Source: Filobasidium wieringae (lineage: Eukaryota; Basidiomycota; Tremellomycetes; Filobasidiales; Filobasidiaceae). From it: 64,000 nucleotides of DNA. The translations under genes and the position numbers were made by a program. Location of the stretch: positions 873,162 to 937,161 of the forward strand of contig BCIV01000003.1 in the NCBI GenBank assembly GCA_001600055.1, written 5' to 3'. The notes below the pieces were generated by a model. It was not told the DNA's origin. It saw only the letters and a program-made list of their open reading frames with translations, and made no database searches. Numbering within the stretch: the first letter of the stretch is position 1; the number at the start of each line of letters is the position of its first letter. Of this stretch, positions 1 through 64,000 are shown in pieces.

Positions 1-641
1 GCTCCAGGACTGGTTTGGGAACCGATACTAGCCCTGCGTTCGGAGACGGGCGAGCTCAATTCGAAATCGGGTACTTCTTCCTCGAACACTTGGTCGGACG
101 TGACGAACGGGGTTTTCGGCTCGTCGATCTTCCTGCCAAAAGATATGATCGGGGGTGAATAACGAGGAAAGGAAGAAGACGGAAAGGAGGGGCTTACATC
201 TTGGAATCTTTGTTGATCTCGTTCAAATTGATATTCTGTTCATCCCAAGTCAAACTAGATCTCGATGCTCAACTTTGGTCTTTCGCAAAAGAGTAAGAAA
301 TGGGACTCACTGTTCAGCTCTCTCTTTCGCTAGAGCTGCAGCGGCAGCTTTTTCCTCGTTATTGGCGTCTATTTGAGCTTGAGTCGTTGTGAATGATGTG
401 GCGTTCTTCAAGATTCCTCGAGCTGCGATGGGTGGGGGAAACGGGGAGAAGCACGGAAGGTAAATAATGGTTGAATCGACTTCTAAAAGAAGATGAGTTG
501 TTACTGACGTTTGTAATCGGGATTAGCGATGGGAGTGTGCCTTCCTGGACCTGCATCAGAGGTATAGACAGGGATCCCGTTGACCATTTCGTGGTTCGCG
601 GTAGGGATGTCGATGTGGGATGGATGGTTGGATGGAGGCAT
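1..641 (-). CDS. GLC8: Protein phosphatase inhibitor 2 family (Glc8-like), C-terminus beyond the window
   Basis: Regulator of protein phosphatase 1. The reverse strand reads as four exons, about 641-509, 422-311, 254-198 and 132-1, joined in frame through GT-AG introns of 56-86 nt. The translation carries two hallmarks of the inhibitor-2 family. PRGILKNATS lies near residue 45 and matches the PP1-binding KGILK element. WDEQNI followed by MKIDEPKTPF matches the family's WDE and MKIDEPxTPY signature, which contains the conserved Thr phosphorylated by GSK3-type kinases. The start ATG (641) opens MPPSNHPSHIDIP and is the first in frame. The gene runs off the left edge, so the C-terminal helix is not seen. 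It diverges from the DBP6-like gene, with 282 bp between the start codons. Family assignment is firm; the symbol follows the yeast orthologue. Confidence 0.85.
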
Positions 642-923
642 AGTGTAGGATCTATGAGAATGTGTGATTGTGTAAGAATCAGGTGAAGATGCGTATCTGA
701 GAAGAGGAAAGCGATTCTAAAGGAGACAAGAGAGAAGTAACAAGGAGGTGCAATCGTCATTCCAGCTTACGAGATTATTGCGTTACCCAGCTGATACGTA
801 TCACGTGACGTGGGACTCGATTCACCAAGAAGTTCAAACGACTTGACGACCTCTCACTCTTCTTAATTCTCGACGTTATTGCTCCATTCACAATTCCCCT
901 CGTCCTCTTCTTCTTTTCGAACA
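642..923. promoter_or_regulatory. Divergent promoter between inhibitor-2 and DBP6 genes, with TCACGTGA
   Basis: This is the only spacer between two oppositely transcribed start codons, so it must hold both promoters. It contains the perfect palindrome TCACGTGA at 801-808, directly followed by a second half (CGTG). CACGTG E-boxes are bound by bHLH factors such as Cbf1. The same 8-mer recurs in two other promoter regions of the window. Function is inferred from position only. No clear TATA box was seen. Confidence 0.5.
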
Positions 924-3900
924 ATGCAGGTGGACACAGAACCGTCTTCAGGGATCAAACGTAAACGCCTTACGTTCGCCGATAATGACCAAACCCTCAC
1001 CGACCCTGCACCAAGCACCACCCCAGCTCAGGGAGTGTACATGAACCCCGAACGTTTAGCCGCCCTCAAACGTGCTCCCTCCGCCTCTGATCCTTATGCA
1101 CCGTTAGAACCTAAGAAGAAAAAGGTCAAGAAGGAGAAGACGCCGGCTCAGCTGAGGTACGCCAAGAAGGAGAGGGATAAGAGGAAGAAGAGGGTCAAGG
1201 CTGGGAAGGCTGCGGCTCCTAAGAACAAGGGAGCTGTGGGGTTGAAAGAAGAGGAGGAGGAGGGGAGTGGGAGCGAGAGTGAGGAGGAAGAGGAAGATAT
1301 GGGGAAATCATCTACTACCACTGCTATCGCTACACCGGTAATTACCAAACCAATCCTCGCAACCTCCGCCTACCCTGCCGTTCCAAAACCGACCAAAAAG
1401 CCTTCCCTCCCTGTCCCTACCAATTCCATCACATCTACTCTCGCTAATCCATCCGATACCCATGCCGACCCTGTGGAAGACCCAGAAGAAACAACAGAAC
1501 AACGTAGAGAACGACGGAGATTGGAGAAGAAGGCTAAACGAGAGGTCCGACGGGCTGCGGAAGCGAGGGAAGCCGAGGAAGCTGAGGAGAGGGAGAGATT
1601 GAGGGTGGAGAAGGAGAAGGAGGTCAGAGAGGAGAAGGAGAGGAAGAAAGCTTTGAAGGGAGTGGCTGGGGAGGTCGAGATTGCCGAGGAGGAGGATGGG
1701 TCCGACTCTTCGTCTTCGTCTTCATCCTCAGAGTCGGAATCAGAATCAGAATCGGATAATGAATCCTCCTCCTCCTCCTCCTCTTCCGCCTCCTCAGTAT
1801 CCCCTCCCATGGATCCAGAAGGAATCCCGACTTTCCCCCTCCCCCAAGCCCCCGCTGCACCTTCCCCCTCCCTCTTAGCTCGTCAAGGACTACCCGCCGC
1901 ACTAAGAGACGCCGTGCTCGTACAGGAAGACAAACGAGTGAAGTTAGAGGACATGAAGGTACAGGGACGCGTGGGGGTGGAGAAGGATGGGTTGGGAGAG
2001 AAGATGGAAGCGAGGTTAAAGGAGATTGGAATCGAAGAGTTTTTCGCTGGTTCGTTCTGGCCTTCTCTTGTTTCTCACCTCATCTCGAGCTAACGAAACT
2101 GCTCTTTCCGCTTTGGGCTTTCGGACGAAATCAGTGCAAACGGCTCTTATTCCTGAACTAGCTGCCCTTCCGTTGGTCCCGTTCGCTCAGGAGAGACTGA
2201 ACGATTACTTGGTCTCCGCTCCTACCGGTAGCGGGAAGACCTTGGCCTATGCCGTTCCCATCGTCCAGGTCAGTACGGGAGCCGTGCACAGCAGAGGCGA
2301 GAAGAACGCGCTGGTTGACAGGTTCGAAACAATTACAGGTCTTGAGTAAGAGAATAGTGACGAGATTGAGGGCTTTGATCATCCTTCCTACTCGTGACCT
2401 GGTCATGCAGGTTAGGGAGACGATGGAGGAACTCTCCCGTGGGACCGGGTTGAAGGTTCGTCCTTGCTTACATTCAAGGTTGAATTTAGCCACAGTCGAG
2501 CTCAATCATTTACAATCGTGACACGCAGATCGGAACGGCTACGGGTCAACACTCGTTTGCACAGGAACAGACGGGGTTGGTTGGGAATACCACTGATAAG
2601 TGAGCTCATCTCCCGGTTTGGTCTACATCAGGCTATACCCGGACTGATGATATGTTGTTCAGGCTGCTGGGAGGTTCTTCAAAGGTCGACATCCTTATTG
2701 CTACGCCTGGAAGACTGATGGAGCATCTAAGAGAGACGCCTAATTTCTCATTACAACATCTTCGGTTCCTCGTGCGTCGTGATCTTTCCATAACGAATCG
2801 GAAGTGAGACTCATTGAACTGTGTCACAGATCATCGACGAGGCCGATCGGCTACTGACGCAATCGTTCCAGGATTGGCTCAATCAAGTCTTAGCTCATTT
2901 GAAACCGTCCGAGAAAGTACAGGACAAAGCGAAATTCCTCAACGATCGATTGGAGAAGGGACACGACGCGGTGACTCCTAGTTGGTACGACGATCTAGGT
3001 TTGGGTCAGGGAGAGTGGGAGAGAAAACGACCGATCAAGCATATCGTACGTCCCATCCGATCGGGGTCGTGTCGTCGTTCGGCAACCGACTCACATCGCG
3101 TGTAAACAGTGCCAGAAGTTGTTGTTCTCCGCTACCTTGACGAGGGATCCGGGCAAGATTGCGGCCTTGCATTTGAGAAACCCCAAGTACTTTATCGTGG
3201 GATCCGGGAAGACGGATGCGATTGAGGCTTCGGCCGATGCGACCGGTCAACAATTCGCCATCCCTACGTCTCTGACAGTAAGTCGAGGTCCGTCTTCACT
3301 TTCCGCCAGTGCATTGTATTGATACGACAAACGCTCGCACCCGTAGGAACGTATGATCGTCCTCCCACCCGATTTGAAACCTCTCAACCTGTTACATTTA
3401 CTACACAGCCCTCAATTCGGGATCAAATCGGCCTTGTGTTTCACGAAATCGGTCGATTCTACCGAACGACTGTTGCGACTTATCGCGTTCTTTGAGGACG
3501 CTTATACTGCTGGAAAACGACTGGTAGCCAAGGCTTATTCGGGAGAGTTGGATACCAGCGTGAGAAGACGGTTGTTGGCAGAGTTTGCCAAGGGGGAGAT
3601 TGACGTGTAAGCCATCTCGTCTCATCCCCGATCTGACATCTCACTCATTTCGTGTCCGCTTCCGCTACAGCCTCGTCTGTTCGGATCTTATCGCTCGTGG
3701 TATCGATCTACCAAGTGTATCACACGTGATCTCGTATGATGCGCCGGTAGATATGCGAAAGTACGTTCATCGAGTGGGACGAACGGCTCGTGCGGGCAAA
3801 GAAGGTACTGCATGGACTTTGGTCGAGAAACAAGAGGTGGGTCGTCTTGTTTAATAGCTGAGGATTCAAACTCACGGACGTGTTGCGAATCGTAGGCGAG

Positions 3901-4107
3901 GCATTTCAAACAAATGCTGTCGACCGCTCATCATCTTGACCGAGTGAAGAAGCTGAAAGTCAAGGAGACGGATCTCGCATCATTGCGGGATAGCTACGAC
4001 GTAAGTACTCGACGAGTCGTACGTAGTTCTGCTGTTACTGACTTCAGTTACCTCGCTCAAAGATCGCTCTGGGGCGACTGAAGACGGTTTACACAAAGAA
4101 TCAGTGA
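924..4107 (+). CDS. DBP6: DEAD-box ATP-dependent RNA helicase, Dbp6/DDX51 type
   Basis: Putative nucleolar helicase for 60S ribosome assembly. A long charged N-terminal region, rich in Lys/Glu and poly-Ser (about residues 1-370), precedes the helicase core. Core motifs in order are Q-like FFAVQTALIPEL, motif I SAPTGSGKT, Ia LPTRDLV, Ib TPGRLMEHLRE, II IIDEADRLL, III LFSAT and VI HRVGRTARAG. The VQTALIPEL motif, the spacing into motif I and the DEADRLL form point to Dbp6/DDX51 rather than another DEAD-box family. The start is the ATG at 924. Exon 1 ends near 2049 and at least eight short introns follow. The last exon ends GRLKTVYTKNQ and stops at 4105-4107. Many introns fall inside the helicase core, so no single ORF spans it. 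The Dbp6 call rests on remembered family features. Confidence 0.85.
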
Positions 4108-4448
4108 CCGTCCTAACGAGAATTTCAACAGGCAGCCTCGTTGTACAAATCTCATTGTTGTACGCATAGATGTACTTAAACATTGCATAGAAATTAGCAT
4201 GGCATTCACAGTCTATTCCGAGATATCGTTCAGAAGGTAGACCCATGACAACACGTCCAGCTGCACCGAAAGCAAATGCAAGAAGTGGATTGTGCCTGAA
4301 GCGACCTCCGTTGAGCCTGACATCTATTCCTTGAGCGACATTACGAAACGAACAAGTTGTGCACATTCAAGTTATCAAGCTTGAGGTGTACCCTCGACCA
4401 CATTCCGTTCCCCTTCATCGATTCTTGACCCAGTTATACCCATCAAGC
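4108..4448. other. Intergenic spacer between DBP6 and TFIP11-like genes
   Basis: About 340 bp holding the DBP6 terminator and the promoter of the next gene on the same strand. No convincing ORF with an ATG, no RNA gene and no repeat was recognised. Confidence 0.5.
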
Positions 4449-7400
4449 ATGGCTCGCCGGAAGAAGGACTACGCCTCCGATTATTCGTCGGATTCTGATG
4501 CAGAAGGGTCGGACGACTTTGACGAGCGTCGAGGCGAGAATGAAGATGAACGAGCGGAACGTGAGCTCTTTGAACAGCGGTCGGGCAGTAAACGACGACG
4601 GCTGAACAAGGGAGATGGGAAAGCGAGTGCTTGGGAGGGTTTCTTTGGAGAAGATGATGAAGGTTCCGCTCGTTTTGAGAAGAAGGGTAAACGGAATTCG
4701 GCGTTCAAGTAAGCTATATCTGTCTTTCTTGTTTAGCCAGAAACTTGAATTTGATTTATCCGGTCTGAACAGAGCTCCGACCTTCGTGTCTAAGTCTACG
4801 AGTGAGAACGCCGGACCAGAAGCCGAACCACCAATAGCAAGGCCAGATGATGAAGACGCTACTGCAGGAAGCGAAGCCTCGGATGACCACGATGAAACCG
4901 CAGAACGAGGACCCCCTCGTACTCGAGAAAATTCGTATTCTGATGACGAGCCGACTGGAGGAGCAGGTATCGGTTTGGGAGCTTCAAAGGGTAGTGGAAT
5001 TGGAGCAATGCCTACGCGAGGTGGATTCGGAGGAGGAATAGGGAGCAGTCGAGGTAGAGGGGGTGGAGGGATCGGTTCAGCACGAACCGGCCCAAGAATT
5101 GGAGGTGGCGGTGTTGGCGCAGGAATCGGTAGTTCTGCATCGAAGTCGTTTGGGATGTCGAGCTTTGCCAAATCCTCCGGGACAGAAGCCGAACAAGCCA
5201 AAGAAAGACAGGTTTCAGGGGAGACCCAGGGGACGTCTAGCAGGCCGGAACCATCTACTAGAATATCGAATGACAACCTTGGAGGAATCGGGACTGCAAA
5301 GCGACACGAAATAGAAGAAGCTGAAGAAGAGGCTCTATACCCTAGCGACCCTGCGCACGCGATGCCTCAGTCATTCGGAAGTCAGCGCCCATCTACCCCT
5401 CAACCGACAAGACCTAATCGAGCCCAGAAAGCTTTCACCGTCAAGAATGAAGCAACCCCCTCCAACAAACCGAAACTTAGTGTCACTTCCAAAGATCTGA
5501 ATCATCTCACTTCGATATCCAGCTCTTTCGGTGCTCGGATGCTTGCAAAGCAAGGATGGGCACCGGGGAAAGGTCTAGGAAAGGATGAGGATGGAAAGGC
5601 TGTTCCTATCGAGGCAAACGTGGGTCTCGCTCGAGGCCAAGGTATCGGAAAGGGAGTTCGAACAGAGCAAAGTAGGAGAGAAGCAAAGGAAAGAGGAGAG
5701 TTGGAAGAGGGCAGTAGTGATGAGGAGCGGAAAGCGAGGAAGAAGAAGAAGGAGAGACAGAAGGAAGCTGCTCCCGGAAAAGGTCCATCTGCCGCTTGGA
5801 AGCGCGAACGCAAGGTAAAGGTCAAGACTCAGCACAAGACGTACGACGAGCTTGTGGCCGAAGCTGCCGAAAACGGTATTGCGGCGAGCTCGGGTGTTGG
5901 CTTGGTTTTGGACGCAAGGAGCGGGGAACTCAAGGAGGTATCGTCTCTCGCGGACCTGTCTTTATCCGCTCGAGCTCAAACGGAATGGACTCCTACTGGC
6001 GATAAGATGCAGCTACCGGAATTGAGACATAATCTCCGGCTGATTCTGGATTCTACGAAGGGCGACATTCAAGCCCTAATCAAGGAAAGCCAGTCAGTGC
6101 GTATGCGAAGGGAGTGGGCAAAACGAGAAGTACAGCGGCTACGGGTAGAAGATGGGACGGAGCTCAAGAAGACTCAGCGTCTCAGAGCAGTGCACGAAAT
6201 CGCGAATCAGGTTGCTACGCTAGTGCAACAAGTAAACAACTCATGCAGGGATCCTCTCGAGAGTATGAAAGACCAATTCAACCGGCTTGTGGACGAATAC
6301 AAAGACGAATACGAGGAATACGATCTCGACGAGGTGGTGATTGGAGCGATGTCTCAAGCGGTGAGTGGTCGACAAAGTTCAAAACGATTTTGTTTACATC
6401 AGCTGACTGTTCTCCCTGCAGCTTGCTCCAAAATTCAAGGCCTGGCAGCCGCTCAGCGATTCTGACAATTTATTGGCTATACTCTTGCGGTGGAAGAAGG
6501 CATACCGGTTCTCGGAGAACGACAATATGCACGAGAATAAACGAAGTGTACAACTTTATAACGATTTGGATTTGATCACAGATTCCGGTGATGGCAAACC
6601 TGTCAAAAAGTAAGTGGTTTCTAGTCTGGCTCTGCACAGCGCAAATTAGTTAACAGGTCTCCTTCTTCCTGTCTTTCCGCCGGTAGGGGTATGTCGTGTT
6701 ACGAAGCGATGCTTGACAAATTTTGGCTGCCAAAAGTTCGATCAGCACTCAAGTAAGTTTACAATATCTTGCGACATTCGTTCCGGATTATTGATGCCCG
6801 CTTTTACTGCAGTAACGATTGGGTTGCCTCCGATCCGCAACCAGCTGTCAGATTAGTGGAGTCATGGACACCAATTTTACCGCGGTTCATGCGCGACAAC
6901 GTTATCAATCAGCTCGTACTGCCAAAGATAACGATGCAAATTGGGGATTGGAATCCCAGGCGTCAACGACCCGATCAGCAAATTTCCCTGGCTTCGTTCG
7001 TCTTTCCCTGGCTCTCAACGTTGCAAGATCACGGTGACGGGATCTTGGAAGCTGCTAAGGTCAGGATTGGCGAGATGATGAAACGATGGTCCGTAAAGGA
7101 GATGATACCGGAAGAATGGGTCTTGTGGAAAGACGTATGTTCATGACATCCGCTTCCGAGGGATTTTTGCTGACTTTTCTTTTTATACAGATATTTTCGA
7201 AAGGGAAATGGGACACCTTGATGCTCTCGAATGTCGTACCGAAATTAGCGGCGCATCTTGATAGTGATTTCGATGTGGATCCACGAGACCAGAAGATGGA
7301 AGCCCTCGATCGTGTTCTGCTTTGGAGCAGCCTATTGCGAGAATCATTCATGGCTCAAATACTAGAAACGAAATTCTTCCCAGTGTGGTTGGACACTTTG

Positions 7401-7995
7401 CACTTTTGGCTGATTCAACCGAACTACAAAGCGGGAGAAGTGGCTTCATGGTAAGCGGTTTGACATGGTCGTGGGAGCTCGATATTTACGCTTGTTTTCA
7501 TACAGGTATCATTTCTGGAAAGACCACCTTGGGGAATTCAAGACCGCCAAAGGTGATAAGCTTACTGTCAACAAGGGCGTTGACCACGGTTTCCGGGCAG
7601 GACTCAAGCTCATGGAGGATGCAATGGCTCTCGGTGTCGATGCACCTAACAAGCTACATAAACCTGTCTTCTCGCCTTTGTCTGGCCAGGACGCAATCAA
7701 TAAGAAGAGCAAACACTCGAAGACTGCTGGAACAAAGCCCGTTCAAGTTGCTACCGATCAGGAAGTCACCTTCCGTTCGATTGCGGAGAATTATGCGGGC
7801 GAGCACAACCTGCTCTTCATACCGACAGGACGGTCCCATGCAGGCACGGGCAAGCAGTTGTTTAAAGTCGCAAAAAGTTTGGACGGACGGGGTGTTACTG
7901 TATACGTCGGACAGGATGCCGTTTACGCTCAAGTGCAAGACGATACATTCCGTGCGGTATTACTGGACGACATGGTCAAGATGGCAGGAATATAA
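4449..7995 (+). CDS. G-patch splicing factor, TFIP11/Spp382 (Ntr1) family
   Basis: Spliceosome-disassembly factor; in yeast Ntr1 recruits and activates the DEAH helicase Prp43 on the lariat-intron spliceosome. The start at 4449 opens MARRKKDYASDYSSD, a typical acidic N-terminus. A Gly-rich segment follows, then a G-patch (SFGARMLAKQGWAPGKGLGK, about 5518-5580, continuing to ARGQGIGKGV), the KTQHKTYDELVAEA element, and a long GCFC-like helical region (ESWTPILPRFMRDNV, YHFWKDHLGEF). The C-terminus DDTFRAVLLDDMVKMAG is characteristic of TFIP11. The first intron lies at about 4709-4770 (FK joined to APTFVSK). The second exon is long (to about 6360) and five or more short introns follow. The stop at 7995 is 48 bp from the stop of the convergent gene. 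The family is secure. Confidence 0.9.
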
Positions 7996-8042
7996 TCAAA
8001 TAACGTTGTATCTATTCAATTTATGAACATTAACGATCAGAA

Positions 8043-10794
8043 TCACACACGAGTCAGTCTATACCGCGGCCGCTGCAGACGCCTTTCAATTTCTATTTCC
8101 CACTTCATCCTTGAAGATAGAACTTTCGATAGCGGTTCCTGTAGTATCTTCTCGGACGGCTGGTGACGTTCCTCATCTTGAGGTCCTTGGCAAATTCGAG
8201 CGAGAAGTGTAACACACTTCGCAACGAAGTCCTTGATATGTTTGCGATCGACCGAAGGTGCCGCTCGACTTAGCGCGCGAAGTTCCAAAGGCTGAACAAA
8301 ATGGCTTGGAAATCCCGACCCATACATCAGGACGATTAGGCATTTATCTCCATCCAGTTCGGCATGTAGACCCTCAATCAGGCATCTCATCCACTTTGTA
8401 TAGCCCAGTGACTTCGCGGCTTGTTGTGATGTGGTAGCGAGGTCACCTACAATGCCATCGAGACGAGACCGCAGGAGCAGCTCCCAATCCCTTTCATGCG
8501 ATCGTGATGCTGAACAAAGTATAATGTTCAACTCGGATAGCTCATAGGTAAAGGAGTTCAATACTCACCAGGTCGACCTAACAGCTCATGAGCGTGGGCG
8601 GCTTTCGAATGAAGTTTCTGTTGATTAACGCTGGAGCTGGAAAGAACAAGATCCAGCCCAAGGCCTGGTTCGAACAGCTTCAGAATACTATCTGAAGCAG
8701 TTTCCAGAATACATCTGGGAAGGTCTTCCGGCACAACGAGAAGTTGAAGGACATCCAAAAGCGTCGAAGCGAATAATCTGGATGAAAGCACGGTCAAGCC
8801 TATTCAGCCGCTATGTGGCAATGCAAACGAACCCTTGGCGCTGAACCTCTACGCATAACCAGTCTATGATACCGGCTTGACACCAACCTAAAAGCGGTTG
8901 CGAGAAGAAACTGAGCCCGCTATGCAGTGTTTCGATGCTGATGATTTGCGAAACCGCTGCGGAGATCGCTTGAGACACCAATGTAGGCGCAAGTTGCAAA
9001 AGCATTTCGGGTCGCGTTGATCTGGAAGGGTTCGAACAGTAAGAACGGATCATAAGCTACAGGCCTTGCTACATACTGCAGTAACTCATCACTGATCCCG
9101 GCAGAACCGAACTATGCAAGAAAAAGTTAAACTCTGGGACAATAACGGCCGCGATTTAGCTCACGTACTATAGCCTGAATCCAGTCATTTAACCAGGATG
9201 ATTCCTCTTCCGACAAGTCTTGAACAAGCCTTGTAGTTGCTGTAACTCCTATCTGAGAAGGAGTTGGAATCTGGAAATGATTCCGAATGATATCAGCAAG
9301 ATTGCACAGTTCACAATTGAATGCCTTACGTTATATCTGTTGCAGACCGCCAGAATCAAGAACACCAAAGATCCGTAGTTGGTGAGCGCCGTTTGCGGAT
9401 CATCTGTGATGTGCAGCGAATAAGTGTTCCCATTTGAGTTTGACGATACACTGTGTACTGACCTTGAATTGCATTGCTGATATCGGAACTGCTCATCGCT
9501 TGCAAAGTCTCTCGGATAATGGTTTGAGGGCTTTGGACTTGGCAGACAATTTCCAGTACGGCGAAATTGTCACTCAATACGGAAGGAAGAGTAGACGGTG
9601 CCGTCCAAAAGCCGCGTATATCCTACTGACTAGTGATCAGTCCTCAAGAAATTAGAAATCCTTACTTTGGCATGCATAAGCTCACCTCGACCACTGAGTC
9701 CGCTAGACCATGCCAGCTTTCAGGCATCAGATAAAGCTCCCGCACCGGCAGCCGCCCTTCTGCATAGACCTTCTCCTGCTTCACAGGATTTCGTTAGTGG
9801 ATTAGCAGTATAAGCAAAGTAAGATAATACGTACGATCATTCGACGAGCTGCATTTGTCTCGTCTGTCATCATTACATCCATGCCTGATTCTGCCGGAAA
9901 CAAAGCTTCCTGTGACAACCTATTTCGGAGCAATTCTGAAACACTCTTGCTTGTAGTTCGCTGGGCATGAGCCACCTGTATCTTCGGACTGATGGCAATA
10001 ACTTACGCCTGAGTGCCATCCCTCCGTCGCATAGCAGCATCAACCTCATCTAATTGAGCTTTGTATTGTCGACAGATATCTTCTATCAAGTTTACAGCAT
10101 CTTTCTAGAATACGTGCGTTTCAGTTACCTTGGGGATAACAGGTACACCGTCAAACCTACCGGTAGTATCCATTCTGCGCTCCAATATCGAGCGTTCTCA
10201 GTCTTGCTTCCCAGCCAACCCCAGTACTTGAGGGTCGATAACAGGCCCTCAAAGGTCCATATTATCTCCTTCCAACCCGTACGGCTGAATCTCCTAAAGA
10301 CATCTTCACTACTGTCACCGTTTGGAATTCGAGGCGAATTTTGTTGGTCTTCCTGGTGTGCCTTTAGCGAACAAGCCAGTTGTTCGATTGAAGCTTGAAC
10401 GAGAAAGTTGAAAAACGTTGTTGGTTTGGCGCAAAGCACCGGCCCAATATGGACTAGATCTCGATAGCTGTCGGGTAAGCCATGGATGTGACTAACATCC
10501 TCTTTGTAAACCTGAGCCAAGGGGGAGCCAACTTCCTCTCTTCGGAATACGCTCGTCAAATGCCATGATTGTTCCAATGCGTTCTGCAGGGCACAGGTGA
10601 TGTAGGAAGGTGTCTTGATGTACGTATAATTTCGCTGCCCAGAGCGATCGGTAGGTTCCTGCAAGGAAGGTTGACTCATACTCAAGACGCCTAACCAATT
10701 GACTGCCACTTGGCAATAGGAACTGGTGTTGATCCATGTCTCGCACGACAATCGCTTCAATCGCTCTAGATCGCTCTAGTAAGTAACCTCGCAT
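8043..10794 (-). CDS. Large helical protein, possible Mediator subunit 5 (Med5/Nut1)
   Basis: A multi-exon reverse-strand gene of roughly 800 residues, stopping at 8043 (RPRYRLTRV). Exon blocks are visible at about 8043-8530, 8570-8800, 8811-9050, 9360-9480 and 10125-10650. The text is Leu-rich and looks helical. The segment HSGLSFFSQPLLGWCQAGII and the following LDVLQLLVVPEDLPR recall the fungal Med5 middle region, but this is remembered resemblance, not a search result. The 5' end is uncertain. The ATG at 10794 (MRGYLLERSRAIEAIVVRD) can be joined through a 37-nt intron (GTTAGG...CTTGCAG) to the block starting EPTDRSGQRNYTYIKTPSY. An upstream ATG at 10868 meets a stop. It faces the TFIP11-like gene tail to tail. 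Confidence 0.5.
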
Positions 10795-11021
10795 GTCCGC
10801 GTCATATATCTCGGTGAATTATTGAGGCGCATATTGAAGCTGATATCGGTAGAATTGGGCGAAGGCATGATAGCTGGACGGTAATAAGGGTATGTAGTGC
10901 TCCCAATGCGAAATTATATTGGTACATAGAGTTGGTCATATCAGGGCTAGTACATTCGTGAGATCGTGGCACACATCTAAAACCCGGAAGAGTGTCTTGT
11001 CGTTAAAGGTATACTTGGTGA

Positions 11022-14000
11022 TCAGAGCCCGGCTTGCGCAACCTTCTCTGGAATGGATTGTCGGAGGTGCTGCAACAGCTGGTCCAGCTTGGCTTTCGTA
11101 TCGAGAGAGATCTCGTGCGATCGAGAAGGATCCAAGACATAAGCGAAGACAGACAAGAGATGATCGATGTGGGGAAGGACGAGTTGGGATTGGGTCTCAA
11201 AGAGGAAGAAGATGGCTCGGAAGGCTGGCTTGTTCTCGATGGGATCGTTCTTAAGGGGCAGTCCACCGAAGAAGATGGGCAAGACCTGTTCCAAGGGAAG
11301 AGCGGTGGGAGCCTTCAGAATCATCCTAGCAACACAGCCAACAGCGTTGTCCTTTGCGTTAAGCTGATCCTTGGGAGTCTCAGGGGTAACAGCAAAGTAC
11401 CCATGCAATACCTGCATGAGTGCGCCGAACTGGCTGCTGAGGTCCAAGTCAGACCACTCAATCAGAGCTCCAGCAGCGAAAGCGGCGTTGGATCGGGTCT
11501 CGGCTTCGGAGTCCTGGAGAGCTTTTGAAAGCAATCCCAAGATCTGCTGAGTGAAGGGGGTAATTCCGCCCTTGAGCCCAACAACGATTTCTCCAAGAGT
11601 TCCAACCACCATTGATCGCTCGTTGTTGGCACGCTCTGGACCGTAGTATTTGGTAATGAGAGGATAGAAGTTGCCGAACTCCTCAGCGAAGGCAGGACCA
11701 TAAGCGGAAGCCATGGCAGACAGAACCTCAATAGCGTTGCTGATAACAACAGCCTCGTATTCAGAAGTCTCCAGACCGGCAGCCTCCTCGAACTCCCTGT
11801 CTCCTTGGCATTCGTGCCTTTGTTCAAGAATAGCACGAACGTGACCTAAGATACCTTCTCGTCGCCCTTCAACCAGAGCAGGGCCGCAGGTCCCGATGGC
11901 CTCCGAAAGCGAAGAACAAAGAAGGATGTTGACCTGCCTGTAATCATTGACAACACATCATGATTAGCGATCGATTCGAGGTAAATATATAGTTGCGTTG
12001 AGGAAAACGAGTAGAGGCCGAAACGATCAGAAAACATATTGCGTTGTGTTAGGAGTTTCATCTCATGTGCGTGTAGCATCGAGGTGAGCTGAGTTATGGT
12101 ATCATCATTCGTTTCGGTGGTGGAAAGGGGACAGGAGTGTTTAGAGAGGATATCAAGACGCAATACGTACTGGTCATCTTCAGTCTCCCACATCTCCATG
12201 ATGGCGGGCATGATCAAGTCGACCAATTGAGCCACGTTCTGGTGGAAAGGAATGACTTGGTTGCCTTCAGACCAATCAGCGGGATTGGACATCTCGTAGT
12301 AGGTTTTGATGGTTGTGAAGAGCGAGCTAACAGCGGCCTTCCTGATACCCTCGTAGTAATGTAGGAGCAAACGCAACAGACAGTTGACAGACTCCTCCAA
12401 GAAAGGTACGAAAGCCTCTCGAGTGGCCTCGAAGATCTGACCGAGGACTTCAGCGGAGATTTCTTTCTCGATAGCAACTTCGCTGTTGATGTTCATCAAG
12501 CCATCAAGATCCTCGTACTCGTCCTCGTCGTCTTCCTCCTCATCGAGAGAGACGCTGCCAGAACCGGCACCAGTGTTGAAGGCGGCAAGAGCCTGCTGGA
12601 CAGTAGCTTGGTCAGTCTTTCCCTCGGAATCGTTGAACTGGTCATCGGATTCGCTCTGCTTGCAGCTCTCAATGAGGGCAGGGACAGTCTGGGGTAGATA
12701 GACAGCGAATTCCTCCTCGAAAACACCGGCCATGGTTCCGAAGAACATCAAAGCGCTCTCCTTCATCCTGGCACTCTCAGACTGAAGCCCGTTGATGGCG
12801 TACTGCATGAGCTCGGCCAAGTGAGGCCTGAATACATCGCGGCCAACGACCTCGGCAAATGTACCAAGAGTGTCGATCGCAACACCTCGCAAGGTCGACT
12901 CTTCGCCTTCACCCTGGAGTAGGAGGAAGGGGACGATTCGCCTGATAGTCTCGGGGAAGTATGGCTGGAAGCCCTCCTTAGACGCGAAAGCAGCAGAACC
13001 AATGGCGCCAGTGACGGTGATCTTGACTCCGACGGGAGCAGTGTCAAGTAAACCGACAAACTTCTCCATCAACAAGGTCAAGTAGCTGGCAATATTGTCA
13101 CCCAGGATCTCAAGATAAGCCTCAAGAGCAGCGGTAGCAGATTTCTGAGTGTTAGGGTCCTCAACGAGAGCAAACAAGGCGGGTACCAGGTGTCCGTGCC
13201 TGTCAGCACACTCCTCCTGCAACCATTCGCACATGCAAGCCAAGGCAATACAACCAGCTTTTCTGACGGAAGGCTCGGCGTCGGTCAGACCGCTGTCAAT
13301 CAAGTGCCAAAGCTGCGCAACGTGAGGTCGAATGAACTCGCTGCAACCTTCAACGGTCACTCCGAAGGCCATCAAAGCAGACTTTCGCATAGCGGGGTTT
13401 TGAGAAGCCATGTAAGTCTGCAGCTGAGCAGAGAGAACAGGGAAGACCTGCTGAGGAGGAAGGGCCTTGGCGAGCTCGTCCAAGGTCCGGAAGGCGAGCT
13501 TCGAAGGGAAATCGTCATCGTCGTCGTCGTGATCCTCTTCACAACCGATAGGCAGAAGTCGCTCGATAATGATACCAGCAAGTCCGAGAGCCTGAACTTT
13601 TCCCTTCTTGTACTGAATGGTCCAACTCAAGCTGTTCAAAGCAGCGTTCCTGATGTCTTCCTCGGCATCGGTTTTGCCAGCAATGGCCAAACAGATCTCG
13701 ACGTACTCCTTAAGAGACTTGGAGATCAAAGGGGTCTCAAGAATAAGACAAGTCTCGAAAACGTCGAACGCTTGCTTAGCGCCTTCAACCTCATCGGCAA
13801 CAAGGATTTGTTGGAAGACCTGAAGCATCTGGGGCATGATCGCCTGGTATTGTTTCTAAAGCGAAACCAGAACGTCAGCCTCTGATGTTGACAGATTCGA
13901 TACAAGCCAACTCACAACCATGTCCTTCTGGTCAGACTCGATGTACTCAGCGACCTTACCAAGTGCTCTCAAGGTGATCAACCTGACGCCGGCATCTTGG

Positions 14001-14785
14001 TCGTTCAAGGTGGTACCGAAGATCTGGAACATGCCAGTCATCATATCGTTGACAAAGTTGTCTCGGATGGTGTCCAGGATGGTAAAAAGAACGAAGAGAG
14101 CAGCTTCACGATGGGCGGCGGTAGCGGATCCACATGTTTGGGTTATGAACGGGATAAGCTCTGGCCATTGCGAAGCAGGAGGAGCAGTCGAGGTAGAAGG
14201 TACAAGCGAAGGTGCGTAAAGCTCATGGTCGGCGATAGCAGCGATCGATCGTGCCAAGCTGTGTCGTACTTGCTTACTGAAGATGGAAATAGAAGGTAAG
14301 AATGGGCTAAAACGCCAGGCTTCATGAGACTGTATGCTCACGCGGGTTCGTTCAACAATCGCTCTAGAAGTCCACCCTTGATTCTTTGCCTGTATTCGAG
14401 AGGAACGGCTTGCCAGAACTTGAAATCCTTGGCAAAGACTCGTTTTCTCAGTTCACCGGCGGCAAGTTGTTTAACCTGTCGAATGCCAGCGAACGACGGT
14501 CAGCTGCCCGGACTTTTAGCAGTGCATGTAAAAGAGGAATACTTGCTTACACCATCGTTTGGTGACGAAGCTGCAGCCTCGTAGAGCGCAGGAATACACT
14601 CAGCAGACTTATAATATTTGGTGTTGAGCTCAGCGGTAGCAGCTTTAATGGTGTTAGTGTCTGGAGACAAGATAGCCTCCAGACAGTGGTGGACACCTTG
14701 AATGAAGGATGGCTAATTCGCGGACAGATGAATGAGCTTCAAGCAGATGAAGTTTGAGCATGCGAAAATAGCAACTCACGTCCAT
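11022..14785 (-). CDS. KAP123: Karyopherin beta, importin-4/Kap123 type
   Basis: Nuclear import receptor of the HEAT-repeat importin-beta superfamily. In yeast Kap123 carries ribosomal proteins and histones H3/H4. Translation begins MD at 14785, is split at once by an intron, and resumes PSFIQGVHHCLEAI. HEAT repeats run throughout, including MRKSALMAFGVTVEGCSEFI, FQPYFPETIRRIVPFLLL and KESALMFFGTMAGVFEEEFA, followed by an acidic loop (SLDEEEDDEDEYEDLDG) typical of this group. The protein ends SIPEKVAQAGL. Length is close to the usual 1,080-1,110 residues. One intron (about 11938-12170) is roughly 230 nt, well above the local norm. The Kap123/importin-4 assignment over Kap121 rests on the N-terminus and the acidic loop. 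Confidence 0.85.
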
Positions 14786-15077
14786 GATGAGGTTGCTCTT
14801 TTGTTATATTACAGTATCAGTATCTCTCCTTCTTCAGGAAAGAAGCAGGCGCAGAGACAGGTCGTTAAAGGGAAGATAACAGTATAGGGACGAGGTCGAA
14901 TGGAAGTACCTGCCCAGGAGTTTTTGACTGAAAGGAAAAGAGGTGGGTAACGAAGGAGTTGAAGGAAGTTTTGCGAGTGTTTATTGCTTTTGAAAAGTTC
15001 CAGTCCACGCGCAAGAATTTCAGAAATTGTTTGACGGCGCTAGCAAGAAAAGCGTGAGAAAGCGCAATCTCGTCAGA

Positions 15078-15085
15078 TCACGTGA
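15078..15085. promoter_or_regulatory. TCACGTGA palindrome upstream of KAP123
   Basis: A perfect 8-bp E-box palindrome about 290 bp upstream of the KAP123 start codon (14785), inside the spacer 14786-15227. The rest of this spacer holds the KAP123 promoter and the 3' end of the neighbouring ORF, with no other recognised feature. A bHLH (Cbf1-like) binding role is inferred from the consensus only. Confidence 0.4.
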
Positions 15086-15227
15086 TGACAAAAGGACACA
15101 AGCGCGTTCTCAAGAATAACCGGGTCATCACAAGCCAAGACGTATGGTTGATGCATGGGTATAGGCTGATCGATACAATGTATCGGGGTGGTTTCCGTCT
15201 GGGATTGAGTACGAGTCGCCCGGCGTG

Positions 15228-15848
15228 TTAGAAAAAGCTGTTCTGGTAGGATCTCGTGTCGTTTGCAATGTGTGGGCGTCCTGCCAACGGCGACCGTGCG
15301 ACCAGCCAAAGTTCCTGCACGTGTTTCTTATGTCGTCGCTCAATAGGCGAGATGTGATTATCCCCTTCCTCATGCGCAAGTATCTGCTTCCCAGCATTGA
15401 TAGGGTTCGCTCGTACGATCAGCTTGGCGTACTTATGTCGATCGATCCATCTAAGGTAACTGGCTGTCCGATCTTTATCCCAGCGGGGGTTATAGGAATG
15501 GATTCGTCTGAGGTTCCGATAACTCAAACTGGCCCTGTGTTCCTCGTCGTACCAAGGTGGCAGACGTATGTCGATGTGGGTGACTTGAGCTCGTGCGGGG
15601 AACCATTTCGCCTGGACTACATGGTCAGACACACAGTGCGCCAGTTCAGTCTCGGCAACTGTCTCCATGATATGATACTCACCCTTCTGATATCCCTTGT
15701 GAAGTGCCCTTGGTATACTAACCGCTCGGTTTATGACCGAAGCGTATGGGTAGCCATGAAGTTCGAACCAAGCGCGAAGGTTGCGCTTCGTCATCTGAAA
15801 CACCATGCAGATGGTCGTGAGAGCGAGGAGGAGCAAAGTAGTCTTCAT
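15228..15848 (-). CDS. Putative secreted protein of unknown family
   Basis: Intron-free ORF of 206 codons starting at the ATG at 15848. The N-terminus MKTTLLLLALTTICMVF looks like a signal peptide: a Lys, then a hydrophobic core. The remainder is hydrophilic and rich in His, Arg and Tyr (RIHSYNPRWDKDRTASYLRW), with few Cys, unlike classical effector proteins. A TATAAA on the same strand lies about 75-80 bp upstream (15922-15927), which supports transcription in this direction. The opposite strand is open over the same span, so strand choice depends on the TATA box and signal peptide. No family is recognised. A 3' intron altering the C-terminus cannot be excluded. Confidence 0.45.
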   Translation of the reverse strand: MKTTLLLLALTTICMVFQMTKRNLRAWFELHGYPYASVINRAVSIPRALHKGYQKGEYHIMETVAETELAHCVSDHVVQAKWFPARAQVTHIDIRLPPWYDEEHRASLSYRNLRRIHSYNPRWDKDRTASYLRWIDRHKYAKLIVRANPINAGKQILAHEEGDNHISPIERRHKKHVQELWLVARSPLAGRPHIANDTRSYQNSFF

Positions 15849-16782
15849 TGAATTTGCTTGATGATAATCGAAACGGGAACCTTTGCCACTTTTGCCAAAA
15901 TGCGCTGGACTGGGAATTGTCTTTATACACAGTGGCTGACATGGATACGTATCCAGAGTAACGGTGACACGGGGCATCCCGCTATCATCGATCTCGCGTG
16001 TTTGCCACTCGCCCACTCTACAACCCAGCCCGCGCGTAACCAAACGGGTCAAGCACATTGTATTTTCTTTACTTGTTGCTTGCCGAAACGTTTTGCACTT
16101 CGAGTACGTTGGTTACTATATTGCTATGCACGTTGCACCGAGGCTACGATAATACACAGCTCGGCAGTATGAATGAACGGCGAAATCGATTAGTTGCTTC
16201 ACAAGAACCACCCAAGGAAGCACGATCGTTACATCGAGGATGGAGATGAAAGCGAGCACGTTGGACGAGCGATAAGACATACATCGATTGGCGTCTAGGG
16301 AGTCTCTTCGAGGATATTCCTACAAAATGCGAGGATCTACGATTCAAGACATCCTCTTTTGAGATTGTAATCACTGTCGATTATTGTTATCTTACTCATC
16401 TTATTCTTAGGAAACGCAGAGAGACCGGAAAGTGTGAAAGATCGACATTGCCTTGATGAAGCATCTGTAAAATACATCAGATTCACGTGTACGAGACTTC
16501 GTTCAGGTTAGATCAACGCAGAGAAGCGGAGAAGCCGATCACACATCTCAAACAAGCTGCCCCGGAAGAGCAAAGAGCTGAGCAAGGCAAAGTGCGAGAA
16601 AACCACAGGAACAAGGAAGATATCCCGAAAAAGGACATAAAGCCGCAGGCAATGCGATGCATATGAGATCCACAATGCTGTTTTGGTACAGAATGCATCG
16701 CTCATCAAAATGAAGAACGAGTAAACTGCTTTTAGGTGGTTGCTAGACCGTCTATAATTTCGCTGTGATGGCCCCAAACGCT
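15849..16782. other. Intergenic region without a recognised gene
   Basis: About 930 bp between the putative secreted-protein ORF and the 3' end of the methyltransferase gene. It holds the TATAAA noted at 15922-15927 (minus strand) and a CACGTG near 16484. Short ORFs here lack an ATG, splice continuity or a recognisable motif. No RNA gene was seen. Confidence 0.4.
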
Positions 16783-18801
16783 TTACTCAACGGACCTGCA
16801 AAAAATGTTAGTCAGCATATATCTCGTTGGTTCGAGCGCATTGATTGGCAACGTACTTGAGGCTGTCCAAAGCACCACTCCTCAACCTGTCCAAACTGGT
16901 GTGAGCCTTAATACCTTCGACTCGGTGGAAGGCGTTCAAGTTCTTGTGCAAGGTGATTTGGAACACGGACGCAGATCCTTGACTGCAAGACAAAAAGGAA
17001 GGATTGCATCAGATTTAGTCTTCGCTGCCCGCGTCAGAGCATGCAGGGGGACGTACCGAGATGCGATTACAGAGTAGGCCAAGAAGAAGACCCAAATTCG
17101 GTACCACCTCTCACCGTACTTGGCGATAACCTTGTCCTTGTTGCTAACCCAGTTCAAGTACCACCTGTGCAAAGTAGCAGAGTAGTGGACTCCGAGAACA
17201 TCGATACTCCTGACCTCGAAGTTGGCGTGCTCGAGCTAGACAGATTTTAAAAGGTCAGATTGGAATGCCTAGTTTTGTTGTTATCTACCAACCTGAGCGA
17301 GAACCCAGTTCAAAGCGCAAGACGCGTCGGCTCCAGGGAAGACGTACTTGTTCATACTTGAAGAGCCGCATAAGATTAGTATCAATTCCAACATCACAAG
17401 TACCGTGCAATGCAAAACTCACAAGAGACCCCAGTTCAAGTCCTCGAATTGCCAGCATGTCCTGATTCCAGCGACCTGGAAGACAAAGATACCATCGTCC
17501 TCGAGAAGGTCATAAACTTGCTTAAGGAAGGCAGAGTAACGCCTGATTCCGACGTGCTAGAAATCCCGATCGAACAGATTGTAAGTCGACGGATCATCAG
17601 TGATAGAGCAGATTTCGTCGACACTCACCTCGGCCATCTCCAAACTGACAATCTTGTTGAATTTTCCAGACTTCAAGTGACGGAAATCAGAGCAAATGAT
17701 ACGACCCTTAGAAGGATCTACCCCATTCTTCCTCAACCTCTCGTTTCCGAAGGCGGTCTGGTTTCGAGCAAGAGTGACACCGGTAACATCACAGTCGTAG
17801 TTCTTTCCGGCGAAAGCAGCAAGGGTTCCCCAACCACATCCAATGTCTAAGAGCTTGTCAGTAGGCTTCAAATCGAGTTTCTCGCAGACAAGGGCAAGCT
17901 TGTTGTCCTGGAGTTGTTCGAGGGATTCAAACTTGGTTGGGTCGGAGATGATTCCGGAAGTGTAGATCCTGTGAAACCAGAAATCTCATAAGTAACCTAA
18001 TTCCAGAATTGCGTCTCGTCAAACTAACATCCTGGGACCCAAGAACCACTCGTAAAAGTCATCACCACGGTCGTAGTGGTCCCTAACCTGATCTTCATCC
18101 TGAACCTCAGAGTGCATGATGACATCCGGAATCAAGTTGAACAAGACGTATTTGAAGTGCTCGACAGTAAGGGGGAAAGTAGCCCAGTCGTGACGGAACT
18201 CCATCTGCTCAAGAACGTCACCTATAGGCGTCGACAAAAGCGTTTAGCAAAGGTTGGTGTCGCTGTTCGAGCAACGGAAACTAACCGTTAAATTCGAGCT
18301 TTCCCTCGAAATAAGCATCGTGGAACACCTGCATGGGGATCTTGTTTCCGACTCCTCCATACTTGAGCTTCAAAGCCTGATCCTTGATAGTGACATAACC
18401 TTCCAATCCCTTTCCAGGCAATTCACATTTCTCGTTAACTCGTCGACCGATCCTGCTCATCACCCACCAGTAACTGATAGTTACTGGCACACCGAAGACA
18501 GCAACGAGGAAGAAGTACCAGGTCCATGAGTTTGAGATCCTGAAGGGGAAGGGGAGGAATGTCTGAAGAACTCGAGGGAAGAGGATGATACAGAGGAAGA
18601 GGTGGAGGTTGCTGAATGATGCAGAGCCTTCAGCGGGGAGAGTTGGGTTGGCGATAGCTGGCCAGTTGGTGGTTCGGCTGATTCACAGACAGTTCGATCA
18701 GAGTTTCATTCCAGAGCTCGGACATCCACTATTAGCACTCACACACCACTGGGTCCAACGGATCCCCTGTACTCAGCGAGCTTGGACTCGTCTACAGACA
18801 T
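16783..18801 (-). CDS. SMT1: Sphingolipid C9-methyltransferase
   Basis: SAM-dependent methyltransferase that adds the C9 methyl branch to the sphingoid base of fungal glucosylceramide. The start at 18801 opens MSVDESKLAEYRGSVG. Two hydrophobic segments follow (LHLFLCIILFPRVLQTFL and WYFFLVAVFGVPVTISYWW), consistent with membrane anchoring. The catalytic domain is of the cyclopropane-synthase type: motif I LLDIGCGWGTLAAFAG (about 17830-17870), then VTGVTLARNQTAFG and FNKIVSLEMAEH. Downstream come FQVAGIRTCWQFEDLNWGLF and LEHANFEVRSIDVLGVHYS. The final intron leaves a short last exon encoding KSVE and a stop at 16783. At least six introns are present. Domain order and transmembrane N-terminus match fungal C9-methyltransferases rather than bacterial cyclopropane synthases. 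Confidence 0.88.
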
Positions 18802-20126
18802 CTTGACGTCGGTGGAGCAGTTCGTGACTGCACGAGCGGTTCGGTCAGAGAGGAATCTTGTAGCTGTTGTAGCTTTTGAAAGAGAGAGGGTGAGCTGTCT
18901 GGATGGTCGGAAACGTGGAACGCGTTGTAACGTAACTTTATTTCGTCCTAGCGCGACGGAACCCAAGAGAAGCGGGTCAATTGGTTTGGTTCCAGGTCAC
19001 ATCCTAAAGGTTTCAGGTCGCCCGGTCGATATTTGCCGGGAAGGAAAGGCATCGCATCTGGCCTATTTACATGTCTTTGTAAAATGTATGACTTGCTGTT
19101 TCGGGTGGACGAAGGCCCGTGCCCGAAGGTTTTAGTATCAGAGCATCTTCGGCTGCAGCTCACAACAAAGGTTCGGCTATAGGTTTCCTCGACATCTTAG
19201 GCTTTGGAGGGAATGTCGTTGAGTTAGGCCTGATTCGAATCTTGCTGTGTCTTGATGTTATCGAGCTTTCCATCCCGACCTTTTCCGAAGGGGTTCGGAC
19301 GATCGGTGGATTACGGATAAATCTCCGAATAGGTTCTTGAACCCACTTCGGTAATATTGTGCAAAACGAAAACGGCGTTTCCTGCTTGTTTACTTGCCAG
19401 TATATCTTCAGTTCAAGAAGACTAACCAGGAATAGCACTCTCCTTGGACCTAGGAGTTGGTTTGTAACGGTAGGCAGGCGAAGGCAGCGGACATATATTT
19501 TCAAACCTTATTCCTCACGCATGTCATGTATTGATGTGAAATACGATACTGTCGAAGACCCAGCGTTGGGCTACGAATTCAAGCTTAGAGCAGCATACAT
19601 TAAGCTGTAGGATGTACACTCAATTCTCACAGAACCTTGGAGGAACAATCCTATAAGCTCGAAAACATGCGGACGCGCTGGGTGGCAATGAATGTCGCAT
19701 TTTCATAATGTTATCGCCTATCGCTTTTACCACCTTCAAGCAATCGACCCTATATCTGTACGCATTGGTTTCTTGATGGGCCGACCTGTGAAACACCAAT
19801 CATCTGTGATGAGATCCGACAGGTTCTGACTACTATTCCTGGCCCGGACTATTTACGATTTATCTCAAACTCTGAAACGTTTGTTGATTTTCTGGATGTT
19901 ACGTCACTTTTACGCGATTTGAGTACTTGATCAGCCAGAGGTTCTGAGAGGTTCGGTGTATCATCAGCGATATGAACAGCTCATGAGTTATCGTGGCACT
20001 TTTCCTTGTCATAGCTCTTACACCTTGGCCTGGATTATTGTACCTTCGTCTCGCTTGAGTGGCTGAAGATCACCACCACCGTTGATCAGTGTGGAGTTTT
20101 GAGGCCTCATCCTTTCCACCCTGGCG
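18802..20126. other. Divergent intergenic region between SMT1 and MSC2
   Basis: About 1.3 kb separating two head-to-head genes, long for this window. Short ORFs on both strands show no family motif or splice continuity. It presumably carries both promoters. No TATA box, repeat or RNA gene could be identified with confidence. Confidence 0.4.
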
Positions 20127-23109
20127 ATGTCTATCCCTCAACTCCGACCCTCCCCTTCGCTTCTCTCCCTGCATGACATCCATCCTTCGTTTTCCCACTC
20201 ATCCTCAAGTCCCGCCTCCTACAACTCGGCCAGTCAATCTTCAGAATCAGCCTTTACTGCTTTACCAAAAGTCGCCTTTTATAGCCTGACTCTGCTGGCC
20301 GTGCATCATTCTGAACACGTGGGTATTGAGGTCGCGGTTCTCGTTGCTGGAATATGGATCGTAGCGGCCCTGGGGATCTTGCGGAACAGAAGGCCATTAA
20401 GACTAGAGGGTATCAGTGTGAGTTATTCTGGACGATATCGGTACCCCAAGTGGCATGCTTATTGAGGTTCAATTCGTAGCTTTCGAAGGTAGCGATACTT
20501 GCTGCTGCTTTCTTGCTTCAATCCGCATGTGTCATAGTTGCGGCCAGACACTATGACGCCATCAGGTAAGTCTTGTGGGGTGTAGTATAATTAATGCGAA
20601 CGCCTTCCTCAACTGCTTCCATTTTAGGTATGCTGTGACAGCTCTAGGAGTTATGGCCGCTACCGAGATCACCACAGTAAGCCAACTTGATGCACGGCCT
20701 ATCAGATTTGCGAAACACTGACACATCTGGTTGATAGGAAGCCGGATGGTTGACGGGTATCGGTCTCACCTGCTTCACTTTGATCGAAAGCGTATATCTC
20801 GAAGACCGTTAGTCGAATCCGTAGTTTCCGAATGGATGTTTGTCTAATTTATCTTAATTATGTCGTTGCAGCTCTCACGCCAGCCTTTGCACTATCCGGA
20901 TCGCTATTGATCACTCTGATACTGCCGAAAATGACCTATCACGACTTGTTCGCCAGCGAGGTTACTGTCGTTCACGATAAGGCTGGAGGCTCAAGCAGAG
21001 GCAGGAGTAAGACCAAGGTTCTTACGGAACTAGAGCTGGGGATCTGCGGAGCAGCCATAATCTCTCTATCAGTACTCGGTATGAGTTGGATGGGCATCGT
21101 TGTGAGTCTCAACTGTTTCCTACCTAAGCTTGAAAAAATTGATCATTTTGTTTTCTTGCTTTTATCATAGAGTCCAGCATCATTGCACATTCACCACAAT
21201 GTCGTTCATTCGTCTGCCACGCTGTTGCTGATCTCTAGTTTGGTCGGATTGAGCATTGTGGTTGATTCCTCTCGTACTACAAATCGATCTGTGGAGAACA
21301 CTCCCACTCTCAATCCGCTGATTCCAAACTTGCGCAACCTCGGATCGTCAAGCGCTCCAGATGTCACCAAGGTGTCTCACTTATCTGCAAATAAGAAGAA
21401 ACTGAGCGCGACTGTTAGCGATATCAGGAGGACCGGTATTGGGGCCAATACTGCTAGAAGATCGTTTCTAGGCAGGGGATTGGGTGTAATGGTCGCGGGT
21501 GTTCTGATGAACGAAGAAACACCTAGTTGGAGCGATTGGGTGATCGGCATCGTCATCTACATAGGCAAGTCTATTCAGTTTCTGAAGTTTGTGCAGGAAT
21601 TGACCGAGCGAATATGGGTAACAGTCCTCCGAATGTCTGCTCCTCCTGCGACTTCTATTGATGCTGAAGTGGAGCACGAAAAACCAGTTTCTATCGCGGA
21701 AGCGTATCACCCTTCTGAAGACTCCAGCCTACACAGCGAAGATCAATACGCCACAGTTCTTTCTCTTCTACCTGTATCCACACGACCGGTCCTCAAGTCC
21801 ATTTTGTCCTCGCCAGAATCGCGTCCCATCTTCTATTTCCTCTTGCTCAATCTTGCATACCTATTCGTCCAGCTATTATGGGGAGTATGGACAAATTCTT
21901 TGGGCTTGATCAGCGACGCCGTTCATATGGCATTCGACTGTGCTGCCTTAGGGGTCGGACTTGCTGCTAGTCTGATGGCCAGATGGGAGAAGGGAGGTCG
22001 GTGGACTTACGGGTCAGTTCAGTTTCTGATTGGCAGCAAAACAATGTTTGCTGATCGTTCAATCGAACAGGTACGATCGGATTCAGACTCTCTCAGGGTT
22101 TGCAAACGGTGTCTTCCTTATCTTGATCTCCGTATTCATTTTCTTTGAGGGCGTTCAACGAATGTGAGCGCGCTGGCGATTCTAGACTATAACAGACTGC
22201 TGATCAGAACGTATTCTTAGTATGAATCCCCCAGAGATGCAGAACATGACTCAATTACTGTTCGTTAGCTCTGGAGGACTGGCTATCAACCTATGGGGAA
22301 TGTATGCGACGGGTCATCATCATCATGGTCACTCTGTGAGTTTAGTTGATTTTGGATATGCAATGTAGCTGAATCGACCTTTCGATAGCACGGAGGTGAT
22401 GACTGCGGTCATGGTCATTCACACGGTAGCTCAGCGAACATGCGAGGTGTTTTTTTGGTAGGTTCATTCGATCACTCTTCACACTATACTCCACTGACGT
22501 CGCCAATTCTCGTTTCTGATCAGCATGTCCTAGCTGTAAGTCTGCGATTTTCAGAGGGTTCTTTTGGATGTACTGAAGCCCACTTACATCTCATAGGATA
22601 CTCTTGGAAGCGTCGGAGTCATCGTTTCCACTCTGCTTATTGAGTATACGGGTTACACCATCTTCGATCCTATCGCTTCGCTCTTTATAGCCGGTCTTAT
22701 CGTCGCGAGCGTGATACCGCTCGTCGTCGACAGCGGACGAATTCTGTGTCTCGAACTGGCCCCAGAGAAGGCCAACGAGATTCAACAAGCTCTCCTCGAG
22801 GTATCAAACGTAGAAGGAGTCGCTTCTTTCGGAGGCGCAAGATTCTGGCCAGCCGATGAAACTACTTTAGTAGGATCGATTCATATACAACTAGCCATTT
22901 CCTCCTCCGGGTACGATCCTTCCCGACCAGTTGACGCGCTTTCCAATTCCGTGCCTACAAATGGAGCTCGACAGAGTATGATCTATGCCGATGCCACGAA
23001 GGTCAGGCGTCGAGTGGAAAAAGCACTTCGAAATCGAATCTCTGGGCTCAAAGAGCTTAACGTTCAGATGGAGGGGATGGCACCTAATTATTGCTCATGT
23101 ACGACTTGA
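20127..23109 (+). CDS. MSC2: Zinc transporter of the cation diffusion facilitator family, Msc2-like
   Basis: Zn2+/H+ exchanger expected in the ER/early secretory membrane; yeast Msc2 acts as a heteromer with Zrg17. The start ATG at 20127 opens MSIPQLRPSPSLLSLHD. The N-terminal half is a series of hydrophobic helices spread over several short exons (ILAAAFLLQSACVIVAA and others). The CDF core begins near 21790 (FYFLLLNLAYLFVQLLWG), with the first HxxxD-type site in SLGLISDAVHMAFDCAAL. A His-rich loop (ATGHHHHGHS, then GHGHSHGSS) spans 22305-22430. The second HxxxD site is FLHVLADTLGSVGVI, reached by splicing across about 22456-22530. A C-terminal metal-binding domain ends MAPNYCSCTT. The long multi-helix N-terminus distinguishes Msc2/ZnT5 types from short CDFs. 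Confidence 0.87.
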
Positions 23110-23311
23110 CAAGAGGTCGGAAGAAGGTGTCACTTAAAGGTTGTATTATCTAGACAGACAGAACCATGCTGTATCCATAATCATCAAACGCGATCGTATC
23201 CGCAAACTGAAAAGGTATTATTCATCTAATCCAAAACCGAAGCGATCATACAACACCTTATCCCATCGTCTTTCCCGTCTCTTTTCTGGAAAGAGAGATC
23301 CAGGAAGCCGA

Positions 23312-24472
23312 CTAGAAGATGACATCATCATCCTTCCCTTCATCCAACATATCACCCCCACCATCCGCCCCACCCCCAATCCCGCTATCTTTGCTATACT
23401 CGATTTCACTCCCGTTCGTATTAGCGCTAGCCTTCTCCTTTTCAAGAGCCATTTGAGATTCAGCCTCTGCCGTGTCCCTCTTCTTCTTTCCTTGAATCTT
23501 CTTTAGGCGGAAGAACTCTTCCCTGTAATTGAGATTTCATAAGAGGTTAGCCTGAGTGTGATTCATGCTCATACTAGAAAGAGGAAGGGCGACATACCTG
23601 TCCATTTCGTCCAGCTCGGAGTTGATATAGGCGACAGTGTTCTCCAGTCGAGGAATAACAACGTGTTCAATTGCATTAACTCGTCTATTAGTGGCTTTAA
23701 TGACTTCATCCAGGATAGTGAATGCCGTCTACGGAAATACGAATCGATGAGCCATTCCATCAACGGCACAGAAGGGGAACTTAGAGAAAACATACCTGAA
23801 GAGAAGCAAGTTCCACCAAGGTTCCGACGGCCTTGACGTACGTCTCTCGACATTTTTGGATTTGTTGTCCTCCTCTACTCAAACCCGTCAAGTTGAAATC
23901 TATGTCAAATGAATGAATTGATAGGTGGGTCAGCAATCTCACCTTTTTATTGTCATAGCATATGTTGCCATATCTTCAGACGGAAGTGACGCCTACCATT
24001 CCCTTCTTTACTACGAACACCCTCAAACGCAGGCAAGACGACTCCCGAGACGTTCTCCTGCTTCGCTTGAACAGTATAACTCGCTTGTTTCACCGATTCT
24101 TGTACTTGAAACCCGATGTCTCCCGTAGTGTAGGTGACTTCTGCCAGTGAGAAAGAAGCTAGTTGTAGGACTCGTCCCATGAGACGTTTGGCCTGGTGCG
24201 GATTGATCAGTTCAGCGATAGCAAGGGTAAATGTTCAAGGGCATGACCCACCTCGTCTACTTTACGAAGGATCGCCCGGAACCTAGTCATCAATGCATCT
24301 CTCTTCTTAGCTAGCAACGAATGACCCGTCTGAGCTCCCTTCAACCTCGTCTTGGTCAGGGTAAGGTTCATCCGAGTTGGGCTATGAGTAAAGGTAGAGT
24401 CAAAGATGAGCTTAGCAAGGGATATATAGGGCATACTTACAAGACTGATTCTCTGGCTCCTGCTCCTGACAT
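23312..24472 (-). CDS. VMA8: V-type ATPase subunit D
   Basis: Central-stalk rotor subunit of the vacuolar proton pump. The start at 24472 opens [11 protein letters not shown], and after an intron continues [20 protein letters not shown], the nearly invariant N-terminus of subunit D. The following exons give [39 protein letters not shown], the family's [20 protein letters not shown] and [20 protein letters not shown]. These long amphipathic helices form the coiled-coil rotor. The C-terminus is acidic and Gly-rich, ending DDDVIF before the stop at 23312-23314. At least four short introns are present. It is head to head with the U1-70K gene. Confidence 0.93.
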
Positions 24473-24753
24473 GATGGTGAATGTATTGTACTTTCTTGGT
24501 AAAGGGGGAGAGGAGGAGTGGTATCTATGGGACATATGACGAGTGATGCTCATCATCATCACTGTGACCGTTGTATGAGTGATGCACTCACCAGCGCACC
24601 GCGGTTCGACTCGACGCGCACTTTCGCCCAGCAGTGACATCTCCGAGGTTGTCCAACATTCACGAACATGCCCAAACAGCTGGTCCGACTGCTCATTCCC
24701 CTTGTCTCTGCGCCTTGATCTTCCTTCAACATCTCCCTGTATTATCGCGCACG
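24473..24753. promoter_or_regulatory. Shared divergent promoter of VMA8 and U1-70K
   Basis: A 281-bp spacer between two start codons pointing away from each other, so both promoters lie here. It contains a CAT/ATG-rich stretch (about 24535-24590) but no TATA box or known operator that could be named. Confidence 0.45.
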
Positions 24754-26368
24754 ATGCAGGGAACTATTGCGGGTAAACTCCCGCCTTCCTTGCTGAAGCT
24801 ATTCGCACCTCGTCCTCCTCCACCATTCATCAAACCCCTAGGCCGAGATCCCAATGAACCCGGTCCCAATAAACTGGACGGAGTTGCAGATGTTCTCTCT
24901 CGTCTGCATGCGGAGAATGAAGAGAAGTTGTTGAATGAGGACAAGACTGGCCAGGGCAGCGAGGCAGAAGGAAAGGAAAAGGGGTTCACTTTAGCTAGAG
25001 AATATCAGAGACAGGTCAAGCGGGAAGAGAAGAAGAAGCAGAAGGAGGAGTACAAGAAGAATCTGGAGAAGAACTGTACGCTTAAACCACAAGGGATGGT
25101 GCTGTCTGACTCTTTTAGCTGATCGTTTCCGTCCCCTATTGTATCGACAGATAACCCTAACGAAGACCCAAACGCATCAGGAGACCCATACAAGACGTTG
25201 TTCATATCTAAACTCGCAAGTCCCCCTTACTGATGTGTAGTCCTTACGTTCTGTCACTTACGTACCTTCTTACGCTCGCAGTCCAAAAAAGTCAACGAGG
25301 ACGATCTGAAAAGGGAATTCGAGATGTACGGTGCGATCGAGAGGATAAGGATTGTCAAGGATAAAAAGGGCAAGAGCAAGAGTTATGCGTTCATCGTTTT
25401 TGAGAGGGAGAGGGATATGAAGGGTGAGTTCTTGTTCTTCAATAACAGTTTTGAGAAAGGGGAGAAACGTTTCGTATGCTGACTTCAACTGTCTTGCAAT
25501 TACAACAGCTGCATACAAGGACGCAGAGGGAATCCCGATCCACCACAAAAAGATCCTAGTAGATGTCGAACGAGGTCGAACGGTGAAAGGCTGGAAACCA
25601 CACAAGCTAGGGGGAGGATTGGGCGGAAGACCTAAACCAGTCGATCCTGTCGCTGTAGCACCTGTTATGGCACCTGTGCTCGGGGGTGGTTTCAGAGGTG
25701 GAATGGGCGGTGGGTTCAGAGGAGGTGACAGGGGTGGATTCAGGGGTGGGGTGAGTTATAACGAACTTCTACTCGTTGAAGATGCAAATGACTGATAACG
25801 TGCTCACGCTTGGGCCATCTAGCGAGGAGGATTCCGAGGCGGATTCAATGGCGATCGAGGTGGATTTGGAGGAGGACGAGGTGGCTTTAGTGGTGGACGA
25901 GGCGGTTTCGGTGGGGGCGATCGAGGCGGGTACGGCGGGGGTGGTGACCGAGGAGGATTTGGAGGAGGAAGAGGAGGATTTGGTGGTGGGTTCAACGGTG
26001 GTGACCGATCAGGTCCACCAGGAGGTGGTGGAGGTGGTTACGGAGGGTAAGCTCACATCCTCCTCATTATTCCTCCATACGTGCTGATCATCGCTATTAT
26101 CCATTCTGTCTTTAGTCGAGGCGGTTTCCAAGGTGGTGGTGGTGGCGGGTACCAGTCACAACCCTTCTCCTCTGGTCCTCCCTCGAACGGCCCAATGGGT
26201 TACGGTGGACCGGACCACCAGAGCGGAGGAGTCAAACGAGATTACCCTGCCGCTGGTGGTTATGGAGGTGGAGGCGGAGGTTACGGAGGACCTTCGGGCG
26301 GAGCGGGAGGGTACGGAGGACCATCGGGTGGATACGATGATAGGGAATCCAAGAGAGCTAGATATTAG
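24754..26368 (+). CDS. SNRNP70: U1 snRNP 70 kDa protein
   Basis: U1 snRNP component that binds stem-loop I of U1 snRNA and helps define 5' splice sites. The start at 24754 gives MQGTIAGKLPPSLLKLFAPR, and PPPPFIKPLGRDPNE is the conserved N-terminal U1-70K segment that contacts U1-C/Sm proteins. A charged helix (REYQRQVKREEKKKQKEEYK) precedes one RRM with RNP2 TLFISKL and RNP1 KSYAFIVF (about 25190-25590). IPIHHKKILVDVERGRTVKG and WKPHKLGGGLGGR follow, the post-RRM signature. The tail is Gly-rich with RGG/GGF/GGY repeats in place of the metazoan RS domain and ends DRESKRARY. At least five introns interrupt the gene, including inside the Gly-rich tail. The family is unmistakable. Confidence 0.92.
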
Positions 26369-27114
26369 TCGTTTGAGGATTAGGGGTTTGATGCACTTTG
26401 ATGATCACGATGAAAATGGAAAAGATAATCATAGCTGGGGATAAATTCTATCGGACCGTGTGTGAAGGGCATGATTCAACTTACTCGTAGATCCTGAGCA
26501 ATCTTACGCTCCAATGACTTCAATGAGACTTACAGTCTTGGTCTGGGACCCAAAGCATCTTGTTTGCTATAGTTCTAGATGATTGACTCTTATACTTCGT
26601 TTACGTTGTGCTGGCGGTCCTTTGCATGCTGAGGGTGAATGGTCTGCCTGCTTCCCAATCTTGGTTCTGAGACGCGCTTGCAACGACACCTGCAACACAT
26701 TCCTTATTGATAAAGACTAAGACCTGTACAGGTTGTCTTCATCACCTCCTGCATACAAAGACAGGTCTTGTTTCTATCTATTACTCAGATGGTGCCCGAG
26801 AGGCGCAAGGGGAACGTCACGCGGTTCCTGTATACATGACAGCCATGAAGTGTCAGGCAAGAGTGACGCAGGAACTATCGTTTAAAAAGCTTCTTGTCTT
26901 TTCTCTCTTTGACCTGTACTTCCTTTGTCTGGAGAAGGATGGCACAGCAGTCTCGAACCGGCAAGCGGCATCTCCGGTTCTTCTCAGATGTATCTCCAGC
27001 AGCGCGTTTGTTCAGAAAAGTATAAAAGCGGCGCTGAACTCAGTCTTGTCACTGCCCGATTGACAGCACTATATCCTTTAACCTTCTCATCCGGTCGAAG
27101 ATATTCAACATTCG
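26369..27114. other. Intergenic region with a TATA box at its right end
   Basis: About 750 bp after the U1-70K stop. No convincing coding sequence was found. TATAAAAG at 27021-27028 lies 94 bp before the ATG of the small downstream ORF and is the best core-promoter match on this strand in the window. Confidence 0.45.
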
Positions 27115-27438
27115 ATGTCTGGCAAAGAAGAACTACAGTCACCTGGGGAGAACACGGCGTCAGCTGAAGAGGAGAAGCCTGTCCGCGTAGAGCGGAGGAC
27201 AAGCGACAAGCGTACCATGGTGTCTACTGGGCCAGGTAAGGGCCACTTTAAGAAGAAGCCTAAGTATCCTAATTCCCCCGATGGTACAAAGCGATTGGCA
27301 GGCTTCGGTCACGCTTTCCAAATCGTGACAGCAGATTGGTTCAGCACCAATTCTTCTAAACGCTCGAATTCGACCCGCGATACTCGGCCCCCCAGTATCG
27401 GAACAGCTGGACCGTCTCGTACTGGATCGACTCACTAA
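27115..27438 (+). CDS. Small basic, Ser/Thr-rich protein of unknown function
   Basis: A 107-codon ORF starting at the ATG at 27115 (MSGKEELQSPGENTASAEEE), preceded at 94 bp by TATAAAAG. The protein is hydrophilic, with an acidic start, a basic middle (GKGHFKKKPKYPNSPDGTKR) and a Ser/Arg/Thr-rich end (SSKRSNSTRDTRPPS). It has no signal peptide, no membrane segment and no recognised domain, and is probably disordered. A GTAAGG inside the ORF (about 27236) could serve as a donor, so the structure may differ. Support comes from the TATA spacing and codon continuity only. Confidence 0.4.
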   Translation: MSGKEELQSPGENTASAEEEKPVRVERRTSDKRTMVSTGPGKGHFKKKPKYPNSPDGTKRLAGFGHAFQIVTADWFSTNSSKRSNSTRDTRPPSIGTAGPSRTGSTH

Positions 27439-27526
27439 ACGGTCCAGGAATGAGTCAAGACGATAAATATATAGTGATTCAGGGTTAGAAAGTATTTGAT
27501 AAGGTTAACTAGCACAGGGATGAATA

Positions 27527-27914
27527 TCATTTTATTGTCATGTCACAGGTGTCAACGACAGGCCGAAGGCTGACGAAGACGAGTAAATTCTCAGCTATAT
27601 CGTTCAGGAGAGCTTGAAGCCTGTTTTCGCAGTCGCCAGTAATGATCTCGTCAAGTTTCAGGCTTCGGATCGCTGGAAAACATTTCTCAAGCAGACTGAG
27701 CGCATATTCGATTGACACCGATAACGTTCTATGGTGTTACCACTTTGGGCAGGTCTATACTACTACTACCAGCTACCATTGCGTTGAAGTCGCGAGATTG
27801 GTGCTTGATTCTCTTTGCACTTCCCATAGCACACGACATTTCACGATCATGACTCCAGGTACTCCAGGCCAGTTGGAATATACTCGTATGGAGATATGAA
27901 ACAGTGCTGAGCAT
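27527..27914 (-). CDS. Tentative small two-exon ORF of unknown function
   Basis: An ATG at 27914 opens MLSTVSYLHTSIFQLAW and the frame runs to DLPKV. A GTAACA donor and a TTGAG acceptor would remove about 57 nt and join in frame to KCFPAIRSLKLDEIITGD, ending DTCDMTIK at 27527. That gives about 110 residues. No family is recognised, the intron was chosen to keep the frame, and non-canonical alternatives exist, so it may not be a gene. It would converge on the small ORF at 27115-27438. Confidence 0.2.
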
Positions 27915-28790
27915 GCGATAGACCAGGATTCGAATGAAGCATGTGCTCAGCTGGAGATCCTGAAAGTGTCAACACACCGAGATTGTTGTCGTATGGGACT
28001 TATGGTTCACGGAAAGTCTCTGCTCTGATTCCCATCTCATACCGCTCTCGTTCTTCTCAGTCTCCAGGGCATCACTACTGCTGTCGCTATCGCACATCCT
28101 TTGGTATCTTTGATCTACAGCTTTCTCCTTCCTTCCCTCATCATCATCCACGAAACGCTCAAAGGGACTTGGATCCGTTACTGAGCGATCTCATTCCACT
28201 CCTCGGTGCTCACACACGCACTCGTTTCATCAAACAACAGACGATAACCGTCATTCTACATCATACACAAAGACTAGTCGACCTTCTATCAACTCCGCTC
28301 GGAAAATTCAAGCCGAACTTGATCACTATCATCTTCAGCTCGAGAAGATAACCGCAGGTCCTTACCCTATACACGTCGAGGTTCAGGATCAGAACAAGGT
28401 CATCACAAACCTTTGTCCTTTCATCCTCTTTCTCGGAAGGACGAAACGCATCTTTTTCTCATCAACAAGGAACTACCCTTTATCACCACTCATCTCGGCC
28501 TCGATCCTGGAAAGGATCACTCCAGCTTAGATTCACTCGTTTGAATCAGTTTAGAAGGGGGATTGCTACAGAACTTGTTGGAGATATCCATCAATATTGC
28601 GAGAACAAGGAAGGACAATTGATTTCTAGAGGAAATCAACTGAAACTCTACCTTCAACGGACAAACGCGAATTTAGGTCCTTCATTTGATCCATTCAAGT
28701 TGATATACGAATCATATACATCCACAACAACGCAATCAACCGAGAAGACACCGTTTCATCTATAGTCACCCTGTTTGAGATCGATCAACA
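27915..28790. other. Upstream region of the PAK kinase gene
   Basis: About 880 bp of pyrimidine-rich sequence leading to the PAK start codon, typical of a fungal promoter plus 5' leader. Open stretches here (for example 27941-28351) have no recognisable domain. Nothing else was identified. Confidence 0.4.
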
Positions 28791-32286
<3,496 letters not shown>

Positions 32287-33230
32287 TTGATTGCACACCA
32301 TCCCATTGTTGAACGACCAGCTATGACCTTTTCTTTACCGTCTCTCTTTCTTGGACTGTACTCTTATACCCTCACCTTTGCGACGAGATCGTTCCTATGC
32401 GCGCGCACTCAGGAGTGAAGATGTCCTTCTTCGCGAGTGATCTGGGCCGTGCATGGAATCTATGACGCCCTTTTCACTCATGTTTCTGTGTTCCTGGATC
32501 GGCGTATCGACTCTCTCTAGAGATCATTACGCAGTTTAACGGATCTCCCCCCCGCGACCCGTCCAAACCTTGGCCCGTCGATGTTTCTGCCGTTCACCTC
32601 GCTTGGTCCTTGTACTCGTACTCATGCTATCTAACGAATGACTAGAGATGAAATCGCGCGCGCTCGAAACGGGGACGGATCTCGTCCTTCCTTCCCTCTT
32701 GTGATCTCATCGGTTCCCGACCAGAATGTGAACAGTAACTTTCACAAGATCGTTCCTGTCTACCCAACGAGGCAGTTGTCGATCGCCTGGAGGAGGTCGT
32801 CACCGGTCCCCTCGTGCCTCGTCCGGGATCGATCGCTCGAACAAAGAGAAAACCCGGTCCGCGCGCGCGCTAGTCCGGGTTCACCCCTTTTGTTCGTTCT
32901 TTCCAGCAATCAATTACTCCGAGCCCGTCCGACGTTGGCGATCGTCCAGCCAGCCACGTTCAGAGCGCAACAAGCAACGGGGCCAGGGGGGGAAGGCGAG
33001 GCAGCGACCGAGGTCGTCTCCTCCAATCGAGCGGTGTGATGATGCGTGCTCGTGCGATGAGTCTTTCCAGGAACCAGAACGATGGACTTCGGGCTTTAGG
33101 CAGAGGAGGAAAGTGTCTTGCCCGGATCGGTACAGGGAGATTTCTCTTTTGTGAACCCGAGCGAGATAAGGCGATTGCGCGAGTAGAGTCTTTTTTCTTG
33201 AGGAGCTTTCTTTTCTTGTTGAAGAGGATG

Positions 33231-33270
33231 GCGGGAGGAAGGGAAGGGAGGGGAAGGGAAGGGAGGGGGG
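33231..33270 (+). repeat. G-rich purine tract with G-quadruplex potential
   Basis: Seven or more GGG runs separated by one or two A-containing spacers (GGGAGGAAGGGAAGGGAG and onward to GGGAGGGGGG). The pattern fits the four-run G-quadruplex rule on the plus strand. It lies about 520 bp upstream of the scaffold gene start, in the probable promoter or 5' leader. Confidence 0.5.
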
Positions 33271-33394
33271 ATAATGGCTAGTATGGGTTTTTCGTACAGT
33301 TCCATCGATCGTCCCGAACTTTATCTACTAAAGCATGAACGCCACATCGGATCCCGACGCAAGAAGTTACGAATGCAGTGCAGAAGACGTCTGC

Positions 33395-33418
33395 CTCATG
33401 CTCATGCTCATGCTCACG
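33395..33418 (+). repeat. CTCATG hexamer microsatellite
   Basis: Three tandem CTCATG units followed by one CTCACG. Related CTCACG/CTCATG hexamers occur in the serine O-acetyltransferase gene near 53281-53316 and 53755-53831. Confidence 0.7.
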
Positions 33419-33788
33419 CAGCCCGAGGATCGAGGAAGAGGGGAAACAAGATTTCCATTTCCAGCCAGAACATGGACGCTGTGGTACTCCTCGGCGAGGG
33501 AATGAGACCAGACCGATCGTGACGGCATGTGTCGTTCACGAGCTCCTAAGGATAACGATTGTGGTCGATAGGTTCTTTTTTGTTTATTGTTCGGGATGGG
33601 GAGGGAGGGAGGTGGAGGGGGTATAGGGGTGGGTGGTTTGGTTTGTAAGAGAGGGGGTGGGTTTTGTATGTCGAACGTCGAATAGTGAATTTCACAATCT
33701 GAATCGAGTGAACGTCCAATCCATACCTCACTCAATAGGCATATACTCAGGAAGCCCAACATTCAACACCCCACGGATCCGAGCGAAG

Positions 33789-36700
33789 ATGGATTTCCCT
33801 CGGGACGATTTCGACGAGCTAGACATCTTTCCTGATCTATTCACCATCCCGCCTACCCCACCCTCTTCCTCATCTTCCTATCGTTTCAGCCAGACCGGTC
33901 GTGCGTCTGCGTCGATTCATCACACCCACGCTGGGAGGTTGCAGGGTTCTTACCATCGCGGATCTAAAGACGGGTTCAAAGACGGGTTCAGACGTTCGAC
34001 GATCACGTTGGGACCTTCGGTTCCTTCGGGGATCCCGTTGGAGTTGGATCTGTTTGACGATTATTATACGGGGAGCGATGGGAGTGAGAAAGATTTGAAG
34101 CGGGAGCGGGAAGAGGAGGGGGAGGGGGAGGGGGATGAGTGGGAAGGGAGGGGGGAAGGGGGGATCGTGCTCGATGAGTTTGAATGCCGGATTGGTTTAG
34201 GTGAGTCTGTGTCGTCACTGCAATGTGTTTGGAATGAAATATTGATGGAGAATGCGACTGCTAGAACCATCACCGTCACTTCCACCCAGCCCGACACTTC
34301 CCTCCCCTCTCCCTCCTTCCCGCACCTTCAAACGCTCGCACAGACCGATCAGCCTGACTCACACGCTCAAGCCTCGCCGAGCAAGCACAGGGGAGCGTGA
34401 TCCGACCGTGATCGATTGGGCGATGGTGGATCTCCTGACTCCGACCGGGTTACCAGAGTTGGAAGACATGGCCAAGGGGTTCCCCGGTGTGCCGATGGAA
34501 GTCGAGGTCGAGGTCGAGATCGAGGCTGGGTACGAGATGGGTTTCGACCTGGAGGAACGGGAAGAGGCCGGGAGGATGTGTTGTGATCGGTTGGTCAGCT
34601 GGAGAAGGAACTGCAGTGAGTGTTTGTCCGAGTCGAGCGTGGCGTTGGAAGGCAAGGCAGAGGGCACTGCTGATGATCGATGTTTCATGTTTCATCCGTA
34701 CTCGCTTACCATGATAATCCGTGCGCATTCATCCAACCTCGGCCATCCCTCGATCGCCCGCTTCCATCACGGATCCTTCTCTCGTCTCAACCTGGTCTCA
34801 TTCTACCGAAAATCGTTCCGCCCTCCTTTCCCGTTCGAACGCGCTCGCTGCACCCGATCGACGGCTTCTTTTCGCGTGATCGCCGTGTTTCACTTGACGA
34901 CACGAGTAGCGATCCATCAGATGACTAGCGCTGTGGCCGAGTGTGACGATGATGATGATGAGGAGATCACTGATGACAACAACAACAACGACGAGAACAA
35001 CGGCGACGGTGATAAGAGGAAGAAGAGGAGGGGGATCGTTTCGTGTGACTTTGAACAGTCACCCGACTCTGCACATCGACGTCGTCATCAGCATCGACGA
35101 CGACTGTACTGTCATCACGACACTCACCAAAGGAAGAGACGATACTCGACCTCTTCCTGTCTGCTCTTCAACCAGAAGCACCACCACTCCTCGTTGATTC
35201 GTCAGTTGCGCAAGAACATCTCTTCCTGGGCTCCGATGTATCACTCTCACCTTTCTCACACGAGCGACCACGACAACCAGCTCGAAGTGGAATCCCCGCT
35301 TCCAGAGTTCAACCTCACAAACTCGTTCCCTAAACCACCGAGAACGCCCTCGAATCGGTCATACACCAGCCAGCCCCTCCCCCGTGTCCCCGAAGAACAT
35401 TCGATCTCGGACGATATCCAGTTCTCTTCCCCCCCGCTCTTACCTCTCCGCTCACTCCCCTCGCGTGCCGTATCGAATCAATCCTATGGAGGGAACAAGG
35501 GCCGACATGCGAGGCCGGAGAGCACCGGGTCCGTCGAGACTCTGTTGAGCATCCCTTCCCTCGGACAAGGGAGTTCGCTATCACCTACCGAGTTCTCTCC
35601 CAGTACCACGGGAGCTGGACCGGGGACGAGGTATTCCTCTGATCTGGGCGGATGGATGACGGGCAGTTCGAACGGATCTGGAACGTTTGGGATGAAGATT
35701 CGGTATAACAACGGTAGCAGTACGATTGGGGACAGCGACAAGGCGGGTGGTCATCTTGTCCGGAATCGGAATGGCGTCGAAAAGGGTCAGAGGAATATGC
35801 TTTCCCCTTTGATGGTCGACATAAACACCTTCAAGCCTTCCAAGGACGGACACGATGCGCATCCGCATTACGACCCTCATCCAAAGGACCTTGACGTTGG
35901 GTCCCACCTTCCCGACATGTCCGATTCGTTCGAGGAGGAATATCGATTGGTCAGTGAAGGGAGGAGCTATCAGTTCCCCCTCACACCGGAAGAAGACCCA
36001 AAGGAGGGTTTGTTCTTTGACGCCAGTTCCGTCCGAAGGGGGTCCGTCCAGGGGTCCGTTCGAGGGAATGGAGATGTTCATTCACAGGGACGGGAGAAGA
36101 AGGGGGATCGTTATAGAGATCAAACGAGTTCGAGGAGAGGGGAGACGAACATCCTGTTGGGTGAACCGATACAGACCGTGATCACCCAGAGATCCAACTC
36201 CATCTCGACTTCTGGTGGAAATCGAACGGGAAATTCCCTAGTCGTCCCGGAAGCCTACAACTCTTCCCCCAGTTCACCCAACCAACCTCAACAACCAAAT
36301 CCTCACGGGAAGAATAGTTACCTTTCCTTCAACCCCAGTCGTAGAGGTTCCACCGCAACGCATTCCACATCCTCCTCCACCCACCCGTTCGCCTCCCCCC
36401 GCCCCACCCACCCGACTCTGTCCCCCACTTACAACCATCACCAATCTCTCCTCCCCTCGTCAACTTCCTACTCCAACATGGGCGCGGTGACGCTGGTACC
36501 GAAGGAAGATATGGATCTGGACGAACAAGTCTGCGTGATCTGTTGTGAGAGTCTGAACCCGCTTTATCGACTCGAGGGGGAGAGGGGGAATGTCACCGCT
36601 AATTGCGGTCATAGTCTGCACCATGTGAGTCTCTAGAGCTTGTAACCTGAATTCGCGAGATCGATTGGACTGATATAGAACCTGTCTCATCTGAAAAAGG

Positions 36701-39693
36701 CATGCTTCACCGCGGTATACGGACCGGTCAAACAGGCGCGGACGCGGCGAGACCTTGGGGTCTGTGGGGTCTGTCGACAACCCATGAGACTAGACGAGGA
36801 CGAGATGTACCTCTCCGGAAGCCGTAAGAACGGAAGCGCAGTCAACGGAGGTCAGACCGGTGGCGGTAACAAGTTCGCGGCCATGATGGGGCTCGAAGAA
36901 TCTTCCGGTTCCGGCTCCCGAAGAAACGCGCCCGGTCGGAAGAACCAGACGGACGCTGGGTCTCTCTTCTCCCAGACTTCTTCTGTGTCGAAGGATGAGA
37001 CGTTATCCGACGATCCGGTGGAATCGTTCCGAAAACCAAGCCAGAATGGGATCCCCTCTGTGATCGTCCCGTTCATCACGGTACAGGCGGAACATAATAC
37101 CATCTCGAGAAAAGTCGACCCGACAAAGAGGGGTCTGACTTGTATGATTACCGTACAGGTACCTTCATCTGGACAGAGAGGAGCTTATTCCCCCAGAGAA
37201 GATGCTTCTGGGTCGTCTTCCAGCGAACGGGTCGCCTTACAGCGGTCCCATTCTACTGGAATGACCATCACTCCTTCGAACAATCTGACCCCGATGACTG
37301 CTAATTCCATGGGAAGCGATCCCTTTGCTCACGTCGCCACGGATCTCAAGAACCGGTTGACGGATTACAAAGGTAGCGGGCTGGATACTCTCGGTAGGAT
37401 CAGACTGTTTGATATCCTCCAGGTCAGGAAAGGGGAATACGTGCTCGACATCATGGTCTTTCTGTACGACCTGGCCATCGTCTGCGTGGCAGAGGAAAAG
37501 AAAAAGGGTCTCAAACATCTACTGACTAGCCATGCTTCCACAAACTCGTTGAGGGGAGATGCAAAGGGCTCGAAGAAGGGGAAAACGCCGCTCAAGTTGA
37601 AAGGACGGATCTATTTCCGCGATGTAGCGCGTATCGTCGATTCGTCCTTGGCCGGAGAACTGAGCATCACCGTTCAGATGAAGGCGACTCATATCGACAG
37701 TTTCATCCTCGTCTTTCGAGATAAATCCGCTCAGTCTCTCTGGATGAACACCCTGAATATGACACTGGAGGATGCCAACGGTCCTGTAATCAGCGTGCCG
37801 AGCACTCCCATCTCCCCACCTTCAACCTCATCCTCTAGTAAACTAGCGCGTATGGGGATCGAGAATGGGATCGTTTCCGCCACGCAGGTCAGGCACGATA
37901 ACAACCACGGCCTCCTCATTCCAAACGTAATGGGATCACCGAAACCTCTAGCACCTATCCATACTCCGATCGACCTCGTCTTCGTCGCCCCGCTACCCTC
38001 CGCACAAGGCCCCTCAGCCGGCTCGTACGCTCTCAAGCTGGAACTAATCACCTCGACTCTGAAATTCATGTTGGCGACGCTAGGAAACTACGATCGTATC
38101 TGCCTGGTTGTATTCCAGCAGGGACAGGATGGATGGGTCAAGAGGACTCCTTTCCTCAACGCGACCCGAACGGAAAGCCGACAACGCTTGGACAGATTCA
38201 TCGATGGTCTGGCTAACTGCGATACCGAGGACGAATTCCCGCGCCAGAAGAATGACGATGAGCGAGTGGACATCATCAGTGCAGTCAACTCGGCACTAGA
38301 CAACCTGTTGCAGAGAAAGGTCAAGAACCCTGTCAGTGGGATGATCGTGGTCAATGATGCTGCAGTGGTACCAAGTCGCGCCAGTATGGATCTAGTGATC
38401 GCTCGACTGGAAGCGGCTTCGTAAGTATCGGTACGACTCACGTCGACTTCATGACACCGTCTGACCTGTCTTTCGTTTTCAGCGTACCTATTCACTCAGT
38501 GGGTTTCACTAAAAACCATGAACCTAGTCCTCTCTGGTTGCTGTCAAATGCTACCAACGGAACCTACGTCTCGCTGAGCAACGAGTGGAATCAGCTCAGA
38601 GGTAAATCTTCAGTCTGGCTCATCGACTCATTGAATCACCTCGCTGATCTTTCAGATTCCGATTAGATGTGTGTGCTGGTATCTTGGGAGGGCTCATGAG
38701 CATCAGCATGACTTCCGTCAAGCTGTCGATCTCAGCAAAGATCGCCGAGTTCAAAGTCAGGAAGGTGCAAGGCGCTCAGCATTCTATGATCTCTTCCGAT
38801 GGAAAGACAGCCGACATTGATTTAGGACATTTGGTTTCGGGAAGCAAAGTCGAGGTGCTTGTCGATATGGAGCGCAAGCCATCATCCAGTGAAGATGGGT
38901 CAGGTGATCATTCCGAAGACGACGCGCACTCACAGTCACATTCGGTCGGATCAAGCCATCGACGTATCCAAAAAAGCGGCAGCTTCACAAACGTGGATGC
39001 CCTCAGCGCAGATTCGCATTTGAACCAGATGTGGGAGGAAGGCGCTTTGGACGATCTGCCCGTTCTCGCTGTGGATTGCCAATACATGGATCCTGCAGCT
39101 GGAAGGCAAATCGCGCGGTTAAGCGATCCTCGTCTCTTGATCGTGACCATCAGCTCCTCAAAGGCAGGCAAGCAAGTAGCTCTTCCCTCTATTGTTCGAC
39201 GAAAAGCAGAACTTTTGGCAAGCGAATCCATCACTCGAGCGATCCTTCTGGTTTCACGCAACAACTGGTCTCAAGCACGACGAGTCATCTCCGAGACCAG
39301 CAAGATCCTCGCATTCAACCTCTCAAACGCGATGAATGCCATACCAACCCATTCTGCTCATGGAACCCCCTCCGCCGTCAGGAAGGAAGCAGAAGCTCGC
39401 GCCACCTCGCAATTATATTCCGCTATATTGGAAGATCTCGATATCTTGGGAGATGGATGCGAAGAAGAACTAAAAGATGTCTTTGATCGAGAGCATCGTA
39501 CTCATTCCGCTCAACAGGTCAGTTATCGCTTGTCAACTCACTATATTTCGCAGATGCTGACAAGCTATCAATCTAGGCTTTGATCCTACGAAAGCAGTTA
39601 TCCTGGACGTCCAGGACAGCCTCAGAGCAATTATATCTTGCTGAGGGCTCCCACGAACTCATCGGTACTTCACGATCGTGGTCGCAGCGATAA
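33789..39693 (+). CDS. Far1/Ste5-type scaffold: RING-H2, PH and VWA domains
   Basis: Probable scaffold of the pheromone/polarity MAPK pathway. Proposed exons: 33789-34200, 34265-36624, 36700-38420, 38483-38601, about 38666-39517 and a last exon to the stop at 39691-39693. The protein has about 1,800 residues. The first ~900 are disordered (acidic, poly-Asp/Asn, Ser/Pro-rich). The RING-H2 reads CVICCESL...NCGHSLHHACF...CGVCRQPM; the CxHxxxHxxC core forms only if the intron ends at AAG before GCATGC. A PH-like domain follows (IRLFDILQVRKGEYVLDIMV to DSFILVFRDKSAQSLWMN). The VWA domain runs from IDLVFVAPL through DRICLVVFQQGQDGW to SVPIHSVGFTKNHEPSPLWL. RING-PH-VWA in this order is the Ste5/Far1 architecture. 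The 795-codon open frame supports a single gene, but translation could start later, at the ATG at 35236. Orthology to Far1 or Ste5 is inferred. Confidence 0.75.
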
Positions 39694-40005
39694 ATTATAG
39701 ACAAGTTTCTCTTACATTATGATGTAGCAAATAGAAATCCAAGTCCAGAACAGGCATGTGCAACATTTGTATGCACTTTACAATTAGAATTAGGCTACAT
39801 GAAGGTTGTAATACGGGAGAACAGAATGCTAATGGTAGTTCTACCACAAAAATGACACCGGTCGTTCAAAAAGATGCTCATGTTCACTGCTGATTGCTAT
39901 GGAGATCCGTCCGGATCCTGCTCATCTACATGTACAATTAACACAGCGGGTCGTTTCAGCGGTTCAGGGCTCAATGGCTTCGAACTCGGTCATACAGGAG
40001 ACTGA
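39694..40005. other. Convergent 3' intergenic spacer
   Basis: About 310 bp between the stops of the scaffold gene (+) and the Zds-family gene (-). It is AT-richer than its surroundings, as expected for two facing 3' ends. No gene or repeat was seen. Confidence 0.5.
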
Positions 40006-43000
40006 TTAGCGTCGTTCGCCAGCATGATTGTTGGCATGCTGTACGGGTTGGCGTAGGTATGGGTTGTAGGGTTGTTCATCCCGTGCAGGCGGATGGGACC
40101 GACCTGGGCTGGAAGGAGCGGGGTATTGCTGCGGATTGTAGGAACGAGGATCGCCTGCTGAGAATGACCTCGGACCGTTGATCACTTCTCTGGGCTGCTG
40201 CGGTGTCTGGTAAACAGCTGATGCAGAGCGTTTCGCTTGTTCATAGTCGTAACCAGCAGGAGGACGCGACTGAGCTAGGGGCTGGGGAGGGGGAGCCTGA
40301 CGCCATTGTTGATTTTGTTGGACATGGCGAGGTGGCATTGCGCCTGGTGGCAGATCGTTGTGCGACTGCCGTTCAGTATAATATCCCGCGGGTAAACCCT
40401 GAGGCGCAGAATGTTGGACTGGATTCTGATAAGATGGGTGACTGAAGACCTGGCCGACAGGCTGACCGGGGGATGTGCGTTGTGCCGAAAAGACTTGACC
40501 AGGCTGGACATTCATACTTGGATGATGGAATATCTGGCCCGGTTGTATACCGGATGTAGGGGAATGAGGTGAGCGAGGTCGATCGACGTCAGATTGCTTT
40601 CGTTCCCTAGGCAGTGGTACTTCCTGTCGATGAGGGGGATACGGGCCTTCTGAAACGGGCCTACCGTCTTGGCTACCACGATGTTGCGTGACTGGTCGTT
40701 GGAACTCTGGCTCGACACGCAAGCGAGGTGGCGGTTCCCGATGTGCGGGTGGCGGGGGAGCATTTTGGCTCTGAGCTGGACCAGTTCGTAGGTTATCAGG
40801 TGATCTAGGAGGTCTGGGCATGACAGACCGTTGGGCATCTTCTCGCGCACCACTAGGAGGTCCAGTCTGCACAGGACGTCGTTGAGCAGGCATAGCTTGC
40901 GGGGAGGGAGCTTGAGGTTGAGGAGCTCTCACAGGCTGCTGCGCAGGACTGGCCGGCCGGCGGTACTCCTGCTGCACTTGCATGTTTTGTATACCGTACT
41001 GCGGGGTTCGGACAGGAGTTTCCGCAGCCCGAGTTCGGCTTTGGGTTTCGGGTTTTGAAAGTCCTGTCCTTTTAGCAGGTACAGGTTCGGATGTAGGTGA
41101 GCTTTGTACAGGGGGCGAGCTCGATCTTCCACTAGAAGCTGGGCTAGCAGATCGTGCAGCTTTGGGAGACGGAACTGAATCCATCATATGCGAGGGAGAG
41201 GCCGCTCTCTCCGTCAAGGCCTCTGGACCATCCGCCTTCTCCGCAGGCTTGTTTTTCTCCTCCGAAACCGTTGGCGATGGAGTCTGAGGCTTGTTAATGA
41301 TACCCAAATACCAGAACATGAGGTTCGAAATCAAGACTTGCTCATATAGAGGTCGTCGAGGGTTGGCCAATTTGATATGACTGAGCCTGTATATAGCCCT
41401 CTCGACGTGAATAGGGTAACGAGCATAGGGAGAAAACCCGGGAGACGTTGGCGAGTTTCCCGACATCGGGATCAAACCAAGACTCTTTGCAGACTTGGAA
41501 CTGCCCAGTAATGCAGCAGCTGCAGCAGGACCTGCGGAGGAGAACTTCAAAGGTGCGGGCTCCTCGGCCTTCTTCTTGCTCCCGAACAGCGAACCGAGGA
41601 ATCCTTCTTTTTCCTTCTTGCCTTCTTTCTTTGGCTTCTCCTTGTCTTTCTTGGAAGAAAAGAATCCTCCCCGTTTCTTCTCCTTTTCCTCTTTCGTCCG
41701 CGTCTTTAGACTCTCCGTCGATTGCTGTCGTTCAATTCTCTTGGGGGTCGATGGTTCAAGTTTAGCTTTTGGGGTCTCGACAGAATAGTTAGAGATGCGG
41801 TCGGAAGAGGCGTTTTGTGCTGATGGATGAGAGTACATCTGGTTGTGATGGACTTCAGTCTGAACAGGTTCTCGATTGTGACCGCTGTCTCTTTGACGGA
41901 TAGTCTCAGGCGGCGACGGGGATCCTGACTGGTATTGATCAGCGCCGTATCCGACAATAGCAGCTCGACCAGGGTCGCGATATGTGCTCTCTGTCGGCGT
42001 GCGTTGGGGCTCCTGCCATTGCTGCTGATCCTCTTCAGCATATGGGTCATTCGCGTACCCATGGTGTTCTTTGTGTGTTGGGATACCGCTCTCAGAGGAA
42101 TCTTCAAACGATGTTGCAGATGATTCAAGCGATGTGTCGGTAGAGGAACCGACGTAAGAGTCGTAGATAGCTGACTCGTCCGTGGATCCGGTGGACGGAC
42201 GGCGATAAGCCAACCTATCGGGGTCCTCCTGCACATTCCCACTCTCGGCCGAGTACATATCGTCGCTATCGTCAGATTGACGCCTTCGGTCCTCCTCCTC
42301 ATACGCTCTTTGCTGCGATTCAGAAACATCGTCAGGGTGGCTGTATTCCTCAGATTCGGCAGACGTGCCAGAATTTCCAGAAGCGGACCGGACTTTTCGT
42401 GATGCTGGGAATCTATGACCACCGCCATCACCGGGAAGATTGGGTTTCCTGATTCGAGTCCGCGCAGATCTCCTCAAAATCTGGCCCGGCCTTCCAGCAA
42501 TGATCGGGGCATCTTCGTCGTCTTGATCACCCGGAGCTAGTTGATCATCAACATCTGTTCATATGAGAAAAACGAAGTCGTTAGGTACTGGAGTAATTGC
42601 TACCACAACTCAAGTGTGCAACTTACACCCAGGAGAAGCCTGCATGCTGAGATTCCGTCTCAACAAGCTTCTCATCTGTGCCGGATCGTTTTCTACGCCC
42701 GCCTCATCCACTAAAGTTTCTAATCTCTGCAATTCCTCCAAAGTCACGCCCTGATCCCCCTTAACACCTCCGTAGATGCTCGACCTGTTCGACCCCGATC
42801 GTCTCAATTTCGAAGCCTCGGAAGGAAGGGGGGGAGGTTCGGTCTCTACTCCATCGTTAAATTTTGGCTGATACTGTTTCGAAAGCATCGATCTCTTCCT
42901 TCCTAATCCTCCGGAATTTCCCTGTCCACTTCGGGATAACCATGAAGGAGATCTGGCCAGTCCAGGACCAGATCCACCCGGATGGACAGCGGCCGGTCCA

Positions 43001-43593
43001 GCTAGAGCTCCAGTAGCTTCTCCTACACCGTCGACTACTCCGTCTGAATCAGTATGTGAATGGTTCTTCAAAAAGGCTCTGAATTCCCCAGGAGCAAGCT
43101 CGGGGTGCAGCCGTGCCGGGACCCAAAACAACTGAGATTGATCATCGCTAGGTTCAGGAGGCAGAATTCCTCCCAACTGAACATCTCCTTGCCCAAGGAC
43201 TCTATCATCATTATCGTTCGTCAGAGAAGTGTTTTGCAGCTGACCACCTAGCCTTTCAATGGATCCACTACGAGTCCGATTGAACACGCTGGCAGGACTA
43301 CTTGTCCTTGTGGGAGAAAGGGGTGGATCATAATTCGAAGAAGAGGGAGACTGCTGTTGACCTAACCAGTGACCGTTTTGTTGATTAGGTGGGGAAGAGG
43401 GAGGACTAGCTGGTGGAAGATCTGGATCGAGAGGGATTGCACCGGGTCCGCCAGAGGAGGCCGAACGTCTACGGAATGATCTGCTCGCCGATGATGATGA
43501 AATCAGTACATGCGTCGATTCATGCATACGACGATAGCATTCTGCTCACCGAAGGTTGTCAATCTCCCGTTGGATATCCCGGTCAGAGACCAT
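40006..43593 (-). CDS. Zds1/Zds2-family protein (Zds C-terminal domain), PP2A-Cdc55 regulator
   Basis: Yeast Zds proteins bind Cdc55-PP2A and steer mitotic entry and polarity. The start at 43593 gives MVSDRDIQREIDNL; a 70-nt intron then joins to RSFRRRSASSGGPGAIPLDP, recalling the conserved short N-terminal segment of the family. A motif QSQLFWVPARLHPELAPGEF (about 43050-43140) also fits. The diagnostic Zds domain reads YPIHVERAIYRLSHIKLANP, then RRPLYEQVLISNLMFWYLGI (about 41297-41420). A Lys-rich stretch (KKRGGFFSSKKDKEK) precedes it. After the domain come about 430 Pro/Gln-rich residues with three GQxF units (PGQIFHHPS, PGQVFSAQ, GQVFSHPS), ending NHAGERR. In yeast the Zds domain is at the extreme C-terminus, so this tail is unusual. 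Three exons; about 1,145 residues. Confidence 0.82.
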
Positions 43594-45246
43594 ATTCGTC
43601 AGGTACTAAACCTCTCTGTCTCACCAAGCCTGATCGACCGCAGGGTTTGCTTGATGAGTTGACGTTTTGTATTATTGTGTAAGGTGGTGAAAGGCTATGC
43701 TATCCGGAGACGTCGTGGAAATCGTAAAGCTGTTCCAGGAATGAGACGAGGTGCACAGCGTCGAGTCGTCACGAAGTGTTATTGCGAATACAGCGCTAAA
43801 CTTGAACTTCGCCCGAGCTAATCAAAACCAAGGATTTCTCCGTTTCAATTGCTACGAGTGGCAGATCCAGTTAGAATCCTCTAGGCGTAACAAGACGCAA
43901 AAGAGAAGCTTCGTGAGATGGGTCGTGGTCGAGGTTGGATTGTTTACCGCCCTGGACGTATGATGACTCTTGGCAGAGAGAAAGCTTTGTTTCGGTCGCA
44001 CGATGCGGGCTTGGACGTTCCCCGTTCGCTGACACGATCACGCAAATGGCTGCCTCTTGCTAAGTTTTGGATTCTCGTTATAGATTGAAGGAGGCTCGTA
44101 TGTGAAAGGGCTGCCCCAGGTGTTCGAAGTGCAAAGATCAGAGTCGTCAGCCCGTTGCACGATGGGAATGACGCTGATTGAATACGAGCTAAGGTCAAGT
44201 ATCCCCGGTTCATTAAGCCACAACCGGTCACATCCGCGGTTCACAATAATAACCTTAACAAGAGTGCATCATGCTGAAACGCACCGCCTTCCCTTCCCTT
44301 ATCTAGCCTCAGCTACGTTAACGACACAGCTCACATAGTCGATCGTAACACATTGGTAGGTACCCTTGGGACACTGCAAATCACGATCAAAGGGGGTATG
44401 ACATGGATTTGTGAATGGTAGTTGCAGTTGGTTCCTCATCAGGGGATTGTGCGAAAACAGTGAGATGTGACTTGCATGATTTGAGAGAAGTCTAAGTGAT
44501 AGGACACCAGAGAGTTCGCTTCCTATTCGATTGCTCGATAGGAATCATGGCCTGGTATATCTGGTGTCTTATCTGTGAAACAACTCAACGTTGGATGTTC
44601 AAGCAGATTCTAACACATATTGACTAAAAATATGCCCGACGGCCTCGATCGCACCGAACGTTGTGAGAAACAATGATATAATGATATGAAAATGGTTTGT
44701 ACAAGCAAGAGAGGTCGAAACCTCCCAGTCCAGTCGAGCCGCAAAGATTGAGTTCCCAAAGGGGAACGTTGATCGATATCCACTCTCCCGTCCAAAATAG
44801 CTACCAAGTCGTTCTGGCCGCGCTCCGTTTCTCCTCTTGGATTAAAAAACAACGTCAAACGTCGATCGAGAGAGAGAGCGAGTCTTGAGTACCCGCATCG
44901 AGGCTTGAAAAACAAAAGACTCGAAGCTGCGTTTTTAGCAGAATAATCACCTTGCAAGTGTTATCTATGTTGCAGTCATGACGGGGATTCGGCGATAGTC
45001 AGCGAAACATCGACGAGTCTCTGCTCACGCGTTTGAAAGCTTGGTTTCCTGCAAGGATCGATTGTGCGGACCACGCTCGAAGCGCACCCGCACTTGCTGC
45101 CATCCCCTTGCGCTTCTCTCTTGCGACTGGCCCAAACGTTCAGCGTAGGAGGTCCCGGCCAGGTGGTGAATTCGTTAGGAGAACAGATCTTTCAAGACTT
45201 CGAGACGACGTAGAGAAGACTAACGCAGTGGTAAGGATCGACAAAA
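43594..45246. other. Intergenic region between the Zds-family and eL33 genes
   Basis: About 1.65 kb of divergent spacer. Several 60-115 codon ORFs occur on both strands, but they lack ATG starts, family motifs or splice continuity. The right end must contain the eL33 promoter; the eL33 start context is ACAAAAATGG. No RNA gene was recognised. Confidence 0.4.
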
Positions 45247-46162
45247 ATGGCTTCTGTGAGTACAAACCGTGTTGCATCGTTACTCGCAGATCAATGCTGA
45301 CTATGGCTTATCTTGTATAGTCTCGGTTAGTATATGATGGAAAACAAGACAGACGGAATACGGAGACTGACTGTAAATTTTCCCCCTCAAATATCAACCT
45401 TCATTACCCTTCCCTTCCTGTGCCAACTATCAACTCGGAACAATGAAATTATCCTCTATTGGAAACACCTTTTATCAATTGAAATAGACTCTACGTAAAG
45501 GCTCGCGTTCTCGGACACAAGCGTGGAAAGAGGAACTCTCGACCCAACACTACCCTCGTTCAAATTGAGGGAGTTGAGAACAAGGAGGCCGCTCAGTTCT
45601 ACCTCGGAAAGGTGGGTTTCAGGATGAATAGTCGGGATTCGGTTCATTGGGTGCCACCTCGAGAGAAAGAAATGGAAGGAGGGAAAGGAAGCATGGCGTA
45701 TCTGATGACCTTCAAGCGGCATTGCGGGATAGCTACGAACGGTTGAAACCGAGATGAAACCCTGCAAAAGAAAACACGAGCACCCACCATGAACCGGATT
45801 TCGACTACGCTGCACAACAACGGAAATACTGATATGTCCTTGTTACCTATAGCGAGTTGCTTACGTCTACAAGGCTAAGAGGGAGATCGCTGGATCCAAG
45901 GTCCGCGTCATGTGGGGGTGAGTTGCGAATCTCTTTCCTTTGCGGTGAAAACAGTGTCTGATACAGATTCATTGGCATGCAGACGTGTCTCCAGGCCTCA
46001 CGGAAACTCTGGTGTCGTCAAGGCCAAGTTCTCCTCGAACATGCCCGCTCACTCTTTCGGTGCCAGCGCCCGTATCGTGAGTAAACTCTGTTCTTTGCGC
46101 ATTTCCGCACTCTCAGCTGATCCGTATCCCTTACGCAGATGCTCTTCCCCTCCACCATCTAA
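45247..46162 (+). CDS. RPL33: 60S ribosomal protein eL33 (L35a), six exons including a 5-nt micro-exon
   Basis: Structural protein of the large ribosomal subunit. Exons: 45247-45255, 45321-45325, 45488-45611, 45853-45917, 45983-46076 and 46139-46162. They total 321 nt, exactly 106 codons plus stop, close to yeast L33 (107 residues). The protein reads MASSRLYVKARVLGHKRGKR, then QFYLGKRVAYVYKAKREIAG, KVRVMWGRVSRPHGNSGVVK and KFSSNMPAHSFGASARIMLF, ending PSTI. These are the conserved eL33 blocks. Exon 2 is only TCTCG, bounded by TATAG and GTTAGT. Without it, exon 1 (ATGGCTTCT) cannot join the ACTCTACGT exon in frame. Introns are 65, 162, 241, 65 and 62 nt, so two exceed the local norm. The coding call is near certain; the micro-exon is inferred from frame and splice sites. 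Confidence 0.95.
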
Positions 46163-46651
46163 GCAAGCGCTGCAAGAGAATGGAAAACTTCACCCCAACC
46201 CCCTTCTCCCCGCACCTTGACCCCTTCATTCTACCTTGTAACTCTCCTTTCTTTTACAAGAAATCTGGTTCAAACTGCCGATACGATGATTTGAATTAGA
46301 AATGATTTCCCGGGTTCTTGGAGCTGCATTGAATGAGAATGAACCATTTTCAAGATGAGGGATACAGAACGAGAAGTTATACGGAACATGCGCGGTTGGC
46401 GAACTTTCCGAGTGAGAAAGGGAAGCGAGCATGACGTTAGATCGCCATGACAAGGAAACGCTATTTGGGTTACTATTCTCTTCATTACCTCTTGGTTATT
46501 GCATTCTGCCTTGAAGTCGTGTGAATTATTCATAAGGTCGACCCTCTCTCTTTCAGAACCGGCGACTGGAGTATAAAACGCAACACCGGTTGATGTGGGC
46601 GTTGAGACGATACCCAGTCTCCTACAGCGTGGCCTGCTTGGCAGTTTACCA

Positions 46652-46675
46652 GTTTTTCGATACTTTGCACAATTT
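46652..46675 (+). repeat. Core repeat, copy A
   Basis: GTTTTTCGATACTTTGCACA is followed by ATTT. It matches the 20-bp core TTTTTCGATACTTTGCACAT of the copies near 47.1-47.6 kb except for the last base. No GGACA array or CG run follows, so this copy is the shortest. Confidence 0.75.
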
Positions 46676-47050
46676 ATTTAATGCCTAGCACACTTGACTT
46701 CTAACTTTCGCGAGACTGCTACCTGGCCGAACACTGGTCGTATTGGGCATGTATGATGCACAATCATCAACGGAGATATCACAATTGTCAGATGTTGTTG
46801 TGGACCGAAATTTGGACGGAAATCAAGAAGAATAGGTTTCCGCTACTTTAGACATTTCAGTGCAAGCTTGACAAACAGACGACTCCTAAATCAACTTCTG
46901 ACGAATCTGATGCGAATACGGTAATCACAAGCGACTTGGCCCAAGTATGCGGTAGGTAGGATGTACAGTAAGTACGTACGAAGCAAAGCCTGATCGATGC
47001 TTTAAACGTTCCAAAAAGTCAAGCTGGGACGAATTGGAGGTAGAGGTACG

Positions 47051-47199
47051 TTTTTCGAGACTTTGCACATTTGTCCACCGTGGACAAATTGGTGGACATG
47101 GTGGACAAACGGTGGACAAGCGATGGACAAAGTTCGCGCGCGCGATCAGCCTCATCTGAGCATTCACCAAAATAATGTAATGTGCAAAGTATCGAAAAA
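47051..47199. repeat. Copy B: core repeat with an inverted partner, MITE-like 149-bp unit
   Basis: The left end carries the core (TTTTTCGAGACTTTGCACAT). The right end (47179-47199) carries its reverse complement, AATGTGCAAAGTATCGAAAA plus a final A. The 21-bp ends differ at one position. Between them lie a 10-bp-arm palindrome (47069-47089, TTTGTCCACCGTGGACAAA), further GGTGGACA units to about 47131, and a CG run (about 47144-47153). Terminal inverted repeats around non-coding sequence suggest a miniature transposable element, but no target-site duplication is evident. Confidence 0.65.
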
Positions 47200-47331
47200 T
47201 GCTGAGATCAATAATTCGGCACTGAAATATCATTGAAACATGCCCGGGGTGATTGTTTCAGTGTATAATATGACGTACGATACATTTGGAGTTGACCAGT
47301 GAGCGTATTGGTGAGTTGCGTACAGAACCGA

Positions 47332-47416
47332 GTTTTTCGATACCTTGCACATTTTGGACCGGTGGACAATTGTCCCCTTTGCGCGCGCGGGACAACGGAG
47401 TGTCCCTTTTCGACGT
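47332..47416 (+). repeat. Copy C: core, GGACAATTGTCC palindrome and CG run
   Basis: The core TTTTTCGATACCTTGCACAT differs at one base. It is followed by GGACCGGTGGACA, the perfect palindrome GGACAATTGTCC (47364-47375), CCCTTT, a GCGCGCGCGG run, GGGACAACGGAGTGTCCC (another interrupted palindrome) and TTTTCGACG. It aligns with copy D over about 80 bp. Confidence 0.7.
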
Positions 47417-47539
47417 GGAAAAGAGAGGCAGGATGGGTTCCGCAGTACGGCTTACACCGTCACAAAGGTTCACAGTGCGATACAAGGGTTTATTGTGGTC
47501 TTTAATAGCACAACGGCGATGAATACGAGTCGAAATCAG

Positions 47540-47625
47540 TTTTTCGATACTTTGCACATTTGGGACAAGCGGGACAATTGTCCCCTTTTACGCGCGGTGA
47601 GAGGGACATTTGTCCCCATTTCGGT
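47540..47625 (+). repeat. Copy D: core, GGGACAATTGTCCC palindrome and CG run
   Basis: A perfect core, then GGGACAAGC, the 14-bp palindrome GGGACAATTGTCCC (47571-47584), CTTTTACGCGCGG, GAGGGACATTTGTCCCC and ATTTCGG. The order of parts matches copy C. A weaker partial core (CCTTGCACACT) appears near 47770. Confidence 0.7.
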
Positions 47626-49325
47626 TGTCGACGGGCCGTGGACACGCTGAGAAATGATTGGTTCGCATAACTCGGTTGGATAATGGGCAACGGTACGTAC
47701 GAGAGAAGATCCGAGTACTCAAGCACGACGGTTTGATCATGGTCAGAGAGGAGTCAGTCTGAGTTTCAACCCCTTGCACACTCTGGTGCTGCTTCCCATT
47801 TTTGCCATGTCTCGCAACTCTTGAGCTCGTATATACGCGTTTCAGTCGGTCCGGACGACCGAGACGGATCCGACTCTGCTTTGCAATAGAAAGAAGAGCC
47901 TCGGACGACGAGCTGTAACCGAGATTTGATCGGGAGGGCTTGGAATAATGGTCTGCTGACTTTGCGTTCGCCTGGATAGACAGTTCGGGGAGAGTCGGCC
48001 GAGTCGGAATGAGATTGGAGGCTCTCGAAAGGCCTTTGAGGATGAGGTGGATTGCCTGAGCACGTTCGATATGCTTGACCCTGGAGGATTCATCTTGAGT
48101 GTTTTGATTCACTGCTAGCTGCCAGCTGTCGGACTACAAATGAATAACATGAAAAGGTTCGGCATGCTTCCACAGCTTTAACAGTTTGCGGTCTCACAAC
48201 ACATGAACCATAGCGTACGTTCTTGCATTGCGCAGCTTTTGTTCGTGTACAAGCCCTATCGGTTTTGCTTGCGGGTTTTCTGCCTTAGACGGACGGACCT
48301 CGGAATGAGCTGCCCTATCTGATGCCTAGTCCCCCTGTCGATCGTATTATCGCGAGGACGAGATCGAATCGTCTCACCGCTTCGTCTTCCTTTGCTTGAG
48401 AACGAAACCTCGCTCTTATCCTGGATGACGTCGCGCGCGTTTCAAGCTGGGTCGAAACAGCCGCGGAGATCCCGATAATCCCTCTAACCGTGTCTTGTCG
48501 CGTGTCAGGTTCGATCGAAGTTTTCCATCACGGTCGATGAACGCGGATCATGATTCGTCAAAGGATGGAGCACGGTATGGACGAGAACGAGCAGGCGGCC
48601 GGCAGGAAAGGAAAGAGCTAGAAGGGACGATCTCGAGATTTGCGTACGATGATCTCTTCGTTCCGTCTCGCGGCGCCTGGCTAATGCCCAGGCTCGGGCA
48701 TGACAAAGAAGCAGACGAGAGCAGGAAGAGGAGCATCTACGGACCGCACGCAAGCTTCTATCCGGGAAAACCGCCGATCCAGTGGATCTGCAAGTTCCGA
48801 TTCAACTTGAAACGCCTTTGTCTTGCTGCACGGCCTGCCATATGGCATAGGGCACGCTTGGAAGAGGTCAGGATCCTCGAGATTCTCGGTCGAGGATCCC
48901 TTTTGTAACCTCGAACCTGGCTATAGAGCATACGACAGAGGGAGGGAAATCATGGCGATCCCTTTCAATCGAACGATCACTTGGAGCATATGCTTCTAGT
49001 CTATAATCCTTCACGACCATTCGCTGCTTCCTCTCCTCCACCAGGGTTCGTGACGATTTGTTGACACCCGAAGACTCCTTCCATGTTTCCTTCGGGGCAG
49101 AGCGTAAACAAACAGGAATCCGTATATAGTCGAGCAGTGTCGTGTTGTCTTTAGGATTCTTCAAGGCTGCAGGAATCGACAATTGTACTCACATACACAA
49201 ACAGACGGCAGACGGTGACTCTTATCGATTCACATCAAACGCGAAGTATACCTCCTACCGAACGGATCTAAACCTAAACTACGCGCTATCCCATTCCCAC
49301 GTTTCATCTCTGCCCGGCTCTCACG

Positions 49326-51461
49326 ATGATGACTCCCCGCTCCTCAATCACGAACGAGGAAACACCTCAACAACTATCTCGAGCACCCGTTTCCATCTCC
49401 CGACCTTCTCTGCCTGCAGCAACCCCGGCTCCTTTAGCTTTGTCAAGAGGATCAAGAGCTCTTCCTCTGCCTCTTCCTGCTCCGATCAATATCCCTACCA
49501 ACTCCCGGTGGCCAGCTCAACGTCTCGTTCTCTATACGCCCGAGTCTCCTCCTACGACTACGAGAGGGAGGTTTTCCGAAAGCGGAGTTCTACTCCAAAC
49601 TGCGAGTTCGAACGGGTCTAGAGCGAGGGAGAGGGAGCTATCGGAAGGATCTGACTATGAAGAGAGGTTTTATCATGGAGGCAGTTGGTCTACCGGTTCG
49701 GTCGTCTCTGCTCAGCATGAGTGAGTTTCTCCATCGAGGTTTACCCGTTTATTTCTCAAGCTAACATCGACCCTCGCCAGATATGGATTACATCGCTCAG
49801 AGGAGAGGGGTTCACCTACGAGTTCTTCCTACCCGAGCCCTGCCTTTAGCGATCTCTCCTTCTCGGCTTCTCGTCGATCGTGTTCCTTTGATCAGATCCA
49901 GAGCGGATACCCGTATCAGGAATCTCGAGGGACTTACGTAGAACATCGAGGATGCGAACCAGTTCCTGCTATGGTCTCGGATCGATCTCCGTGCTTGCAC
50001 CACTACCATCATTCCTCGTTTTCCACGCACGTCGTCATCACTCCTCCACCTTCTACTGGACCTATGATGACCGGCAGATCCATCTCGACTTCCTCTCACG
50101 GGTATTCTTCCGGACACGGATCCAGCTCCAGGATGGAACCTTATCGATCCACCTCGCGCCAACCACGCTCTTCCAGCATGCGCGATTATTCCATCTTTGA
50201 TAAACAACCTCAATCGAAGCCTAGGGAACGTAAAGACGGGTCTCAGGGGGAGAGACTCGCGGGCGTTCCAAAGTACGTCAGCGATTCGCAGGCTTCCAGG
50301 GAGCAGAGGGAGGAATACCTCGCGATGCAGTTCGAAAAGGTGTTGAGGGATAAAAAGTTTGGGAAACCGAACAAGAGCTACGCGACGTTGTGTGGTGAAG
50401 AGTTCCTCTCCTCCCCCGCTCCTCATTACCTACACGTCCAGGAGATCTTTTGCGGGATCATCGAGAGGTTCGCTTACTTCCGATTCGATCCGAGGTTGCT
50501 CTATCACGGGATCAGACACGTCTTGTCCTCCAACTATGCGTTCGAGCGGATGGATCGACCTTGGGGGGATCAGTCCGGTCAGGCTAGGATGTGGAGGATC
50601 AAACCGGGACAAGAAGAATTGTTCTTGCCTCCGAGCGAATGTGAATCTTCCCCCGTGCTTTCTTCCTCTGGGAGTTCGTTCCGATCGATCCCGATGGACG
50701 ATCTTCAGATCCAAGAGCTCGACGAGTCCGAACCCGTGCAGATGATCGAGGAGCAACGGGGACCGGTTCCCGTCAGACCTTGTACGCCCATCCGACCGGT
50801 CACCGAGGTCGACTTGGAACGTACGCCCGTCGCCGGACCTTGCGTTACGAACGACGATACCCCCATGGCCATCTCCCATCGATCATCCAGACGATCCGGT
50901 ATGCCCCAACCAGTCCTGCGATCACAATCCGCCCTGTCTACCATGAGCGGGTCACAGATCCCACCCCCTACCGATGCGAACGATCCTCAAGGTTCGTTCC
51001 CTACCAGTGATGTCCGCGGGGTAGAAAACATGCAGTACGGCTGGTTCAACATCCCCGACGTCTCCATGGAAGGACTGGGGACGAAGAACACCCAGACGCT
51101 TCCCTCTATGAGACTAGGATCGAACCATCCGAACCGTGCACGCGCACGTGCTCCCTTTGGCGATCGGAACGACCACCAAGGTTCTTTCCCCGGTACTTTC
51201 CTCCCCGTCCAACGGAGCGTGCCCAACTTTACCCCTCATCAAGGTCGATTCGATCAAGAGACTATCCGAGGGAACGTCGGTCCGATCCGTCCGACCGGTG
51301 GGAAACCCCGTCGACCGGTTCCCATCCGAGCTCTATCGTCTTTATCCCTGAATCGACCTTCGGCACCTACCTTGGCCGTTCAGAACACGACCGTCTCTTC
51401 CTTGGCTTCCGCGATGGACATGTCGCTCGTCCGATCCCGTCACCCCGAGGGAAGACGGTAG
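49326..51461 (+). CDS. Divergent forkhead-domain transcription factor
   Basis: Two exons, 49326-49720 and 49781-51461, give 691 residues. The start ATG opens MTPRSSITNEE after a doubled Met. The N-terminal ~320 residues are Ser/Pro-rich and disordered. A winged-helix forkhead domain spans about residues 325-412 (50364-50625): KPNKSYATLCGEEFLSSP matches the canonical KPPYSYATLI start, QEIFCGIIERFAYFRFD matches helix 2 and the turn, LLYHGIRHVLSSNYAFERM is the recognition helix, and ARMWRIKPG matches the wing 2 entry. The recognition helix keeps IRH and LS-N but replaces the usual NSIRHNLS asparagines, so DNA specificity may differ. The C-terminal ~280 residues have no domain. The yeast subfamily (Fkh, Hcm1, Fhl1) cannot be assigned. 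A 5' leader of several hundred bp is likely. Confidence 0.8.
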
Positions 51462-51588
51462 GTGAAACGCGACGCTCGACGCTCGGGGAACGGGTTTTCC
51501 CCTGGTAGTGATATCCTTGTAGACGATCGCGATGACAATGATAATAGATGACCATCTCCATGTCTCATATACAACCCCTCTCTGTCTC

Positions 51589-53855
51589 TCAATGCAAGAA
51601 CCCCCTGATCGCACCGCCCACTCCCTGAACGTCTAGCAAGAACGTATCGTGCCCCCACACGCCTCCCAGTTCATAATAGCTGACCTTCTGGTTCCCCGCC
51701 AGTTTGAGCGCGTCGGCCAATTCCCTCTGCTGTTCCACGGGGAAGAGCACGTCCGATTGTACGCCGAGGATGAGGGCCGGGATGTTGGATAACCGAGCGA
51801 GACCTTTGGCGAGGGAAGGCAAGTGGGGCGATTTCGAGGTCGGGATGAAGGGGGCGGCGTATTTCTTCCTGTTCTTCTCCGTTTGAGAGGAGATCGGACC
51901 GATCACGGAGGAAGAGGCGATGGTCTCCCCCACTTCTGGCGAGACGTCTTGCGTGGGGGAGGGGAAGGGGGAAGGATCGTTCGGGTAAGCCTGGTTGAAC
52001 TTTTCCGAGAGCGCGGCGAGGGTGTCGTCCGTCATGTCGAACAGATCCATCGCCTTCGAAAGGTAAATCATCGAATTCGCATCGTACGTCAAACAGAACC
52101 TTTCCCCCTGTGGAACGCAGGCGGCCCCCAAAAGAAAATCAACCAACCAATCAATCAGCGCCGCACCTCCCACTTCAAGAAAACCCGTAACGCGGGGGAC
52201 GGGGGCGCACCTGATGATCCAAATAAGTCTCTATCAAGAAATCCGGGCTCAAACTGGGTACCCCGATGGACCTCTTTCCCGTCCGTTCGTCCTCGGTCTC
52301 ACTCAACATCTTCCGTCCGAACCGTTGTTCCCACTCTGGTCCTGATCGGTAGGTGATCGTCGCGATCTCTGTGCGGGCGGGCGAGCGGGGCGAGCGAGCA
52401 GGGCGAGGGGAAGAGGTAAGTCAGGGCGAGGGGAAGAGGTAAGTCAGGGGGATGGGGAAGAACGGGGCGCATCCGACCGAGACCCGAATCGACCGGGACG
52501 GTACTCACGTCGAGCCAACTTCATCCCTGCATGCGGGGGAACGCCATCGTAATAAAACCCTCTGTTCCAATTCGGATCGCTCATCAGGACTATATGTAAA
52601 GATGAGGATGGGGGGTAATCGAAAGGTGTTGGTAAGAAAAGAACGCGTCCTCGGGGGAAACGCCGATACGTACCGCTCCTCTGTGCGAACCTCATGCCCA
52701 CCCCTCCCAGTCCGCTCCTCCCCGTAGCGCTTATACTAGCGACCCTGCCCACCCTGTGCGGTTCGAGGTAAGCCATGGCCAAGCTCTGCATCCCTCCCAT
52801 GGAGCTTCCGATGGACGCATACAACCGGTCGATCCCGAGGGAAGAGAGCAACGTCCATTGGGCCCGGGCCATATCGAACAGCGACAGGGGGGGGAACCGG
52901 GTGGCCCATCGTTCCCCGTGATCCCCGTGAGGCCAGTGTGAAGCTGGACCGGTCGATCCGAAACATCCGCCCAGGACGTTGGTGCAGATCACAAAGTATC
53001 GGTCCGTATCGATCGCCTTTTTCGGACCGACGAAATCTTCCCACCAACCGTTTTTGAGGGTGACCGAGGCGGGGAGATCGTTGCCGCCCGAAGCGACGTG
53101 GGAACTGGCGGAGAGACCGGTATGGAGGAGGATGACGTTTGATCGGGAGGGGTTGAGGGTGCCCCACGTTTCGTACGCCAGGGTGTAGTTGGGGAGCGGG
53201 TGGGGGGAGTAGAGGAGAGGGAGAGGGTGGGGGTGGTGGTACGTGAGGGTGGAAGGGGGTGGCTAGTGGCGAGCGAGGACATGAGCATGAGCCTGAGCCT
53301 GAGCATGAGCATGATCCCGGGCGGACAGGCGCGACTCACGACATAACAAGCCTCCGCTTCGTCCTTGTCCACCGCGCCCAGCTGAACCTCGCTCAACCCC
53401 TTCTTCTCGCCCGATAAAACACCGACCACCCCGCCCGTCCTCTCGTTCCCAAAGACCGTACCCCCCGTCCCCGTCCCTCGAGCCTGAACGCCCGATCCGC
53501 GGTCCATGTACCGTTCCGTGTGCGGTTCTGGGTCGTGTGGTAACCCCGGTCGACTGGGTGCCCCCGAGTTCAAGTCGGCGCTCCCATCCTTCCTCACCAG
53601 CACCGTCCTGCCCACGTCCGACGTAGGGTTGGGGAGAGACTGGACCCGGGCGTAATCCCCGGACAGCCCGAACCCTGCCGCTTGATAAGTGGGTCTCCTC
53701 CGCTGCGGCAGTTTGGGAGGGACGGGGTTGTGGGCGTGATGAGGTTTCGACGAGTAAGCGTGAGCGTGAGCGTAAGCGAGGGAGAGCAAGGGCGAGTGAG
53801 CGTGAGCGTGAGCGTGGGCGTGGGCATGTGACGGGATTCTGCGAGTGACAAACAT
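51589..53855 (-). CDS. Serine O-acetyltransferase of the homoserine-acetyltransferase fold (CysA type), mitochondrial
   Basis: Makes O-acetyl-L-serine for cysteine synthesis. The alpha/beta-hydrolase fold is clear: [34 protein letters not shown], the nucleophile elbow [90 protein letters not shown] (acid) and [10 protein letters not shown] (catalytic His). The GSTGPAS and [11 protein letters not shown] forms resemble fungal CysA-type serine acetyltransferases more than Met2 homoserine acetyltransferases (usually GTTGP). This is from memory and should be tested by phylogeny. The start at 53855 ([20 protein letters not shown]) gives a basic presequence followed by Ala-His repeats. At least four introns are present. 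One intron carries a tandem duplication of about 24 bp near 52399-52448. Confidence 0.8.
53755..53831 (-). repeat. Coding GCTCAC hexamer repeat (Ala-His tract)
   Basis: Imperfect GCTCAC/GCCCAC units in the first exon of the acetyltransferase encode two Ala-His tracts ([13 protein letters not shown] and AYAHAHAYS). A related non-coding CTCATG/CTCAGG run lies in the intron near 53281-53316. The run probably expands and contracts by slippage. Confidence 0.75.
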
Positions 53856-54154
53856 CCTTTGAGCGGGTCGATCGCTTGATCGGATGTGGAAAACGACGTC
53901 GAAACGTGAGTCGTTTCCATTCGAATTCGACGTTCGAGATGGACGCAGATCGCACAGGTGACCTCCACTTTTGAGACGGATGGTGTCATCCCGTGGACTT
54001 AGTCACGTGATGCGTTGTGTACGTAATCAAGCACCGTACTACAAGTCCAAGGTCTGACCTCTCGACACTAAAGTCGACCAGGTGAAACGGTCAACCCTTT
54101 CAATATTTGCACGTCGCACCGACCCGACCGCTCGACCGCTCGCTTACACTCACA
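53856..54154. promoter_or_regulatory. Divergent promoter of the acetyltransferase and ATP11, with TCACGTGA at 54003-54010
   Basis: A 299-bp spacer between two start codons facing away from each other. TCACGTGA lies 148 bp upstream of the serine O-acetyltransferase start and 145 bp upstream of the ATP11 start. In yeasts this is the Cbf1 site, which controls sulfur-amino-acid genes, so the context is suggestive. No TATA box was found. Confidence 0.5.
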
Positions 54155-55529
54155 ATGAACAGAACGAACCTCACCCGGGTAAACCTCACCCGGATCCGGG
54201 CGTTCCACAGCTCGATCGTCCGGAATGAGGTCCCGAGGGATACGATGGACGTCCCTTCCCGCCTGATCGGGTCGAGGGAACAGATCGAGATCAAGAGGAA
54301 ACAGGTCGAGCGGAGGTATGCCGAGGCGATCAGGGCGAGGATGGTCAGGTGAGTGATGGCGTGGGCGTGGGCGTAGAGATGGGACGTCGGGGCTGAAGTG
54401 ACGATCCGATAGGGAAAAAGCGGGTTCGTTGGAGGAATTAAAGGAAAAGTTGATCAAGAAACCGGAAGTCGTACGTTCAGAGGCATCAACGACCACGCCC
54501 ACGGCCACAGCCAGGGTCACAACTACAGACAGCGCCACAGCCAAATCCGCACCCAAACCTCGGACACAAGCATCAGCAGACAGAGCCGGAGTAAAAGTGC
54601 GCCCCCCCCCTCCTCCTCCCTCCACTCCCCCACGCTCACTAACTAGTTCCCCCACCCCCCACGTTTCGCGACAGCCACTCTCCCAAATCCTCAACCTCCC
54701 TTTGATCTACTCCAAACCCCACCCGACCTCGGCGATCGAGACGTTATGGAACAGCTACCACTCCACCCACCCTACCCTCTCCCCCACCTTTCTCAGCGCG
54801 GGGATCCCACCCGAGACGTACAGGGGGATGATCACCGCGGCGAGGGGGAGGAACTGTTTCGTCCTCCCCCTCCCGCGTGGGCTCGGGAACGATGCCGCTT
54901 CCTCGCCTTCCGAACTGGGAGAGGACCGAGCTCCATTCGAGATGTTTTTCCTACAATGGGTCTTCCACCCTACCCCTTCTGCGGGGACGGAGACGCATCC
55001 GGATCCGCATCATCTCGACGCCTCGCCCCGGACGGGAAACATGGAGAGGCTGGAATGTACGAGCGTGATGTTCACCCCGCTGGAAGAGTACAAGAGGAAG
55101 GGGGAATGGGCCCAGCCTAGTTTGGTCCTCACTCATTATCCCGATCTGTTCAATAACCCCGTCCCCGCGTCATCGGCGTCCAAGTCGTCAAACGAGTCTC
55201 AGGAAGAGGGAACGCAGACTGAGAAACCTCAACACCACCCCCTCATCCTCATGCGGGGGGAGATAACCCCCTCTCCCTCCTCCCCCGGCTCCAGCGCACT
55301 GCACGCCCAACTCCTCCCCACCCCCTCCTCCCTCTCCCTCTCCACCGCCCAAGCTCAGCTGCTCGTCCTAGCGCTCCAGAGGTTCTATTGCGCCCGCCTG
55401 CCCGTCAAGGGGGAGACGCCCGGGCAGGAAGAGGAGAGGGAACGACGGGCCCGGGTCTTGGAGAGGTTTGGGCAGGAGGGGTGGGAATGGGGTGAACTGG
55501 TGCGGTTGGCTTTTGGAGGGGTCGTTTAG
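54155..55529 (+). CDS. ATP11: Mitochondrial F1-ATPase assembly factor Atp11
   Basis: Chaperone that holds F1 beta subunits during ATP synthase assembly in the matrix. Two exons, 54155-54348 and 54413-55529, make 436 residues. The N-terminus MNRTNLTRVNLTRIRAFHSS is a clear presequence, Arg-rich with no acidic residues. The Atp11 domain is recognisable from LSQILNLPLIYSKPHPTSAI, ETLWNSYHST, AGIPPETYRGMITAARGRNC and FVLPLPRG. It continues FFLQWVFHPT, CTSVMFTPLEEYKRKGEWAQ and SLVLTHYPDL. Pro/Ser/Thr-rich insertions (PPPPPPSTPPRS; SSNESQEEGTQTEK) make it longer than yeast Atp11 (318 residues). Strongly C-rich codon use marks the 3' half. It is divergent from the acetyltransferase gene, with 299 bp between starts. 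Confidence 0.88.
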
Positions 55530-55570
55530 GCTATGGCGTGCAGGCTTGGGTTTGGGCTTGGGCGGGGGTG

Positions 55571-55600
55571 GGAGATGGGAGATGGGAGATGGGAGATGGG
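55571..55600 (+). repeat. GGAGATG heptamer tandem repeat
   Basis: Four perfect GGAGATG units followed by GGACCGGGAGATGGGG, starting about 40 bp after the ATP11 stop. The regular GGG runs give G-quadruplex potential in the 3' untranslated region or terminator. Confidence 0.8.
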
Positions 55601-55749
55601 ACCGGGAGATGGGGTCGTAGGGAACTCGGACGGATGGAATGTCGTACTATAGAACTGACAATGCAACGAACCAAGCGGGCAACCCGCGCCAGGTCGATCG
55701 GAAGTGGACCTGTCGAATTCCGCCCCCGGTTCTCCAACCCCGCTCTCGG

Positions 55750-56085
55750 ATGTTTGGACACGTGAGGAGTTCTGCCTTGAGACTGGACACTGTACTGCTC
55801 GGTTTCGTGATTCAGTTGTTGTCGCTGACGAGAGGACGGTCTCGTTACCGCTCTCGTCCTCAGGCCTCGCTCTCATTGACTAGACAGACCAACCTCACTC
55901 CCACTCTCATCCTCCTGCTCCTTCCCGGTCTTGCGTTTGTCGCCCTCGTGAGCGGCCTCGTTCTTACGGCCTCTTACTCTCTACCGGCGCTCGCTATCGA
56001 CGTAACCTACACTCAGGCTAGGTATCATGATCTCACCGTTCGGGCTTCCTGTGATATCTCAGGACCTCTCCCAGCTCCTTACTAG
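55750..56085 (+). CDS. Tentative small membrane protein
   Basis: The ORF opens at 55639, and the likelier ATG at 55750 gives MFGHVRSSALRLDTVLLGFV and 111 residues. Two hydrophobic stretches are visible (DTVLLGFVIQLLSL and LTPTLILLLLPGLAFVALVSGLVL), separated by an Arg-rich loop. No family, upstream TATA box or splice evidence supports it. It could be untranslated sequence of ATP11 or chance. Confidence 0.25.
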   Translation: MFGHVRSSALRLDTVLLGFVIQLLSLTRGRSRYRSRPQASLSLTRQTNLTPTLILLLLPGLAFVALVSGLVLTASYSLPALAIDVTYTQARYHDLTVRASCDISGPLPAPY

Positions 56086-57955
56086 GTCAAGAGGATGTTG
56101 ATCATGAAGGCCCTGCGAGCTTTTCAAGTGGATCACAGAACGGTACTCTACGCTCTGATTGACGACGTCGAGGAACAGAAGGCGAACGATGATATGGAAG
56201 TGCAAGAACCGTGAAGCTGATAGTCCAGGACAGTAACGAATAGTGCCTGCTTACATCCTTGACCTCCTTATGCCTCATGTTATATGTCCGCAATGATATA
56301 TCATATAGTACTAGTCTCAACTCAGACAAACCATTCACAGGCTGTGAAACGCTCGTCCGAGCGGACGGGGAGCACTACACGCAGGCCTTCGAATGTGAGT
56401 CGACGTGCAAGAAAGGGTTCCCACTCTCATGGACCTAAGCTGTCCATCGAGTTCCATCGCTCAAAAAGCTTTGGTAATGCGATGTGATCTCTTACATACA
56501 TCTCGTTCCTTCACGGTAAGAGCCTCAGCGCGCGCAGGGGAAGACAAGATCCCCATGAGCATGGGCACCGATGTAGGTTCAAGCCGACTATTTAGCGCAG
56601 AGAGTGAAGGTTTAACTACCGATCCTCTTGGCCTATCTTGATCAGCATACGTTAGCAGTGACTTTTTCCTTGGCGCGCCGTCGTTCGAGCGGCTTGACTA
56701 GTCTCATTGCAGAGCACGCGCGTGTCAATCCCGAGGTTGAAAGTACCTGGCGTAAGCAGCTAAGCAGTATATGCAGCAGTCAAAGTGTCATCCTAGCCAG
56801 AGGCACTGGTGGGAAGATACTGTGAGTGTCACTGTGTAAAGGACTCGGTACATCGCCTTTGTCCAAGGCACGAGTTTTGCCTGTCGGACCCACGTGCGCC
56901 GACATGCCGAACTAAAGAAGGTCATGACGATGAGAGAATCAGCCAATACATGAACAACTTATTTATATCACCCTGAAGGATCCTCATCTTGAAATTTGTC
57001 ACATCAGCTTTGCCCATGATTGGCAGGAGTATAACGCAATTGAGACGCCCGCGCGCCTCGAATTGCGAACGGGAACTCGTCAATTGTCGCGCGACAAAAC
57101 AGGTTTCCCCGCAGCGTCGCAGTGTTGACAAAATTCTCTGCAGTACTAGCGATAACCACTGGTTCTCAGTTGCAGTTATGAGGTCATCAAGATACCATGC
57201 GATAGCAAGTTACGAGATGGACTTGTTCAATCCCTGCGATCCCCCTTCAAAACAAGCAGCAATAGAGTAGAGCACCTACCACTTTTCTAGTAGCGAAAGC
57301 GCATGTGTAAATCGTCGCGAAGCTGAAACCCCATTCGTCGAATTCATGGCAACTTTGCTTGATCTTATGCAGTTGGCCAGGCAGTTCGCTCTCGGTGTTC
57401 ACAGCTTTTAATCGGGTGGCTGGCTCGAATTAGGCTGTGTCCTCACCTGACATGAGCTCATTTCTGACGGTAATGCAAGATCAGGGATCGTAACTGCTTC
57501 ATAGAGATCAGAGGATCACTCCAGAAGGGGCAGTCTTCAAGTTGAGTCTTGGGCAATTCCATCAACCCCAGCGTCTTGCTCAACTGTGTAGGACTGTCAA
57601 AGGTTCCAGATGGCTACCTCTTCCAGAACTGAGGTTGCCGTGTGCTTATTCGCACGCTTGATCTAGGTTGGACAGAGATGAAGGCGTGACATTTAAGAGT
57701 GTCTGGATGGATGCCTATCGAGCGCCAAACGGTTGGGCAAGAGGGGTTATCATGGAAGACCGCTCTCTCGGCCATGGGGATTGCTAGTTAGCTCTTTCTT
57801 CTATCGTCCGAGTCTGTCAGAACCTCCCTTCAAGCTCATTATCGATAACGCGGATGATGCAGACGCTCTTGCCTATAAATACAGATGTCCAGCACGATAG
57901 ACCGTGACGATTCCCGGTTATACAAAACTTCCGAATCCTAATTGAGCACTTGCAA
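56086..57955. other. Intergenic region without a recognised gene
   Basis: About 1.9 kb with only short, stop-interrupted ORFs on both strands. A TATAAATA near 57873-57880 points to the plus strand but has no ORF behind it. Nothing resembling a tRNA, snRNA or transposon protein was recognised. Confidence 0.4.
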
Positions 57956-58966
57956 TCACTTCATGATCGCTCTCACTCCCGAGCCGGAGTCTTTCAGAAC
58001 TCTCGATTCGTACTTCGCGACTTCCCGTTCATAGGCAGCTACCACGGCGAGATGCAAGTACCAGTCAGCAGAATTAGCTTTGAAAGGGGCAACCGGGAAG
58101 CTCACATAGTTCGGTCTTCGGTTTCTTCTTTGGATCCTCTTCTTCTGTTGAAGCAGGTAGTGGTCGTTTGCCACGGCGTTTCTGATACACATATATGGTC
58201 AGGTAGCTGCATACTGTCACGAGGTTCTACTGAGAGGCTTACGAAGCGGTCCTCAAAGGCTTTCTTCTGCGCTATGGCTGCGGCTTTCTTGTCTTCCGGA
58301 GTTGGTTCCTACGATGCGGGAATCTGGTCAAACACAGAGCTTGACGGTAGGTATATCCTCCGATCACTCACTTTTGGCTTTTGAAACCTCGCCAAGAAAC
58401 TTCCGTCATTCTGATTCGGCGAAATAACAGGCGAAGACACGACCGCACTCAACGAAAATCAACGTCTAATTTTCGATGATCTCTCCCTTCTCACGTACCA
58501 AGCTCGACCCCGACTTGCAAAGGTCTGCAATCAGTCCGGCTTCTAATCGACGATCATACTCACTTTGAAAACGTTCGCAGGCTTTTCGGAGGGCTCTTTG
58601 GCTTGAGTTTTGTCTTTAGGTTTATCTGAGGTGGTCGTTCCACCCGTGGAGAGGTGTGGTTGAGAGATTCCGGTAGTCGAAGGCAATGATGAGCCGGAGA
58701 CGGTATGCGTTAAATGAGGTTTAGGTCCTGGTGCACCGGCCGACGACATGACGGTATAGCTAACAACTCTGATTGTTCAAAAGGGCTCCCTCGTCGTACC
58801 TAGCGAGTTCGATGGGATCGTTTGGACTTGTACCTGCAGTAGCTCTGATATGAGCAGGACTGCTGGTGTGGGGGGGGGACTTGGACGCAGATCCTTCAAG
58901 TCGTCGTTGAGTCGAGAGGTCTGACGTCAGATTATCGAGGTCGAGATTAGCGACATCGTCAGGCAT
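57956..58966 (-). CDS. Lys/Arg-rich, probably nuclear protein of unknown family
   Basis: Reconstructed as seven exons joined by small introns. The start at 58966 is MPDDVANLDLDNLTSDL. A 40-nt intron links PIELA to SYTVMSSAGAPGPKPHL. Further exons encode KPANVFK, TFASRGRAWY, NDGSFLARFQKPK, EPTPEDKKAAAIAQKKAFED then RFKRRGKRPLPASTEEEDPK, and KKPKTEL joined to SAYEREVAKYESRVL. It ends GVRAIMK at 57956. That gives about 200 residues, with a Ser/Thr/Pro-rich N-terminal half and a charged C-terminal half carrying a bipartite NLS-like stretch. Unbroken frame through six introns strongly supports a real gene, but no domain is recognised. It is head to head with the kinase-like gene at only 56 bp. Confidence 0.65.
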
Positions 58967-59022
58967 CCATATGATATTTCCTGCGTCGTACGAATTTCCT
59001 AGTTACCATTCAACTGCCCAAG
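58967..59022. promoter_or_regulatory. Very short (56 bp) divergent promoter
   Basis: Only 56 bp separate the start codons of two divergent genes (58966 minus, 59023 plus). Promoter elements or transcription starts must be shared here or lie inside the opposite gene's coding region. No TATA box is visible. Confidence 0.5.
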
Positions 59023-60172
59023 ATGTCTGAACAAGCCTCCTCTGCACCAAATCTTGCTGGATCACTAGTCTCTGAGGTACAACTACCTCAAGTACCTGGC
59101 CATCCAGCTCGTCGACAACGGGTTCTCATCTTAGTTGGATTAGTCGGATCTGGCAAGACGACATTCTCCCAAGCTCTAGCTTCCAGTAGCTCTCAATGGG
59201 TAAGAGCATCGCAAGATGATGCACCTTCTAGGAGAAGGCAAGAGTGTGAGGAACTCACCAGAAGGGCCTTGAGGGATGGCAAAGATGTTATTGTCGATAG
59301 GGTAGATTTCGATCCCTCGTCAGTTGTACTATCGTTACTAGTGAATACGAAATGGAATGCTTATTATGCATCTATCGTTTGTGATGTTGCAGTCAGCGAG
59401 TTCATTTCGTCCGGATAGCTAAAGAATTCGCTAACGTGGATTGCGATTGTCTAATCTGTGAGTTCGGTTGATAATCTACGTCTCTGTGCGTGGTTTGATC
59501 TGGTCATGATTATATTAGTGGATGTTCCTAGAAAGGTGAGTGATATATCTAGGTCGAATCGACATATACTGTTCTGAAAGATTGTCTTGATACCCTCAGA
59601 TCCTGGAAGAACGTCTCGTAGCTCGGACAAACCACCCTACAATAACAGGACCCGACCATGCTCTGGAAGTGTTAGGACGCATGGTCTCGTCTTACAAACC
59701 CCCCACTCCTGATATCCCAGAAGGTTTCCGCCGAGCATATTCTCTACCAATCGAAAACCAGCCTGTCGATGGCCAATGGACAACAGAAATCCTACAAAAA
59801 ACGTTAAATCAACTTGATACTGATCCGGAAGGATGGACGGACGTAGGGAAGGAGATCGTCTGGAATAAGAATTTGCCTCCCTCACACATGGGCGGATCGG
59901 GCTGGAGAGGAAGAGGAGGCGGAACGGGGTTCCGACCAACGTATAATCAAGGTCGTCCGCAGTGGGACCGACCTCGACCGGATTCCCAGGGGTTTCAACC
60001 AGGACCTAACGGGTATCAGGCACGCCCTTATCAGCCTTACCCCGGTCCTCAGGGACCTTATGCACGCCCTCAAGGATACAATGGCTTTAACACGGGTCAT
60101 ACAGGTCACCAACATGGTAATCCTGCTCAAACCGATACATGGCGGAAACCTCAACCTGAAACGCGGATGTAG
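59023..60172 (+). CDS. P-loop kinase of the polynucleotide-kinase type with a Gly/Pro/Gln/Tyr-rich tail
   Basis: Four exons. The start at 59023 is MSEQASSAPNLAGSLVSEVQ. A Walker A motif (LVGLVGSGKTTFSQAL, about residue 42) is followed by RASQDD, RRRQECEELTRRALRDGKDV and IVDRVDFDP. Splicing then gives SQRVHFVRIAKEFANVDCDC, LILDVPRKILEERLVARTNH, and after IPEGFRRAYSLP a linker. The layout resembles the kinase domain of PNKP (DNTNPD...R, then a mobile-lid Arg). No phosphatase domain is present. The last ~110 residues are low complexity: SGWRGRGGGTGFRP, then repeated QGxxPGPxGYQ-like units, ending KPQPETRM. Such tails often bind RNA or DNA. The substrate is unknown; RNA or DNA 5'-ends are inferred by analogy. 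Confidence 0.7.
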
Positions 60173-61214
60173 CTAGGTTGTGGACGCGAGCAGATTGAAA
60201 ATAATTGATCAATGACAAATCCACAGGCCCGACAAAGACCTTTCTGTCTAAGCTACTAAGTCGAGATTTATGGTTCATAAGCCTAAGCCCTGTGTGACAC
60301 AACCTTCATGTGTGAGACGAGCTCAAGATATGATCGAATGTGTTCTACTGTACAGGTTCAATACGCTGTCCAGTTTTGTTTACGAGTAGAAGAAGGACAT
60401 CTCTGGTGAAGATTGTCTAATGATGGAGGACATTATGCGTGGTATTAGTACTCGCCTCTCGCCATTCGCCATTCCCCACTTGAGATTCAGAACTTCCGGC
60501 CGGAAACGAAGACCCTCCTTTCGATGGATTGTTTCGATTCTGATCAGTAGTTGGACCGGAGTGCCCCTCTTTCTTGGCTTCTTTTTCTAAATCCCCTCTA
60601 TGTCTCCTGTGAACCGGACGATCTTTGCTGTGGGGTCAACTGATCCAACACCTTTTGGCTCGCGCTCGAGCCTGTGTATCGCACTCGAGCCTTCCATTTG
60701 CGTTCTGTCGGCTGCACATCTGATTACCAACGCTCGAAGCGCTGTACCTTCGACCTCGAGCCTTGATCTTGCTGTAGTATTTGGTAGGCGCAGTCGGTCT
60801 GAGTCTGGTCCGTGGTAGGAACGGCTAGCCCGTACGATTGATAGATCAAGCGAATCGATCGCGATCGAACATCATGCACTATGGATCGGGAAGCAAGTAA
60901 CAGGCCCTTCTCTGCGCTCCTTCATGAATGTGACTTGGAAGACTTGTGTAATTGGAACGTGTACTTCAAGAAGTTATCTACGTGTATCTAGCGTTATCTT
61001 TCCCAACAGCATTGCACGCACTATTAGCAGAGACGCATGTTCAGAAGGTGAATACTATGGGTGTGACCTGGAGCGCGGGATAACTGGGTGTCGTGTGCGC
61101 TCATCCGTAAGTTGCATGTCTATAATTTCATACGGACATACTCTGCAGCCATTTTACACGACAAAATACTATTTATACGTTCCGTCATCGTCATCATCAT
61201 CGCCCAATGGTGGT
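60173..61214. other. Convergent intergenic region
   Basis: About 1.04 kb between the kinase-like gene and the 3' end of the 6-phosphogluconate dehydrogenase gene. Small ORFs (for example 60600-60818) carry no motif. A CATCAT run lies near 61185-61202. No RNA gene was recognised. Confidence 0.4.
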
Positions 61215-63283
61215 TTAGGCGTTGTAGGTGGAAGCGGAAACGTTTCCACCTCGTCCGGTCCAGTTGACGTGAACGTCCTGACCCTCGGGGAGCAATTTGC
61301 TACCCTTGCCCTTCAAGACTTGGAACGTGTGAGCACCGAAGAAGTCTCGCTGGGCCTGGATCAAGCTAGCAGGCAGTTGTTCACTTCGGTATCCATCCTG
61401 TAGACGTGAAAGCAAGACTACATCAGCTTCTCTACTTTGTCAGAGGTCAGGTCAGATTACTCACGTAGAACGAAAGGGCGGTGGAGTGAGCAGGGATGGG
61501 GATTCCCCAAAGAGTCGACTGGGCAACGACACGCCTCCATCCGGGAGAAGCCTTCTCGATGGCCTGCTTGAAAAAGTCGTCGAACAAGAGGGACTCGAGC
61601 TTGTCGTCCTTCTGGAAAGCCTTGGTGATGTCGGCCAAGAAGACGGACTTGATGATACAACCTCCTCGCCACATCTGGGCGATACCGGCGTTGTTCAAAG
61701 ACCAACCGTACTCCTTTCCGGCCTCACGCATGAGCATGAATCCCTGGGTGTAGGACATGACCTTGGCGGCGTAAAGGGCCTGCTCGAGGTCGTCGATGAA
61801 CTGCTGCTTGTCGCCTCCGAAAGCCTCCCTGGGGGGAGCGGGGAGGACCTTGGCAGCCCTGACACGCTCGGCCTTGAGGGAAGACAAGCATCGAGCAAAG
61901 ACGGCCTCTCCGATCAAGGTGACGGGGGTACCCATGTCGAGGGCGTTGACGGCGGTCCACTTTCCGGTTCCCTTCTGACCGGCAGAGTCCAAAACCTTCT
62001 CGACAATGGGGACACCATCCTCGTCGTTCTTCCTCAAGATCTGGTAGGTAATCTCGATCAAGAAAGAGTCGAGGACTCCCTTGTTCCACTGCAAGTTATA
62101 CAGACGTCAGCAATGCTTTCGGCCTATATAGATATGCTCGCTGCTAACCTTCTCGAAGATGTCGGCGATCTCTCCAGCAGAAAGTCCCAATCCTCGGGTA
62201 AGGATATCGTAGGCCTCAGCGATCAACTGCATGTCACCGTATTCGATACCGTTGTGGACCATCTTGACGTAGTGACCGGAGCCGGATTCACCGACCCAGT
62301 CACAACAAGGCTCACCGAAGGCCTGGGCGGCGGTCTTCTCTGTGAAGCGCCGAACATTGAATTATAAGTATGCGCATTTGAAAAGCACGCAAACCAAGTC
62401 CGACTTACGGAAGATGTCCTTGATGTGAGGCCAAGCGGCGGGGTTTCCACCGGGCATCAAGGAAGGTCCGTACCTGGCACCCTCCTCTCCTCCAGAAACA
62501 CCGGATCCAACAAACAACAATCCCTTCTTCTCCAACTCCTCGGTCCTTCGGATAGAGTCTGGGTAGTGGGAGTTTCCTCCGTCAATGACGATGTCACCCT
62601 TCTCCAAGTGAGGCTCGAGCTGAGAGATGAAGTTGTCGACGGCGGGACCGGCCTTGACGAGGAGGACGATCTTTCGGGGAGTCTTCAAGTTGGCACAAAG
62701 CTCCTCAACGGAGTGAGCACCGATGACGTTCTTGCCTAGAGAGCGGTAATGAGCATGTCAGCTCAAGTTGATCCGATCAAGTACATGTGCCCAAGCTCAC
62801 CCTTAGCCTCGTTCTCCAAGAAGTGGTCGACCTTGGAGGTGGTTCGGTTGTAGGCACAAACCTTGAAACCCTTGTCAGCCATGTTAAGGATCACTATCGG
62901 CAGAGAGCGCCAATGAGTATCTTCCCAACCGTCATCGCAGGGAAAACCGACGTACAGTTCTGACCCATGACGGCCAAACCAATCAAACCGATATCAGCTC
63001 TAAGGGAAAAGGCGGACAGTCAGTATTCAAGAACATGAAACGTGTTTGACAATCATCCAAGCAGGTGTCATTAACGGTTTGTAGTGTCATGATAGATTTC
63101 CTGCAACTGAATCGTTTGCGTTTGCACACGTATCTGCGTCTGCAGGTCCAAGGGGTTCGACTCCATGTCGATTGCTTGTTCTCAAAGACCAACCGAACAA
63201 TCGACCTGTTCATCCGCGTTTCCGCCCGAAACGTTCTTTCCACCAGCGAACGATCAGAAGGGTGTGACTCACTTGTCAGACAT
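61215..63283 (-). CDS. GND1: 6-phosphogluconate dehydrogenase, decarboxylating
   Basis: Pentose-phosphate pathway enzyme: 6-phosphogluconate + NADP+ to ribulose 5-phosphate + CO2 + NADPH, in the cytosol. The start at 63283 gives MSDK; a 273-nt first intron (63272-63000) joins it to [20 protein letters not shown], the Rossmann dinucleotide motif. Then come [35 protein letters not shown], the signature [40 protein letters not shown] (catalytic Lys/Asn), [20 protein letters not shown] and the C-terminal [18 protein letters not shown]. This matches the family end to end at the usual ~490 residues. Other introns are about 60-70 nt, so the first is unusually long. Among the most certain calls in the window. 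Confidence 0.96.
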
Positions 63284-64000
63284 TTTATTGAAGTTTAGGA
63301 TGAGAGTTGTTTTAGAGAGAGAGGGAGAAGATAGTCTTTGATACAAAGATGGACGAGGAACGAGCAAAGTACAACTGCGGAAGTGGATGATGCTGATGAT
63401 TATCAAGGTCAAGGTGCGAGGCTGACGTCTGTGATTGGGGAAGCGAGCGGTCACAATGCGCGTGAGAAAGCCGAATCCACTCGTCTGTGTTCTCTCGAGA
63501 TGCGCTGTCACCTCCACTTTTCCACAGAAACGTCACGTCACCGGTCCGGTCAGCCATAACTACCACCGGCATAAAGCCGGAGCGAAAAGTGCATACCAAA
63601 AACGGCCCACATGCGTTTTATCGGTCGGTCCGAAGTTGCCGACTGCCTGCGCAGGGTTTCGATGGATGGACCGTCTTCCGACATTTCGAATCTTTTTCTT
63701 CGAGGTTTCTGCATAGTGGGTTGATTTGGTTTACAGGGGTGTGTCGAGACGAGAGAAGGGGTTTCCTCGCTGCTGCTGCTCATGAGCGTACTGGCTAGAT
63801 ATGTTTCTCGCTTGGTGCTTCGATTCCTCCGCGCTCGGTCTCTAATCATTTGATGTTCACTTGTACTCTCTTACCTCTGCTCTTGTTCAATGAGAATAAA
63901 CTGTTCATCACTCCAGGCTCTTTCACCAGCCGCGCATTCTTGATTTGCGGTCCTCAAGGACGGTAATATTGAATAACGAACACAGTATAATCCTAACCAG
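63284..64000. other. Upstream region of GND1 to the window edge
   Basis: About 720 bp upstream of GND1. ORFs on both strands (for example 63435-63716 and 63550-63849) overlap each other and show no domain or splice continuity. It should contain the GND1 promoter; ACGTCACGTCACCGG near 63532 is a conspicuous direct repeat. Any gene starting beyond 64000 is not visible. Confidence 0.4.

Follow-up and report, generated by a model that had tools for sequence, protein, structure and literature searches.

The window, a stretch of 64,000 nucleotides of the Filobasidium wieringae genome (contig C3:873162-937161; genome of 19.76 Mb in 33 contigs), contains within about 1 kb several copies of a 20-bp sequence, referred to here as the core. 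This interval lies downstream of an intron-rich gene for ribosomal protein eL33, of which one exon is confirmed by Pfam (PF01247, 55.2 bits against a cut-off of 27) and the others were read by eye. To the right of the core interval, the nearest scored coding segment starts at about 49.3 kb. Elsewhere in the window, a karyopherin gene is most similar, among named organisms, to Naganishia (62%) and next to Kwoniella (57%), with a 99% match to a JGI entry, which suggests a host among the tremellomycete yeasts near Filobasidiales. The first-pass annotation had described the 1 kb around the cores as otherwise non-coding, a description that needs qualification given the eL33 exon close by. The features are as follows.

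45483-45734, + strand: open frame with an exon of the gene for ribosomal protein eL33 (L35Ae), Pfam PF01247; context, outside the element
46653-46672, + strand: core copy A, 1 mismatch; no excess of repeats on its 3' side
46836-46855, + strand: degenerate core copy, 5 mismatches, from the PWM scan; also grouped in family D1
47051-47070, + strand: core copy B, 1 mismatch; left arm of an inward-facing pair
47070-47088, + strand: perfect palindrome TTTGTCCACCGTGGACAAA, composed of TTTGTCCAC-C-GTGGACAAA, read in the window sequence
47080-47131, + strand: 11-bp tandem array with unit GTGGACAAACG, 4.8 copies (TRF; lag-11 signal)
47134-47144, + strand: alternating CG run after copy B
47180-47199, - strand: exact core copy; right arm facing copy B, the two arms separated by 109 bp
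47333-47352, + strand: core copy C, 1 mismatch
47364-47375, + strand: palindrome GGACAATTGTCC after copy C
47380-47390, + strand: alternating CG run after copy C
47540-47559, + strand: core copy D, exact (0 mismatches)
47571-47584, + strand: palindrome GGGACAATTGTCCC after copy D
47591-47596, + strand: alternating CG run after copy D
47603-47616, + strand: second inverted repeat, GGGACATTTGTCCC, after copy D; absent from the first-pass annotation

Sequence matching in the window places the five previously noted cores within one base of their earlier positions, and the GGACA/TGTCC palindromes after copies B, C and D, each accompanied by alternating CG of at least six bases on the 3' side, were likewise recovered as described. 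None of 100 shuffles of the window produced any core match at up to three mismatches, and the degenerate copy scored 14.2 with the PWM against a control maximum of 12.7. On the 3' side of copy A only CGCG is present, with a longest direct repeat of 4 and an inverted arm of 3. The earlier view that the copies are not simple duplications needs correction for C and D, which at 86% over 59 bp resemble duplicates that arose locally.

Across the genome, the 20-mer core gives at least 39 matches at up to three mismatches (13 exact, 11 with one mismatch, 10 with two and 5 with three; all counts are lower bounds), and the reversed pattern gives none. The exact matches are spread over nine contigs. Three solitary matches with three mismatches (C7:413709, C11 and C13:151948), which show no obvious repeats, were left out, and the remaining 36 form 15 loci on 12 contigs. 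The suspicion of a dispersed family is thus borne out, and the core is not unique to this locus. If a locus counts as a main cluster when it has at least two copies or one exact copy on its own, there are nine of them, on contigs C1 (1.060 Mb), C2, C3 (the window), C5, C6, C7, C8, C9 and C21 (0.143 Mb); the other six loci (C1b, C1c, C4, C13, C20 and C21b) are solitary inexact cores. All 15 loci were analyzed as 10-kb pieces, and the statistics use 37 sites, namely the 36 matches and one five-mismatch arm on C5, with the degenerate window copy at 46836 set aside. Seven weaker places on C5, C7, C11, C13, C14 and C15, detected as a 15-mer with one mismatch or a 20-mer with three, were dismissed as chance, with no obvious repeats by eye.

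Beyond this genome, exact core 18-mers were absent from viral contigs and occurred five times among contigs of bacteria and archaea totalling 257 Gb, where about seven are expected by chance according to our own estimate. The core 15-mer, on either strand, was not found in the literature searched, and searches by topic likewise returned no description of such a family, so that we could not match it to anything described, either by sequence or by topic.

The conservation of the core is high and sharply delimited. In a PWM built from 34 sites, its positions carry 1.2-1.8 bits, except the first base (0.83), and the information falls to 0.03 bits at position -2 and 0.04 at +22. Conservation ends no more than 2-3 bases beyond the core, with G favored at -1 (22 of 34 sites) and T or C at +20 (30 of 34). 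Most of the alignments that link different loci (E up to 0.01) span 20-38 bp around a core. Longer ones link C2 with C7 (59 and 83 bp, at 76 and 71%), C6 with C7 (50 bp, 78%), C7 with C8 (55 bp, 82%) and C3 with C9 (42 bp, 83%), and alignments within loci were found on C2 (53 bp), C3 (39 and 59 bp) and C21 (39 bp). The only coreless alignment between loci, 55 bp shared by C5 and C9, turned out to be an snRNA-type promoter element. The loci have little in common beyond the core, whose edges are sharp and whose copies are independent of their flanks, as is expected of a clustered protein-binding site. The cores also lie outside every segment with a codon score of at least 10, and weaker frames overlap some of them, for example on C9 and C21; the codon scores missed small intron-rich genes such as eL33, and the lengths of gene-free sequence were not used as evidence. 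Together, these sites constitute a low-copy genome-wide family with a near-invariant 20-bp core located outside recognized genes.

Many of the cores are paired. Ten inward-facing pairs were identified, with 34-329 bp between their arms, including five in a row on C2, where the orientations alternate strictly (+-+-+-+-+-). Cores also occur in the same direction, three in a row on C8 and two on C1, and 17 of the 37 sites are unpaired. Of 200 positions compared between the arms of the ten pairs, 20 differ, 8 of them in a way compatible with G-U pairing, and a change common to both arms occurs at only two positions, both at the least-conserved first base of the core. The arms vary independently, and hence each copy appears to be kept to the consensus separately, which favors recognition by a protein and opposes selection on a stem.

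This pattern does not support the first-pass proposal that symmetry is maintained by selection on pairing, and the same tally of 20 one-sided differences against 2 common changes leaves the suggested structured transcript without compensating changes in its stem. The idea that the core belongs to a structured or hairpin RNA, or to the promoter of one, could draw on the inverted arms of the pairs and on a second long element with sharp edges, which this genome carries upstream of snRNA genes (U4 and U6). We consider it highly improbable, given that compensating changes are confined to the first base of the core, that a common transcript would hardly fit into interiors that can measure as little as 34 bp and that Rfam, at gathering score, returns nothing in the window and, in the set of 15 loci, a single U4 gene whose distance from the C9 core exceeds 2 kb. 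Selection on a hairpin or RNA was rejected on the independent variation of the arms and the empty Rfam result in the window. Two further RNA candidates were also discarded: a Burkholderia sRNA model scored 20.4 bits against a cut-off of 58 (E 0.63), and a tRNA-derived core was rejected after ARAGORN, in its bacterial setting, found no tRNA in the 15 loci. Single-strand folding of the stretches following four window copies gave z values of -3.84 after D, -1.21 after B, -0.25 after C and -0.47 after A, so that only the stretch after copy D folds unusually. In one paired unit on contig C2 (L012:4627-4792), repeats of the GGATCTGAATCG type form a long imperfect palindrome between the arms, for which miRNA-precursor scores are weak and far below the cut-off.

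The snRNA-type element is an observation of its own. It comprises 27 bp within a conserved stretch of approximately 45 bp, followed at several loci by a TATA-like motif. One U6 and one U4 snRNA gene have it 23-25 bp upstream of the end called by Rfam. Nineteen matches were found at up to three mismatches, 17 of them beyond U4 and U6, compared with none for the reversed control; they include C9:335346-335372 (L019, L053), C2:626614 (L051) and C5:969279 (L052), with 16 more elsewhere. Rfam, applied to eight loci of the element, gave matches only at the U6 and U4 loci. Two loci (L056 and L057) share similar unannotated sequence downstream of the element, perhaps a non-coding RNA gene.

Repeated sequence accumulates mainly on the 3' side of the core. 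The 80 bp on this side contain 262 direct and 111 inverted 6-mer repeats, compared with 25 and 26 in shuffles, and the 80 bp on the 5' side contain 43 and 39, compared with 27 and 34. The contrast is lost at 80-160 bp, where direct repeats number 56 downstream (25 in shuffles) and 71 upstream (27 in shuffles). This count takes inward-facing pairs from both ends, and the non-redundant test of interiors is the better one. In the 21 main-cluster interiors, the longest direct repeat averages 8.0 bp against 5.4 bp and the longest inverted arm 4.86 against 4.18, CGCG is present in 52% against 13%, and a run of four C or G in 67% against 31%; none of 400 control draws reached any of these four values. 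When all 27 interiors are considered, 4 of 400 draws reach the value for the inverted arm and none those for the other measures. The six solitary inexact cores show no significant excess of repeats (in 400 draws, their values are reached between 121 and 382 times), and 3' repeats are consequently not obligatory. Direct repeats are also short at some exact or near-exact cores, such as window copy A (4 bp) and C1a (5-6 bp). The plan outlined in the first-pass annotation, a core followed on its 3' side by repeats, symmetry and CGCG, thus extends to the main clusters, with other sequences, but not to the solitary cores.

These repeats have a preferred spacing. At lag 11 they number 101; shuffles give 5.5, and 5000 draws of control pieces average 9.5 and never exceed 44. 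A second peak occurs at lag 22 (52 against 4.9). Lags 9 (41), 8 (32), 15 (32) and 13 (30) are raised as well, against about 6, and the 5' flanks give 34 repeats at lag 11 over 37 x 80 bases, where about 13 are expected from control pieces. The lag-11 signal originates from 8 of the 27 interiors, on contigs C2, C3, C6, C7 and C8; the interiors of C2, C6, C7 and C8 are partly alignable, and therefore the 11-bp period does not represent eight independent events. Other clusters have other periods, read from the sequence as 8 and 13 bp on C9 and 9 bp at C21a. The units themselves are local. Queries of the genome with the C2 and C7 array units gave no match beyond their own clusters, and a 20-mer from the GGACA array of the window, at three mismatches, gave four matches, two at the locus and two elsewhere, the latter each with three mismatches against one match for the reversed control. 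What recurs is the plan and in part the period, not the repeat unit.

A pattern of this kind could also arise if the core were a site for a nuclease, a recombinase or a replication block, at which recurrent breakage and repair on the 3' side generate short tandem duplications and palindromes, the repeats being scars instead of sites. The mostly one-sided, locus-specific repeats are in line with this explanation, as is the period common to C2, C3, C6, C7 and C8 despite their different units, but the other periods at C9 and C21a and the scarcity of direct repeats at copy A and C1a are not, and we judge it very unlikely.

The genes surrounding the cores offer no common theme, with the proviso that the gene models are rough. 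Pfam was applied to ten frames neighboring the main clusters, and eight gave a match. By eye and with Pfam, the neighbors include eL33, a class I tRNA synthetase, Rpn5, an M1 peptidase and a proline dehydrogenase, together with a histone H3 fragment (23.1 bits, under the cut-off of 26.4) and a hydrolase and a phosphoribosyltransferase that are also below the cut-off. A promoter regulon was rejected on these grounds, as the neighbors are unrelated and their orientation is mixed (tandem, convergent and divergent); such a regulon fits the core sites poorly.

The main rival to a binding site is a transposon end. The core would then be the terminal inverted repeat of an old non-autonomous DNA transposon of the foldback or MITE-like type, the 11-bp repeats would be subterminal sites for its transposase, and the present copies would be eroded units and solo ends. 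The ten inward-facing pairs, with 34-329 bp between their arms and five of them consecutive on C2, speak for this origin, and sites in all three gene contexts are compatible with it. Parallels exist in the literature. According to PMC4763223, terminal and subterminal repeats are important for cleavage by the domesticated hAT transposase Kat1 of K. lactis, and the subterminal motif is a single sequence, TGAATT. The family described here resembles such hAT ends in combining a terminal inverted repeat with short repeats on the inner side, and differs in that the inner repeat changes from cluster to cluster and that no hAT match lies near a core. PMC4079207 describes Tetris, a foldback transposon of Drosophila virilis whose inverted ends enclose tandem repeats and which exists in many rearranged forms. 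Our family resembles Tetris in both traits. It differs in that its repeats are locus-specific and 11 bp long, against about 220 bp in Tetris, that its ends measure no more than 20 bp, that target duplications do not exceed chance and that 17 of the 37 copies have no partner.

Several observations weigh against a transposon end. The target-duplication score over the ten pairs is 1.8, compared with 1.64 for mismatched flanks, which is the level of chance; in favor of a transposon, two of the ten pairs have a 4-bp flank match, in one of them a directly abutting though self-complementary CATG. Internal homology between loci is small even though the cores are often identical, and three array queries gave no convincing match outside their own cluster. 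Neither target-site duplication above chance nor the common internal sequence of a MITE or foldback family was found. Besides the unpaired sites and the three consecutive same-direction copies on C8, there are exact solo cores on C6 and C9 whose 10-kb loci contain no partner. A search with transposase profiles for hAT dimerization, MULE and DDE_1 detected five hAT dimerization matches in the genome, which is a point in its favor, but these lie on C5, C6, C19, C22 and C23, approximately 160 kb or more from any core. MULE gave no matches, and neither did DDE_1, for which the control was uninformative. The miniature transposon suggested in the first-pass annotation is accordingly doubtful in its simple form, and we regard a transposon end as unlikely, although less so than the other alternatives considered.

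The distribution of the clusters raises the further question of a centromere determinant, with one cluster per chromosome. Nine main clusters on nine different contigs, short dyad symmetries at these clusters and the small number of RVT_1-type retroelements that could mark other centromeres (6 matches) would suit such a role, but a permutation places nine clusters on nine contigs in 13% of cases by chance, and 15 loci fall on 12 or more contigs in 32%. No GC trough was found within the 10-kb loci. Contig C16 has no match at up to three mismatches, and C11 has a single chance-like match with three mismatches and no obvious repeats; on both contigs, telomere-like repeats occur no farther than about 230 bases from either end. 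The telomere pattern itself gives 83 matches genome-wide against 89 for the reversed control, and it is the position at contig ends that carries this judgement. A required centromere element was rejected because these two contigs, telomere-like at both ends, have no credible core, and a centromeric role is scarcely probable at all.

Some contig ends merit a separate remark. The starts of C11, C16, C17, C19, C22, C24 and C31 contain, by eye, pieces of apparently one sequence (GAGACTCTCACTTCTACTGCTTAGAGCTCG onwards), near some of which CCCTAAC telomere-like repeats occur, as if an element or subtelomeric repeat were located at chromosome ends. Contig C31, of 48,771 bases, has telomere-like repeats near both ends and could be a mini-chromosome or an assembly fragment. 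The six RVT_1 reverse transcriptase matches are distributed over C5, C13, C19, C24 and C25.

The clustered protein-binding site, one of three options in the first-pass annotation, fits best, with binding itself predicted from sequence patterns. We tentatively favor, at close to even chances, the interpretation that the loci are clustered recognition sites for one putative DNA-binding protein, accompanied by helically phased accessory sites. The 20-21 bp core would be the recognition sequence of a single sequence-specific DNA-binding protein or complex and, in the nine main clusters, would anchor a nucleoprotein assembly reaching in the 3' direction over the accessory sites. These sites, often GC-rich or palindromic, would often be one helical turn (11 bp) apart and hence on the same face of the DNA, and at inward-facing pairs two assemblies may meet or bridge. 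Selection on protein contact would hold the core copy by copy, and the accessory repeats would change fast and become locus-specific. Our guess is that such an assembly has a chromosome-structural or repressive role. Against this interpretation as a whole we count the incomplete one-sidedness of the repeats, the other raised lags, the partly alignable interiors of C2, C6, C7 and C8 and the six solitary cores without repeats. A near-invariant site of 20 bp is also long for an ordinary transcription factor.

Two known arrangements provide points of comparison. Plasmid iterons, at replication or partition sites, are short repeats spaced by about a whole number of helical turns, often with inverted repeats, and are bound co-operatively. 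The core clusters share the short helically spaced repeats and the inverted repeats, but they are chromosomal, occupy about 15 loci and set a fixed core beside repeats that differ between loci. In homotypic transcription-factor clusters, one site is repeated several times over 1-2 kb of non-coding DNA, and the core is likewise present several times over such a length. Unlike in such clusters, the core is longer and far more invariant, its neighbors lack a common theme and one unit, on C7, lies between two convergent genes.

A more far-reaching version of the proposal treats the combination of a common core and locus-specific phased repeats as a chromosomal landmark, in which one protein reads the core and each cluster has its own repeat, in the manner of plasmid iterons. 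The repeat might give each site an identity of its own within a shared system that pairs, partitions or silences chromosomes; alternatively, an enzyme that acts on the core might keep writing new 11-bp repeats beside it. We consider this distinctly unlikely.

If the core is a transposon end, the family would show how the tandem repeats in tiny elements diverge past recognition while the ends stay fixed. If it is a binding site, a basidiomycete yeast would have a genomic address of 20 bp that hardly varies, and a single oligonucleotide could serve to isolate the protein that reads it. A constant core beside helically spaced, locus-specific repeats is unusual and calls for a mechanism.
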